From a bacterium (lineage in GTDB: Bacteria; Patescibacteriota; Gracilibacteria; JAUYGZ01), in the NCBI GenBank assembly GCA_030690415.1, contig JAUYGZ010000007.1, forward strand, positions 1-46,439: 46,439 bases of DNA. The letters are read 5' to 3'. Made by a program: the position numbers and the translations under genes. Under the pieces are notes generated by a model. That model was not told the origin of the DNA and made no database searches. It saw only the letters and a list, made by a program, of their open reading frames with translations. This document shows, one piece after another, positions 1 through 46,439 of this stretch (position 1 is the first letter of the stretch; every line of letters begins with the position of its first letter).

Positions 1-73
1 AGACGCTGGCCTCCCGCCGTGGCGGGATCAACCCACCACCTTAGACGCTGGCCTCCCGCCGTGGCGGGATCAA
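1..73. repeat. Tandem pair of 31-nt hairpin repeats
   Basis: Two identical 31-nt copies occupy 1-31 and 43-73, giving a 42-nt period with an 11-nt spacer. Each copy contains the perfect inverted repeat CCCGCC-GT-GGCGGG, so each could form a short hairpin. The array may continue to the left of the window. It lies directly upstream of the ymdB-type gene. Two copies with an 11-nt spacer do not make a CRISPR array. An intergenic REP-like element is the simplest reading. Confidence 0.75.
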
Positions 74-103
74 ACTACCACCACACATTCTCAACATTCT
101 CTC

Positions 104-892
104 ATGCGCATCCTTTTTCTTGGCGACATCGTAGGACGACCCGGTCGCAATACGGTCCGAGAACTGTTACCAGGCATTATACAGGAAGTGTCTCCTGATC
201 TCATCATTGCGAATGCCGAGAATATCGCGGGTGGGAAGGGGATGAACCGTAAGACAATCCAGGAAATGATGGATCTGGGTATTGATGTGTTCACCGGAGG
301 AAATCACAGTTTCAAAAACACAGAAGGAGTGGAGCTACTCGAGTCAGGTCAATTGCCAGTTCTTAGACCTGCGAACTTTCCAATAGGAACTGCGGGCACG
401 GGCTGGAGAATTGTCAGGTCGAGAAGTGGAAAACGTGTGCTTGTGATCTCTCTCATCGCTCGAATCTTCATGCCTCAATTTGTTGACTCGCCTTTTCAGA
501 GCCTTGAAGATATTTTGAAGTCTGTTTCACCAGGTGACTATGATGCCTCCTTTGTCGACTTTCACGGTGAGGCTACAAGTGAGAAACAGGCGTTGCGCTG
601 GACATTTGATGGGAAGGTGTCAGCCATTGTAGGGACTCATACGCATGTGCAGACAGCCGATGCTGATGTTTCTCAGTTGGGGACGGCTTATGTGACAGAC
701 ACCGGGATGTGTGGATCTCTGGACTCTTGTATTGGAGTCGAAAAAGATATCATCATTCGTCTGATGAAGACCCAAATGCCGGTAACTCATGTCCTCGAGA
801 AGCGCGGACGAATGCAGCTGAATGGAACCCTGATAGATATTGCTGAGGATGGCAAGGCAATGCAGATAGCCATCGTGAGAAAGATCGTTTAA
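104..892 (+). CDS. ymdB: YmdB-family metallophosphoesterase (2',3'-cyclic nucleotide phosphodiesterase)
   Basis: This 262-aa protein matches the YmdB/TIGR00282 family at its usual length. Visible metal-binding motifs are the N-terminal FLGDIVGRPGR (Asp8), NAENIAGGKG around residue 38, GGNHSFK around residue 66, and the two late histidine motifs FHGEA and GTHTHVQT. Family members hydrolyse cyclic nucleotides with a dinuclear metal centre and affect RNA turnover and developmental decisions in Bacillus; in CPR the role is not known. The start follows CTCTC directly with no Shine-Dalgarno sequence. The S41 protease starts only 9 nt downstream, so the two genes are probably co-transcribed. Confidence 0.93.
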   Translation: MRILFLGDIVGRPGRNTVRELLPGIIQEVSPDLIIANAENIAGGKGMNRKTIQEMMDLGIDVFTGGNHSFKNTEGVELLESGQLPVLRPANFPIGTAGTGWRIVRSRSGKRVLVISLIARIFMPQFVDSPFQSLEDILKSVSPGDYDASFVDFHGEATSEKQALRWTFDGKVSAIVGTHTHVQTADADVSQLGTAYVTDTGMCGSLDSCIGVEKDIIIRLMKTQMPVTHVLEKRGRMQLNGTLIDIAEDGKAMQIAIVRKIV

Positions 893-901
893 GATGCCAG
901 C

Positions 902-2074
902 ATGAAACGCCTTTTTACTTTTCTCGTCGTCTCTCTCCTGCTGTTCTTTTCCTATCAGCTGGGTCAGCAGACCATGTTTACCCGTCTTACCCAGTCAACG
1001 GGAGATGGGGTGAATTATAGTATCGCGAATTCTGTCTGGAAGCTTGTTCAGGATCACTACCTCCGAGTCGATGATGTGGATCCTCAGCAAATTAGCTATG
1101 GACTTGCTAAGGGACTTTTATATGCACTTGGAGATATTCACTCCACCTACTTCGAGCCGGATGAGGCTCAGGCTTTCTTTACCTCCTTGAATGGGGAGCT
1201 CCAAGGTATCGGCGCAGAACTGAAGCTCGAGGATGGACTGGTAAAGATTGTCAGCCCCCTGCCTGATTCTCCTGCTGAGAAAGCTGGACTGAGGTCCGGA
1301 GACATTATTTTGAAGGTTGATGGTGGTTATTTGGGCACTGTCAGTAGTCTTGTCGATGTGGTGATGAAGATTCGGGGTCCAAAGGGTTCACCGGTTGTTT
1401 TGACGATAGTACACGAAGGTGAGTCACGATCAGTGGATATTACAATTGTCCGTGATGAAATCCATCTGGAAGCCGTGACCTGGAAACTGGAGGAGTATCA
1501 TGGCGAACAGGTTGCAGTTGTGACGCTTTCTACTTTTACGGAGACTATCGGAGTAGAATTCGAGGCACTCCTGAGTCAGATCCTGGATGCAGGAGTCGAT
1601 AAAATGGTTCTTGACCTTCGTTTCAATGGTGGTGGATATCTAGAGGGTTCTATTAATGTTTTGTCTTCCTTCATCGAAGACGGTCAGCCTGTCGTTTACA
1701 TACGTGACCAGGAAAGCGAGATAGCCAGGAATGCTGAGGGACGCTCAAAACACTTTGACGGTACGGTAGTGGTGTTGGTTAATGAATCTTCGGCGTCAGC
1801 CTCGGAAATCGTCGCGGCTGCCCTTAAAGAGTACGGTATCGCCACGGTAATAGGAGATACCACCTTTGGGAAAGGTACCGTTCAGGAGGTATTTCCCCTC
1901 CCTGATGGCTCCATGCTCAGGATCACGATCGCCGAATGGCTTACTTCTCAGAAGGTCAGTATAGAAGGAGAAGGTGTCCATCCGGACCAAGAAGTGGATA
2001 TGGATTTTGACCAGTTAAAGGAGACAGAATTTGATACTCAAATGGATGCAGCACTCCAGTTTTTGACAAAGTGA
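902..2074 (+). CDS. ctpA: S41-family C-terminal processing peptidase (CtpA/CtpB-like)
   Basis: This 390-aa protein has one N-terminal membrane or signal segment (about residues 4-20), an S41 N-terminal helical region, a PDZ domain (about residues 95-175, with SPAEKAGLRSGD) and the protease core. The catalytic serine is Ser299 in SSASASEI, the lysine is Lys324 in FGKGTVQ, and Gln328 completes the triad. The 25- and 29-residue spacings match the S-K-Q arrangement of CtpB. It should cut secreted or membrane proteins near their C-termini on the outer face of the membrane. It follows ymdB by 9 nt and is followed by the promoter of the infC operon. Confidence 0.94.
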   Translation: MKRLFTFLVVSLLLFFSYQLGQQTMFTRLTQSTGDGVNYSIANSVWKLVQDHYLRVDDVDPQQISYGLAKGLLYALGDIHSTYFEPDEAQAFFTSLNGELQGIGAELKLEDGLVKIVSPLPDSPAEKAGLRSGDIILKVDGGYLGTVSSLVDVVMKIRGPKGSPVVLTIVHEGESRSVDITIVRDEIHLEAVTWKLEEYHGEQVAVVTLSTFTETIGVEFEALLSQILDAGVDKMVLDLRFNGGGYLEGSINVLSSFIEDGQPVVYIRDQESEIARNAEGRSKHFDGTVVVLVNESSASASEIVAAALKEYGIATVIGDTTFGKGTVQEVFPLPDGSMLRITIAEWLTSQKVSIEGEGVHPDQEVDMDFDQLKETEFDTQMDAALQFLTK

Positions 2075-2076
2075 AT

Positions 2077-2105
2077 TTGACATCTGTTGGCCTTTTCCGT
2101 AGACT
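2077..2105 (+). promoter_or_regulatory. Sigma70-type promoter of infC-rpmI-rplT
   Basis: A consensus -35 box TTGACA (2077-2082) and a -10 box TAGACT (2100-2105) are separated by exactly 17 bp. The predicted transcript starts near 2112, giving a leader of about 21 nt before the TTG start of infC. The promoter sits in the 58-nt gap after the protease gene. Confidence 0.7.
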
Positions 2106-2132
2106 TTTCAAGCTTTATCATGTAGATCCTCT

Positions 2133-2642
2133 TTGAAAACCCTCCGCAGGAACGAACAAATCAAGGCTTTAGCGGTGAGAGTCATCAATGAAGAGCATGA
2201 ACAATTGGGTTTAATGCCCATTGAAAAGGCTCTCGCGATGGCTCAGGAACAGCAGACAGACCTGGTAGAGGTCTCACCGAAAGCCAATCCGCCTGTTTGC
2301 AAGCTGATGGACTACGGGAAATATCTTTATAAGATTAAGAAGCAGGATCAGAAGCACAAGAAAATGGCTAAGAAGACAGAGGTAAAAGGTGTTCGACTCG
2401 GAGTGAGTATCGGACAGCATGATCTGGACGTGAAGGTGAAGCAGGCAGAGCGGTTTCTGAAGGACAGAAATATCGTCAAAGTGGTCATTATCTTCAAGGG
2501 AAGAGAACTGATGCACAAGGATCTGGGAAGAGAAAAAATGCTTGAATTCGCAGAGATTCTGAAGGATATCGCTGATATCGACAGTCCACCTCGTCACGCC
2601 GGATATCAGACGGTCATGGTGCTCTCACCAAAAAAAACATAA
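2133..2642 (+). CDS. infC: Translation initiation factor IF-3
   Basis: This 169-aa protein covers both IF-3 domains: the N-terminal domain (RNEQIKALAVRVI to about residue 75), a lysine-rich linker, and the C-terminal domain (VKGVRLGVSIGQHDLDVK through RHAGYQTVMVLSP). IF-3 binds the 30S subunit and checks start-codon choice. No ATG fits the conserved N-terminus. The reading frame is closed by TAG at 2100, and the only plausible start is TTG at 2133. Rare starts are known for infC (AUU in Escherichia coli), where they allow autoregulation. It is the first gene of the classic IF3-L35-L20 operon. Confidence 0.95.
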   Translation: MKTLRRNEQIKALAVRVINEEHEQLGLMPIEKALAMAQEQQTDLVEVSPKANPPVCKLMDYGKYLYKIKKQDQKHKKMAKKTEVKGVRLGVSIGQHDLDVKVKQAERFLKDRNIVKVVIIFKGRELMHKDLGREKMLEFAEILKDIADIDSPPRHAGYQTVMVLSPKKT

Positions 2643-2658
2643 TTTTTATTTCACTTCT

Positions 2659-2865
2659 ATGAAGATTAAATCCCGCTCGTCCGCGAAGAAACGCGTTCGT
2701 CTCACCGGTACAGGTAAAATCAAAGTCATGAAGGTCGGACGTAGACACCTACTTCAGCAGAAATCTAAAAAGCAGAAAAGGCTCGGTAAGGCTGGAAAGA
2801 TCGTTGAACTTTCACCCACCTTCAAGTACCAGGTGATAAAAGCCCTGCCCTATTTGAGCTCCTAA
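2659..2865 (+). CDS. rpmI: 50S ribosomal protein L35
   Basis: This 68-aa basic protein has the L35 signature: it begins MKIKSRSSAKKR and continues with RRHLLQQKSKKQKR. The length is normal for the family. It binds 23S rRNA in the large subunit. It sits 16 nt after infC and 41 nt before rplT, as in most bacteria. The start follows TTCT with no Shine-Dalgarno sequence. Confidence 0.96.
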   Translation: MKIKSRSSAKKRVRLTGTGKIKVMKVGRRHLLQQKSKKQKRLGKAGKIVELSPTFKYQVIKALPYLSS

Positions 2866-2906
2866 TCACTAGGATTCTCACCATCTTATACTTTATATTT
2901 TCATCC

Positions 2907-3251
2907 ATGTCCCGAGTCAAACGAGGAGTCGCTGCTCATGCTCGTCACAAAAGAGTTCTAAAACTGGCAAAGGGTTACCGTGCCGGTCGTTCCAATGTCT
3001 TTAAGTACGCCAACCAGGCCGTCATGATGGCCGGTACGAATGCTTACCGCGACCGACGTCTGAAAAAGCGAACCTTTCGACAGCTCTGGACAGCTCGTAT
3101 CAGTGCCGCAGTGAAGCCTTTAGGATTGAACTACAGTCGCTTTATCAATGCTCTGTTTCAAAAGAATGTTGTCGTCAACCGTAAAATGCTTTCTGAGTTG
3201 GCTTTTCACCATCCGGAAGCCTTCAAGAATGTAGTTGAGAAGGTTCAGTAG
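2907..3251 (+). CDS. rplT: 50S ribosomal protein L20
   Basis: This 114-aa protein is a full-length L20. It starts MSRVKRGVAAHARHKRVL and contains AKGYRAGRSN and RDRRLKKRTFRQLWTARI. L20 is an early assembly protein of the 50S subunit and in many bacteria represses its own operon. It is the last gene of the infC operon and is followed by a clear terminator at 3299-3324. Confidence 0.97.
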   Translation: MSRVKRGVAAHARHKRVLKLAKGYRAGRSNVFKYANQAVMMAGTNAYRDRRLKKRTFRQLWTARISAAVKPLGLNYSRFINALFQKNVVVNRKMLSELAFHHPEAFKNVVEKVQ

Positions 3252-3298
3252 GAGATGGTGTATTGAACACTGCGCTCCTTGCCTTTCTTTGAACTTCT

Positions 3299-3324
3299 AG
3301 CCCCATACAAGGGGCTTTTTCTTT
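3299..3324 (+). terminator. Rho-independent terminator after rplT
   Basis: A perfect 6-bp stem AGCCCC/GGGGCT (3299-3304 and 3311-3316) with a 6-nt loop is followed by TTTTCTTT. It ends the infC operon. It abuts the stop codon of the convergent cyclophilin gene but has no U-run in the other direction. Confidence 0.85.
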
Positions 3325-3934
3325 ACTCCTGAATCGTCACCTTCGTCATGAGTACTTCCTCAGCAGGCCGATCACCAGGGCCCGTCTGAACCTTGCCAAT
3401 AGCATCAACGACATCCATCCCCTCGATCACTTTGCCAAATACAGGATGAGCTGAGCTGAGAGGAGCTTTGTCGTGATCGAGTCGGGTATTATCAACGAGA
3501 TTGATGAAGAACTGACTACCGTTGGTGTCAGGACCTCGATTTGCCATGGCAATGGTACCTCGGAGGTTCGAAGAGACTTCAGAATCAAATTCTCCGGCGA
3601 GTTCAGTTCCTGGACCTTTATAGCTATGACCTCCCGTTCCATTCTTGTTTTCGAAGTCTCCGCCCTGAATCATGAAGTCTTTAATAACGCGATGAAATGG
3701 GACTCCGTCGTACTTCCCGGCCTTGGCCAGCTCGATGAAATTCTTTGAAATTTCAGGAATTTTGTCAGCGAAAAGTTCCAGCTCGAAAGTTCCCAATCGG
3801 GTTTCGATGGTCGCGGTAGGGTTATCGCCGGAAATAGTTGCTCCAGAACGTGTGCTATCTGATGACGTCGTGCAGGCTGCGAGTTGAGTACTCATAATAA
3901 GGGTGAGGAAAAGTGTAGAGAGTTTTTTGAACAT
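3323..3934 (-). CDS. Lipoprotein peptidyl-prolyl cis-trans isomerase, cyclophilin type
   Basis: This 203-aa protein has a lipoprotein signal peptide ending in the lipobox LAAC (Cys21) and a Ser/Thr-rich linker, then a bacterial cyclophilin domain from about residue 40. The active-site pattern FHRVIKDFMIQGGD and the later GTIAMANRGPDTNGSQFFI are intact. It should catalyse proline isomerisation of exported proteins while anchored to the outer face of the membrane. It converges on rplT, and its stop lies inside the rplT terminator tail. The start follows CACCCC without a Shine-Dalgarno sequence. Confidence 0.94.
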   Translation of the reverse strand: MFKKLSTLFLTLIMSTQLAACTTSSDSTRSGATISGDNPTATIETRLGTFELELFADKIPEISKNFIELAKAGKYDGVPFHRVIKDFMIQGGDFENKNGTGGHSYKGPGTELAGEFDSEVSSNLRGTIAMANRGPDTNGSQFFINLVDNTRLDHDKAPLSSAHPVFGKVIEGMDVVDAIGKVQTGPGDRPAEEVLMTKVTIQE

Positions 3935-3967
3935 GGGGTGTGAACGTTAAATAATAACTATGAATTG

Positions 3968-4249
3968 TTATGAGCGACTCCATTCTGCACGAACTTTTTT
4001 CATGTGTGCATCAAGGGATTTTTTCTTGTGAGCGAACATTCCTATGGCTTTTTTCCAGCTCTTTGGGAGGGGTTCTTTTCCCAGTGATGAAAGTAGCTGA
4101 GTAAAATCGAGAATCTCGATCTCTGCCAATTGGTGTCCTTTTGCGTAGTGTACTATAACCCTGTCACTCACATCCTCTGAGTCGACTAGTGGGCCTTTAC
4201 GGAGAATCAGAGTGAGTGCGTCGTTTTCTGGAAAGTATTTGGTCTGCAT
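3968..4249 (-). CDS. DUF2283 domain protein
   Basis: This 93-aa protein has an N-terminal half that fits the DUF2283 pattern: YFPENDALTLILRKGP, then DSEDVSDRVIVHY and LAEIEILDF. The basic C-terminal half (about residues 55-93, with HKKKS and HMKKVRAEW) is longer than in minimal DUF2283 proteins. The family's function is unknown; its members are often found near toxin-antitoxin or mobile genes. It lies 33 nt upstream of the cyclophilin gene on the same strand, so the two may share a transcript. Confidence 0.7.
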   Translation of the reverse strand: MQTKYFPENDALTLILRKGPLVDSEDVSDRVIVHYAKGHQLAEIEILDFTQLLSSLGKEPLPKSWKKAIGMFAHKKKSLDAHMKKVRAEWSRS

Positions 4250-4400
4250 GGGCTTCCGAATTAAGAAAATATCGATCTTCTCATACTCGATTCTTATATC
4301 ATCTTCCTTACATTGATAGGATAGGATGCTCTCATGAAGAGATCAAATCTTTTTCTGGATCATAAGAAATTGGTTTGAATATATTTGGCTGAACATTTCG

Positions 4401-4610
4401 GAACCCCTAACCCCTTACAAGGGGAAGATATCGATGAGGTCGATATCCTGGGTATGAACCCCTAGCTTTTTTGGCTGAACAACTCCTCCATGACCCCCGA
4501 CCCCTTATCAGGGGAGACCCTTCCAAAATTTTATATTGCGTAGTACTTGTCTATGAACATTCAAGATGGAGTGGGTTTCCCCCTGATAAGGGGTCGGGGG
4601 GTCGGGAGGG
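4401..4610. repeat. Palindromic GC-rich repeat cluster, left side of DUF559 gene
   Basis: The gap from 4250 to 4507 holds no convincing gene. It carries CCCCTTACAAGGGG (4411-4424), an 8-bp hairpin GATATCGA/TCGATATC (4427-4447), and two copies of TTGGCTGAACA about 86 bp apart. CCCCTTATCAGGGG (4501-4514) faces an inverted partner, CCCCTGATAAGGGG (4580-4593). The last two, with their adjoining GACCCCC arms, form inverted repeats of about 24 bp around the 3' end of the DUF559 gene. Confidence 0.75.
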
Positions 4611-4939
4611 CTTTCCACCAAGTCCAGTATTTTCGTTAAAACACTTTCCAGATCATGGAATACTTCTTCATTGCTGAATCGAAGAAACTGACAACCCATG
4701 AGCTCTAAATACCCCTGCCTGAATTGGTCATTCCCAGCTACCTCAGGTACAAGGTGAACCGATCCATCAAGTTCGATTATGGTCCGAGTCTTACCATGAT
4801 AGAAATCGACCACATATCGACCAATTCCATGTTGACGTCTGAATTTATGGCCATTGAGTTGTCGGGATTTTAGTTTTTCCCAAAGCAACTTCTCAGCTCT
4901 TGTTGCATCCTCACGAAGTTCAATTCGTCTCCCAATCAT
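4508..4939 (-). CDS. DUF559 (Vsr-like) endonuclease-domain protein
   Basis: This 143-aa protein shows the typical DUF559 order: ATRAEKLLWEKLKSRQL, then GHKFRRQHGIGRYVVDFY, TIIELDGSVH, YLELMGCQFLRFSNEEV and a closing helix. The fold is related to Vsr and PD-(D/E)XK nucleases, with the VVDFY Asp and the IIELDG Glu as the likely metal ligands. Its substrate is not known. The last 35 or so residues and the stop codon are encoded by the palindromic repeat cluster itself: the TGATAA inside CCCCTGATAAGGGG supplies the stop. More copies of the repeat lie upstream at 5011-5076, so the gene is bracketed by repeats. Confidence 0.83.
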   Translation of the reverse strand: MIGRRIELREDATRAEKLLWEKLKSRQLNGHKFRRQHGIGRYVVDFYHGKTRTIIELDGSVHLVPEVAGNDQFRQGYLELMGCQFLRFSNEEVFHDLESVLTKILDLVESPPDPPTPYQGETHSILNVHRQVLRNIKFWKGLP

Positions 4940-5010
4940 GCTTTTCCAGCCATATTTTGGGTGTTAGTTTTCTTCTCTCATATCGACATGAATAATCAGA
5001 TCGGAGTTGG

Positions 5011-5076
5011 CTCCCCCCTGATAAGGGGGTCAGGGGGTCTGGGTGGGCATTGCTGATAAGGGGGCTAGGGGTTCAT
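5011..5076. repeat. Palindromic GC-rich repeats, right side of DUF559 gene
   Basis: CCCCCCTGATAAGGGGG (5013-5029) with its GGGTCAGGGGGTC tail, and a partial unit CTGATAAGGGGGCTAGGGG (5053-5071), match the units on the other side of the DUF559 gene. They lie between the start of that gene (4939) and the stop of the pilin-like gene (5080). Confidence 0.75.
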
Positions 5077-5079
5077 TCT

Positions 5080-5940
5080 TCATACCGCGTAAAATACCGA
5101 CTGTATCAAGCTCACGATTCCATACGCCAGCAGCGTAATAACCAATCCGATAATCGAATACTCGAAGATCGTCTTCCCCATTTCCAGCCGGTTTTCGTCT
5201 CCACCGGAGATGACCATCATGAAGCCGCCGACAATGAGGGTGGTGACGGCCAGGCTGGCGACCAGGGTGATCATCCAGTTGGCGATGGTGTCGAGGAAGG
5301 TGCTGATACTTGTATTTGGTCGTTCCTCACGTCCCTCCAAACTGAAGACTCTGGACACGTCCAGGGTGCGCTCCGTGTTAATTTCTTGTTCGAGGTCAGT
5401 GAGATCGCGAATGGTTTTTCTTACTGCTGTCGCGGCATCATCAAGTGCTGTCTTCTCGGTGGCACATGCTGCATCATCTTCTCCTACCATGCACTTCAGG
5501 TAGTCTCTTGTCTTCTTTTCAAGCTCAACTTTTCTGGCATTGGTGGCATCAATAAGTTCCTGATACTGTTTATCGAGGTTTGATTTTTGGTATTCGGGGT
5601 TGTCATCGCGTGATTGAGTCGCAGCACTGAGATTCTTTCTATGATTTTTAAGAAGTTCATTTGTTGTATCAATTCCCATGTTTATCGTTTCGAGAAGTGC
5701 AGTCTCCTCTGTACTAGGAGATTGAAGTGCTTCGATTTCTGCCTTTTCTTCCATGAGATCGGCAAGTTGCTTCTCTAAATTTGAAATGGCTAGTTCTGAA
5801 TCTTCGATAATCTGTTCTTGGTTTTCCAAATCTGCTGCATCATCAGCATGTGTAATCGGAATACTAGAAATAGCTAACGTGCCTGATAAATAGGCAATAA
5901 TGATAACCACGATTCCGATCAAACGGCAGAATTCCTTCAT
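5080..5940 (-). CDS. T4SS-pilin-like membrane protein with coiled-coil ectodomain
   Basis: This 286-aa protein has an N-terminal signal or membrane segment (about residues 8-25, ending near SSIPITHADD). A long charged coiled coil (about residues 40-200) carries one Cys pair, in YLKCM and DAACA. Two C-terminal membrane helices follow (about 215-245 and 255-285). The last 70 residues, with the GGDEN loop between the helices, match the type of the CPR T4SS_pilin family (PF18895, VirB2/TrbC-like). Two other such proteins occur at 18.5-19.3 kb. It is directly downstream (1 nt) of the GT4 gene. Whether it makes a pilus is not shown by the sequence. Confidence 0.72.
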   Translation of the reverse strand: MKEFCRLIGIVVIIIAYLSGTLAISSIPITHADDAADLENQEQIIEDSELAISNLEKQLADLMEEKAEIEALQSPSTEETALLETINMGIDTTNELLKNHRKNLSAATQSRDDNPEYQKSNLDKQYQELIDATNARKVELEKKTRDYLKCMVGEDDAACATEKTALDDAATAVRKTIRDLTDLEQEINTERTLDVSRVFSLEGREERPNTSISTFLDTIANWMITLVASLAVTTLIVGGFMMVISGGDENRLEMGKTIFEYSIIGLVITLLAYGIVSLIQSVFYAV

Positions 5941-5941
5941 A

Positions 5942-7039
5942 TTACAATTTTGATGTGATGAAATCTGTCACCTCCCCCCAAAACCTCTCTTCCGAAAACT
6001 TTTCTGCGTGTTGTTTGATGGCATTGGGATCCCAGGACTGTTTTTCGAACTGCTCTAAGGCTTCGCTGAGGCTTTCGACACTTTGAGAAGAGAAGAAAAG
6101 TCCTGTTTTGCCTTCCACCACACTATCATTGGCGCCGCCTTCGGCATAGGCGATCACAGGCCTGCCGCTGGCCATGCACTCCACGGGGGTGATGCCAAAG
6201 TCCTCGAGTTGGGGAAAGATCAGGGCCTTGCATTCACGATACTCTTTTCTGAGAGCTTCGTCATCCAGGCGGCCGAGGAAAGTAATCGTCTCACCGGCGA
6301 GTTTTTTCAGTCGTGATTCATCCGGACCTGAGCCGACAATGTGGAGCTTCTTCTCTAGCTTATTGAAGGTTTCTATGACGAGGTCGAAGCGTTTGTAGGG
6401 GATCATGCGTCCGACCATGAGGAAATAATCTTTGGGTTCTCCGATGCTGAATTGATCGGTATTCACGGGAGGATTGATGACGGTGGCGTCTCGTCGGTAG
6501 TATTTTTTGATTCGGTCGACAACATAGCTTGAGTTGGCGATGAAGTGATCGACGCGGTCGGCGGTGAGTCGGTCCCAGAGCCGGAGCTTGTGCATTTTTT
6601 TCTTGATGGAGTTGTGCATGAAGCTCGGGAAGGACTTCAATCTGAATTCCAACTCCCAGGGCTCCCAAGCATAGCGCATGGGAGTGTGGCAGTAGCAGAT
6701 GTGGAGAGTCTCCGGCTTGGTGATGATGCCTTTGGCGACAGAGTGACTGGAGCTGATGACGATGTCATATTCGTTTAAGTCGAAAGACTCGACGGCCATC
6801 GGCATGGCGTTTAGGAAGAGGGGATGCTTCTTTTGAGCAAAGGGGATTCGCTGAAGAAATGAGGTATAGATAGTGGCGTTTTCGAAGCCCTGGACTCGTT
6901 TGGCGTCATACAGGGTGGTGTAGATCGGGGCTTTGGGAAACAACCTGTGAAGACTGAGGATCACTTTTTCAGCTCCCCCCATGTTCGTCAGCCAGTCACA
7001 GACGATGGCGATTTTTTTTTCGGGAAATGGGTCAGGCAT
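5942..7039 (-). CDS. GT4-family glycosyltransferase
   Basis: This 365-aa protein is a GT-B fold glycosyltransferase. The N-terminal domain opens with KKIAIVCDWLTNMGGAEKV. The C-terminal nucleotide-sugar domain has YFLMVGRMIPYKRFDLVIE and the GT4 EX7E motif in EDFGITPVECMASGRPVIA. It probably moves a sugar from an NDP-sugar to a glycan or lipid at the inner membrane face. I chose the ATG at 7039, giving MPDPFPEKK, because family proteins begin there and it follows CACCC. An ATG 33 nt upstream would add eleven unconserved residues. The next gene downstream is the pilin-like protein, so the product could be a surface glycan. Confidence 0.88.
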   Translation of the reverse strand: MPDPFPEKKIAIVCDWLTNMGGAEKVILSLHRLFPKAPIYTTLYDAKRVQGFENATIYTSFLQRIPFAQKKHPLFLNAMPMAVESFDLNEYDIVISSSHSVAKGIITKPETLHICYCHTPMRYAWEPWELEFRLKSFPSFMHNSIKKKMHKLRLWDRLTADRVDHFIANSSYVVDRIKKYYRRDATVINPPVNTDQFSIGEPKDYFLMVGRMIPYKRFDLVIETFNKLEKKLHIVGSGPDESRLKKLAGETITFLGRLDDEALRKEYRECKALIFPQLEDFGITPVECMASGRPVIAYAEGGANDSVVEGKTGLFFSSQSVESLSEALEQFEKQSWDPNAIKQHAEKFSEERFWGEVTDFITSKL

Positions 7040-7128
7040 GGGTGAGTTTATTATCCCATTTATCGTAAACATTTTGCGGTCTTTCTGCGACGGGAATGAG
7101 TTGACGGTGTTTTGTTTGGTAGTAAAAG

Positions 7129-7203
7129 TGGTGGACCTCGGGGGAATCGAACCCCATCAACTCGATTGACAAGTCGAGTGGTCAGGTCACTGACACGAGG
7201 CCC
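7129..7203 (-). tRNA. Atypical tRNA, anticodon probably GUC (Asp)
   Basis: The minus strand gives a 7-bp acceptor stem GGGCCTC/GAGGTCC, discriminator A, encoded CCA, and a T arm GGGG-TTCGATT-CCCC. The anticodon arm is CTCGA/TCGAG. Its loop CTTGTCAA has eight nucleotides instead of seven; reading U33 next to the anticodon gives GUC. The D arm is abnormal: GTCAG pairs with CTGAC around a 4-nt loop and the usual G18-G19 is missing. Asp tRNAs normally carry G73, not A73, so the identity is uncertain. It could be a real divergent tRNA or a tRNA-derived element. Confidence 0.6.
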
Positions 7204-7318
7204 ACGCAAAGAAGAGGTTACCATAAGAAAAACCCCTCACAAAATGTGAGGGGTTCGTTCCTGTCAGCAGTTGTGTGCTTGATCAAGACACACAAATGAC
7301 CACTGGACTTGTCAATCG
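7163..7318. repeat. 22-nt inverted repeat linking the tRNA anticodon arm to the glyA leader
   Basis: The tRNA segment read on the minus strand at 7184-7163 reappears on the plus strand at 7297-7318 with 21 of 22 positions identical. The shared core is GACTTGTCAATCG, preceded by TGACCACT. About 112 nt separate the arms, and the terminator hairpin lies between them. A minus-strand transcript of the glyA leader region would therefore be antisense to the tRNA anticodon arm. Confidence 0.7.
7226..7255 (-). terminator. Strong hairpin, terminator in the minus direction
   Basis: A perfect 10-bp stem AACCCCTCAC/GTGAGGGGTT (7231-7240 and 7246-7255) with a 5-nt loop is followed on the minus strand by TTTTTCTTATGG. 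No U-run follows in the plus direction. It would end a minus-strand transcript coming from the glyA leader region, just before the tRNA. No clear protein gene lies upstream of it on that strand. Confidence 0.65.
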
Positions 7319-7405
7319 CCTCAATGATATCAGATCTCTTTTCTCTTTTCAAGCTCAAAAATATCCTTCATAGTAAAATTACCCTACACTCTTACCACAT
7401 CTCGT
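7256..7405 (+). promoter_or_regulatory. Structured leader of glyA
   Basis: This 150-nt gap contains a second hairpin, TTGTGTG/CACACAA (7271-7277 and 7290-7296), with CTTGATCAAG in its loop. It also holds the tRNA-like segment at 7297-7318. No Shine-Dalgarno sequence precedes the glyA ATG. On the minus strand only a 13-codon ORF (7370-7329) is open. I recognise no known riboswitch class here. Confidence 0.4.
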
Positions 7406-8650
7406 ATGTTTGACTCCATCAAGGCACAAGATATGGAAATCTATAATGCCATTGTGGCGGAATGTCACCGACAGCGGGATGGGATTGAGCTTATTCCATC
7501 AGAAAACTATGTTTCTGCAGCTATTCTTGAAGCCAATGGATCAATCTTGACGAATAAGTACTCCGAGGGATACCCTCGCAAACGGTATTATGGTGGACAA
7601 CAAAATATCGATACCATCGAGGAGATCGCCATCGCGAGAGCTAAGGAGCTTTTTGGTTGCGAATATGTGAATGTCCAGCCCTACTCCGGGTCACCGGCGA
7701 ATATGGCGGTTTACTTTGCTTTGCTGAATTTTGGAGACAAGGTCATGGGATTGAAGCTCGATCACGGGGGACATATTACTCATGGACTTCCGATTTCCTT
7801 TTCCGGAAAGGCTTACGAATGGGTTCCTTATCTCGTTGAAGAAAATGGTTTCATTGACATGGATAAGGTCGAAGAGACCGCGCTCCGGGAGAAGCCAAAG
7901 ATGATTGTCGCGGGATTCAGTGCTTATCCCCGAAACATGGACTGGAAGCGGTTCGCTGATATTTGTAAAAAAATTGGTGCTTATTCCTTTGCTGATATTT
8001 CCCACGTGGGAGGTCTCATTGCAGCCGGAGTGATCGAAAGTCCTGTTCCGTACTTTGACGTCGTCATGACGACAACTCATAAGACCCTTCGGGGTCCTCG
8101 ATCTGCCATCATCATGGCCAAGGAGGAGCACGGAAAGGCTATTGACCGAGCAGTTTTTCCCGGGCTACAGGGAGGTCCTCACGATCAGATCACGGCCTCT
8201 AAGGCGATCTGCTTCGAAGAAGCTTTACGCCCCGAATTCAAGCAATATGGAGAACAAGTGATTACAAACGCGAAGGCTCTTGCCGAAGTCTTGCTGAGAT
8301 ATGATTATAATCTGGTCTCGGGTGGAACAGACAATCACCTCATCCTGGTTGATTTGACGAACAAAGGAATTTCAGGAAAGCAGGCCCAGGATTCCCTCGA
8401 CCGTGCTGAGATCACTCTGAATAAAAATACCGTTCCGTATGAAAAGCGATCTCCGATGGACCCCTCGGGAATCCGATTAGGTTCACCCGCTGTGACAACT
8501 CGCGGTTTCAAAGAAAAGGAAATGCAGATGGTCGGGGAGTGGATGCACCGAGTTCTTTCCGATATTGATAACGAAGAAGTCCAGCATCAGGTTGCCGCCG
8601 AAGTCAAAGAGCTGTGTCAGCACTTTCCTGTGGCGGGGACGAGGGTTTGA
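7406..8650 (+). CDS. glyA: Serine hydroxymethyltransferase
   Basis: This 414-aa protein is of normal family length. The PLP lysine is Lys226 in TTTHKTLRGPR. Other family blocks are IPSENYVSAAILEANGSILT, NKYSEGYPRKRYYGG and PGLQGGPHD. It interconverts serine and glycine and makes 5,10-methylene-tetrahydrofolate, a cytoplasmic one-carbon reaction. Its last 47 nt overlap the convergent FecR-domain gene. The start follows CATCTCGT with no Shine-Dalgarno sequence, downstream of a structured leader. Confidence 0.97.
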   Translation: MFDSIKAQDMEIYNAIVAECHRQRDGIELIPSENYVSAAILEANGSILTNKYSEGYPRKRYYGGQQNIDTIEEIAIARAKELFGCEYVNVQPYSGSPANMAVYFALLNFGDKVMGLKLDHGGHITHGLPISFSGKAYEWVPYLVEENGFIDMDKVEETALREKPKMIVAGFSAYPRNMDWKRFADICKKIGAYSFADISHVGGLIAAGVIESPVPYFDVVMTTTHKTLRGPRSAIIMAKEEHGKAIDRAVFPGLQGGPHDQITASKAICFEEALRPEFKQYGEQVITNAKALAEVLLRYDYNLVSGGTDNHLILVDLTNKGISGKQAQDSLDRAEITLNKNTVPYEKRSPMDPSGIRLGSPAVTTRGFKEKEMQMVGEWMHRVLSDIDNEEVQHQVAAEVKELCQHFPVAGTRV

Positions 8651-10370
8651 CAAAATACATCACCTTCAGCAGTGCTGTTTTACTCTTATTCCCTTGCGCA
8701 TCCACTGCCTGAACTCGGATGGTATTTTCTCCCAAACTCAGATCAAGAGTCACACTAAAGGTTGAGGATCCCGTTTGGTAGCTCGCTTTTTTGTCATTCA
8801 CGAGGAGGGAATTGGTTTTCGGGTCGAGCGTTCCGCTGATAGTAAGTTTTTGCTCACTGGTTTGGAAGGTCTGTGATGGGTCCGGATTCGTTATGACCGG
8901 TTTACTGACATCTGAAGATTCGCTCTCTGTGCCCACTGTCGTCGTCTCAGCGCTGTTTGAAGAACTTTCTCTAACAGGTGCATCCGGCTTTGGTACATCT
9001 TTGAAGAGGTATACCGTTTTGGAGGATTCGTTTCCCAGCTCGTCCCAGGCCTGGATACGGTACTTGTTTTGTCCTGTCACGACGTTTCCATAGGTCACGC
9101 CGCCCAGGTAACGGTAGGTCGGGTTACCAGGTTTAAACTCCTTGAGGCAGTAGGGAGTGCCGTCGTTGTGTGAGACACACACCTTTGTCGCTTCGCCGGT
9201 AATTTCTCCAATCAATTCTAATTTGTCCCCCACGATTCCGTTACCGTTTTCGTCAACTTCCGGTTGGGTCACTTTTCCGAGCCCTGGCCCGCTGGAATCG
9301 ACCTGAAGGTTGAAAAAAGCAGCCTGCTTCTTCTTAGTGGAATCAATTTCAAGTGAGGTGACGGTCACGCTGTTCCGCTCTTCAGTCAGAGTAATGCCCT
9401 GCTCCCATTCACCTTCCAGGCCCAGAGTAGCCTCCTGGCCGTTCACCCAAATATGAGAGACGCGCGTCGCGTCATAGCTTCCTTGCACGAGGATTTTGTT
9501 TCCTGTCTTTTGCTCCGGCTGAGGACTGCTTACGATTACCAGACCCTCTGCAAGGGGCTCTATTATTTCAGGCTCACTGACGACGGTGCTTGCCTCAGCG
9601 ATAAATCCTAGCTTTTCTTCTTTATCCATATTCCACTGATACCACTCACTCTCATAAAAATCCTGATCAATCGGGGTCACGACGTCTTTGTCACCTGTCT
9701 TGAGCTGATCGATCACCAGAAGGTCAAAGATGACCTGTTCACCAGCTGAGAGTTCTAATCGACTGATAGGGATTCTTGCTCCATTTGTTCTTTGAGCCAC
9801 ATTAATGGTAGCCTCACCCCCAACAACTCTCGTCGTCTCCGGATTGCTGCTGACATTGAGCATGACATTCTGATTCATTAGGACGATTTGATGGGTAGTG
9901 TTCAAGATAAAATCAGAGTCTTCAGTATTTCCCGCTGTACCCCTCCTCCAGAGTTGTCCGGAGATCAGCTCCAGTGCAAGATGGTTGCCTTCGAATTCGT
10001 CCTTATCGAGGCGTATGAGTTTGAGCTGACTGTTACTGGCTAATCTTACTTCACTGTCGTCAAAGAATCTCAAAACCATACTTCCTCCATTCTGAGTTTT
10101 GAGAGTGTCACCTACCTCCAGAAATGTCTCTTCGGACAGTTCGCTCCAAGACTGGTCATTCCATGGCTTTATCTCACCTTTTCCTTCCTGAAAAACAATT
10201 TGGACCTTTTCATCTTTGGCGACTTCTGGTGGCTGAAGGAAGTGAAGGAAATCCTGTATATTCACCTTTTCCTGGAGAAAATACCAGCCGCTGGCGGCCA
10301 GAACAATGATGAGGATAAAGGGGAGGAGATAAGAACCGGTCCCTTTTTTGGGGTATTTGGGAGTCGTCAT
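8604..10370 (-). CDS. Membrane-anchored FecR-domain protein with Ig-like repeats
   Basis: This 588-aa protein has one N-terminal transmembrane helix (about residues 15-32). A FecR-like domain follows (about 55-200: WSELSEETFLEVGDTLKTQ, GGSMVLRFFDDSEVRL). Beyond it are Ig-like or glucodextranase-type beta domains, at about 275-365, 375-465 and 480-575. The bulk should lie outside the cell. The function is unknown; the architecture resembles FecR-type proteins of CPR that lack a partner sigma factor, and none is seen here. The 3' end overlaps glyA by 47 nt in convergent orientation. It lies 32 nt downstream of dnaA on the same strand, so read-through from dnaA is possible. Confidence 0.75.
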   Translation of the reverse strand: MTTPKYPKKGTGSYLLPFILIIVLAASGWYFLQEKVNIQDFLHFLQPPEVAKDEKVQIVFQEGKGEIKPWNDQSWSELSEETFLEVGDTLKTQNGGSMVLRFFDDSEVRLASNSQLKLIRLDKDEFEGNHLALELISGQLWRRGTAGNTEDSDFILNTTHQIVLMNQNVMLNVSSNPETTRVVGGEATINVAQRTNGARIPISRLELSAGEQVIFDLLVIDQLKTGDKDVVTPIDQDFYESEWYQWNMDKEEKLGFIAEASTVVSEPEIIEPLAEGLVIVSSPQPEQKTGNKILVQGSYDATRVSHIWVNGQEATLGLEGEWEQGITLTEERNSVTVTSLEIDSTKKKQAAFFNLQVDSSGPGLGKVTQPEVDENGNGIVGDKLELIGEITGEATKVCVSHNDGTPYCLKEFKPGNPTYRYLGGVTYGNVVTGQNKYRIQAWDELGNESSKTVYLFKDVPKPDAPVRESSSNSAETTTVGTESESSDVSKPVITNPDPSQTFQTSEQKLTISGTLDPKTNSLLVNDKKASYQTGSSTFSVTLDLSLGENTIRVQAVDAQGNKSKTALLKVMYFVKPSSPPQESADTAL

Positions 10371-10402
10371 AATAAGTAATAGTTGATCAGATCCGATATA
10401 GC

Positions 10403-11830
10403 TTAAACCAGTCCCATCTCTTTTCTCAAGGCATTGATGTCTCTTCGGAGCCCAACATCTGTTTTAATCCGGCTTTTGATGTTGTTGATGGAATGCATGG
10501 CTGTGGTGTGGTTCCTGCCTCCGAAGATTTCACCGATGCGTTCCAGAGAATAATTCAACTCGCGTTTCATCATGTACATGGCGACTTGTCTTGTCAGTGC
10601 TATTTCCTGTTTTCGGGATGGGCCGACAACTTTATCCGAGCTCACATCGTAGTGCCTGGAGACAGCCTCAATCAGCTCTTCCTCAGTTCGAATCCCTCGG
10701 ATTCCCTGGTGGGAAGGGTCGCTCCCTCCTACGATTTCTCCAAACCGGTTGTGCTTGCGCAACACATTCTCAACAGACCTCACGGTTGGCGTACTATGCT
10801 CCAACTCTGCTTCCGCTATTGCCTGGAGGAGGACCCCCTCCAGCTCCCGTATCGAGTGATGAACATTGAGGGCAATGAATTCCAGAACCTTGGGATCAAT
10901 GATGATCTGATGTTTTTTGACTTTTTCCTGTAAGATAGCCAATTTTGTCTCGTAATCCGGAGTTTGAACATCGCAGATCATTCCCATCTCAAAGCGACCC
11001 GTGAGGCGCTTATCGAGCTCGTTGAGCTCTTTTGGAGGCCGGTCAGATGCGATGATGACCTGTTTCCCGGCATCGTAGAGCGCGTTGAAGGTATGAAAGA
11101 AGACTTCTTCCGTCTTGTTCTTACCGGACAAAAACTGAATGTCATCGATGATCAGGACATCGACTTTTCGATACCGATTGTTGAATTGCTGCATCTTTCG
11201 CTTGGCGAGCGAGTCGATATAGTCGTTTCCAAAGGACTCTGAGGTGGTGTAGATCACGAGCTTGTTCGGATCTCTGCGGAGGATTTCGTTTCCAGCGCCC
11301 TGGAGCAAATGTGTCTTCCCGAGGCCTGTGCTCCCGTAGATGAAGAGGGGATTGTAGGTCTTCCCCGGGGCTCCGCTTACGGCCATACAGGCTGCGTGAG
11401 CAAGCCTATTTTCGCTGCCGACGACAAAATTACTTAGGGTGTAGGAGGAATCAAGAATCTTTGTAGAGAGGCCTTCCGAGAGCTGGATTTCTCCTTCTCG
11501 TGGTTTTTTCCTTCCCGCGCTGGGACTCTTATTCGAAAAGTGATCCTGATTGATGTGTCGCGGATCTTCATCATTATTCAGAGTGGTATCCACCTGGATA
11601 TTGAGGGCCGTCACTTGCGGGAGAAATTCCTGAATGGTTTTTAAGAGATCATCACGGTAGTGGTTGTTGATCCAGTCAAGGCCCATGGGAATAGGAACCC
11701 CAACGATCAAGAGCTCCTTATCGATCTCCATAATGACCGTCTTTTTGAACCAGGTGATAAATTGCGACCGGGGAATGACAGCGCTCAAGCGTGCCAGAAT
11801 ATTGCTCCATTGTTCTTTAAGATCTATCAT
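10403..11830 (-). CDS. dnaA: Chromosomal replication initiator DnaA
   Basis: This 475-aa protein has all four DnaA domains. The AAA+ core carries Walker A GSTGLGKTH (about residues 166-174) and Walker B VLIIDDIQF (about 221-229). Domain IV ends in the DnaA-box recognition helix GGRNHTTAMHSI. The common signature is GGRDHTT, so Asp is replaced by Asn here. DnaA opens the replication origin. Unusually, dnaN is not next to it, recF is over 20 kb away, and I find no cluster of TTATCCACA boxes in the 5' intergenic region. The start follows CACCAC with no Shine-Dalgarno sequence. Confidence 0.96.
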   Translation of the reverse strand: MIDLKEQWSNILARLSAVIPRSQFITWFKKTVIMEIDKELLIVGVPIPMGLDWINNHYRDDLLKTIQEFLPQVTALNIQVDTTLNNDEDPRHINQDHFSNKSPSAGRKKPREGEIQLSEGLSTKILDSSYTLSNFVVGSENRLAHAACMAVSGAPGKTYNPLFIYGSTGLGKTHLLQGAGNEILRRDPNKLVIYTTSESFGNDYIDSLAKRKMQQFNNRYRKVDVLIIDDIQFLSGKNKTEEVFFHTFNALYDAGKQVIIASDRPPKELNELDKRLTGRFEMGMICDVQTPDYETKLAILQEKVKKHQIIIDPKVLEFIALNVHHSIRELEGVLLQAIAEAELEHSTPTVRSVENVLRKHNRFGEIVGGSDPSHQGIRGIRTEEELIEAVSRHYDVSSDKVVGPSRKQEIALTRQVAMYMMKRELNYSLERIGEIFGGRNHTTAMHSINNIKSRIKTDVGLRRDINALRKEMGLV

Positions 11831-11988
11831 GTGGTGACAAAAAAAGAGAATTGCTTGGCTTCTTCAATTCCCATGAGACCCCTACTGACTTTTCTGTTTG
11901 GTCTCGGGAGGGTCTTCAACTTACCCAGTTTTCATTTTTTTGGAAAGGGCAATCATGACCCATTTGTGCAAAAGTTCTTGACGGCCCA

Positions 11989-12016
11989 TTCACATCTCAT
12001 TTCAATACAGTACAAT
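11989..12016 (+). promoter_or_regulatory. Predicted promoter of the Mur-ligase-like gene
   Basis: TTCACA (11989-11994) and TACAAT (12011-12016) are spaced by 16 bp in the gap between the divergent dnaA and Mur-ligase genes. Transcription would start near 12023, well upstream of the first in-frame ATG (12137). This agrees with coding sequence beginning before that ATG. Confidence 0.5.
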
Positions 12017-12136
12017 GAGACTGACTAATTTTCACTCCTGCAGAATCTCATTTTCACATTATGGCTCCTGCGCACTCTGAGCAGTGTTCTCGAGGTCACC
12101 TATTACTGGCAACTCAAGGAGTACCGTTGGGACCGC

Positions 12137-13654
12137 ATGCGCGAATTTTTACTCCAGCAAAGAGGCTATGCTGTATTTTTCAACTCCTTTCATTTCCTCC
12201 TCTTTCTTTTCCTGGTCCTTTACTTCTTTTTGGTCTTTCTCCCGGGTGCAGTGGGTGGTTATGCCACTCTTTTCCCTCTTCTAATTTCCGTACTGTTCCT
12301 CGCTGAAGTTCTCCAGGCCCTGCACAAAGTGTATCTCCGGAAGCATAAACGTCCCCGAATAACTCTCAAGTCCCTGCTGGTCATGGGATCTACGCTCATC
12401 ATCGAGATGGGAATTTTTCTTTTAGCGCTTGTTACGCTTCAGGAGTCCATCACCCCATCACGGGTTGCCTTATTTCTGGCTCTTCTGGCTCTCCTGGATG
12501 ATGATATAAATGCGTCCGTCGTGTTTTTCTTCAATGCCTGTACACGTGCCGTAAAGACTCATCTCTTCAAAAAGGCAAGATCCAAAAGACTATCGTTTCC
12601 GGACTTAAAAGTCGTCGGAATTACCGGTAGCTATGGGAAGAGCAGTGTGAAAGAGATCCTGACTCACCTCTTGGAAGGACAGTTCAAGGTCGTAAAAACG
12701 GAGAAGAACACGAATACGGAAATTGGTATTGCTCAAACTATCTTAAAGAAAGTCAAGCAAGAACATGAAGTTTTTGTCTGTGAAATGGGAGCTTATTCCT
12801 CTGGGGAGGTAAAGGTTTGCTGCTTCATGGCTAAGCCTGAAATTGGAGTATTTACAGGTTTGAATGAACAACATGGTGCTCTTTTCGGCTCACTGGACAA
12901 AACCTTTCGGGCTAAATGGGAGCTAGCGCTTTCACTTCCCCCTGAGGGGATTTTGATCGTGAATACAGATTCTTCAGAGCTTGCTGATCGGCTTAAAACT
13001 TGTCCTGGCCTCACGCTTGCCTGCTCTACGCATAGCGGAGAATACCGCGCTGAGCACATCGAGATCACTCCTGATTCAGTCTCTTTCCAGTACCAGGGTG
13101 TTCATTTTTTGGCACCTCTCGTGGGAGGTTTTCAGGTCGTCAACCTCCTCATGAGTGTTGTGGCAGCAGAGCAGCTCGGAATGTCTCTTAGTGATATTGC
13201 TGAACGCATGAAAACGGTCCGGTTACCCTCAAAAACGCTTACGGCACTGCCCTTTTCTCAAGGTATTATTCTGGATGATTCCTACAATGTGAACCCGGAT
13301 GGATTGAGGGGAGCGCTTGCCCACCTGGATCTCTATGAGGATTACCAGAAAGTCCTTTTTTTCCCGGGTATTCTGGAGCTGGGTGAATCCTCCGAGGATT
13401 TGCATCGAGAATTAGGCGAACAGATCGGTCAACATGTTGATTATGTCTTCTTTTTTGACCCCAATTTTTCCGAAATCCTCAGTAAGGCCGCTTTTCGAGG
13501 CGGCCTGACCAGAGAGCATGTTTTTACTCTGGAAACCCCTGATCTCATGGCAGAGCAGCTTTCCTTGCTTTTTGAGCACCATAAGGGGAAAAAGTGGGTC
13601 CTCCTCTTCGAGAGCAGGGGAGCCGAAATGATCATGGACTCATTGTTGAATTAA
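12137..13654 (+). CDS. Membrane-anchored Mur ligase family protein (MurF-like)
   Basis: From the first ATG the protein has 505 aa. Residues 1-150 hold several hydrophobic segments. A Mur ligase module follows, with P-loop GITGSYGKSSVKE (about residue 160), KTEKNTNTEIGIA, FVCEMGAYSSGEV and a C-terminal domain with DDSYNVNPDGLRGAL. The family joins amino acids or dipeptides to UDP-MurNAc-peptides; this membrane-fused version is probably MurF-like, but its substrate is unknown. The frame stays open and coding-like upstream to 12029, reading LSSVLEVTYYWQLKEYRWDR just before Met1. No ATG, GTG or TTG is available there, so ATT at 12050 or CTG at 12038 may be the true start. Confidence 0.82.
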   Translation: MREFLLQQRGYAVFFNSFHFLLFLFLVLYFFLVFLPGAVGGYATLFPLLISVLFLAEVLQALHKVYLRKHKRPRITLKSLLVMGSTLIIEMGIFLLALVTLQESITPSRVALFLALLALLDDDINASVVFFFNACTRAVKTHLFKKARSKRLSFPDLKVVGITGSYGKSSVKEILTHLLEGQFKVVKTEKNTNTEIGIAQTILKKVKQEHEVFVCEMGAYSSGEVKVCCFMAKPEIGVFTGLNEQHGALFGSLDKTFRAKWELALSLPPEGILIVNTDSSELADRLKTCPGLTLACSTHSGEYRAEHIEITPDSVSFQYQGVHFLAPLVGGFQVVNLLMSVVAAEQLGMSLSDIAERMKTVRLPSKTLTALPFSQGIILDDSYNVNPDGLRGALAHLDLYEDYQKVLFFPGILELGESSEDLHRELGEQIGQHVDYVFFFDPNFSEILSKAAFRGGLTREHVFTLETPDLMAEQLSLLFEHHKGKKWVLLFESRGAEMIMDSLLN

Positions 13655-13674
13655 GAAGACTTTTCTGCTATAAT
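13646..13674 (+). promoter_or_regulatory. Promoter of virB4
   Basis: TTGAAT (13646-13651) and a perfect TATAAT (13669-13674) are spaced by 17 bp. The predicted start near 13681 leaves a leader of only about 14 nt before the ATG at 13695, with no room for a normal Shine-Dalgarno arrangement. It overlaps the end of the Mur-ligase gene. Confidence 0.7.
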
Positions 13675-13694
13675 AAACCGATATTAGCATTTTT

Positions 13695-15830
13695 ATGCCT
13701 GTCCAAATCCAATCAGAAAATCCTCTTACCGACGCACGAGATGCCCTCAAGACCCGAGTGGGGATTGCACAGGATGTTTTGGCTGAATCTCAAGAGCATG
13801 GTTTTTTGGGTCGGATCAAAGGATGGTGGCAGGCCCGCGTAGAGCGTAATAAAGCAGCCGGAAGCGCAGCCCAAGCCGCGCCGAAGACGACTTCAGTGGC
13901 TAATCAGCCTCCAGAAGCCCAACCACAACAAAAAGAAGCTAAGGCAGTTCCCATTCAGGAAGTAACTCCGGAGCAGGTGCAGAGCAAAATTGATATCACT
14001 TCACTGGCTGATAAAGATCCCAAACAGCTGACACTGGAAGAAAAGAAAATACTTTTGGATGATGAACGACAGTTTCAGGAGGGCATTGCTACGGTTAAGG
14101 ACCTTATCGCACCATCTTCAATGGAAATCTCTTCCACGAAGCTACGCCTGGGTGATATCTGGGTTCGTTCCTTTTACGTCTATTCCTACCCTCGTTATCT
14201 GGATACCAACTGGCTTGCTCCGCTGATCAATTTCGATGTGACCATGGATCTGTCGATGTTTATCTACCCTTTCGAATCAGCTTCCATCATGAAGAAACTC
14301 AGGCGAAAGGTCGCTCAGTTTCGATCCACCATGCGAATGGACCGTGAAAAAGGAGTCGTAGAGGATCCTGGCCTGGAGACTGCTCTGGAGGATGCTGAGA
14401 CGCTTCGTCGTGATCTTCAGCGCGGTACTGAGCGATTTTTTCAGTATGGGCTCTATTTCACGATTTATTCGGAGGATGAGAAGAAGTTGGATCAGCTTTC
14501 CAAGCAACTGGAAAGCCTTCTCGGCGGTAAGCTGGTCCTCACGAAACGGGCTGACATGCAGATGGATCATGCCCTGTCCTCTTGTCTTCCCCTTGCTCTC
14601 GATGAGCTGGAGATGATGAACAATATGAATACGGGACCTCTCTCCACGACTTTTCCGTTCACCAGCTCCGAACTGACGAGTAATGAAGGTATTCTTTATG
14701 GACTCAACCGACACAATGATTCTCTCATTATTTTTGACCGATTTCAGCTTGAGAATGCCAATTCGGTGGTCTTTGCCAAGTCCGGTGCCGGGAAGTCCTA
14801 CGCGGTTAAGCTCGAAATTCTTCGATCACTCATGATGGGAACGGATGTGATCGTTATTGATCCTGAAAATGAATACAAGCTCCTTTGCGAAGAAGTGGGA
14901 GGAACCTATATCGATGTCTCTCTCAGTTCAGACGAAAGAATCAATCCCTTTGATCTTCCTTTGCCCATAAAGGATCAAGTGGAGAAGCCGGGCGATCGTC
15001 TCCGCGAACACATTATCAATCTGACCGGGCTTATGAAGCTCATGCTGGGTCAGATCACCGATGAAGAGTCGGGTCTTCTTGACCAGGCCTTGATTGAAAC
15101 CTACCAGACGAAGGGGATCACCCTGGATGTCCCTGATCCTGAGACTATGGTTCCGCCTGTCATGGCAGATCTGGTCGATATTCTGAGTGGAACAAAGGGA
15201 GGAGAAAATATGTCGAAACGACTTCGACGGTTTGTCGACGGGACCTTTAGTGGCATTTTCAATAAACCCACCAATGTAAATCTTGGCGCAGGAATGATTG
15301 TCTTTTCTATCCGTGACTTGGAAGACGAGCTGAGGCCCCTTGCCAGCTATGTGATCCTGAACTATATCTGGAACAAGATCAGAAGTGAGCTTCGCCGACG
15401 GATTATGGTCATTGACGAGGCATGGATCATGATGCAGCACGAAGACAGCGCGAAGTTTTTGTACGCTCTTGCCAAGCGAGCTCGAAAGTATTACCTGGGA
15501 TTGACGACCATTACCCAGGATGTGGAGGATTTCGTGACTTCACCTTATGGGAAGCCTATCATTACCAACTCCTCGATTCAGTTGCTGCTGAAGCAGTCTC
15601 CCTCAGCCGTTGAGTACCTTCAGAAGATATTTAACCTGACGGATGGTGAAAAGTATCTGCTCCTGAATTCCGGAGTCGGGCAGGGTCTCTTCTTCGCGGG
15701 AAATAAGCACGTTGCCATTCAGATTATTTCATCTTACGGTGAGGACAAGATCGTCACCACGAACCCTGAAGAAATCCTGAAATCACAGGACTCGGCGAAA
15801 AACGAAGCGAAATCAGATCCGGAGCTTTAG
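13695..15830 (+). CDS. virB4: VirB4/TraC-like type IV secretion ATPase
   Basis: This 711-aa protein begins with a variable, Ala/Pro/Gln-rich N-terminus (to about residue 100), then the VirB4 N-terminal domain. The ATPase domain has Walker A AKSGAGKSYA (about residue 360), DVIVIDPENEYKLL, Walker B RRIMVIDEAW (about 565-575) and a C-terminal ITQDVEDF segment. VirB4 proteins power assembly or transport in type IV secretion and related pilus systems at the inner membrane. Three T4SS-pilin-like genes lie in the window, but no VirB6, VirB8, VirB10 or VirD4 homologue was seen. It has its own promoter. Confidence 0.88.
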   Translation: MPVQIQSENPLTDARDALKTRVGIAQDVLAESQEHGFLGRIKGWWQARVERNKAAGSAAQAAPKTTSVANQPPEAQPQQKEAKAVPIQEVTPEQVQSKIDITSLADKDPKQLTLEEKKILLDDERQFQEGIATVKDLIAPSSMEISSTKLRLGDIWVRSFYVYSYPRYLDTNWLAPLINFDVTMDLSMFIYPFESASIMKKLRRKVAQFRSTMRMDREKGVVEDPGLETALEDAETLRRDLQRGTERFFQYGLYFTIYSEDEKKLDQLSKQLESLLGGKLVLTKRADMQMDHALSSCLPLALDELEMMNNMNTGPLSTTFPFTSSELTSNEGILYGLNRHNDSLIIFDRFQLENANSVVFAKSGAGKSYAVKLEILRSLMMGTDVIVIDPENEYKLLCEEVGGTYIDVSLSSDERINPFDLPLPIKDQVEKPGDRLREHIINLTGLMKLMLGQITDEESGLLDQALIETYQTKGITLDVPDPETMVPPVMADLVDILSGTKGGENMSKRLRRFVDGTFSGIFNKPTNVNLGAGMIVFSIRDLEDELRPLASYVILNYIWNKIRSELRRRIMVIDEAWIMMQHEDSAKFLYALAKRARKYYLGLTTITQDVEDFVTSPYGKPIITNSSIQLLLKQSPSAVEYLQKIFNLTDGEKYLLLNSGVGQGLFFAGNKHVAIQIISSYGEDKIVTTNPEEILKSQDSAKNEAKSDPEL

Positions 15831-15833
15831 CTT

Positions 15834-17207
15834 TTAATTCATCACGATTCCTTCCACTGCCAGTAGTGCTGTGGCTGTTTTCTTGATTTTTTCAAGCTCA
15901 TTCTCAGTCTTCGCCTCCATGAGCACGGAGAGTTTTGGAGCGGTATTGCTCGCTCGAATCCCTAACCAGGCTCCGTCTTCAAACTCGGCTCTGACCCCAT
16001 CGATAGTGACGCAGGGGTGATTTTTTTGAAGTTCTTCGGTGATTCTTCTGACAATCTCAAACTTCTGATCATCCGGGCAGTCCAGACGAAATTCGGGATA
16101 GGAAAAGGTCCTGGGGATAGTGCTGTACAGGGATGATGTTGTCGTTTCTGAACCCGCGATGATTTCGATGAGTCTTGCCGCGGTGTAGCAGGCGTCGTCA
16201 AAGCCAAAGTAGTCCTCGGCAATGAAGAAATGACCGCTTTGCTCTCCCCCGAGAAGGGCTCCTGTCTTCGTCATCGCCTGCTCAACAAAGGAATGCCCCA
16301 CGGGAACCATTTTCGGAACCCCACCGTGCTTGCGGATTTCGTCCGGAATAATGAGGGAATTTGAGACCGTATAGATGACGGAACTTCCAGCATGGCGGGA
16401 CAGGATATCCCGGATCAGCAGAACAAAGGTTTCATTCGCGTCGTAATACTGTCCTTTTTCGTCGATGATCGCGCACCGATCACCATCTCCATCGAAGGCA
16501 ATGCCCAGATTGGCCTGATGGTCTTGAACGGCTTTTTTCAGGTCTTCGGTATTAGCTTCCACGACAGGATCGGGTTCATGGTTTGGGAAGGATCCATCCT
16601 GCTCGCAGTAGAGCTCCATCACCTCACATCCCATCCTTCTTAGGACATTTGGGTAGTATTTCCCTGCTATCCCGTTCCCAGCGTCGACGACGACCCTCAG
16701 GCTTCGCTTGGGCTGAACAAGTGATGAGATTTTGTCGGTGTAGGCTTCTTCGATGCTGATTTCCTGAATCGAACCCTCTGATGTTGATTCGAAGTCTTCG
16801 TTTTGAATCAGCTTCAAAATCTCCTGAATTTCATCACCGGCTATGGAGTGGGCCATTTTTCCCAGGAGCTTGAAGCCGTTGTATTCACCGGGGTTATGTG
16901 AAGCAGTGATACTGACTCCTCCGTCGAAGCCTCCATCACAAACCGCAAAATAGAGCATGGGGCTGGTGCAGTCCTCCACTTTGCTGACCTGAGCACCATG
17001 CTCTAATAATCCTGAAACAAAGGCATCCTGGAGCTCTATGCCATGTGGGCGGTTGTCTTTCCCGACCACTATTTCGGGGCTTTGAAGACCATGTTTTCGG
17101 ATCAGGTAGCTGATGTATCCTTTTGCAATCAAACGGGCTGTTTCCTGATCCAGGTCAGCGGGGTAAATACCGCGGATGTCGTAGGCTCGGAAAATGTTTT
17201 TGTTCAT
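15834..17207 (-). CDS. manB: Phosphomannomutase/phosphoglucomutase
   Basis: This 457-aa protein has the four phosphohexomutase domains. The phosphoserine loop is TASHNPGEYNG, the metal loop is DGDGDRCAI, the sugar-binding loop is GGEQSGHFF, and the phosphate-binding loop is RASNTAPKLSV. It interconverts hexose 1- and 6-phosphates for NDP-sugar synthesis, which suits a cell that carries glycosyltransferases. I chose the ATG at 17207 (MNKNIFRAYDIRGIYP) because this is the conserved family start; a longer frame begins 48 nt upstream. It follows tgt on the same strand, separated by a 93-nt gap with a palindrome. Confidence 0.93.
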   Translation of the reverse strand: MNKNIFRAYDIRGIYPADLDQETARLIAKGYISYLIRKHGLQSPEIVVGKDNRPHGIELQDAFVSGLLEHGAQVSKVEDCTSPMLYFAVCDGGFDGGVSITASHNPGEYNGFKLLGKMAHSIAGDEIQEILKLIQNEDFESTSEGSIQEISIEEAYTDKISSLVQPKRSLRVVVDAGNGIAGKYYPNVLRRMGCEVMELYCEQDGSFPNHEPDPVVEANTEDLKKAVQDHQANLGIAFDGDGDRCAIIDEKGQYYDANETFVLLIRDILSRHAGSSVIYTVSNSLIIPDEIRKHGGVPKMVPVGHSFVEQAMTKTGALLGGEQSGHFFIAEDYFGFDDACYTAARLIEIIAGSETTTSSLYSTIPRTFSYPEFRLDCPDDQKFEIVRRITEELQKNHPCVTIDGVRAEFEDGAWLGIRASNTAPKLSVLMEAKTENELEKIKKTATALLAVEGIVMN

Positions 17208-17243
17208 GTTGATAGATGGTAGGTGGTAGGGGGATTGCAAAGG

Positions 17244-17271
17244 GTAGAGACGCATTGCAATGCGTCTGTAC
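17244..17271. repeat. 28-nt near-perfect palindrome
   Basis: The core AGACGCATTGCAATGCGTCT is a perfect 20-bp palindrome, and the flanking GTAG/GTAC bases extend it to 28 nt with one mismatched pair. It lies between tgt and the phosphomutase gene. No U-run follows on either strand, so it is not a standard terminator. It is more like an interspersed REP or MITE-type element. Confidence 0.7.
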
Positions 17272-17300
17272 GGAGTAGGGGTGGTGGGGTAGAAAGATTG

Positions 17301-18458
<1,158 letters not shown>

Positions 18459-18471
18459 CTAACAGATCCCT

Positions 18472-18912
18472 ATGGGTTTGAAAACGATAATCCTGTTCAT
18501 TCTGGTCGCCGTGGTAGGGGTTGTCGTGGCTTCCTATTCTCTTGGAGGACTTTTCTTAAGCCAGGTCATTCCCTATCCTTTTGAAACTGTTGCTCCACCG
18601 ATCTTACCCGCCGAACAGGGTACCCTGGTCCCGGTCACTACAGATTCGCCAAATGTCTCTTTTCTGACGGGAAGAATTCAGGAGGATTTCATTCCCTGGG
18701 TCATCAAGCAGGTTTCTATTTTGATCGGTGCCCTGTCGCTGGTCGTGTTCTTTTACGCGGGAGTTCAGCTCATTATCGCCGGCGACAATGAAGAGCAGAT
18801 GACGAAATCGCTCAAAATGCTGGTTTTTGGGGTCATCGGGATAGCCCTTGCAGCGTTTTCCTACACCATCGTAGCTAATATCCTGGCCCTTTTTAATTCT
18901 AATTCTCCATGA
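18472..18912 (+). CDS. Small T4SS-pilin-like membrane protein
   Basis: This 146-aa protein has an N-terminal hydrophobic segment (about residues 4-27) and a short loop. Two further hydrophobic helices follow (about 78-105 and 118-142), separated by a charged loop IIAGDNEEQMTK. This two-helix layout with a GD/GDNE turn matches the CPR T4SS-pilin (VirB2-like) type. It overlaps the next gene by 4 nt (ATGA), so the pair is translationally coupled. It resembles the C-terminal part of the 286-aa protein at 5080-5940. Confidence 0.68.
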   Translation: MGLKTIILFILVAVVGVVVASYSLGGLFLSQVIPYPFETVAPPILPAEQGTLVPVTTDSPNVSFLTGRIQEDFIPWVIKQVSILIGALSLVVFFYAGVQLIIAGDNEEQMTKSLKMLVFGVIGIALAAFSYTIVANILALFNSNSP

Positions 18913-19310
18913 AGCGTTATTTCCTCGTCATCGTCTTCACAACGACACTGATGCTCACTTGTTTCCCCGGGCTATCTTTAGTTTTTGCCCAGCAGGATGG
19001 TCTTCCCGTTACAGGCGTTAACTCAGAACATTTGCCGACGCTTGGCCTTGAAGATGAGAAGGATCCTGTGAGGGCAGCAGAGTCCCTTTTATTGAATTAT
19101 GTCATTAATCCAATTTTCCTTGTTTCCGCGGGAGTGGCCGTTATCGTTATTTTTTACGCTTCCTTTCGTATCATAGCCGCCAGAGGAGAAGAAGAGGGGC
19201 TTACCGCGGCAAAAAATACCCTTATCTGGGCTGCCGCGGGTCTTGCCCTCATTGTCCTGGCCTATGCACTGGTCAGCAATATTGCTCAGATTGTGCTTGA
19301 GAGGTTGTAG
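18909..19310 (+). CDS. Small T4SS-pilin-like membrane protein
   Basis: This 133-aa protein has a signal peptide-like N-terminus (hydrophobic to about residue 27, with VFAQQDG as the likely cleavage region) and two C-terminal membrane helices (about 58-85 and 98-128) around the turn RGEEEGLTAAKN. It is paralogous in layout to the upstream gene, which it overlaps by 4 nt. A partnership with VirB4 at 13695 is inferred from family association only. After it, a weak 6-bp hairpin (19320-19343) has no clean U-run. Confidence 0.65.
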   Translation: MKRYFLVIVFTTTLMLTCFPGLSLVFAQQDGLPVTGVNSEHLPTLGLEDEKDPVRAAESLLLNYVINPIFLVSAGVAVIVIFYASFRIIAARGEEEGLTAAKNTLIWAAAGLALIVLAYALVSNIAQIVLERL

Positions 19311-19352
19311 AGCGATCCCAATCCCTGGAGACTAGCGGGGATTTGTTGATAA

Positions 19353-22300
19353 TTAAAGTTGTTTCACAAGAAAACTAATTTTTGCAGCTTCTGCCCTGGT
19401 AATAGCTTGTTTGGGCATAAAATTGGTAATTTGAATAGGTTCCAGCATTTCATTTAAAATGGATGCACGTGTATTTTCATCAATATAACCCGTCGAGGGG
19501 ATATCGTTTTCTGTTTGATAAGCAATTACGGCATTTACTAATTGTTCGTTATATATACTATCGAGGGAGCCTGAATAATAACCAAGTTGTGTTAAAATAT
19601 CCTGTAGAGTTTTGACATTACTACCATTATCCCCAGGTCCCAACAAATTAGGTAAAGAATAGAAAATATGGACAGGTCCTGCCAATCGTAGTGTTTCGGT
19701 ATATCCCACTAGAATATTATTTGCCTGTGCATATGCAACATAGTCATAAAACCAGTCTTCTTGTCTTACATCATTAAAATCCGAAGTGTATCCGCTATAA
19801 TCAGTTATACCTTTTGTTTCAAGTATAACTTTTAATGCCTCGGCACGTGTTATAAATTGATTGGGTTTAAAGTTGGAAGTTCTGTCATCGTTTATATATC
19901 CTATTACAATACCCAATTTAGCCGCATAGGTTACAAATTCCGCGAACCAGTCGTTTTCAAAAACATCAATGAAGAGCTCTTCAAAAGGAGCAGTTCCAAG
20001 ATTGAATGTATTAAGAGCTATTTTTATTAGCTCAGCCCTTGTAGCGTTATTATCCGGTGCGAAAAGGGTTTGAGTTTTCCCATCAAAAACACAATCAAGA
20101 TATAAAGAATCAATAAATGCTTCAGCCCAATGGTTGTTCACATCAGTAAACGGAACCGTAGTTGATATGGTTCTTGTACATCCTAAATCAGTGGTTTGAT
20201 CATCTGGGGAAACAGGGGTTTCCGGAGCTGAAAAATGTTCAGTTGGTATTATATAGCCACCACCTCCACCACCTCCACCACCTCCACCACCTCCACCTCC
20301 AGCTCCACTACTTGTGGTTATTACTACTTCTGTAGCATTAACCTTGTTGCCCGCTAAGTCATAAGCCCATATGTTAAAGACATACTGGGTGCCAGCTGAG
20401 AGACCACTAACAACTGTGTTTGCGGTGCTATTGTAATCAATAAATCCCAGGTCAGCGTCAACTTGCTCTGTGTCACCTTCTGTTACGTCGGATAAACCTT
20501 GTTTGTAGAATATTTTGTACGTGTCGAAGTTCGTTTCTGTTGTTTCTGAGCCAAAAGTTATTGTAATTGATGAGGTTGTTGTACCGCCGTTTGTTAAGTT
20601 GCCCGGTGCAGTTGGATTAGTCGTATCTAAAGTATATGCCTGAGTCTCGATAGCGCCGTCATTGTCGGCAGCATCAGTTACTTTGAATTTAATTGAGCTA
20701 CTCCCTGACAAAGTCGCACCATCCCAGGAAATAGCGGTGCCGGACACTTTGCTGGTTACATCAATCCAGCTTAAGCCGTCATCAATTGAGCCGTAGAGAA
20801 CGTCTCCACCGCCAAGGCCGGCACTTAATGTTCCGGTAATGGTCTGCGAGGCTGTATTGGTGATGAAGTCTGAGTCTGAAGTTCCCGTGTCAGCGGAGAT
20901 GTCGATGGCACTGATGGCTTGTGTTGGAGCGGTTGTGTCATAAGTCACTGAATTGTCTGTTGAAGTTGAAGCATTATTTGTATTGCCGGCGATATCAGAA
21001 ACATTGCCTGCTTCGATATCGGCGATGACTGTTCCGTCAGCCGTCACCACAACAGACACTTCGAAAGTTGTGCCGTCATTGGGAGCCACTTCAGTTATTG
21101 TAACTAAACCTGTTGTAGCAGTGCCGGTAATAGTGACATCGCCATCGGTAAATGTTCCCGTATTAATTGGTTCGTTAAAGACAGCGGTGAACAACACCGG
21201 TGAAACAGCGGTCGGGTCAGCCTGGCCGGCTTTCTGATTAACAGTGACGGTCGGCGCAGTCGTATCTTTAACGATACCGGCTTCACTATCTGTGCCCGTG
21301 TTGCCGACGGTGTCGGTATCTTTTAAATATAAAGTAAATACGCCTTCACCCAGACCGGCAAATTCAGCAATATCGCCTAAAGTAGTAACTCCGGAAGTGC
21401 AAGCAGTCCAATTAGTATTATCGACTGAACATTGGGCTGCCGTTAAGTCATCATCCGTAAAAGTAATTACAACCGTACCATTAACTTTCGTGGTAGTTAA
21501 TGGCGCCGTAATATTCACCGTCGGCGCAACCGTATCTTTTGAAAACGATCTATTGTCTGCACCAATATTTCCCGCCGTATCAGTATCGCGAACATTGAGC
21601 GTAAATGCTCCTTGGCCAAGACCGGCGAAATCTGACAAAGTCGAAAAAGCATCGCCGGAAGAACATGATTCCCAGGTTCCACCGTCAATATTACATTCCT
21701 GAGTGCCGGGTTCCGAACTTGTGAAAGTAAAGGTTGCTGCTCCATTAACAGTACTGGCCGCTGCCGGTGCGGTAATTGATACTGTTGAAGCAAGCGTATC
21801 GATCACAATATCCTTATTCGCACCCAGTGAGCCGGCCGTTCCAGGTGAAGCTAACGTTAAATCAGCATCTTTAACCCCGGTAGCTGTATCTTTGATCGTT
21901 CCGCTATTTAGGGCTAAGGCGGCTGTGCCGGTATAATCCAAATCTGTTGAATTTTCTCCGGCGTTAACGGTGTACGCAAAGGTGAGAGTTGTTCCGGGAG
22001 AACCGCTCACATAATCCACTACCGCATCACTTCCTCCTGTTTCCAGGGTTAGTTGCGGTATGCCGGTGACAGTAACGCTTTGATCAAAAACAACTTGGAT
22101 AGATATGACATCGCTGGTTGTGTAAATGCCATCGCCGGTTGATGAGGTAACATTGATGACTGCTGGAATAGCAATGTCATAAGCCACTGAATTATCAGTT
22201 GAAGTTGAAGCATTGTTATCATTGCCAACCGGATCTTTAACTTGAGTAGCGCCGATAGAAGGAATAACTGTTCCGTCAGTAGTGATTGCTGAGGTGGAAA

Positions 22301-24383
22301 TTGTCCAGGTAATATTATCGGCTGTGGTTGGCGCACTCCAGGTTACTCCGGTCGCGGTGCCGCCGGTTGTAATATCAGTTGCATCAAATGTAGCCGGGTC
22401 AATTGCTTCATTAAACACCACGGTGAAATCAATCACCGGGTTATCGGTTGGATCAGCCTGTCCGACTTTTTGATCGATGGTGACATCAGGGTTCAGATTA
22501 TCCACCTGAAAATCACCTGACGCCTGCGGAGCGCCATCGGCACTGGTATTCGGCGTCACTCTTACTTCAATGTCTGACTGATCAATGCCGTCAAGCGAAC
22601 CATTGCCATTAGAGGCGGATTTTGTATACCAAACGATAGTTAATGTGACATTGGCAAAGTCATCCGTATCAATACCATTAACTGTGCCAATCTGATAAGC
22701 GTTAGCATTACTCATATCTACTACGCCATTATTAGGAGTAGAGGAAATTAATTCCGGATCATACCAAGTGGATCCGCTGTCATCGGAATATTCCACTTTC
22801 AATTTGGTTTCATTGGAATCAGCATCAGCAATGGTAGTTTGAAAACTGACATAACCGGAACCATCAGTATATTGAGTAATTGTACCCGGGGTAGTAGCTG
22901 TTGGCGCCGAGCCAATCTCGCCTAATTGCCAATCACTAAAAGTGGTCTCGCCAATCGCCTGAGTGCTTGTTCCCGTTTTAGCACCGACTACAGGATAAGA
23001 CCAGCCGGCATCATATTTACCCACAATAAAATTAGCAGGATTAGCTGTGCCATCCAGATCCCCGGCTACAAAATTAAATGTCGGGTCAAAGTTTCCGGTG
23101 ACAGGAGTAAAAGTAATGCCTGAATTAGTCGTGCTCCAGCATCTGTTGGCGGTTTTACCGGCGTTGATTGTAGAACTGCCGATATTCGGACAATCCGCTG
23201 AAGCCGTGCTGATAGTTAAATCGCCGGCTCCTGAAACATCATTAAAAGCAATATCTACCGGGGTATAATTTGTAGCATCGCCAATTTCAAAAGTTTTACT
23301 TAGGCTGCCTGTTGTAATATATTTTCTTAAATTTCCTATCACATGGCTACCGGTACTACCGCCGGAAACACTGCCGGTTGAATTAATGTAAATGTTGTTA
23401 GCGCCGGTGGTAATATTACCGGAAGTCAAAGTCAGAAAGCCGGCAATTGTAGGATTGACACTGTCAAGCACAACTCCGTCTGAATTATTTATAATTAAAT
23501 CATTAAATGTTGTGGCAGTTGTTCCCCCAATGGTCTGCGCGCCTGATAATCCGGCGAGGTTTATCGTGGTTCCGCTTAAATCAACGGTCGCACCATTATT
23601 GGTCCAGTTTCTGCCGACATTGTGCGTGAAAGCTCCACCGGTAAATGTGGTGCCTGAACCCAGTATAACATCTCCGTCAATAGTCAGGGCTGACGCCGCA
23701 GTCGCAGAGGCAGTTCCGGACATGGTGAAATTATCATCTATCAGTAATGTGGCGGCCGGCATGGTCTTAATCCCGGTACCGCTCAAGATAAGGTTATGAT
23801 AGCCTGGGGTCATTCCGTTGGGATTCAAGACTGTTTGGGCCGCTCCATTATACTCGACAGTAGTATTAGCTCCTCCTCCTACATCCCAGGTTCCGTTATT
23901 GGTCATGGTTCCGGCAATCCCCATTACGGCATCGCTTTCTAACATCAGTTTAGCGCCGGGATCAATCGTCACATTATTAAAATCCGTTTCACCGGACATG
24001 ATGGCATTGGCGTTGGTAAAAATTACTGTACCTGTGCCGGCATTAAATGTACCGCCGGAGTTGACCCAGGTACTATTGTCGCCGGTTAAGGTCATGGTGT
24101 AGGAACCTGATGAATCCAAAATTGCACCGCTTTCGAGTGTTATCCTGCTGAACGTCAGAATTTGACCGACTGATAATGTCGGGTCATTGGGTGTGGTGGC
24201 AGCGTCAGGAATTACGACATCAGCCAAATCTGATGGGACACCAAGGGGAGACCAGTTGTTCGCAATTAACAAATCTGTGCTAACTGAACCATTCCAAGTA
24301 GAGGCTATGATTAGAGTATCACCTAAAGCCCATTCGTTTGTACCGAAGCTTGTGTCGAAATATGAGATTGGCAACCCTGACAT
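19353..24383 (-). CDS. Giant SLH-anchored surface protein, C-terminal reading frame
   Basis: This 1676-aa frame is the C-terminal part of a broken giant adhesin. It starts with a filamentous-haemagglutinin-like beta-helix region with many TxTNNG and SGxxTFNN repeats. Several Ig-like domains follow, with a repeated NQKAGQADPT motif and a repeated NASTSTDNSV motif, then an FN3 domain (about 1250-1350). Next come a run of about 16 glycines and three SLH motifs. A peptidoglycan-binding domain (GDNGSNVKTLQDILTQLGYY) interrupts the third SLH. SLH and PG-binding modules would hold it to the cell wall. The same frame continues upstream past 24383 to the TAG at 24456, where the paralogous copy has TGG, so this ATG is probably not a real start. 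Confidence 0.8.
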   Translation of the reverse strand: MSGLPISYFDTSFGTNEWALGDTLIIASTWNGSVSTDLLIANNWSPLGVPSDLADVVIPDAATTPNDPTLSVGQILTFSRITLESGAILDSSGSYTMTLTGDNSTWVNSGGTFNAGTGTVIFTNANAIMSGETDFNNVTIDPGAKLMLESDAVMGIAGTMTNNGTWDVGGGANTTVEYNGAAQTVLNPNGMTPGYHNLILSGTGIKTMPAATLLIDDNFTMSGTASATAASALTIDGDVILGSGTTFTGGAFTHNVGRNWTNNGATVDLSGTTINLAGLSGAQTIGGTTATTFNDLIINNSDGVVLDSVNPTIAGFLTLTSGNITTGANNIYINSTGSVSGGSTGSHVIGNLRKYITTGSLSKTFEIGDATNYTPVDIAFNDVSGAGDLTISTASADCPNIGSSTINAGKTANRCWSTTNSGITFTPVTGNFDPTFNFVAGDLDGTANPANFIVGKYDAGWSYPVVGAKTGTSTQAIGETTFSDWQLGEIGSAPTATTPGTITQYTDGSGYVSFQTTIADADSNETKLKVEYSDDSGSTWYDPELISSTPNNGVVDMSNANAYQIGTVNGIDTDDFANVTLTIVWYTKSASNGNGSLDGIDQSDIEVRVTPNTSADGAPQASGDFQVDNLNPDVTIDQKVGQADPTDNPVIDFTVVFNEAIDPATFDATDITTGGTATGVTWSAPTTADNITWTISTSAITTDGTVIPSIGATQVKDPVGNDNNASTSTDNSVAYDIAIPAVINVTSSTGDGIYTTSDVISIQVVFDQSVTVTGIPQLTLETGGSDAVVDYVSGSPGTTLTFAYTVNAGENSTDLDYTGTAALALNSGTIKDTATGVKDADLTLASPGTAGSLGANKDIVIDTLASTVSITAPAAASTVNGAATFTFTSSEPGTQECNIDGGTWESCSSGDAFSTLSDFAGLGQGAFTLNVRDTDTAGNIGADNRSFSKDTVAPTVNITAPLTTTKVNGTVVITFTDDDLTAAQCSVDNTNWTACTSGVTTLGDIAEFAGLGEGVFTLYLKDTDTVGNTGTDSEAGIVKDTTAPTVTVNQKAGQADPTAVSPVLFTAVFNEPINTGTFTDGDVTITGTATTGLVTITEVAPNDGTTFEVSVVVTADGTVIADIEAGNVSDIAGNTNNASTSTDNSVTYDTTAPTQAISAIDISADTGTSDSDFITNTASQTITGTLSAGLGGGDVLYGSIDDGLSWIDVTSKVSGTAISWDGATLSGSSSIKFKVTDAADNDGAIETQAYTLDTTNPTAPGNLTNGGTTTSSITITFGSETTETNFDTYKIFYKQGLSDVTEGDTEQVDADLGFIDYNSTANTVVSGLSAGTQYVFNIWAYDLAGNKVNATEVVITTSSGAGGGGGGGGGGGGGGGYIIPTEHFSAPETPVSPDDQTTDLGCTRTISTTVPFTDVNNHWAEAFIDSLYLDCVFDGKTQTLFAPDNNATRAELIKIALNTFNLGTAPFEELFIDVFENDWFAEFVTYAAKLGIVIGYINDDRTSNFKPNQFITRAEALKVILETKGITDYSGYTSDFNDVRQEDWFYDYVAYAQANNILVGYTETLRLAGPVHIFYSLPNLLGPGDNGSNVKTLQDILTQLGYYSGSLDSIYNEQLVNAVIAYQTENDIPSTGYIDENTRASILNEMLEPIQITNFMPKQAITRAEAAKISFLVKQL
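20267..20306. repeat. GGN microsatellite encoding a poly-glycine linker
   Basis: An in-frame trinucleotide repeat (CCA/CCT units on the plus strand) encodes about 16 consecutive glycines. It separates the FN3-type domain from the SLH region of the surface protein. Such tracts can change length by slippage while staying in frame. Confidence 0.85.
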
Positions 24384-24455
24384 TTTAATCCAGTTGTTTA
24401 TCAGGCTATAATCTGTTCTGCCATGTTCTTCCTCCGGGCCGGGAGGATCCTCATC

Positions 24456-26069
24456 CTAAATAACTAGCTTGTTTTCAGTATTTCCATTCAGTTCAGAATC
24501 AAGGTAGTGCAAGTTTACAGCCCCATAATTGCCGCTTGCTCCTGTTTGGATAAGATCGTATGTCCTTTGAACAGCCCCTGTTTTCCAAGCCGGTGCCGAG
24601 CCGATAGTAATTTTCACGCTGACATCCGTCGGTAACGTTCCGACATTCTCAAAACGAATTGTTGTATACTGATTACCAAAGGTATAGGTAGTGTCGGCAA
24701 TCAGTGTTGTTCGTTTAACTATTCCGGTCACATCTCCTGCACCAACTGTAGTTGCGCTAGCACCCATGATGAGTGTATTAACTCCCATAACAAGATTGCC
24801 GACTGTAGCAGAGGCGTTCGTGTTTAGCGTTAGCACTCCATTAACCGTAAAATCATTATTGCCTGTCACTGACCCTGTATCGATGGTTAAATTATCAAAA
24901 ATAAGTGTTCCCGTATTACTGATTGACGATCCGTTGGCCATGGTAACTGTACCGGCACCGGCGATAAAACTGCCGCTAACTGACAGCCCGGTTGCAACCG
25001 TAAAATCATTAGTTGTAGTGACGGCCGAACCGCTAATCACTAAATTGGCATACGCTTGAGAACTATTGGGAGTCGCCACGGTTGTAGTGGTTCCTCCATA
25101 TTCTACCGTACTGGTTGCGCCAAATGAATGAGTTGAATAATTTGACGGCAAAGTGTTTGTCCCGCCGATCTTTAAAGTAGCGCCATTAGCAATGGTCAAA
25201 GTCCCGCCCGGCGCGGTTCTATCGGTGGTAAAAGTTGCCTGATCAAACGTGCCGGCACTAATTAAAAGATCACCGCTAACGGTACGATTACCGTCAAGAG
25301 TGACCGTATTACCCGGATTATTAATGGTCAGATTATTTACAGTAGCGGGTAAACCATTCCCCGTAACCTGATTGGCAGTGCCATTGTAAGTATAATTTGC
25401 TCCCGTACTAAAATTGCGAGTTGTTGTTTGAATATTTCCCGTGGCACCGGCTGAAGAAATCCCGCCTGTTGAACCAATACCCAAAGTTCCTCCTAACGCC
25501 AAAGTAAGTGTGCCTCCACCGGAAACTACAAAGCTGCCGGCATAAAATGCAGCGCCGTCAATAACCGTCATTGTCCCGGAAGTGCTGAAATTAGCGGCAG
25601 CGCTAACAATGTCGGTCGTATTGGAAATATTTAGAATATTAAAAACAGGATCGGTTGTTCCGCCAATTGTTTGAGCCACGGTTCCATCCAAAGTAACAGT
25701 GCTTCCTGTTGCCGTAAGAACACCATCGTTTGTGAAATTCCCACCGACCGTGAAAGTGCCCCCTGTTCCCGTAAAAGTAGCTCCTGTATTATTTGTAAAG
25801 TTTCCGCCGAGGTCAATGGTGCCACCTGTAGCCGTAAAAGTACCATCGTTTGTGAGATTGCCCCCGATTGTGTCGGAATAAGCTCCCATTGTAAAAGTAT
25901 TGCCTGATCCAACAGTAAAGTTGTCCATCGTATCTATAACACCGCCCGCAGTCGCGGATGCGGTTCCGGACATGGTAAAATCCATACCTATATTCAAGGT
26001 GGTCGCCGGCATGGTCTTAATCCCGGTACCGCTTAATATAAGGCTATGGTAGCCTGGGCTTGGTCCCAT
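24456..26069 (-). CDS. Giant surface protein, middle reading frame
   Basis: This 537-aa frame is a Gly/Thr/Ser/Asn-rich beta-helix region without catalytic motifs. It begins at an internal ATG created by a frame change; the sequence MGPSPGYHSLILSG aligns with MTPGYHNLILSG of the downstream copy. It ends at an in-frame TAG (24456-24458) within LV-I-stop-DEDPPGPEEEHGR, where the upstream copy reads LVTWDEDPPGPEEEHGR. The middle and C-terminal frames are therefore one frame cut by a single amber codon. Confidence 0.75.
   Translation of the reverse strand: MGPSPGYHSLILSGTGIKTMPATTLNIGMDFTMSGTASATAGGVIDTMDNFTVGSGNTFTMGAYSDTIGGNLTNDGTFTATGGTIDLGGNFTNNTGATFTGTGGTFTVGGNFTNDGVLTATGSTVTLDGTVAQTIGGTTDPVFNILNISNTTDIVSAAANFSTSGTMTVIDGAAFYAGSFVVSGGGTLTLALGGTLGIGSTGGISSAGATGNIQTTTRNFSTGANYTYNGTANQVTGNGLPATVNNLTINNPGNTVTLDGNRTVSGDLLISAGTFDQATFTTDRTAPGGTLTIANGATLKIGGTNTLPSNYSTHSFGATSTVEYGGTTTTVATPNSSQAYANLVISGSAVTTTNDFTVATGLSVSGSFIAGAGTVTMANGSSISNTGTLIFDNLTIDTGSVTGNNDFTVNGVLTLNTNASATVGNLVMGVNTLIMGASATTVGAGDVTGIVKRTTLIADTTYTFGNQYTTIRFENVGTLPTDVSVKITIGSAPAWKTGAVQRTYDLIQTGASGNYGAVNLHYLDSELNGNTENKLVI
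24589..24716. repeat. 128-bp exact direct repeat, copy 2
   Basis: By eye, every base matches 26846-26973 (offset 2257 bp). It is the most conserved part of a larger duplicated segment of the surface-protein gene that runs over roughly 1.1 kb at lower identity. Confidence 0.85.
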
Positions 26070-28518
26070 TTGGGTTCAAGATAGTCTGAGCTCCTCCGTT
26101 ATACTCGACGGTATTATGGACTTCATGACCCCCTTCAACATCCCAAATTCCGTTATTAGTCATTGTACCGGCAATTCTCATGACAGTATTACTTCCCAAC
26201 TTCAATTTTGCGCCAGCATCAATTGTTACATTATAGAAATCCGTTTCACCGGACATAGTGGCATTGGAATTGGTAAAAATCACCGTGCCTGTGCCGGCAT
26301 TAAAGATCCCCCCGTTGTTACTCCACGCACCGCTCGCACCGGAGATGGTCGCGGTGTAGGAACTTGATGAATTTAAAATTGCACCGCTTTCGAGTGTTAA
26401 TCTTCCGACTACCAGAATTTGACCCGGGGACAAGATAGGGTCATTGGGCGTGGTGGAAGCATCAGGAATGACGACATCGGCCAAATCCGATGGAACACCG
26501 TTGGGAGTCCAGTTACCGGCAATTTGCCAATTCGTATCAAGTGATCCATTCCAAGTAGAGCTTGAGAGGAGAGTGTCACCTAATGTCCATGCATTTATGC
26601 CGAAACTTGTGCCTAAATATGAAACTGGCAAGCCTGATATTCCAACCCAGTTGTTTGTCAGGTCATAATTTGATCTACCATGTTCTTCCTCTGGGCCAGG
26701 AGGATCTTCGTCCCAAGTAACTAATGTGTTTTCAGTATTCCCATTCAGTTCGGCATCAAGGTAGTGCAGATTTATAGTCACATAACTGCCACTTCCCCCT
26801 GTCTGGATCAAATCATAAGTTCTCCGGATAGCATCCGTCTTCCATGCCGGTGCCGAGCCGATAGTAATTTTCACGCTGACATCCGTCGGTAACGTTCCGA
26901 CATTCTCAAAACGAATTGTTGTATACTGATTACCAAAGGTATAGGTAGTGTCGGCAATCAGTGTTGTTCGTTTCACTATTCCTACCACGTCTCCTGCGCC
27001 GACTGTTGTGGCAGATGCACCCATGGTCAAGGTATTTGCTCCCGTATTAAGGCTGCCTACAGTTGCAGATGGATTTGCGCTTAAACTAAGTACTCCATTT
27101 ACAGTACTATCAATGCTGGCGCCGACGCCGGTTGTGGTATTGCCTACCGTAAGGTTGTTAAAAGTGGTACTTGCGCTTCCGCTGATGGTTTGCGCGCTTG
27201 TGCCATTAAAAACTGTCGTACTTGTGCTTGGTGTAAACGTTCCGTTTTTGGTCCAATTGCCACCCACATTGTAAGCACTGTTTCCGCCGGAAGTTAAAGT
27301 TCCGTTTATTGTTAAGTCAAGTGTAGTTAAAGTTTCCGTTCCGCCAATGGTCAAAGTATCGCCGGAAAGAATATCTATTTTTTCATCTGAATAAGAATTG
27401 CCGGCATCAACATTTATAACAGAGGCATTAGCCGAGTGCATAATATCCTCGTCATTGTCATTATCGTATAAGCCAAGATTGGCTAAGGTTAGGCTTTGGT
27501 CGGTTGAACTGCCGAGAGAAAGCACATGACGGTTTAGAACCATGCCGGTAATATTTCCATCTGCTCCGGCTTGTTTGGTCACGGCAGTGGATTCATTGGC
27601 CTCAGTCGCGCCGTCATTCCAGACTGTCACAATGTCATTGGCCGCCAGTGGTACTCCGGAAATGCTCCATGAGCCGGAGGAAACCGTACCGGTAAGCCCT
27701 GTTTGCAACACTCCGTTTAAAGCAATGGCGACCGTACTACCATTCGCCAAATTTGTCGTTCCTGAAATAGTGTATGCTGGAGCTTTAAAAGTGACGATAA
27801 TACCCACCCACTCTTCATTATCATTAACACCATCTTGAGTGCCGTATGTGCCGATGGTTGTTAATGTTTTTTCATAAATACCCATAGTAACACGATTATC
27901 TCCGCCATCATATTCACCAAGTTGTACAAAGCCATTAGTCGGTGCATTTGAAAGAACATCATTTGATTCCCTGGTAACCAAGGCGGCAATGGCAACTTCA
28001 TTATTTTGAGCAGTAGCTGTAGTAGTACCTGAACTAACCGTATTGCTGGCACCTAACGTCGATGCTGTTTTATCTAACGGCGATACCGTGGCTATACCCG
28101 AATATTCCATCATAACCACGGCCGATCTAGCGGACGGGCTTATGCCCCAAGTTTTAGATCCTGATTGAGAAGCCGCATTTGCAATATAATATATAGCTGA
28201 ACCGATTCTTGTAGTATTGTTTTGTCTTTTAGCCAATGTCCAGCCTCCTGCCGGAGGGGTTATTGTAATATCTGTTCCATCGTCAAAAGAGACAATGGCT
28301 ACCAATAAATTGCCGGCTGTCGTGGCAGAAGCCCAGGACGCGGAAACAGTAGTAGATACTCCTGATTTGGTCCCGAACACAACTTGTCCTCTTGTTATGG
28401 GGTCAGCGCTTACTTTGTTTATATTTAAAGAAAACACAAATATTGCGAATATCGTTAAAAATAAAATCAAGACGCTTAAGCCGATTTTTCGTCGTTTGAT
28501 ATTGTAATTTTTGATCAT
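26044..28518 (-). CDS. Giant surface protein, N-terminal reading frame
   Basis: This 824-aa frame carries the true N-terminus. A charged start is followed by a hydrophobic signal segment (about residues 12-32) ending in KVSADP. A lectin-like beta domain follows (about 40-250), then beta-helix repeats. It ends in NPNGTKPRLP, where the paralogous copy continues NPNGMTPGYHNL. One extra nucleotide around 26055-26070 explains the break, and the next frame overlaps it by 26 nt. Together the three frames span about 9.2 kb and would encode roughly 3,050 residues. It has its own promoter at 28546-28574. Confidence 0.8.
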   Translation of the reverse strand: MIKNYNIKRRKIGLSVLILFLTIFAIFVFSLNINKVSADPITRGQVVFGTKSGVSTTVSASWASATTAGNLLVAIVSFDDGTDITITPPAGGWTLAKRQNNTTRIGSAIYYIANAASQSGSKTWGISPSARSAVVMMEYSGIATVSPLDKTASTLGASNTVSSGTTTATAQNNEVAIAALVTRESNDVLSNAPTNGFVQLGEYDGGDNRVTMGIYEKTLTTIGTYGTQDGVNDNEEWVGIIVTFKAPAYTISGTTNLANGSTVAIALNGVLQTGLTGTVSSGSWSISGVPLAANDIVTVWNDGATEANESTAVTKQAGADGNITGMVLNRHVLSLGSSTDQSLTLANLGLYDNDNDEDIMHSANASVINVDAGNSYSDEKIDILSGDTLTIGGTETLTTLDLTINGTLTSGGNSAYNVGGNWTKNGTFTPSTSTTVFNGTSAQTISGSASTTFNNLTVGNTTTGVGASIDSTVNGVLSLSANPSATVGSLNTGANTLTMGASATTVGAGDVVGIVKRTTLIADTTYTFGNQYTTIRFENVGTLPTDVSVKITIGSAPAWKTDAIRRTYDLIQTGGSGSYVTINLHYLDAELNGNTENTLVTWDEDPPGPEEEHGRSNYDLTNNWVGISGLPVSYLGTSFGINAWTLGDTLLSSSTWNGSLDTNWQIAGNWTPNGVPSDLADVVIPDASTTPNDPILSPGQILVVGRLTLESGAILNSSSSYTATISGASGAWSNNGGIFNAGTGTVIFTNSNATMSGETDFYNVTIDAGAKLKLGSNTVMRIAGTMTNNGIWDVEGGHEVHNTVEYNGGAQTILNPNGTKPRLP
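26846..26973. repeat. 128-bp exact direct repeat, copy 1
   Basis: This is the upstream partner (in gene direction) of 24589-24716. The flanking DNA is also related but diverged. It points to internal segmental duplication of the surface-protein gene. Confidence 0.85.
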
Positions 28519-28545
28519 TGTGTTTTTGTTTTATTATTTCTTTAT

Positions 28546-28574
28546 ATTTTAACATGAAATTTCTTTATATGCAA
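28546..28574 (-). promoter_or_regulatory. Promoter of the giant surface-protein gene
   Basis: On the minus strand TTGCAT (28574-28569) and TAAAAT (28551-28546) are spaced by 17 bp. The start would be near 28539, about 21 nt before the ATG. The leader is A-rich and has no Shine-Dalgarno sequence. Confidence 0.6.
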
Positions 28575-28611
28575 GCTTTTGAGTTTGGGCATTCACCATT
28601 TTTTGAGGGAG

Positions 28612-29060
28612 TTAAAGAGGATCAACGGAAAAATTGGTTTGAGAAAGAAGGTTGACAGTAATTAGGCGTAGATTTTCTGAACTCGTTTGACCTTTAGGAT
28701 CCAGGCAGAAAGCTGAGTAATGGCTGTTCCCGCCTCTCAGCGCCAGCTCTAGGGAATGACCGCTCTCATTGAGAGAGCTCTGATTGAGCAGGTTCGTGCC
28801 ATCAGAGGCTATCAGGCTCAGACTGCTCAGAAAGTGATCTGACACATCGAGGTTGCTCTCAAGATCTCCTGAATCACTGAGGCTGTTCAGATAATTTGAT
28901 GCGTTTTGAACGCTGCTGCTCAGAACGTGATATCCTTCGCCGAGAGGATGAAGAGGAGGGTGTAGTAGGGATCGCTCTCCTGAGCTTGCGCCAGGGTGAG
29001 AGGCGTAATGATATGGAAAACACTGAAAAGGACTGCAAGTATCGTGGATAGGCGCACCAT
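28612..29060 (-). pseudogene. Frameshifted small secreted-protein gene
   Basis: An ATG at 29060 with a good Shine-Dalgarno (AAGGA, 6 nt away) opens a 46-aa frame that is a clear signal peptide, MVRLSTILAVLF to TLAQAQES, ending at TGA (28920-28922). A second frame, shifted by -1, reads from about 29000 through YHVLSSSVQNASNYLNSLSD and ends at 28612. Joined, they give a secreted protein of about 148 aa, rich in Ser, Leu and Asn, with no family I recognise. A one-base indel between about 28940 and 28990 would restore it. It lies between rnc and the giant adhesin, both on the same strand. Confidence 0.5.
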
Positions 29061-29147
29061 AAAATATCCTTACTTAGGAGTAAGTAGTAATAATACATAT
29101 ATTTGTTTGTTTGTAAAGTGAAAGGACCCCAAAATCCTTTACACCGA

Positions 29148-29846
29148 TTATAGACTCCCAATCCACCCCTTCTTTACCAGGGCGTCTCTTGCGGCGTTTT
29201 GCTCCGCGGACTGTTTGCTTTGGCCTTTTCCTTCTCCGACCAACTCATCCCCCAGGTACACTCCCATAATGAAGTTCTTCTGGTGGTCTGGCCCTGATTC
29301 ATCGAGGACATTGTAGTGTGGAGTGATTCCCAGTTTGTCCTGGGCCATTTCCTGAAAAAAGGACTTCGAATCGATGTGCAGTTTGTTTTCCAGAATGTCC
29401 TGCAGTCGGACCAAAATGAATTTGTGAATGAAGAGCTGGGCCTTGGTGTACCCGCCAGTGAGGTAAACGTATCCGATCAGGGCTTCCACGGTATTGGCCA
29501 AAAGGTAGTCCTTATCTCTTCCCCCGCTTTTCTCCTCTCCTTTTGAAAGTTTGAGGTATTTTCCGAGATTGAGATCACTGGCCACTTGAGCGAGGGTTGT
29601 TCCTTTTACCAGAGCAGAACGCCAGTTGGTCAGCTCTCCTTCATCTTTGCTGTCAAAATTTCTGAAAAGATACTCTGTCGAGATCAGCTCAAGCACGGCG
29701 TCTCCGAGGAATTCCAGACGTTCATTGCTTCTCAGATCCTCATCCCGGTGTTCATTCACGTAAGATCGGTGGATGAACACGCGATCAAGGAGTTCCTGGT
29801 CTTGTTTTTCGAGTCCGAGGAGGGGGAGGAGATCGGTGTAGGGCAT
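29148..29846 (-). CDS. rnc: Ribonuclease III
   Basis: This 232-aa protein has the RNase III signature NERLEFLGDAVLELI (residues 41-55, with the catalytic Glu45 and Asp49). The second acidic cluster lies in NTVEALIGYVYL, and a C-terminal double-stranded RNA-binding domain (about 160-230) ends GQSKQSAEQNAARDALVKKG. It cuts double-stranded RNA in rRNA maturation. It lies 65 nt downstream of nusB on the same strand; both act on rRNA synthesis or processing. The start follows CCATCT with no Shine-Dalgarno sequence. Confidence 0.96.
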   Translation of the reverse strand: MPYTDLLPLLGLEKQDQELLDRVFIHRSYVNEHRDEDLRSNERLEFLGDAVLELISTEYLFRNFDSKDEGELTNWRSALVKGTTLAQVASDLNLGKYLKLSKGEEKSGGRDKDYLLANTVEALIGYVYLTGGYTKAQLFIHKFILVRLQDILENKLHIDSKSFFQEMAQDKLGITPHYNVLDESGPDHQKNFIMGVYLGDELVGEGKGQSKQSAEQNAARDALVKKGWIGSL

Positions 29847-29911
29847 AGATGGGGGTAAGTGATAAGTTCGGAGTTCGGAGAGTGGAGAGGGGAGTAAGAA
29901 TCTCTCGACTC

Positions 29912-30388
29912 TTAACTCTCTCCTCGAGCCAGAGCGACCTCGGAGCCGATGGCAACTCTCAACTGTTTTTCTTTTGTAATGGTACTGAGGACTCCATTGA
30001 TGAATTGAGAACTGCGGTCTCCACCGAACTCTTTCGCCAGCTCAACTGACTCGTTGATGACCACGGCAGTCGGGACATCCGTAAAATTCAGCTCGTAAAT
30101 CCCGAGATAGAGCACTGCTCGGTCGTGACTGGCAATCTTCTCTAAAGGCCATCCCGGCGCGCAGCGGATGATCATTTCTCGTATCTCATCCAACATATCG
30201 ATCATCCCCAGGAAACGCTCACGGTCAAAGTCCGTGATGTTCACTTCGTAGGAGGCGTCACCGACGCTTTCCCAGATGTATTTGAGGACTTTTTCACCGT
30301 CCAGCTCCACATTTCTGTCCTTCATGCTTTCCCAGAGGAAAATGGCTTGCACGAGGTAAATTCTTCTTTGGTGGCGGGAAATGTCCAT
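29912..30388 (-). CDS. nusB: Transcription antitermination factor NusB
   Basis: This 158-aa all-helical protein has the NusB pattern: SRHQRRIYLVQAIFLWESM at the start, ILYLGIYEL-type AVLYLGIYELNFTDVPTAVVI in the middle, and NESVELAKEFGGDRSSQFINGVL near the end. It works with NusE in antitermination of rRNA transcription. I chose the ATG at 30388 (MDISRHQRR) because this is where family members begin; an open frame runs 54 nt further upstream. It lies between the LRR protein gene and rnc. Confidence 0.92.
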   Translation of the reverse strand: MDISRHQRRIYLVQAIFLWESMKDRNVELDGEKVLKYIWESVGDASYEVNITDFDRERFLGMIDMLDEIREMIIRCAPGWPLEKIASHDRAVLYLGIYELNFTDVPTAVVINESVELAKEFGGDRSSQFINGVLSTITKEKQLRVAIGSEVALARGES

Positions 30389-30445
30389 TGGTTTCAAGGA
30401 GACGACAGACTGTATTGTAGGGAGCTTCTTCCCCTGGAGCAAGAG

Positions 30446-33400
30446 TCAGTCTCCACTTTCAATCTCCCGAGCAAAAATCATAGGCATATGAACCTCTTCC
30501 CCTTTAGCATCTAGGTGCACAATCCCGAGGAGATTCCCACGCTCAAACCACATCTTAACATTCCGTATAGGAGCTTCTCCTTCTCTGAAGACTCTCTCTC
30601 TCCTTGTGCCATTTTTCTCTGTTGTTCTGTAGGTTCGTGGTACAAGGGTAGAAGAGCGTTGCTTCCCTCCGTTTCTTGTTTTGAATTCCTTATCCTCCCA
30701 AACTGCGGTAAGAATCGAACAATTTCCATTAGCTCCATAAAGAAAACTAGGGTCAGCTCCTACCTTCGCTGGTTCCAGGACTTTTTTGTATTTCCAGTAC
30801 ATAAATGCAGGTGAAACCTCCTCTGCAATCTTTATCAACTCCTCAAACGGAACCACGATTCTAATATTTTCCGGTGTTCCTTCCTTCAGGAATTCCACAC
30901 GTTTTTCTTCCAATCTCTTAGCTAATGCTTCATCCATTTTAGTAAAGAATTCAGGATCCTGATCTATAAGTTTACTGAAGAGTTTACCCATGAGAATCCG
31001 TGAAAGATTTAAGTCTCCACTATCGAACTCGCCATCTTCAAAAAACATCGCGGGAAAATTCCTTTCATAGCCAAATTGACTCAGCCACTCGATGAGTCTT
31101 TGATCATTAAAAGGCTCCAGGCCTACTTGATGAAATTCGATAAGTTCAGCCCACTTAATGTGGTCTTTCGCAGGGAGGGTTGGTCTAAGGTCGGGGAATC
31201 TTTTCATCAGCTGCTCTGAATACGCGATTGCCCGACCTTCTTCCCACAGAAAAGATCCGGAATAGTTCATCTCCTGCTCACACTGCATGATCGTCTTCCA
31301 CAAGAACCGGGGATGAAAGCAGCCAAAGCGAACCACTCGCTTCGCATCCTGTTCCATATCGACCAGAAATGAACCATCTCTTATTTTCTCTTTGAGAATA
31401 GTATAATTGGGGTTCGATACACTGTATTCAAGATCCCCGCTAAATTCCGCGGTGTACATAAAGGTGATTTTTCTCATCTCGAGCGTTTTATTTTGCTCTC
31501 CGAGCAATTGTATCAGGCACTGATAGATCTCCAGAAAATGCTTTGCTATGGGTACTCCATCATCGGGTTCATAATTTTGGCAGCTCCTATGGATCCTAAT
31601 GTCATAGCCCTCTCCGAGAGGGAGAGTAATGTATTCGACGATAGTCTTGTCATGTTCCACTCTTTTCTCTTCGGCTTTATTCCGGAGAAAATTCAAGAGT
31701 GTCGTGCGAAAAACTTCATCTGGTTCCCTTTGCATCTCTTTGATGAGCTCTGTATATCGACGTGACTTTTCAACCGGGAAGAGAAGGTTGTTGTTGTCAA
31801 TCTCGTCGCATTCCTTCAAATAGTATTGTTCAATCTTTTTTGCTTTTGCTTCTCTTTCTTTCTGTTCCAGCTCGCCGTGCTTTTCTTCGCATTCCTTCAT
31901 CAATGCTGCTCTCACCCCGCCCTGCAGCTCAGTTGTCATCGTGACATCAGCGAGAAAGATTTCCAAAAACCTTTTTTGTAAAGCAATCTCAAGAGTGTCT
32001 TGCTCCAGAATGGCATCCAGCTTTTTACGAAAAACTTCTTCATTCGATTTCCGGTCTTTCAGTAGGTCAGGAGTGTTTTCTGATGGTGTTGGAAGCAATA
32101 CAGCATTATCTCCCGCTGTCAGCTGAGAGGTGCTATCTGCCTTTGGCTTCATGAGGCTGATGGCGAGAAGGAAAAAAGCCAGAAGTCCTGCCGCGCTCAG
32201 GGCTTTCAAGAGTGTGTTTTCTTGTCCCCTCTTTCGGAAAGCCGGTCGGTGAGCCGGGATTTCTCCGCTTGATGTATTCATTCTGCCTGAGGAATTTCTG
32301 CACTCAATACGGACCTCAGGGAGCCGTTCCTTGAGGAGCGCGACCCCATCAGGACTGACACCGGCAGGCATTTCAATTTTCTTCAGATGCCCTGTCTGGA
32401 TGGGCCCGCTTCCTTTCAACTTTTTCAACCAGGATCCGCTTTCATTCCTATCTGCTGTGAGGAGAGCATCGATCATTTTGGGAAGGTCCGCGTCGGACAG
32501 GTCAGTCATTGCGAAACCCAGCTCAGTCAGGCTCCTCATAGACTTCAGGAAACCGAATTCTCCACCAGAGAGTTTTAGGCTACTGAAAACATAGAGCTTT
32601 TCGAGATTTACAAGATGCCTGGTTAATTCCATTGCTTCGTGTGTGATCTGCGCTCCCGATACCATCAATACCCGAAGAGATGCTGGCAACCTGGAGAAGC
32701 CACTCCCCTCAAGTGAACTGCACGAGGAGAGCTGCAGAAGAACTAGGGAGAGACCTCTCAACTGTGAAATGCCCTGATCAGTAATGTTTTTACAGTTTGT
32801 GAGTCTTAATTTTCCTAGATTTGGCAGGCCTGCGATAGATTTCAGCCCCACATCAGAGAGGTTCTCCGGTGTTTTACCCCCGGCGGTTTCATGAATATTA
32901 AGGCTCCTGATGCCAGGATGACCTTCAATCTCTTTTAAATGACTGTCGAGCACCATATCGGTCTTTATCTCCAGGACTTCGATGCGTTCTTCTCTGCGAA
33001 TGAATCGCATAATCTCTGTCAACGGAGCCTCTAAAACACATTCGATCCGCTTTCCCTTTTGAGCGATTTCATCACATTTTTCATGGATAAACTGCTCTAC
33101 TCTTTCAGCAGAGAATGATTTAAGCAACTTTTTGATATCCCCTCCAAAAAGGGAGTCGCTTTCCATGAAGTTCTTTTCTAATTCCTTCGCTTGATCAGCA
33201 TTGTTTAGCGTCCCAAGCTTTATATCAGTCTGATCTCCATATATTTCTTCAGCATTCCTTCCCTCTTTCGACATTACTGTTGGAGCGTCTAGCGGATCTA
33301 CTTGTGCTGATATGTTGAGTTTAGTACGTTCTTCACTTCCACCGATAGTATTCTCTATCCGGTCTCGCCATGCAGTCACATCACAAGATTCCCCGTCCCG

Positions 33401-33496
33401 TACGACCGGCAAGTCTCCCGGAGGAGTCTTTTCAGCAGAGGCAGAAGCAGAGGAGGAGGGGTTTGCCCACCCTTCGTTACGTTTCAAATCACCCAT
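30446..33496 (-). CDS. LRR-transmembrane protein with a possible degenerate peptidase-MA-like domain
   Basis: From the ATG at 33496 the protein has 1016 aa. It has a Ser/Ala-rich start, leucine-rich repeats of the cysteine-containing (AMN1-like) type (about residues 180-390, e.g. LPNLGKLRLTNCKNITDQGI), and one transmembrane helix (about 425-447, LSAAGLLAFFLLAISLM). A charged coiled coil follows, then a C-terminal domain of about 450 residues. That domain contains CFHPRFLW and LWEEGRAIAYSEQ, which resemble gluzincin (peptidase MA) motifs without an intact HExxH, so it is probably not a peptidase. An upstream ATG (33586) would add a second hydrophobic segment and reverse the topology. It is the first gene of the run towards nusB and rnc. 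Confidence 0.6.
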   Translation of the reverse strand: MGDLKRNEGWANPSSSASASAEKTPPGDLPVVRDGESCDVTAWRDRIENTIGGSEERTKLNISAQVDPLDAPTVMSKEGRNAEEIYGDQTDIKLGTLNNADQAKELEKNFMESDSLFGGDIKKLLKSFSAERVEQFIHEKCDEIAQKGKRIECVLEAPLTEIMRFIRREERIEVLEIKTDMVLDSHLKEIEGHPGIRSLNIHETAGGKTPENLSDVGLKSIAGLPNLGKLRLTNCKNITDQGISQLRGLSLVLLQLSSCSSLEGSGFSRLPASLRVLMVSGAQITHEAMELTRHLVNLEKLYVFSSLKLSGGEFGFLKSMRSLTELGFAMTDLSDADLPKMIDALLTADRNESGSWLKKLKGSGPIQTGHLKKIEMPAGVSPDGVALLKERLPEVRIECRNSSGRMNTSSGEIPAHRPAFRKRGQENTLLKALSAAGLLAFFLLAISLMKPKADSTSQLTAGDNAVLLPTPSENTPDLLKDRKSNEEVFRKKLDAILEQDTLEIALQKRFLEIFLADVTMTTELQGGVRAALMKECEEKHGELEQKEREAKAKKIEQYYLKECDEIDNNNLLFPVEKSRRYTELIKEMQREPDEVFRTTLLNFLRNKAEEKRVEHDKTIVEYITLPLGEGYDIRIHRSCQNYEPDDGVPIAKHFLEIYQCLIQLLGEQNKTLEMRKITFMYTAEFSGDLEYSVSNPNYTILKEKIRDGSFLVDMEQDAKRVVRFGCFHPRFLWKTIMQCEQEMNYSGSFLWEEGRAIAYSEQLMKRFPDLRPTLPAKDHIKWAELIEFHQVGLEPFNDQRLIEWLSQFGYERNFPAMFFEDGEFDSGDLNLSRILMGKLFSKLIDQDPEFFTKMDEALAKRLEEKRVEFLKEGTPENIRIVVPFEELIKIAEEVSPAFMYWKYKKVLEPAKVGADPSFLYGANGNCSILTAVWEDKEFKTRNGGKQRSSTLVPRTYRTTEKNGTRRERVFREGEAPIRNVKMWFERGNLLGIVHLDAKGEEVHMPMIFAREIESGD

Positions 33497-33612
33497 GACA
33501 ATAACATGAGGAGATGTAAAGATTAAAATGTACCAGAAGTAGAGATATTTGGTCAAGGTTTTCTTGACTTTTAGACCTTTCCTCATTTTGTTTGGGAGTA
33601 ATTTGAGTGTGT

Positions 33613-33641
33613 TTGACTTTTTAGCTGTTTTGGTTTATGAT
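33613..33641 (+). promoter_or_regulatory. Promoter of the small secreted-protein gene
   Basis: TTGACT (33613-33618) and TATGAT (33636-33641) are spaced by exactly 17 bp. The predicted start is near 33648, about 22 nt before the ATG at 33670. Confidence 0.7.
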
Positions 33642-33669
33642 AGTAAGATTACTTTTTAATTTTTCTCAT

Positions 33670-33879
33670 ATGAAGCATAAGAAAAAATTGCAGCTTGCTG
33701 CAGTAGGTCTTATTGCAGCGTCATTTTTTCTCTTACAGGGATTTAATGGAGGAGGGTGTCAATATCAGGTCGGGAAAACTATTGATGATACTCCACCAGT
33801 ATTGAATGCTCCACTTGATAGAGACGACAGCAAAACATCAGTTGAAGGGACTGACTCCTCATTTGGAGATTCGTTCTAG
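33670..33879 (+). CDS. Small secreted protein
   Basis: This 69-aa protein has a basic N-terminus (MKHKKK), a hydrophobic signal segment (about residues 7-22) and GFNGGGCQYQ, then a short acidic tail (PPVLNAPLDRDD to the end). GGGC lacks the usual Leu at -3, so lipidation is doubtful. No family is recognised. A good promoter and a terminator frame it as a single-gene unit. An upstream ATG at 33637 in the same frame lies right at the -10 box and is unlikely. Confidence 0.65.
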   Translation: MKHKKKLQLAAVGLIAASFFLLQGFNGGGCQYQVGKTIDDTPPVLNAPLDRDDSKTSVEGTDSSFGDSF

Positions 33880-33933
33880 GAAGAATAATTCAATCCTCAC
33901 GGAACTGAGTATCTGCTTTAGATAGTGACTTAA

Positions 33934-33960
33934 AGCTCCTATACTCTAGGGGCTTTTTTC
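33934..33960 (+). terminator. Terminator after the small secreted-protein gene
   Basis: AGCTCCT (33934-33940) pairs with AGGGGCT (33948-33954) around a 7-nt loop, with one G-T pair, and is followed by a T-run. It ends only 8 nt before the recF ATG at 33968, so recF either needs a promoter inside this region or depends on read-through. Confidence 0.7.
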
Positions 33961-33967
33961 CGTGGAT

Positions 33968-35086
33968 ATGCGACTGAAGTCGATTCAGATCTCCCATTTT
34001 CGAAACATTACTCGTCAGGAGCTTCAGTTTGCTGCATTTTCGCCCATTGTGCTCGTGGGTGACAATGGCGAGGGCAAAACCAACTTTCTACAAGCCCTGG
34101 TGGTTTTGGCTCTTTCCAAAAGCTTTCAGGGTATTCCTCTGAGAGAAATGGTGAATTGGGCTGTTGCGGAGGATTCTTCCGGTCTTCCTCCCTTTTTTTC
34201 GATTCGAGGTGTCCTGGCTACCCGGGATGGGGATCAGGAGCTGGAAGTCATTTGTGGTCAGAGCCGGAAGTTCCCCAGGACACTCAAGCTGAATGGTCTC
34301 AAAATGCAGCCTCAGGATTATATCGGTCATTTTCGGATCGTGCTTTTTACCCCACAGGACCTCAACCTTCTTTTTCTGGCTCCCCGACTCAGAAGGCGGT
34401 ATACGGATTTTTTCCTGTCTCAGATCGACCGGGAGTATTTAGACCAGCTCTTACACTATCAAGCAGTTTTAAAACATCGCAATAAACTGCTGGACGCGGT
34501 GTTAGCTGATCCCGGAAAGCTTGACCAGCTGGAGTACTGGGACGACAAGCTCGCTCTTCATGGAGGATATCTCTTATGGAGGCGAAGGGGGCTTTTCGAT
34601 GTGCTGAATCGGCGACTCTCGTCATTTTACTCTGATATCAGCGGAGAATCCTCAGTCCTCAGGCTCCAGTGGAAAAAGTCCTGGGACGGTAACACTTCTG
34701 AGCAGATCTCTATCTCCTTTCGACAGTACCTGAGAGAGAAGCAAAGCCGTGATATTGAGGCCCGGATGACCTGCGGGGGCCCCCATCGCGAGGACTTTCA
34801 ATTCTTTATGAATGATCGATCGCTTTCGGAATCCGGATCACGAGGAGAGTGTCGGACCGCGATCCTTTCGCTGAAGCTGGCGGAACTCGAGTACATGAAG
34901 TCTCTCACCGGAGATAGTCCCGTCGTGCTTTTCGATGATGTTTTTTCTGAGTTGGATGAACACCGACAAAAAAACCTCCTCAGTCGATTCGATGCTGATC
35001 AGGTCTTCATTACCAGCACTCATCTGGACTTTGAGCTTGAGAAAGGAGTCTTCTGGCGGGTTGAGTCAGGAAGCATTCTTACTTAA
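33968..35086 (+). CDS. recF: DNA replication and repair protein RecF
   Basis: This 372-aa SMC-like ATPase has Walker A VGDNGEGKTN (about residues 30-39), the ABC signature region SESGSRGECRTAILSLKLAE, Walker B VVLFDDVFSELDE, and the D-loop/H-loop VFITSTH. RecF helps load RecA at gaps. I prefer the ATG at 33968, giving MRLKSIQISHFRN as in the family, over the GTG two codons upstream. It overlaps the convergent malic-enzyme-like gene by 8 nt. It is far from dnaA and dnaN, unlike the common order. Confidence 0.94.
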   Translation: MRLKSIQISHFRNITRQELQFAAFSPIVLVGDNGEGKTNFLQALVVLALSKSFQGIPLREMVNWAVAEDSSGLPPFFSIRGVLATRDGDQELEVICGQSRKFPRTLKLNGLKMQPQDYIGHFRIVLFTPQDLNLLFLAPRLRRRYTDFFLSQIDREYLDQLLHYQAVLKHRNKLLDAVLADPGKLDQLEYWDDKLALHGGYLLWRRRGLFDVLNRRLSSFYSDISGESSVLRLQWKKSWDGNTSEQISISFRQYLREKQSRDIEARMTCGGPHREDFQFFMNDRSLSESGSRGECRTAILSLKLAELEYMKSLTGDSPVVLFDDVFSELDEHRQKNLLSRFDADQVFITSTHLDFELEKGVFWRVESGSILT

Positions 35087-36149
35087 TCCCCTTGGCAATC
35101 TTCTTTGAGAGGTTTTTCTCCAGCAGTCCCGGCATCAGCTTCAGTGTGCTGGGAGTCTTGTAGACTTCTGAGAGAGCTTTGATAGCCCTATGGATGGTGT
35201 CGGGCTGAAAGCTTTTCCCCTCCACGAGCGCGTCGATGATCCCTGCCGTGATGTGAAGATCGGTCAGGTGATTGGGAAGGGTCGGGAGCGTGCTGATAAG
35301 ACTTTGCTTCGGCTTTTTGTCTACCTTGAGTGACTTCAGAGTAATGATCACGGCCTTGTCCGGGAGCTGTTCGGTCGTTTTCTTCTCCAAATCCGCTTCC
35401 TGAGCGAAGATATAGATATCGGTCTGCTGAAGCGCTTGTTCTCTCGTCCGGGCATCTTTGTTGAGTCCGAGAAGAGTCACTAAACTGTTTTTGAAGTGAT
35501 TCATATTGGGTCGTCGCTTGTACAAGGGGCCTCGCTCATCGAGAATGGTCAGGGTGTCGCTCTTTTCATAGCGGAGGAGCTGGATCAATCCTTCAACCAC
35601 CGGTCCTGATCCCTCGATCGTAATGGCAATCTTCTTCAGGGATTTTTTGAGCATTTTACTCGCGCTCAGAATACTCGCCATGATTGCCGCCGACTCCATC
35701 TGATCCTGATACAGGACGGGGATTCCAATATCATGAGCTTTCGCCATGATCTCCCGTTCACTGGTGCTAAGATCGGTGCAGTACAGCGCCCTGAAATTTG
35801 ATGCGATGGCTTTGATACAATCCGGGAGCCGCTTGACCTTGCCGTATCGAATCATCAGTGGAATGGCGTTTGCTCCGGTGACGTGTGAGAGCAGTGCCGC
35901 GCGCGCGGTCAAGACCGGATAATGATAGGGATCGCTCGTGCTGATCACTCCGACGGTCCGATGATAGGAGCAGTACTTGCTCTGAACATCAGGTTTTTTT
36001 TGTATCTTTTCGACGATGGCACTAATCCCCGGGAAGTAATAGCTCGCCAGGTCTGACTCTTTTTTCAAGGGTAATTTGGAAATCGTTGAAAAATTGCCTC
36101 CTGATTTCTGATAGGTCTTGAGAGCCTGATTGCTGGTGCTTTGCTTCAT
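35079..36149 (-). CDS. Degenerate malic-enzyme homologue
   Basis: This 356-aa protein follows the malic enzyme layout but lacks its key motifs. ESDLASYYFPGISAIVEKI aligns with the family's DLALAYTPGVAEPCRAI and keeps one Tyr. The NAVVSDGTAVLGLG block is replaced by RTVGVISTSDPYHY. NLEDIKAP becomes CTDLSTSE, and FHDDQHGTA becomes LYQDQMESAA, so most metal ligands are lost. The C-terminal half looks like a Rossmann fold (KIAITIEGSGPVVEGLIQLL). Malate decarboxylation is therefore unlikely; a binding or regulatory role is possible. The first codon in the open frame is a TTG three codons upstream; I chose the ATG. It lies 73 nt downstream of pyrG on the same strand. Confidence 0.6.
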   Translation of the reverse strand: MKQSTSNQALKTYQKSGGNFSTISKLPLKKESDLASYYFPGISAIVEKIQKKPDVQSKYCSYHRTVGVISTSDPYHYPVLTARAALLSHVTGANAIPLMIRYGKVKRLPDCIKAIASNFRALYCTDLSTSEREIMAKAHDIGIPVLYQDQMESAAIMASILSASKMLKKSLKKIAITIEGSGPVVEGLIQLLRYEKSDTLTILDERGPLYKRRPNMNHFKNSLVTLLGLNKDARTREQALQQTDIYIFAQEADLEKKTTEQLPDKAVIITLKSLKVDKKPKQSLISTLPTLPNHLTDLHITAGIIDALVEGKSFQPDTIHRAIKALSEVYKTPSTLKLMPGLLEKNLSKKIAKGIK

Positions 36150-36222
36150 AAGGATCAATAAAATATTGATACCATCGTAGATTCGCTTCTGCTCAATCCC
36201 AAGAGACTGCTCTTGACAGTCC

Positions 36223-37839
36223 TTAAAGCGTTTTCATAGCTGCCTTGATGAGACCAAGAAAGAGCGGATGTGGACGCTGTGGTCGTGAGAGGAATTCAGG
36301 GTGGTACTGACTGCCAATCATGAAGGGATGATCTTTTATCTCGACGATTTCAGCCAGGGAGTTGTTGTGAGAAGTACCCGAAAAGACAAGACCTTTCTCT
36401 TTCAGGATTTCATAGTAAGGATTAGCTTTTGAGATAGGGATTTCGTAGCGATGTCGGTGTCTCTCCGAAATATCCGTCGTCTTGTACAGGCGATGGGCCA
36501 GGGTCCCTTTCTTAATATGGCAGGGCTGAGCTCCCAGCCGAAGCGTTCCTCCCTTTTCTCTTCCCTCATCCTGACCGGGTAAAAATCGAATCACCTGATG
36601 GTCAGCCTTTGGATTGAATTCTTCTGAAGTGGCTCCTTCAAGACCGGCGACATTCCGGGCATACTCAATGGTCATGATTTGACAGCCCAAACACAGGCCG
36701 AGATAGGGGATTTTATTTTCCCTACAGTATTGCGCAACCATGATCTTGCCTTCAACACCTCTCTTCCCAAATCCTCCCGGAACGATCATGCCGTCCACTC
36801 CTCTGAGCTTTTTAATCTCTTCCCGGTCTCCTTTTTCCATGAGCTCCGTATCTATCCAGCTGATCGTGGGAGCAAGTCCCTGGGAATAGCTCGCGGATTT
36901 GATGGCTTCAATGACGGAAAGGTATGCGTCATCCAGCTCTGTGTACTTTCCGGCGAGTCCGATTCGAATGGGCTTGCTGGCCGTTTTTATTTTTCTGACC
37001 ATATTCTTCCATTCAGCCAGCTTCGGCCGGTGCTTTTTGAGTCCCAGTCTTTTTGCGATGAAGTTCATCATCTGAAATTTTTCCAGGTCGAGAGGGACCT
37101 GGTAGATCGTGTCCGCTGTCACGGCAGGGATCACCGCTGCCTCTTCCACATCGCAGAAATGAGATATCTTTTGAAGAAGTGCTTTTGGAATGTTTTGATC
37201 GGCTCTCGCCACGATGATGTCCGGCTGGATACCTATGGATCTGAGGAGTTGGACAGATTGCTGAGTCGGTTTTGTTTTGAGTTCCTTTGCCGCCGCTAGC
37301 CAGGGAAGGAGGGTGAGGTGAACGAAAAGCGTTCTCTCATGTCCGAGGTTATGCCGCATCTGTCGAAGGGCTTCGAGATAGGGCTGACCCTCAATATCTC
37401 CCACCGTTCCTCCTATTTCCGCCACGACGATATCTGCATTATAGGACTCACCGCCCTTGATAATCTTCTCCTGAATCGCATTCGTGATGTGAGGAATGAT
37501 CTGGAGTGTCTTTCCCAAAAAATCTCCCTTGCGTTCCTTCCCGAGGACTTCAGTGTAAATCTTTCCGGTCGTGACACTGGAGTATTTATTCAGAGGTTCG
37601 TCTATGAATCGTTCATAATGTCCGAGATCAAGGTCCGTCTCAGCACCATCGTCCGTGACGAAAACTTCTCCGTGCTGGAAAGGAGACATCGTCCCCGGGT
37701 CAACATTGAGATAGGGATCAATTTTTTGGAGAAAGACCCGATATCCACTTGCCTTCAGCAAATTACCGATGGAAGCTGCAGTGATCCCTTTTCCAAGAGA
37801 AGAACAGACTCCACCAGTGACGAAGATGTATTTGGTCAT
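36223..37839 (-). CDS. pyrG: CTP synthase
   Basis: This 538-aa protein has both CTP synthase domains: the amidoligase domain beginning MTKYIFVTGGVCSSLGKG, with DPYLNVDPGTMSPFQHGEV and GGTVGDIEG, and the glutamine amidotransferase domain with GGFGKRGVEGK and the nucleophile motif GLCLGCQ. It makes CTP from UTP and glutamine. I chose the ATG at 37839 because the conserved N-terminus begins there; the frame is open for 69 nt more upstream. The malic-enzyme-like gene follows. Confidence 0.97.
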   Translation of the reverse strand: MTKYIFVTGGVCSSLGKGITAASIGNLLKASGYRVFLQKIDPYLNVDPGTMSPFQHGEVFVTDDGAETDLDLGHYERFIDEPLNKYSSVTTGKIYTEVLGKERKGDFLGKTLQIIPHITNAIQEKIIKGGESYNADIVVAEIGGTVGDIEGQPYLEALRQMRHNLGHERTLFVHLTLLPWLAAAKELKTKPTQQSVQLLRSIGIQPDIIVARADQNIPKALLQKISHFCDVEEAAVIPAVTADTIYQVPLDLEKFQMMNFIAKRLGLKKHRPKLAEWKNMVRKIKTASKPIRIGLAGKYTELDDAYLSVIEAIKSASYSQGLAPTISWIDTELMEKGDREEIKKLRGVDGMIVPGGFGKRGVEGKIMVAQYCRENKIPYLGLCLGCQIMTIEYARNVAGLEGATSEEFNPKADHQVIRFLPGQDEGREKGGTLRLGAQPCHIKKGTLAHRLYKTTDISERHRHRYEIPISKANPYYEILKEKGLVFSGTSHNNSLAEIVEIKDHPFMIGSQYHPEFLSRPQRPHPLFLGLIKAAMKTL

Positions 37840-37910
37840 ATGGGTAAAACTACTCAGATAGTGTAGTCGACTTTTTCTGGAGCTGCAATCATGGAAATCT
37901 ACTCCCACTT

Positions 37911-37947
37911 TACAAAAACCCCATGCCGATTTCTCGGCACAGGGTTT
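37911..37947 (-). terminator. Terminator after hup
   Basis: On the minus strand AAACCC and GCCGA pair with TCGGC and GGGTTT (37947-37916), followed by TTTTTGTAAAG. It ends the hup transcript before pyrG, which starts 72 nt further on. Confidence 0.8.
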
Positions 37948-37968
37948 GAGATATAGTGAAGAGCATTC

Positions 37969-38244
37969 TTATCGAACGCTGTCTTTGAGTGCCTTTCCAG
38001 CTTTGAAAGCAGGGAGCTTCATGGCAGGGATCTGGATCTTCTGGCTGGGGTTGCGTGGATTAACACCCGTTCGAGCAGCCCTTTTGCTCACACGAAAAGT
38101 TCCGAAACCAGTGATGGTTACGTTTTCTCCTTTCTTCAGGCTTTTGGTGATTGTCCCGAGTACGGCGTCGAGGATGTCCCCCGCAGCTTTCTTGGTAACA
38201 CCAGCTGCCTGTGCAGCAGAAGTGATAAGATCTTGCTTAGTCAT
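37969..38244 (-). CDS. hup: HU-family DNA-binding protein
   Basis: This 91-aa protein is a full HU: MTKQDLITSAAQAAGVTKK at the start, the beta-arm region GFGTFRVSKRAARTGVNPR, and NPSQKIQIPAMKLPAFKAGK at the end. It bends and compacts DNA as a dimer. It is a single-gene unit with its own promoter (38278-38305) and terminator (37911-37947). Confidence 0.97.
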   Translation of the reverse strand: MTKQDLITSAAQAAGVTKKAAGDILDAVLGTITKSLKKGENVTITGFGTFRVSKRAARTGVNPRNPSQKIQIPAMKLPAFKAGKALKDSVR

Positions 38245-38277
38245 AGTGAATAAGTTAAAGACTAATAAGGTAAGCTG

Positions 38278-38305
38278 ATACTATGCTTCACTATGGAGGA
38301 GTCAA
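38278..38305 (-). promoter_or_regulatory. Promoter of hup
   Basis: On the minus strand TTGACT (38305-38300) and TAGTAT (38283-38278) are spaced by 16 bp. The predicted start near 38271 gives a leader of about 26 nt without a Shine-Dalgarno sequence. Confidence 0.65.
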
Positions 38306-38484
38306 TGTTTTTGGAACTTTTCTTGTTTTGAAATGATTGAACTGTTTTTTTCTCCAATATATTTGGCTACATCAAGCCAATAAGTAATTATATTGGCTTT
38401 CCTATGCGGCATATTATCATATAGTCTAGACGATGTATTCTTTACTAAGTCAATATATTTCCTGTCGCACTCCTCTGAGTCCAT
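38302..38484 (-). CDS. Possible small hypothetical protein (60 aa)
   Basis: This frame encodes 60 residues, rich in charged and aromatic residues (e.g. NIITYWLDVAKYIGEKNSS), in the gap between hup and rsmH. No family is recognised. It begins divergently from rsmH, and its end overlaps the -35 box of hup. The same DNA contains nested inverted repeats (38354-38396), so this may be a regulatory region and not a gene. Confidence 0.25.
   Translation of the reverse strand: MDSEECDRKYIDLVKNTSSRLYDNMPHRKANIITYWLDVAKYIGEKNSSIISKQEKFQKH
38354..38396. repeat. Nested inverted repeats between hup and rsmH
   Basis: CCAATATA (38354-38361) pairs with TATATTGG (38389-38396). Inside them TTGGCT (38363-38368) pairs with AGCCAA (38375-38380), and TTGGCT recurs at 38393. 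The pattern could be an operator for the start of the division-gene cluster or an RNA structure. Confidence 0.5.
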
Positions 38485-38518
38485 TACATTCTTACTCCTT
38501 CGACTTTACAATCCTGTC

Positions 38519-39448
38519 ATGAATCACATTCCAGTTCTTCTCCCTTCTGTTCTCGACTCATTTGACCTGCCACATCGGAAGGTCATCATCGATGCAACAT
38601 TGGGGCTGGGAGGACACGCGGAAGGAATCTTTCGATCTTCTGAATTTGCCGGTAGCGTTATCGGGGTAGATCAGGATGCTTCACACCTTAGCTTTGCACA
38701 AAATCGATTGGCAGCTTTCTCTGATCGCTTTCAGTCCTATCAGAAAAACTTTTCTGAACTCAGAGATTTTTGTGAATTCCACGATCTTTCTTTTGATGGG
38801 ATTCTTTTTGATCTTGGGATTGCTTCGCCGCATTTGGACTTTCCGGAAAGGGGATTCTCCTTTCAGGCATCCGGTCCACTGGACATGAGAATGGATCCCC
38901 AGCAAAATCTCACCGCTCAGACTATCCTGGATGAATGGCCGGAAAATGAGCTGGTGAGGATTTTTTCTACCTTCGGAGAAGAACCTCTTGCTCAGCCCAT
39001 TGCTCGTCAGATCGTACAAAGCCGTACCGACTCTCCGCTCACGACCACAACTCAGCTCGCTGAACTGGTTTCGAGAACATATCGGTCCTTCTATCGCAAG
39101 GCATCCGTAAAGCATCCTGCGACCAAGGTTTTTCAAGCGCTCCGTATAGCCGTCAATCGCGAACTGGAAGTTTTAGAGACCGCTCTCAAAGCCGCCGTAG
39201 ATCTCATTCAGCCCGGTGGGAGAATTCTCGTCATCAGCTATCATTCCCTGGAGGACCGTCTAGTTAAGCAGGTTTTTAAGGACGCTGCTCATCCCTGTGT
39301 CTGTCCACCGAAACTTCCGGTTTGCGCCTGTGGGAGGAAGCCCCTGGTCCGTATAATCACCAAAAAACCCATTGAACCCTCAGAGGAAGAAATCAAGAAG
39401 AATGCTCGAGCAAGAAGTGCTAAGATGAGAGTGGTGGAGAGGATATAG
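38519..39448 (+). CDS. rsmH: 16S rRNA (cytosine1402-N4)-methyltransferase RsmH
   Basis: This 309-aa protein has the RsmH/MraW blocks: MNHIPVLLPSVLD, IDATLGLGGHAEGI, GVDQDASHL, GILFDLGIASPHLDFPERGF, HPATKVFQALRIAVNREL, and ISYHSLEDRLVKQ. It methylates C1402 of 16S rRNA. The open frame extends 126 nt upstream, but homology starts at the ATG at 38519, which follows CTGTC. It begins a minimal dcw-type cluster with the ftsL-like gene and no mraZ. Confidence 0.96.
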   Translation: MNHIPVLLPSVLDSFDLPHRKVIIDATLGLGGHAEGIFRSSEFAGSVIGVDQDASHLSFAQNRLAAFSDRFQSYQKNFSELRDFCEFHDLSFDGILFDLGIASPHLDFPERGFSFQASGPLDMRMDPQQNLTAQTILDEWPENELVRIFSTFGEEPLAQPIARQIVQSRTDSPLTTTTQLAELVSRTYRSFYRKASVKHPATKVFQALRIAVNRELEVLETALKAAVDLIQPGGRILVISYHSLEDRLVKQVFKDAAHPCVCPPKLPVCACGRKPLVRIITKKPIEPSEEEIKKNARARSAKMRVVERI

Positions 39449-39530
39449 GTGGTAGGTGATAGGTGGTAGGTGGTATGGTGGATGGTGCTGATTCGACGAC
39501 AACCCACACCCGACCCCCTACAACCTGCAT

Positions 39531-39893
39531 ATGGCTACTATCACCCTTCAAAAACGATCCATTGAGTTTGGTTCAGACCAAAATCGAGCCCAACGTGATA
39601 AAAAATTAGTTTTAAATGTCACGACCATCATCGTGGTGCTTGTGATCCTTCTTCTCAGCACTTTTTTTCTTTACCTTTCTCAATTCAATCATATTTCTTC
39701 ACAAGGGGTCATCATCAACGAACTCGAACAAGGACGATCAGAGTTGATCGTTGAAAACGAAGTTTGGAATATGCGCATCGCGAAACTCAAGTCCATGGAT
39801 GTCATCGAGAAACAAGATGTCATCAGGCGAATGGTCACCATTGATCCCAGCGAAATTGAGTTTGTGAATCTGGATCGGCTTCCTCAGGGGTAG
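39531..39893 (+). CDS. ftsL: FtsL-like division protein
   Basis: This 120-aa single-pass membrane protein has a basic cytoplasmic start and one transmembrane helix (about residues 31-54). A short coiled coil follows (about 65-95: NELEQGRSELIVENEVWNM). This layout and its position just after rsmH match FtsL, which bridges FtsB and FtsW/FtsI at the division site. FtsL sequences are poorly conserved, so the call rests on layout and neighbours. The 82-nt gap before it contains GGTAGGTG-type low-complexity repeats. ftsI does not follow; a convergent accessory gene does. Confidence 0.65.
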   Translation: MATITLQKRSIEFGSDQNRAQRDKKLVLNVTTIIVVLVILLLSTFFLYLSQFNHISSQGVIINELEQGRSELIVENEVWNMRIAKLKSMDVIEKQDVIRRMVTIDPSEIEFVNLDRLPQG

Positions 39894-39918
39894 ATCGTTC
39901 GCGGTCTTCTTTCCGCAG

Positions 39919-41451
39919 CTAAACAGAGTGAAGCGAAGGCGGAAGGGGAGGGGGAATGGAGTGAAGCACTTCAAAGATTTTGACCATCGCCAGAGTGTCT
40001 AGTTTGCAGTATTCCAATAAGTCTTTTTTCAGCTGTTCTTTTTCCTGTTCATTCACAGCTTCAAACATCATTTTCTTCCAGGCGTTCATGGCCATGGAGC
40101 CATCCCGGACGTTCAAATTGGCGTAGGACATTTGCGGTACCAGGACGGGTAAGACGTCTTTGATGGAAAAGCCTCCTTTGAAGTCAGGATGGAGATAAAG
40201 TTGTTTTGAGAAAATTTCCATCAGGTCAAAGAGCCTTTGGTTATAGTCACGAAAAGACTCAGCGCAATCTGGCATCAGATCAGCAAGATCTTCGTTGCAT
40301 TTTTCTTCAAATTTCTTGTTCCAAACGATGATGTTTCCTTCTTGTCCGATCATTTTCGTCAGGTTGTTTGCCAGTGCAATCATCGGGTGGGCATCAGGAT
40401 CTGTGTGGAGGTACTCATAGTGCTCCAGTGCTTCATGGGGTGCTCTCAGGGCGTGTAATGAGAACTGAAAGGGGACTTGTTGATAAGGAGCGCAGCCGTC
40501 ATAGATCGGCACGGCGGTAGGATAGGTTTCGTAGTCCAAAAAGTAGAGGGGATACTCCAGTTCATCTAATGTTTCCAGGATTTCCTGATGCTTGATAATG
40601 GGAATTTTCGATTGAGCTACCTGCACATGGTTTCGCTGGTACTTCGTCAGTTCAAAATCTTCAGGAACATCTTCGAGAGCATAGTGGCCGCTCTCTACAA
40701 GCCCTTCCAATCGTTTGAGGCTATTTCCAATGCGGACAATGTCGTGTACAGAGTAGTCGGGGACATCAGGGTACAGGTATTTGAAAGCCGGACAGTGGTT
40801 ATTGCGTGATTTGTAAATACAGTCACAAGGAAGAGGCTCTTTCTCATTTTCGATCATTCGCTGCAGGTGGGGGATCATGAGCTGGACCTCTTTTTCCCGT
40901 TCTTTCACTTTTTCCGTGATATCGGTGATTTGCAGCAGTTCTCTGGGCTTTATCCCCCCGTGTTTCCGGAATTCTTTGTTTAATTCGATCAGGTTCACTC
41001 GTCCGACATCAAGACCTGCCTTTTTGGCGACGATGTATTGAAAAGTAGCATCATAGAGCTGTTCTTCTTTCTTTTTCTCTTTGCTGCTGGTGGCTTTTAC
41101 TTCATTGATGATCCAATGACCAAGACTCTCATCCCACTCTAAAATATCCACCATGGCGTAGAGATTTTCAGCCTGGAATGTGGCCTGAAAAATGGCTTTA
41201 TTCTCTTCCGCGAGGAGTTTTTGAGTTTCTTTGACAGCGGCAGCTTCTCTGCTATTCACCAGAACGCCTCTGGGAAATAATTTCCTGGCCCAGAGTTCTA
41301 CTTCCTTTCCGTTTTTAATGAGTTCTTTGTCAAAGTCACTCAGTTCTTGCTCCGCGAGCACTTCCGGCTTTTTCTTGAAGAACCAGAAGTATGCGGGGCA
41401 TTCCAGGTAGCGGAGGAAGTCGGATTTGGTGATGGGGGAGGGGTTGGTCAT
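39919..41451 (-). CDS. DUF2779 nuclease: Cas4-like Fe-S PD-(D/E)XK domain plus DEDD exonuclease domain
   Basis: This 510-aa protein has an N-terminal RecB/Cas4-like half. Cys18 (in YLECPAYFW) with Cys209, Cys211 and Cys220 can form a Cas4-type 4Fe-4S site, and Asp102, Glu117 and Lys119 fit a PD-(D/E)XK active site. The C-terminal half is DUF2779, with the DEDD exonuclease motif YFLDYET (Asp306, Glu308), NKKFEEKC and a final YCKLDTLAM. It should process nucleic acid, probably DNA ends. The start at 41451 overlaps the RelE-like toxin by 4 nt (ATGA), so toxin, antitoxin and nuclease are likely one operon. The start also matches the truncated copy at 42719-42880. Confidence 0.82.
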   Translation of the reverse strand: MTNPSPITKSDFLRYLECPAYFWFFKKKPEVLAEQELSDFDKELIKNGKEVELWARKLFPRGVLVNSREAAAVKETQKLLAEENKAIFQATFQAENLYAMVDILEWDESLGHWIINEVKATSSKEKKKEEQLYDATFQYIVAKKAGLDVGRVNLIELNKEFRKHGGIKPRELLQITDITEKVKEREKEVQLMIPHLQRMIENEKEPLPCDCIYKSRNNHCPAFKYLYPDVPDYSVHDIVRIGNSLKRLEGLVESGHYALEDVPEDFELTKYQRNHVQVAQSKIPIIKHQEILETLDELEYPLYFLDYETYPTAVPIYDGCAPYQQVPFQFSLHALRAPHEALEHYEYLHTDPDAHPMIALANNLTKMIGQEGNIIVWNKKFEEKCNEDLADLMPDCAESFRDYNQRLFDLMEIFSKQLYLHPDFKGGFSIKDVLPVLVPQMSYANLNVRDGSMAMNAWKKMMFEAVNEQEKEQLKKDLLEYCKLDTLAMVKIFEVLHSIPPPLPPSLHSV

Positions 41452-41783
41452 GTGATGGATTGGAGATATGCGCGAATGAGCTGCTGATCCTCTCGGTCTT
41501 TTTCCGATTTGGAAAAAACTTCCAGGAACACGAAGGTGACGATGTTGTTGTGATAAGCATATACGATTCTGAGCGAAGATTCTCGAAGATAGCGACAAAA
41601 GAGTCGAGCTTTGACGATAACGGCCTTCTCAGAACGGTGAAGAACCGCAAACTTGTTCCCGTTGCCCTCGGGGGATACTTTCAGCATATCCTTGAGCTCT
41701 TCCAGATCCTGAGGCAAAGAGGGGTATTTCCGTTCCAATTTTTTGAAGGACTTCGTAAATTCATCTAAGGCATCAAAGTTCAT
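41448..41783 (-). CDS. RelE-like toxin
   Basis: This 111-aa protein has the small alpha-beta RelE/ParE layout: N-terminal helices (FTKSFKKLERKYPSLPQDLEEL), then strands with VIVKARLFCRYL and LRIVYAYHN, and TFVFLEVFSKSEKDRED. RelE toxins usually cut mRNA at the ribosome. It overlaps the upstream antitoxin by 11 nt and the downstream nuclease by 4 nt. A Shine-Dalgarno-like AAGGA lies 8 nt before its ATG inside the antitoxin gene. The pairing with a Panacea-domain antitoxin supports the call. Confidence 0.75.
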   Translation of the reverse strand: MNFDALDEFTKSFKKLERKYPSLPQDLEELKDMLKVSPEGNGNKFAVLHRSEKAVIVKARLFCRYLRESSLRIVYAYHNNIVTFVFLEVFSKSEKDREDQQLIRAYLQSIT

Positions 41784-42552
41784 CGGTGAATTCCTTTACA
41801 GAATATTTGTCAGAACGATAAAAAACTGATTCGTAATGAATGTCTTCGCCGAGTTGGCGAACCACCCAGGGCACATCCTGATGGGAGTAATCACTCAGTT
41901 CCCGGGCCGTCTTATTCCCAAGTCGCTGCAGAACATCATCAATGAGTTTGATTTCCTGGGCGCTCAAATCTTTCAAATTCGGCTCCCGGCGCGGGAGGTA
42001 TTTCCTCTGCTCGTACTGAAAATATTTACTTTTTACCTGCTCCACGTCACCGGCAGCGATCATCTGTTCAACGACCTTCTTGAACATCACCGGGGTTGGT
42101 CCATGGTGGTTTTTGATATACGTCGCTCCGATCAGCTGTTCCTCGTATTTTTCATAATAATCGAAGTCGATGAAATAGAGCAGTTTGTAGAGCACGGTCT
42201 CACCGACATTCGGCTTGGCGCCAATCTTGTTGAGGATATACATCAATACCTCTCTGAACTTATCGACTCGCTCTTGAGGCACGCTGATACGGATGTTGAG
42301 TGGCTCGGAGGAGGGTTTTTTTGTCGGTTTGTCGATACTGACTTCCAATTGTTGGGTCTTTTTACCGGAGGCCAGGTCGTCGAGAGAAATATCGAAAAGT
42401 TTAACGAGCTTCTGAGCTTCGGCCAAAGAAAGACCTCTCTCTCCCTGCTCGATCTGTGCGTAGGTTTGGCGGGTGAGGCCGAGTCTTTCAGCGAGTTGTT
42501 GCTGGGAAAGGCCGTGTTCCTTGCGAATGGATTCGAGATAGCGCTTGTTCAT
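41773..42552 (-). CDS. Panacea-domain antitoxin with XRE HTH domain
   Basis: This 259-aa protein has an XRE-type helix-turn-helix (residues 3-60: HGLSQQQLAERLGLTRQTYA). A Lys/Pro linker and a Panacea/SocA-like domain (DUF4065, about 95-235) follow, with GETVLYKLLYFIDFDYYEKY and NHHGPTPVMFKKVVEQMI. Panacea domains are known as promiscuous antitoxin domains that neutralise many toxin folds. The HTH probably represses the operon through the two AAATGTTAAA sites in its promoter. The downstream partner is a RelE-like protein. Confidence 0.87.
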   Translation of the reverse strand: MNKRYLESIRKEHGLSQQQLAERLGLTRQTYAQIEQGERGLSLAEAQKLVKLFDISLDDLASGKKTQQLEVSIDKPTKKPSSEPLNIRISVPQERVDKFREVLMYILNKIGAKPNVGETVLYKLLYFIDFDYYEKYEEQLIGATYIKNHHGPTPVMFKKVVEQMIAAGDVEQVKSKYFQYEQRKYLPRREPNLKDLSAQEIKLIDDVLQRLGNKTARELSDYSHQDVPWVVRQLGEDIHYESVFYRSDKYSVKEFTDEL

Positions 42553-42575
42553 GGTGAAAATTACCTGACATCATC

Positions 42576-42617
42576 ATGATATCAAATGTTAAAAATGCTG
42601 TCAAAATAAATGTTAAA
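42576..42617 (-). promoter_or_regulatory. Promoter and twin operator of the Panacea-RelE-nuclease operon
   Basis: On the minus strand a consensus TTGACA (42604-42599) and TATCAT (42581-42576) are spaced by 17 bp. Two identical direct repeats AAATGTTAAA (plus strand, 42584-42593 and 42608-42617), 24 bp apart, cover the spacer and the region just upstream of -35. This is the expected layout for autorepression by the HTH antitoxin. The leader would be about 17 nt. Confidence 0.75.
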
Positions 42618-42718
42618 TATTATTACTTATCTGAACGTGTCCGAAACACCCTCCCCTCTACGTCTCAAAGTTTGTATCTATCTTTATTAAGACGCATACA
42701 AAGTGCATAGGTTTGTAT

Positions 42719-42880
42719 CTACCTCCCCTGCGCGAGTCTCTCCACCTCCTCTCCCTGCTTCGCGATCCTGCTTTGGGTCTTATCGACAAGATCAGGCCTG
42801 TTTCTGCAAAGCCATCCGTAGCGGGTCCATTCCAGGTAGCGGAGGAAGTCGGATTTGGTGATGGGGGAGTTAATAGTCAT
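42719..42880 (-). pseudogene. Truncated DUF2779 gene remnant
   Basis: An ATG at 42880 opens a 53-codon frame ending at TAG (42719-42721). It reads MTINSPITKSDFLRYLEW and then QGEEVERLAQGR, clearly related to MTNPSPITKSDFLRYLEC and NGKEVELWARK of the intact nuclease. The first 50 or so nt are nearly identical to 41399-41451. The Fe-S Cys18 is replaced by Trp, and everything after residue 53 is missing. It starts 48 nt after doc, in the same relative place as the intact nuclease after relE. It could also be a small real protein. The stretch 42618-42718 holds only two GTTTGTATCTA direct repeats. Confidence 0.7.
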
Positions 42881-42928
42881 GATCTAGTGTTCAATGGGGT
42901 TCTAGTGGTGAAGGTGATTTTTTGATGA

Positions 42929-43354
42929 TTATTCATCGATGTCTTCTATGTGCTTGTTGATAAATGTTGCAATAGCTCGCACGGTGTCCTCTTTTAGACT
43001 AGGGGGGCTTTCTGCCACCCAAACAGCAAAGTTATAGAATTCTTGAGTTCCAACTTTCAGCCATTTCTTATTGGTTGCTAAGAAGGACAATAGACTCGTA
43101 ACAGCAATGCGCTTATTTCCATTTTGGAAGGGGTGATTTTTGACGAGCAGGTAAAATAAAATCGCTGCTTTGTTTACTAATCCCCTATAAAATGTTTTCC
43201 CACCAAAGTTCATAAATGGTGTCTCAAGGCAACTTTCTAACTTATTAGGAAAGCGAGTTGAGAAATCTGGAATAGGTTCATCCCATTCCATATGGCGCTT
43301 CGCGAGTTCAAATGCGAGGTATTTGATTTCAGAGATGGTTAGTTTTTTTATCAC
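42929..43354 (-). CDS. doc: Doc-like Fic-family toxin
   Basis: This 141-aa protein has the Doc/Fic motif HPFQNGNKR (His74 to Arg82) and the all-helical Doc length. Doc phosphorylates EF-Tu, while other Fic proteins AMPylate targets; the exact activity here is not shown. The start is GTG at 43354, which overlaps the antitoxin stop by 1 nt (TAGTG), so the two are translationally coupled. The order antitoxin-toxin is as in phd-doc, but the antitoxin is of another type. Confidence 0.87.
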   Translation of the reverse strand: MIKKLTISEIKYLAFELAKRHMEWDEPIPDFSTRFPNKLESCLETPFMNFGGKTFYRGLVNKAAILFYLLVKNHPFQNGNKRIAVTSLLSFLATNKKWLKVGTQEFYNFAVWVAESPPSLKEDTVRAIATFINKHIEDIDE

Positions 43355-43611
43355 TAGCTATGTTGAAGGAGTTTAAGTGTTTCTTCATATTCACGAATAA
43401 CTCTATCAATGTTTTGATCGAGTTCTCGCTTTCGTTTTTCAGAGAGATCGCCTGATTTAGACATATATCGCTTTAGTTCCTCACGGTGTACTACATAATT
43501 CCGCCCCACTTTAGAAGCCTGAAGTTCCCCAGACTGTATCTTGTTAAAGACAGTTACCCGATTTACTCCGAGTATTTTTGCGGCTTCTGTAGTTGATAGA
43601 AGATCTTTCAT
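43354..43611 (-). CDS. MerR/excisionase-type HTH antitoxin of doc
   Basis: This 85-aa protein has an excisionase-like HTH (HTH_17, residues 1-50: LSTTEAAKILGVNRVTVFNKIQSGELQASKVGRN without a break in pattern) and a charged helical tail (55-85) that could bind the toxin. Its position directly upstream of doc with a 1-nt overlap, and the palindromic operator in its promoter, make it the likely antitoxin and autorepressor. I prefer the ATG at 43611 over one four codons upstream because the motif starts there. Confidence 0.8.
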   Translation of the reverse strand: MKDLLSTTEAAKILGVNRVTVFNKIQSGELQASKVGRNYVVHREELKRYMSKSGDLSEKRKRELDQNIDRVIREYEETLKLLQHS

Positions 43612-43655
43612 GTGATTGAACAATTGTTAAAATTATTATTTATTGAATATACTTC

Positions 43656-43684
43656 ATTTTAACATATGTTAAATATGTTTACAA
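43656..43684 (-). promoter_or_regulatory. Promoter with palindromic operator of the HTH-doc operon
   Basis: On the minus strand TTGTAA (43684-43679) and TAAAAT (43661-43656) are spaced by 17 bp. A perfect 16-bp palindrome TTTAACATATGTTAAA (43658-43673) overlaps the spacer and -10 box. Its ATGTTAAA half is the element found twice in the Panacea operon promoter. Confidence 0.7.
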
Positions 43685-43689
43685 TCAAT

Positions 43690-44310
43690 TCAAACAATGT
43701 TTAACAGAGGCGAGATATGGGCAACTTCTTGCCCTCTGTCTTCTTTGTGCTTCTTTTCGCATGCGCGTGTTGTAATTTCCCATTCGTTATCCTCTCTGTT
43801 TGAGAGATAGAATGACATTATTTCTGTTACAGTCTTTGGGTTTGCATCTGCTTTTAGAAGGTATGAATATTTTGCACAAACAACCTGCTCATATTCAGGC
43901 TGCTTGTCTGGTGTCCATATAATTACGTTCTCGAATCCATTCACATATGAGGACCTTCCTTTAGAAAATTCCTCAATAGATTCTCCATCTTGTGCGTCGC
44001 AGTCTTGTTTTTCTAGCAAGGAGCATGCCTCTCGAAATCTGAGAGTGTTCTGGAGCTCGAAATATGACTCAACTACTTCCTCAGGCGTCATATTTCTTAG
44101 GTCGTCATTTCTGTTATTGAGGTAATTTGGGTCTCTTGCATTTTGATAATGGAAATCTCCCGCAACATTTGCCTGGAGTACCGAGGAATTATCACCAGTT
44201 GTTGAGGCATTGAAACTGCTTGAAGGATGGTTCCCAAAAAGTTTATAGCCCCCAAGTATTGTCACTAATGCGGCAGCTATAAAGACTCCCTCTTTTAGTT
44301 TTTTGTTCAT
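43690..44310 (-). CDS. Membrane-anchored extracytoplasmic protein of unknown function
   Basis: This 206-aa protein has one N-terminal hydrophobic segment (about residues 7-25). An Asn/Ser-rich linker follows, then a globular domain with PEEVVESYFELQNTLRF and EACSLLEKQDCD and four cysteines. The pattern recalls NTF2-like extracytoplasmic domains, but I cannot name a family. Its ATG overlaps the stop of the methylase gene by 4 nt (ATGA), so it is translated together with the restriction-modification enzyme, which is unusual for a secreted protein. Confidence 0.6.
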   Translation of the reverse strand: MNKKLKEGVFIAAALVTILGGYKLFGNHPSSSFNASTTGDNSSVLQANVAGDFHYQNARDPNYLNNRNDDLRNMTPEEVVESYFELQNTLRFREACSLLEKQDCDAQDGESIEEFSKGRSSYVNGFENVIIWTPDKQPEYEQVVCAKYSYLLKADANPKTVTEIMSFYLSNREDNEWEITTRACEKKHKEDRGQEVAHISPLLNIV

Positions 44311-46439
44311 ATTATGCTCGTCTTAGAAACCACCTCATCAATCTCCTTCATAATCCTCTCCGTCTCAACCAAAGCCACGATCATCTTCTGATAATGCTCA
44401 ATCTCCTCATTCGAAAGTGTTCTCCCTTTCCGGTCTTTAAGCCACTTCTGAGCCGGTTGATAACCCCCGATGTAAAAATTCCAAGCTATTTCCGGCACGT
44501 TCCCAAAGTATTGTTTCGAGTTAATAAAAACCTTTTCGTCCTTGTATGAAATCTTTTCTATAAGGTTATCTCCATCTTCGGGGTAAGTCGTGATGAATTT
44601 ATTAAGCACTGAAGATTTCAACAGATGCAATTCCCGTAATTCTTGTCCCAAGGCAACGAGCGCATCGAATTGTTTTTTATCTTTTGGATAAGAAACACGT
44701 GGGAAATCGATTTTTAGAAATTCTCTATATTTTTCTGTATAACTTAGAGAATGAAGAGAGCCATACACATAATTAAAAATATCCTCAGGAGAATTATTTC
44801 CTATAATAGCTGCAAACTCTTCAACGATTTCTTTACATAAATTAATACTAATTGTCCCATCCTTCTCAAGGATTTTTAAAGGAGCGATTAAATACGAGGC
44901 AAAAGGCTGAGATGCCATCTCTGTGATTTTATCTGAGCAAAAAATTATAAAATGCTTTCCTCCACCAAATTGCCTTGTAAAAATTAATGCATAATTGTCT
45001 TTGATTCCCAGTAGACTGCCCATCACATTTGCACGCGATCTCCCCATGAATCCTCCCGACTTCCCAGAATAGGATGTAAATCTCATATCAAAAGGCCTGT
45101 AATGGATTACTTCGATCGAGTGTTTGTTGTCAATAATATCTTTTTTGGCGCTTTCATAATTCCATCCGCTACCGATTTTGGTTCCATATTTTGTTGTTAA
45201 TTCCGGGATTGTGAGCATTTTGAATTCATCCACAACAGATTTTATTTCTTTTTTAGTAAACTGAATTGCAACAGCGTCAAATTTCGTCTGAATACCAGTA
45301 TTATAGATTGGGAATAAATCTGAAACGGAGAATCCCTTATTGTATTCCTTTTCTAATGTAAAATCTTTACTTACAAAGAAATAATAAGGATCCATATAAT
45401 TCAATTGTTCCCATTTTGTGTTATTTAAATTCATTTTATTGAGTGTCTCAAACTTATTTGATCTCTTTCCATATAGTTCCGAATAATAAACTTTTCCAAG
45501 ACCTTTTTTATTTTTTGATTTCCGAACAAAAATAGAAATCCCTACCCCTTGTTGAATATCAAAAACATTCTCATCCTTCCCGCCATCTGGAGACTTCTCT
45601 TTCTTCTTGGAATTACCGTGGAGATCAAGAATGTAAATATCATCAAAAGTTTCCAACAAATGCTTTCTCATCTGACGATGAGTAATTCCATCGATAAATG
45701 AGTTGTTCGTAATCATAGCAACAATCCCTGTACCATTTTTCTCAATAAACTGTTCTGAAAAACGAATAAATTTGATGTAGTCATCATCCAAATTAATTTT
45801 CCTTTCTCCAAGACTTTTCTTGTAGTCCTTGATGAGATTGAGTATCCAATCCCCTTTGTTTGAAGAGCTTACGCTGTAAGGTGGATTTCCTGTGACGACC
45901 ATTATCGGCGTTTGATTTTTGATTTCCGAGGCACTAATGGCTTCCTCTGCGATACTTTGTGACAGTCCGAATGAAAATAGATCATTTCCCATTAGATGCC
46001 CTTCTTCCAGAGAGTTGGTGAGATAAATTCCCAATCTTCGTGAAAAGGCAGTGTAGCCAGTATCTCGCAACGTCATTCCGAGTTTGAGATGGGCAATCGT
46101 ATAAGGAGCCATCATCAGCTCGAAGCCATGGAGGCGAGGAAGAAGATCGGTATCGACGTAGCTACGCCATCGGCCTTCTTGCCCTGAAAAACTTTTGTGG
46201 ATCTCTTGAACAATCTCATTCAAAAATGTCCCAGTGCCAACAGCCGGATCCAGAATTTGCACTTGGTGAACCATTTCCTTTCGCTTTTTTCCTTGGATAT
46301 CTCTTTCCACTTCGATTTTCGAAGTATCGGCAAGTCCATTTGCTAATCCAAAGGTGCTTTTCAGGATGTGATCGATTGAACGAACAATAAATCGAACAAC
46401 GGGTACCGGGGTATAGAAGGCTCCTAGTTTTTTCCTTTG
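44307..46439 (-). CDS. Type ISP-like restriction-modification enzyme, methyltransferase and C-terminal domains (5' end outside the window)
   Basis: The frame is open to the window edge, giving 710 visible residues. It begins near GAFYTPVPVVRFIV, then motif I DPAVGTGTFLNEIV, ELMMAPYTIAHLKLG, motif IV VTGNPPYSVSS, and IIRFSEQFIEKNG-type helices. It ends in a type ISP C-terminal domain with FYIGGYQPAQKWLKDRKGR and LSNEEIEHYQKM. This is an N6-adenine methyltransferase with a target-recognition region. In type ISP enzymes such as LlaGI a nuclease and helicase precede it on the same chain; whether they are present here lies outside the window. The DNA is visibly more AT-rich than the housekeeping genes, which suggests transfer. 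Confidence 0.85.
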   Translation of the reverse strand, partial: QRKKLGAFYTPVPVVRFIVRSIDHILKSTFGLANGLADTSKIEVERDIQGKKRKEMVHQVQILDPAVGTGTFLNEIVQEIHKSFSGQEGRWRSYVDTDLLPRLHGFELMMAPYTIAHLKLGMTLRDTGYTAFSRRLGIYLTNSLEEGHLMGNDLFSFGLSQSIAEEAISASEIKNQTPIMVVTGNPPYSVSSSNKGDWILNLIKDYKKSLGERKINLDDDYIKFIRFSEQFIEKNGTGIVAMITNNSFIDGITHRQMRKHLLETFDDIYILDLHGNSKKKEKSPDGGKDENVFDIQQGVGISIFVRKSKNKKGLGKVYYSELYGKRSNKFETLNKMNLNNTKWEQLNYMDPYYFFVSKDFTLEKEYNKGFSVSDLFPIYNTGIQTKFDAVAIQFTKKEIKSVVDEFKMLTIPELTTKYGTKIGSGWNYESAKKDIIDNKHSIEVIHYRPFDMRFTSYSGKSGGFMGRSRANVMGSLLGIKDNYALIFTRQFGGGKHFIIFCSDKITEMASQPFASYLIAPLKILEKDGTISINLCKEIVEEFAAIIGNNSPEDIFNYVYGSLHSLSYTEKYREFLKIDFPRVSYPKDKKQFDALVALGQELRELHLLKSSVLNKFITTYPEDGDNLIEKISYKDEKVFINSKQYFGNVPEIAWNFYIGGYQPAQKWLKDRKGRTLSNEEIEHYQKMIVALVETERIMKEIDEVVSKTSII

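What the first reader, a model, noticed from the sequence alone, without database searches (positions are those of the whole stretch)
7129..7405. glyA leader region carries a near-perfect antisense copy of the tRNA anticodon arm next to a terminator
Positions 7297-7318 match the tRNA segment 7184-7163 in inverted orientation at 21 of 22 bases, with a 10-bp terminator hairpin and another strong hairpin between. A minus-strand RNA from the leader would pair with the tRNA anticodon arm and end at the terminator; a plus-strand glyA leader would instead mimic the tRNA. Either could couple tRNA state to glyA expression. This is not a recognised T-box, which pairs only with the anticodon and the CCA end.
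Basis: partly seen in the sequence, partly recalled or inferred. Interest (0 to 1): 0.6.

Follow-up and report, generated by a model that had tools for sequence, protein, structure and literature searches.

The report
tRNA mimic with its own antisense
Next to glyA, a small bacterium carries a tRNA look-alike RNA, probably charged with alanine, together with a small antisense RNA that fits its anticodon-like arm; the same two-RNA module recurs in related tiny bacteria, often under a promoter element shared with DNA-uptake and recombination genes.

Summary
In detail: 7297-7318 is a 21/22 inverted copy of 7163-7184, with a minus-strand terminator between. The "tRNA" is not a normal tRNA. It is a 75-nt tRNA-like structure (TLS) with alanine identity (G3-U70, A73, CCA), a tiny D-arm and an 8-nt anticodon-like loop. 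The copy is the 5' end of a predicted minus-strand antisense sRNA, whose -10 box ends 6 nt before it; it is probably not a glyA leader. The module recurs: BLAST, covariance-model and pattern searches gave 46 distinct TLS. An antisense helix (score >=13) lies within 300 nt in 36 of 46, against 16 of 364 cross-pairs and 4 of 45 normal tRNAs. All four relative orientations occur, TATAAT precedes the antisense start, and differences keep G-U pairing (15 vs 2 transitions, p=0.001). Many TLS sit behind tandem 11-bp boxes that in relatives also precede ssb, dprA, recA and yifB/comM; the window genome lacks both boxes and OmpR-type regulators. Best reading: an antisense-controlled, alanylatable, probably non-decoding tRNA mimic. 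Its target is unknown; braking translation during DNA uptake is the boldest open reading. No expression data exist.

The parts
7129..7203 (-). tRNA-like structure (TLS): acceptor GGGCCTC (7203-7197) / GAGGTCC (7139-7133) with G3-U70, A73 (7132) and encoded CCA (7131-7129)
   Evidence: acceptor pairing and G3-U70 in 45 of 45 TLS counted
7160..7179 (-). anticodon-like arm ACTCGA-CTTGTCAA-TCGAGT with an 8-nt loop (7173-7166)
   Evidence: read; loop pattern across members. The minimum-energy fold of this TLS alone draws the arm differently (8 pairs with two G-U, 5-nt loop)
7181..7194 (-). miniature D-arm GTCAG-TGAC-CTGAC (4-nt loop without GG; most members have GG there)
7140..7156 (-). T-arm TGGGG-TTCGATT-CCCCC
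7228..7317 (-). predicted antisense sRNA (about 90 nt; ends inferred)
   Evidence: promoter and terminator; antisense pairing
7297..7318 (-). antisense segment CGATTGACAAGTCCAGTGGTCA, pairs with TLS 7163-7184
7324..7352 (-). promoter of the sRNA: TTGAAA, 17-nt spacer, TATCAT, TG before the -10
   Evidence: 10 of 12 matches; the only hit in 7050-7450; shuffles mean 0.7
7271..7295 (-). internal hairpin of the sRNA
   Evidence: read; fold
7230..7256 (-). intrinsic terminator of the sRNA, just upstream of the TLS
   Evidence: fold -22.3 kcal/mol for 7216-7262, z -4.3
7406..8650 (+). glyA (serine hydroxymethyltransferase), divergent neighbour, not considered part of the module
   Evidence: NF000586, 583.7 bits against a cut-off of 335

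Best explanation
The window holds one copy of a two-RNA module. One RNA is a tRNA-like molecule that carries the alanine identity of tRNA-Ala (G3-U70, A73, CCA) but whose anticodon arm is too long, or its loop too large, for normal decoding. The other is a short sRNA made from its own promoter, whose 5' end is antisense to the loop and to one strand of the anticodon-like arm and which stops at a terminator. The sRNA would dock on the 8-nt loop, invade the arm and disable the TLS. When the TLS is induced above the sRNA (in most relatives from a promoter with tandem 11-bp activator boxes shared with DNA-uptake and recombination genes), free alanylated TLS would act. Shown by sequence: both RNA genes, the pairing, its conservation, promoter and terminator signals, and the shared boxes. 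Inferred: transcription, alanylation, the direction of control, and what the TLS acts on (most likely the translation apparatus).
For: Recurrence: 46 distinct TLS, two-thirds found without reference to any copy. Identity copy score >=11 in 33 of 43 against 5 of 252 controls; GU-aware helix >=13 in 36 of 46 against 16 of 364 cross-pairs and 4 of 45 normal tRNAs. Orientation is free: 24 convergent, 7 downstream same strand, 6 divergent, 4 upstream same strand among the 41 at >=12, which argues for pairing between RNAs rather than a DNA repeat. Exact TATAAT near the antisense start in 19 of 41 against 4.5% of random positions; of 31 with at least 5 of 6 matches, 23 start 9 to 12 nt before it. Transitions between TLS and copy: 15 keep a G-U pair, 2 break it, p=0.0012. 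Cofold gain: median -15.1 kcal/mol for own pairs, -2.3 for cross pairs. Acceptor pairs 4 to 7 show several pair types with 178 of 180 cells paired, and G3-U70 is 45 of 45 (U70 and A73 were demanded by the pattern for pattern-found rows, G3 was not, except in the few rows found). Array score >=15 upstream of 20 of 46 TLS against 0.3% of shuffles; lag-11 self-match z 12.8.
Against: No transcript, charging or phenotype data. Five of 46 TLS had no helix >=12 (L064, L218, L077, L226, L230; L230 lies at a contig end, and L064 and L077 have short copies at the usual place). The control rate at >=12 is 34 of 364, so single weak cases may be chance. The window genome itself shows none of the 11-bp boxes and no PF00486 regulator, so the regulon argument rests on relatives. 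How the window TLS is transcribed is unclear: only 26 nt separate it from the sRNA terminator. The two same-family genomes have no detected TLS.
Confidence: 0.72

Rival explanations
1. Toxin-antitoxin-like reading: the alanylated TLS slows or poisons translation (for example by occupying AlaRS, EF-Tu or the ribosomal A site), the sRNA is the antitoxin, and the module is a growth brake used in the DNA-uptake state or a selfish addiction unit.
For: Several copies per genome in unrelated places (G066, G272, G052), patchy distribution (pattern match in 29 of 353 class genomes), no recurrent neighbour gene beyond orthologous contexts and one four-locus protein cluster that was not identified, adjacent RNA with about 20-nt complementarity as in small type I systems (recalled), sRNA with a strong constitutive-looking promoter.
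Against: No toxicity data; co-regulation with ssb, recA and dprA suggests a physiological role rather than pure addiction.
Confidence: 0.35
2. Dedicated alanine donor: the TLS supplies Ala-tRNA-like substrate to a non-ribosomal reaction (peptidoglycan or lipid aminoacylation, or C-terminal tailing in ribosome rescue) and the sRNA tunes its level.
For: Alanine identity in all TLS while the decoding arm is abnormal; Staphylococcus non-proteogenic tRNA-Gly is a precedent (recalled).
Against: No transferase gene recurs beside TLS; does not explain the link to recombination genes; tmRNA is present separately in the window genome.
Confidence: 0.12
3. The sRNA is the effector on other mRNAs and the TLS is its stable, inducible sponge.
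For: Many conserved pairs; csRNAs of streptococci are controlled by a similar 11-bp direct repeat (PMC3091779, passages).
Against: The sRNA 5' ends differ between copies of one genome while the tRNA-like acceptor end is kept intact, which a sponge would not need; no target search was made.
Confidence: 0.15
4. The inverted copy is a recombination scar, attachment site or invertible segment at a degenerate tRNA gene.
For: Integrases often use tRNA genes; a viral contig (L250) and a tRNA-Ile locus (L012) show repeats of tRNA segments of that kind.
Against: Both direct and inverted orientations at fixed short distances, a promoter and terminator around the copy, G-U-preserving differences, no recombinase family recurring beside it.
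Confidence: 0.03
5. The TLS still translates: an 8-nt loop with a four-base anticodon (YGUC) makes it a regulated frameshift or misreading alanine tRNA.
For: 8-nt loops NUYGUCAN in many members; ARAGORN reads one member (L085) as a tRNA with a four-base anticodon 'cgtc'.
Against: The arm often has 8 to 9 pairs with a bulge, and the loop varies (GATAC, AGCACC, AACACC, CGACAA in L057, L066, L072, L073); GTCA was imposed by the pattern for part of the set.
Confidence: 0.08

Closest known systems
Allo-tRNAs / tRNA-Sec-like tRNAs (Mukai 2017, through the review PMC7609411, passages read; original paper not held)
   Same: Unusual cloverleaf, 12-pair acceptor/T branch as 8/4 in the window and L002, small D-loop, some with G3:U70, GUC among their common anticodons; some could not be used for translation and were guessed to relate to transposons or toxin-antitoxin systems
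   Different: Those are described from Clostridia, Proteobacteria and Acidobacteria, mostly serine type with longer variable arms; no antisense partner is mentioned ('antisense' occurs 0 times in the review). Most members here are 7/5 with almost no variable loop and a long, bulged anticodon-like arm
tmRNA (ssrA)
   Same: Alanine identity through G3-U70, tRNA-like end, no ordinary decoding
   Different: No mRNA-like region and a true D-arm hairpin; a separate tmRNA exists in the genome (C18:30467-30919)
Type I / type VIII toxin-antitoxin RNA pairs (IstR/TisB, SdsR/RyeA, CreTA; recalled, listing)
   Same: Stable adjacent RNA pair, short (about 20 nt) complementarity outside a shared overlap
   Different: The controlled RNA is a tRNA mimic, not an mRNA; toxicity untested; no CRISPR link looked for
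CiaR-controlled csRNAs of streptococci (PMC3091779, passages)
   Same: Small RNAs driven from direct repeats TTTAAG-N5-TTTAAG bound by an OmpR-type regulator linked to competence
   Different: csRNAs are not tRNA-like and have no dedicated antisense RNA; here three or more units of TKTMAG are common and the regulator is unidentified
T-box riboswitch
   Same: RNA pairing with a tRNA anticodon arm next to a terminator
   Different: Here up to 22 nt are paired, the partner is a dedicated tRNA mimic, and no aminoacylation-related gene lies downstream of the terminator; L066 and L072 alone also carry a complement of the CCA end

Membership tests
canonical tRNA | scores above the Rfam RF00005 cut-off and is called by ARAGORN | tested here: not met
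   window TLS 25.7 bits against 29; ARAGORN 0. L067 (35.6) and the type 2 relatives L051 and L052 (49.4, 47.1) do pass Rfam
canonical tRNA | 7-nt anticodon loop on a 5-bp stem | tested here: not met
   8-nt loop on 6 bp in the window; 8 to 14 nt or bulged stems in others
tRNA-Ala identity | G3-U70, A73, CCA | tested here: met
   45 of 45 G3-U70 and A73, 41 of 45 ACCA (U70, A73 and CC demanded by the pattern for pattern-found rows). Charging itself not testable here
allo-tRNA / tRNA-Sec | Rfam tRNA-Sec score and long variable arm | tested here: not met
   30.5 bits against 47; variable loop of 0 to 3 nt
tmRNA | mRNA-like region with tag frame and pseudoknots | tested here: not met
   TLS is 69 to 77 nt; the real tmRNA lies elsewhere
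T-box riboswitch | Rfam T-box match / stem I with specifier and antiterminator bulge | tested here: not met
   no Rfam hit at gathering in the window and no T-box among hits up to E 5 in 6950-7500
antisense sRNA regulator | own promoter, complementarity to a target RNA, terminator | tested here: met
   (sequence level only)
antisense sRNA regulator | expression and effect on the target | not testable with these tools
   no transcriptome or wet data
RNA toxin-antitoxin (type VIII-like) | one RNA toxic when free, neutralised by the other | not testable with these tools
   needs expression experiments
competence/DNA-processing regulon | shared regulatory boxes with ssb, dprA, recA, comM | tested here: inconclusive
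   met in relatives: ssb in 4 of 4 genomes of family f17 examined (G052, G066, G272, G273), dprA in G273, yifB/comM in G036, recA in G006; not met in the window genome (0 boxes, 0 PF00486)

The most novel reading that the evidence does not exclude
A new class of regulator in Candidate Phyla bacteria: an alanine-charged, non-decoding tRNA mimic that is switched on together with the DNA-uptake and recombination genes by an OmpR-type regulator, acts on the translation apparatus (a growth brake or rescue factor during transformation), and is held off between episodes by its own antisense sRNA; lineages that lost the regulator, such as the window genome, keep the pair under another arrangement.
Probability: 0.3. 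Interest if true: 0.93.

Novelty: categorically new. Interest (0 to 1): 0.86.

Why it matters
Antisense control of a tRNA-shaped, probably aminoacylated RNA by a dedicated partner is not a described kind of system as far as the searches here reached. It would show a tRNA body reused as a regulator or toxin. In relatives the same boxes mark ssb, dprA, recA and comM, so the finding also offers a concrete regulatory handle on natural transformation in uncultivated Patescibacteria, for which regulators are hardly known. All pieces are short RNAs, so the idea can be tested in vitro and in E. coli.

Tried and rejected
Phosphate (Pho) regulon for the 11-bp boxes: tested by PF12849 (PstS-type) in 8 genomes, 0 of 8, dropped in favour of the DNA-uptake regulon. 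A viral origin: one pattern hit in viral contigs, an actinophage-like contig (L250) with an ordinary tRNA-like gene and an attachment-like repeat, not this family. A conserved protein partner: BLAST of ORFs within 1.5 kb of 46 TLS found one four-locus cluster (L073, L076, L220, L227; not identified) and otherwise only pairs, many of them orthologous contexts. A T-box. A tmRNA piece. L150 (Pseudomonadales MAG) has no convincing copy.

Rows dropped before counts: L205 (no acceptor partner); L065, L068, L069 (tRNA-Ala); L082, L083, L051, L052, L239, L244 (type 2 or canonical-D variants) are outside the 46 and were looked at separately, but L206 and L224, which resemble them, stayed in; L084 is a position artefact of L213; L150 and L250 excluded; identical TLS were kept once. 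L245 was left out of the pair count (45 TLS). Of the 51 pattern matches only those with loci, or found by other calls, were tested for a copy. One search used open frames from stop to stop. Handles G211 and G212 were given by mistake for loci L211 and L212; they are other genomes of the class.

Full report
WHAT IS THERE. The tRNA-like gene runs on the minus strand from 7203 to 7129. It has a perfect 7-bp acceptor with G3-U70, A73 and an encoded CCA, a T-arm, a five-pair D-arm with a 4-nt loop, and an anticodon-like arm ACTCGA-CTTGTCAA-TCGAGT. It is not called by ARAGORN and lies below the Rfam tRNA and tRNA-Sec cut-offs. The genome (1.45 Mb, 30 contigs, 98.8% complete) has 43 tRNAs over the cut-off, including ordinary tRNA-Asp(GTC) and two tRNA-Ala, and its own tmRNA, so this RNA is not needed to read the code. 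I call it TLS.

THE COPY IS THE START OF AN ANTISENSE GENE. In 7050-7450 the only promoter-like site is on the minus strand (TTGAAA, 17 nt, TATCAT, 7352-7324) and the only terminator is on the minus strand at 7256-7230 (shuffles give 0.7 and 0.4 on average, so each alone is weak). The -10 box ends 6 nt before the copy. The predicted sRNA would therefore begin with the antisense segment, continue through a hairpin (7271-7295) and stop at the terminator, 26 nt before the TLS. glyA begins at 7406 and I found no sign that its mRNA includes the copy.

IT RECURS. BLAST in the window's own genome found a second TLS (L002, C12:200565-200639) upstream of ppdK; it too has a 16-nt inverted copy of its arm, then a hairpin and a terminator. 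BLAST in relatives found L056 and L057 by their T-arms; only afterwards was a copy of their loops noticed, this time in direct orientation beyond a terminator. Covariance models R1 and R2 and a pattern scan (matches in 29 of 353 class genomes, not all verified) gave 46 distinct TLS in all. Two lie outside the class (L235, L241). Two pattern loci from named records, L095 and L128, titled 'Candidatus Peribacteria bacterium', carry TLS of the same sequence as L085 (G066) and L074 (G272), so the window comes from a relative of Peribacteria (class Gracilibacteria in GTDB, recalled).

ANTISENSE TEST. Blind identity copies in +-300 nt reach score 11 in 33 of 43 TLS against 5 of 252 when a TLS is compared with the flanks of other TLS. 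With G-U pairs allowed, 36 of 46 reach 13 against 16 of 364 and 4 of 45 normal tRNAs from the fetched loci. Of those four, L083 is a TLS-like variant, L065 has a tandem tRNA-Ala copy, L250 is a phage-like contig and L012 a tRNA-Ile. Among the 41 TLS at >=12 the partner is convergent in 24, downstream on the same strand in 7, divergent in 6, and upstream on the same strand in 4, the window's type. Exact TATAAT near the antisense start occurs in 19 of 41 against 4.5% of random positions, and in 23 of the 31 cases with at least 5 of 6 matches the hexamer begins 9 to 12 nt before it. Where TLS and copy differ, 15 transitions keep a G-U pair and 2 break it (p = 0.0012, with 5 transversions); the window's single difference is a transversion that breaks one pair. 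Cofolding gains a median of 15.1 kcal/mol for own pairs and 2.3 for cross pairs. Together this is evidence for selection on RNA-RNA pairing. Five TLS have no helix >=12.

THE TLS BODY. Acceptor pairs 4 to 7 vary with pairing kept, and G3-U70 with A73 is found in 45 of 45; the pattern demanded U70 and A73 in pattern-found rows but not G3, so the absence of A3-U70 is informative there. Most D-loops hold GG. Loops are commonly 8 nt, NUYGUCAN; GUCA was demanded by the pattern, but models found both GUCA and other loops (L002, L057, L066, L072, L073). Complementary sequences flank many TLS outside the acceptor (>=7 Watson-Crick pairs in 20 of 46 against 20 of 453 cross-pairs). A second type (L051 and L052 in the window genome; L082, L239, L244) has a canonical-looking D-arm and an upstream RNA with two antisense segments, one to each half of the arm.

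REGULATION IN RELATIVES. Upstream of TLS the sequence repeats itself every 11 bp (lag-11 z 12.8 over 41 TLS), unit TKTMAG-N5. A three-unit score of 15 or more is met by 20 of 46 TLS against 0.3% of shuffles, nearly all in the convergent arrangement. A scan of nine genomes with the unit (one mismatch) gave 44 matches in 7 genomes against 4 for the reversed pattern. Besides TLS, including the further ones at L253, L277 and L299, the non-coding hits stand before ssb in G052, G066, G273 and G272, dprA in G273, yifB/comM in G036 and recA in G006, and before several genes I could not name; some other hits fall inside reading frames and are probably chance. The box resembles the CiaR repeat TTTAAG-N5-TTTAAG (PMC3091779, passages). 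The OmpR-type DNA-binding domain PF00486 is found in 13 of 14 genomes examined and is missing in the window genome, which also has no box. PstS was absent in 8 of 8, against a Pho regulon.

INTERPRETATION. The best-supported reading is an sRNA that pairs with and disables a dedicated tRNA mimic. That the mimic is alanylated follows from identity elements (established for AlaRS; recalled and PMC7609411). That it acts on translation is an inference from its body plan. The link to DNA uptake comes from shared boxes in relatives and does not apply to the window genome as it stands.

NOVELTY. Nothing like this pair was found in searches (listings) or in the review of non-canonical tRNAs (passages). 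That library misses most subscription papers, including the original allo-tRNA paper, so absence from print is not established. Parts are familiar (alanine identity, antisense sRNA, OmpR-type boxes); the combination is not.

Noticed in passing
L208, L234 (and weaker L209), just upstream of TLS: Palindrome AGTGTACGTTCGTACACT between divergent sRNA and TLS; resembles a LexA-type operator (recalled), which would put these copies under another stress regulator.
   Followed up: no
G000:C23:65296-65371 (L051) and G000:C12:77244-77319 (L052): Two extra short-armed tRNA-Ser(TGA)-like genes with G3-U70 and upstream antisense segments; a second type of the module in the same genome.
   Followed up: partly
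L066 and L072, convergent sRNA: The sRNA region also carries a complement of the TLS 3' end (copies of CACCTCCACCA and CCTCCACCA), so it might pair at both ends like a T-box.
   Followed up: no
L012 1449 and 1524: A 15-nt segment of tRNA-Ile(GAT) occurs twice 75 nt apart beside the tRNA gene; possibly an attachment or duplication scar.
   Followed up: partly
L250 (IMG/VR contig, 1299-1373 minus): Phage-like contig with an integrase-like ORF and a tRNA-Asp-like gene ending in A73 CCA, plus a 15-nt repeat of its anticodon arm upstream.
   Followed up: partly
L295 and L297: Array-preceded proteins related by eye, with an HNH-like end, in G052 and G066; the L295 protein has no NCBIfam match.
   Followed up: partly
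L235 841-968 minus: A cobalamin riboswitch lies just upstream of the TLS of G688.
   Followed up: no
L150 (JAPYNO010000110.1, 5744-5815): TLS-like RNA with a GGATTGTCAC loop in a Pseudomonadales MAG, without a clear antisense copy; could be misbinned.
   Followed up: partly
G211 and G212 (genomes in the class): PF00486 matches contain several in-frame TGA codons, consistent with recoded TGA in these lineages.
   Followed up: no

Follow-up and report, generated by a model that had tools for sequence, protein, structure and literature searches.

How did one intact DUF2779 nuclease gene and the broken 5' end of another come to lie in line behind two unrelated toxin-antitoxin (TA) pairs, and does this arrangement represent a functional unit or the outcome of gene exchange? 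In the window (the whole 46,439-nt stretch of DNA that was analysed), an HTH-Doc pair, a DUF2779 5' remnant, a Panacea-RelE pair, and an intact DUF2779 gene follow one another in this order, all on the minus strand. The anatomy given in the original prediction, two TA pairs in series with the start of a DUF2779 gene behind each of them on the same strand, was borne out, and all its coordinates held on re-checking. The features are as follows.

39919..41451, minus strand: intact DUF2779 gene, 510 aa (PF11074, E = 1.2e-39)
41399..41440, minus strand: copy, inside the intact DUF2779 gene, of the 42-nt stretch at 42828..42869 (nucleotide comparison)
41448..41783, minus strand: putative RelE/HigB-like toxin, 111 aa (class homologs nearly always adjoin Panacea; AlphaFold2 model with Foldseek match to HigB2, E = 0.17)
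41773..42552, minus strand: HTH-Panacea antitoxin, 259 aa (PF13274, E = 1.9e-20; PF01381, HTH_3, E = 1.9e-17)
42576..42604, minus strand: predicted sigma-70 promoter (TTGACA-17-TATCAT with TG before the -10 element; 11/12 matches)
42719..42880, minus strand: DUF2779 5' remnant, 53 codons (N-terminal profile match, E = 1.9e-8)
42828..42869, minus strand: 42 nt of the remnant shared without mismatch with the start of the intact gene (nucleotide comparison)
42929..43354, minus strand: Doc (Fic-fold) toxin, 141 aa (PF02661, E = 4e-10; TIGR01550, E = 1.6e-12)
43354..43623, minus strand: HTH_17 protein, 89 aa, likely Doc antitoxin (PF12728, E = 1.8e-12)
43690..44310, minus strand: 206-aa protein with a hydrophobic N-terminus (no family above cut-off)
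44307..46439, minus strand: type ISP restriction-modification enzyme, truncated at the end of the contig (PF18135, E = 1.7e-70)

The intact DUF2779 protein matches PF11074 with 135.8 bits (cut-off, 23.3) and consists of two halves, a Cas4/EXO5-like Fe-S PD-(D/E)XK domain and a DEDDy RNase H-like exonuclease domain; profiles, conserved residues, and AlphaFold2/Foldseek comparisons all agree with the domain composition proposed originally. Among 52 DUF2779 sequences, the PD-(D/E)XK residues D102/E117/K119, the cysteines C18/C209/C211/C220, and the DEDDy residues D306/E308/D409/Y481/D485 are invariant or nearly so. The AlphaFold2 model (pLDDT 94.5) retrieved EXO5 (E = 1.7e-5) and Cas4 (E = 3e-4) in Foldseek, and the PADLOC Cas4 model matches the protein (E = 5e-7); the score with the Cas4 equivalog model TIGR00372 is 14.9 bits, below the cut-off of 65. 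The fusion of RNase H-like and DUF83 domains has already been published, with PF11074 listed as family F.17 of the RNase H-like superfamily and a 3'-5' exonuclease activity predicted for it (PMC3985635). On the basis of these models, DUF2779 is predicted to be a DNA end-degrading nuclease that would combine a 3'-5' DEDDy exonuclease with a Cas4/EXO5-like Fe-S nuclease.

The antitoxin encoded closest to the intact nuclease exceeds the cut-off of the Panacea profile PF13274. For its 111-aa partner, neither Pfam nor NCBIfam yielded a meaningful match, and a PDB profile search returned no sequence match to RelE; homologs of this toxin adjoin Panacea in nearly all of about 43 genomes of the same class, and the top Foldseek match of its AlphaFold2 model (pLDDT 77) is HigB2, at a weak E value of 0.17 and TM of 0.52. 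Its putative identity as a 'RelE'-like toxin rests on operon position, the Panacea-adjoining homologs, and the weak structural match to HigB2. The ATG of DUF2779 lies over the stop codon of the toxin gene, as expected from the 4-nt overlap reported earlier. One strong promoter-like site (42576-42604) precedes Panacea, in a region whose overall count of such sites is not above that of shuffled sequence, and from this site down to position 39919 no further promoter-like or terminator-like site was found on the minus strand. The single site and the overlap suggest co-expression of Panacea, toxin, and DUF2779.

Such co-expression would suit a true three-gene defence unit, the guard or trigger scheme of the original prediction, in which Panacea-RelE would detect either infection or nuclease loss, the activated TA pair and the nuclease acting in concert; Panacea has been proposed as a sensor domain (PMC10440598). 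The Panacea-RelE-DUF2779 order is seen again, with a 7-nt gap, in locus L102 (genome G282), where Panacea is 51% and DUF2779 about 55% identical to the respective window protein, and the YafQ, RhuM-Fic, and RelB-RelE-like TA types are also found 0-31 nt before DUF2779 genes. However, L102 is the one further instance among 353 genomes of the class, about 40 of which have Panacea-RelE without an adjoining DUF2779 gene. The TA partners of DUF2779 are few and of separate origins, locus L082 represents a state without a TA pair, and the genome studied here keeps a near-identical sister nuclease that has none. The case for such a unit is thus weak, and we regard it as unlikely.

At the DNA level, the sister gene (G000:C7, L003) and the window copy share 90% identity over a stretch that opens with the start codon and closes 46 nt short of the stop, and the directly flanking neighbours of the two copies are unrelated on both sides; the partners change around a nuclease gene that remains whole from its first codon almost to its last. 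A type ISP gene is located upstream of both copies. In the window enzyme, the type ISP C-terminal domain (Type_ISP_C) is accompanied by an N6 methylase domain (PF07669, E = 8.3e-9), and the contig ends before the N-terminal part is reached; the enzyme's full-length sister (L003 13520-16648) shows 83% nucleotide identity to it over aligned blocks, rising to about 98% near the contig end, with a divergent middle. DUF2779 is encoded within 5 kb of 5 of the 25 type ISP matches in the class. Type ISP was rejected as the constant partner of DUF2779, most DUF2779 genes having no ISP gene, and is one partner among several.

The second TA pair of the window belongs to the Doc type. The 141-aa protein matches TIGR01550 with 47.6 bits (cut-off, 38.65) and carries the Doc motif HPFQNGNKR (HxFx...NKR), and the HTH_17 protein encoded at 43354..43623 is likely its antitoxin; a 74% identical Doc relative in locus L228 adjoins an HTH_17 mate with 58% identity. 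The DUF2779 remnant does begin 48 nt after doc. A chance ORF can be dismissed, since the remnant aligns with the N-terminal DUF2779 profile across positions 3-52. It had been described as sharing its first 17 codons with the intact gene; this stands for codons 4-17, which are identical (42/42 nt), and fails for codons 1-3, which differ. Beyond codon 17, the remnant follows another DUF2779 subtype, for which L224 is the best example, and is therefore no simple copy of the intact gene. A role as a functional small protein was rejected, as the remnant ends before any catalytic residue. In the direction of transcription, the window thus has HTH-Doc, the broken 5' end of another subtype and, immediately after it, Panacea-RelE with an intact DUF2779 gene.

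Upstream 5' relics of this kind are rare, being found in only three of about 100 DUF2779 loci (the window, L081, and L102). In all three, a TA pair separates the relic from the intact gene (chance, 1.2e-4), and relic and intact gene are co-oriented. The co-orientation, along with the 42 identical nucleotides in the window, would also fit a history in which DUF2779 was duplicated in tandem, the upstream copy decayed, and TA pairs inserted between the two. Against this, the window relic is of the other subtype past codon 17, and the L102 relic is just 71% identical to its intact neighbour, so these relics could be duplicates of the intact gene only if the duplication were very old, and decayed copies of that age would hardly remain recognisable; a duplication origin seems distinctly improbable. 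Locus L082 corresponds to L081 without the TA pair, and the L081 relic sits in native flank. The DUF2779 genes of these two loci are 68-91% identical in the 5' third and 85-98% over most of the remaining ORF; this hints at donor DNA for the L081 5' third, although the nearest relative of that third is still the L082 sequence. Three of the six TA-coupled loci, L113, L121, and L224, are free of relics.

Across the DUF2779 family, in which the labels 'TA' and 'defence' stand for family matches, the gene at position -1 keeps changing and may encode restriction subunits, GmrSD, helicase-nucleases, Qat, or TA pairs. A TA toxin occupies this position in 5 of 66 surveyed cases and a restriction or defence enzyme in at least 15. 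At least 15 of the 19 large -1 genes encode ResIII (8), GmrSD (2), AAA_13 (2), or MTES_1575 helicase-nucleases (3); ResIII thus accounts for 8/19 at -1, against 4/59 of the large coupled genes at other positions of these loci (p = 0.0009). For TA genes, the counts are 5/65 upstream versus 0/56 downstream of DUF2779 (Fisher p = 0.06) and 3/24 at -1 versus 3/72 for small coupled genes at the other positions of these loci (p = 0.16), with a background TA count that is perhaps slightly low, one background sample comprising the best 25 of 38 families. The upstream enrichment of TA genes, raised originally as a check, is accordingly neither clearly present nor clearly absent, and restriction and defence genes outnumber them in the upstream position.

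This outcome would agree with plain co-location, whereby TA and DUF2779 genes gather in defence islands and become adjacent by chance, with no common transfer or function. The loci are generally rich in restriction genes, and L228 has both TA pairs of the window together without DUF2779. However, loose clustering would not be expected to produce the three relic-TA-intact layouts or same-strand gaps as tight as -4 to +31 nt, with the TA pair upstream in every case, which makes mere co-location a rather doubtful explanation. On the DUF2779 tree, TA coupling (6 rows) requires 5 changes, corresponding to 5 origins, and restriction-type coupling (14 rows) requires 13; these counts are hardly below those with shuffled labels. 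The suggestion that the nuclease had been swapped between TA carriers gains support from the unrelated TA types that directly precede DUF2779 in 5 lineages and from the relic beyond the TA pair in three loci.

Plasmids provide a parallel case: in those of Aliarcobacter, DUF2779 is constant (91% identical), whereas the cassettes upstream of it, among them Qat, are wholly different. Full-length DUF2779 relatives are found on plasmids and in some viral contigs. Matches in phage records are C-terminal fragments covering 12-14% of the protein, with nothing longer, and leave a phage origin of DUF2779 unsupported.

The preferred reading, to which we assign a probability of roughly 60%, is that DUF2779 is a promiscuous accessory nuclease, upstream of which defence cassettes, among them TA pairs, are stacked and repeatedly replaced. 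In the window, incoming DNA carrying a TA pair and DUF2779 would have recombined into a resident DUF2779 gene, the 5' end of which was left behind as the relic. Toxin and nuclease would now both be driven by the promoter in front of Panacea, which Panacea probably autoregulates, and TA addiction may help the new arrangement persist, while DUF2779 may help destroy DNA that has been cut or marked by its paired defence enzyme.

A broader and more tentative proposal, which we hold to be possible, is that DUF2779 is an add-on nuclease of general use to the immune operons of prokaryotes, with its conserved gene acting as a recombination landing pad, where cassettes that include addictive TA pairs swap across phyla and plasmids. 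Many DUF2779 genes of Paceibacteria and Bacteroidota adjoin ordinary genes, and the role of defence accessory may apply to only part of the family. If this view of DUF2779 is right, this uncharacterised nuclease family would be a marker and common component of many defence operons, and new defence systems could be found by looking directly upstream of DUF2779. TA pairs would have a concrete, datable route for entering and holding on in defence loci as cargo of nuclease gene replacement, each such event being recorded by a relic.

Among known systems, the type II PanA-PanT pairs resemble the window pair in combining an HTH-Panacea antitoxin with a small toxin, here putatively RelE/HigB-like, behind its own promoter-like site. 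The window differs in that a DUF2779 gene overlaps the toxin gene downstream, and DUF2779 is not mentioned in the available part of PMC10440598. The CreTA RNA guards of CRISPR-Cas (PMC9458426, PMC10097628) offer a similar concept, a defence gene protected by a TA element, but CreTA is RNA-based and repressed by the effector that it guards. In several loci, DUF2779 directly follows genes of Qat and restriction-modification operons; among the PADLOC hits, it has no model of its own and appears as a Cas4 match only. Its N-terminal half is similar to Cas4/EXO5/RecE-type nucleases in fold, the D-E-K residues, and the four cysteines, but DUF2779 differs from them in the fused DEDDy domain and in a score far below the Cas4 equivalog cut-off. 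DUF2779 has been described as family F.17 (PMC3985635), with the same domain composition and predicted 3'-5' exonuclease activity; the available part of that source gives no genomic context, and the changing defence partners of DUF2779 are the addition made by the present analysis.

The arrangement reported in the original prediction, in which TA pairs precede DUF2779 (PF11074) nuclease genes on one strand, is sound, its coordinates, 4-nt overlap (ATGA, between the toxin and nuclease genes), and remnant all being present. In the order of transcription, the row reads as follows:

44307-46439, minus strand: type ISP restriction-modification gene, most upstream, cut by the contig end
43690-44310, minus strand: 206-aa protein of unassigned family, between type ISP and HTH_17
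43623-42929, minus strand: HTH_17 and Doc, upstream of the DUF2779 remnant
42880-42719, minus strand: DUF2779 remnant of 53 codons, between Doc and HTH-Panacea
42552-41448, minus strand: HTH-Panacea and RelE/HigB-like toxin, between the remnant and the intact DUF2779 gene
41451-39919, minus strand: intact DUF2779 gene, most downstream

Beyond the intact gene, the opposite strand carries cell-division cluster genes. The sole strong promoter-like site on the minus strand, TTGACA-17-TATCAT (42604-42576), directly precedes Panacea, and no terminator-like sites were found on that strand from there down to 39919. This layout makes co-transcription likely, so that the Panacea, toxin, and DUF2779 genes probably form one transcript in the window. 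Elsewhere, a direct repeat of ∼1.16 kb (23696-24855 and 25946-27112; 78% identity) spans neighboring minus-strand genes.

The proposed three-gene defense unit of a TA pair and DUF2779 is probably transcribed as one in the window but is not conserved. Of the 353 genomes of the class, 56 have PF11074, 124 a relative of the window Panacea protein, 43 the RelE-like toxin, and 22 type ISP; comparison of contig positions placed Panacea-RelE no more than 5 kb from DUF2779 in three genomes (G000, which holds the window, G282, and G295), and the Panacea-RelE-DUF2779 order occurs in two (G000 and G282). Type ISP and DUF2779 lie within 5 kb of each other at five sites. In G040 (L228, 5621-7680), both window TA pairs adjoin divergently with no DUF2779 beside them; the Doc and Panacea proteins there are 74% and 55% identical to those of the window, and the contig also carries a DUF2779 gene at a distance of ∼12 kb.

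The window genome carries a second DUF2779 gene, on contig C7, without a TA pair; it shares 90% DNA identity with the window copy over a span that opens at the start codon and closes 46 nt short of the latter's stop. A type ISP gene lies upstream of both copies (83% identity over aligned blocks, about 98% close to where the window contig ends). The intervening genes are wholly unlike, those on C7 encoding a TIR-like and a membrane protein. These type ISP paralogs (window, 44307-46439; locus L003 on C7, 13520-16648) are nearly identical at their ends and diverge in the middle, and the break of the window contig falls inside the near-identical part. The C7 region (L003, 405-16648) is a second defense island with all genes in one direction: type ISP, a TIR-like 301-aa gene, a membrane protein, DUF2779, DUF3800, HTH, and large helicase-like and methylase-like genes.

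Across a broader set of 89 distinct DUF2779 loci, 65 upstream neighbors lie on the same strand within 150 nt, or 66 with the L102 (G282) toxin missed by gene calling. TA toxins directly precede DUF2779 in the window, L102, L081 (YafQ), and L113/L121 (RhuM-Fic); among 11 further class loci, L224 has a RelB-RelE-like toxin upstream (weak PDB RelE match, E = 0.016). Downstream, a scan of 49 proteins showed no TA toxin among the listed families, which in the second of two lists are 25 of 40 (5/65 upstream versus 0/56 downstream; Fisher P = 0.06). At least 15 of the 19 large upstream neighbors are restriction or defense proteins, with ResIII in 8 of 19 versus 4 of 59 other large coupled genes at the same loci (P = 0.0009); smaller ones include ThsB-type TIR and AGS_C matches. 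The order restriction subunit, DUF2779, GIY-YIG/DUF4357-like gene recurs in Peregrinibacteria-type genomes (L035, where DUF2779 is split, L036/L059, and L056). A 341-362-aa gene with a similar N terminus, directly upstream of DUF2779 in L214 (6804-7829) and L046 (10547-11635), is a possible candidate nuclease partner.

On a DUF2779 tree, a quick build under a simple model, the six rows with a TA label require five changes and the 14 with restriction-type labels require 13, about as many as with shuffled labels. Locus pairs at 72-91% DNA identity often have the ORF near-exactly in common but not the directly adjoining DNA. Three Aliarcobacter plasmids encode 91% identical DUF2779 and the same upstream AAA ATPase, and between the three the upstream cassette differs (Qat; a single ATP-binding protein; WYL, a 692-aa protein, and DUF6602). 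In these A. cryaerophilus plasmids (L263, L258, and L257), DUF2779 is constant, as is a downstream dGTPase in two of three. On small Helicobacter plasmids (L259 and L262), an AAA ATPase gene is paired with DUF2779, and Fic and Doc genes lie on the opposite strand at a distance of a few kilobases.

The window remnant scores as DUF2779 (E = 1.9e-8, profile positions 3-52). Its codons 4-17 (42 nucleotides) are all identical to the intact gene, and from codon 18 it belongs to another subtype, with the L224 DUF2779 as its clearest relative (RYGWLxxNRPDLxDKTQSRIAKQG). Such a join of identical tract and foreign tail speaks for two DUF2779 genes having recombined or undergone gene conversion. In a self-search of about 100 loci, upstream 5' relics occurred only in the window, L081, and L102, in each case with the TA pair between relic and intact gene; the probability of this coincidence is 1.2e-4 if six TA loci are random among 100, a figure tempered by the layout having been spotted before the systematic search. 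L081 and L082 are one locus in two genomes, the latter without the TA pair. In L081, the native flank and the gene's initial ∼65 nt are retained, and after them come the TA pair and a complete DUF2779, whose 5' third (68-91% identity to L082, still its nearest relative) is more diverged than most of the remaining ORF, as would be expected if the TA pair and the front of the gene had arrived together.

The three genes are an assembled, not a conserved, unit. Closer to the prediction's other option, a nuclease swapped between TA carriers, the best-supported reading is that DUF2779 is a promiscuous accessory nuclease (predicted) and that recombination swaps the defense cassette upstream of it, TA pairs forming one cassette class. 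An AlphaFold2 model built on 52 sequences reaches pLDDT 94.5. The C-terminal half of the protein keeps the DEDDy exonuclease residues D306, E308, D409, Y481, and D485; the N-terminal half, which matches EXO5 and Cas4, has D102, E117, and K119 as well as cysteines at 18, 209, 211, and 220 that hardly vary. This domain composition is already published (PMC3985635).
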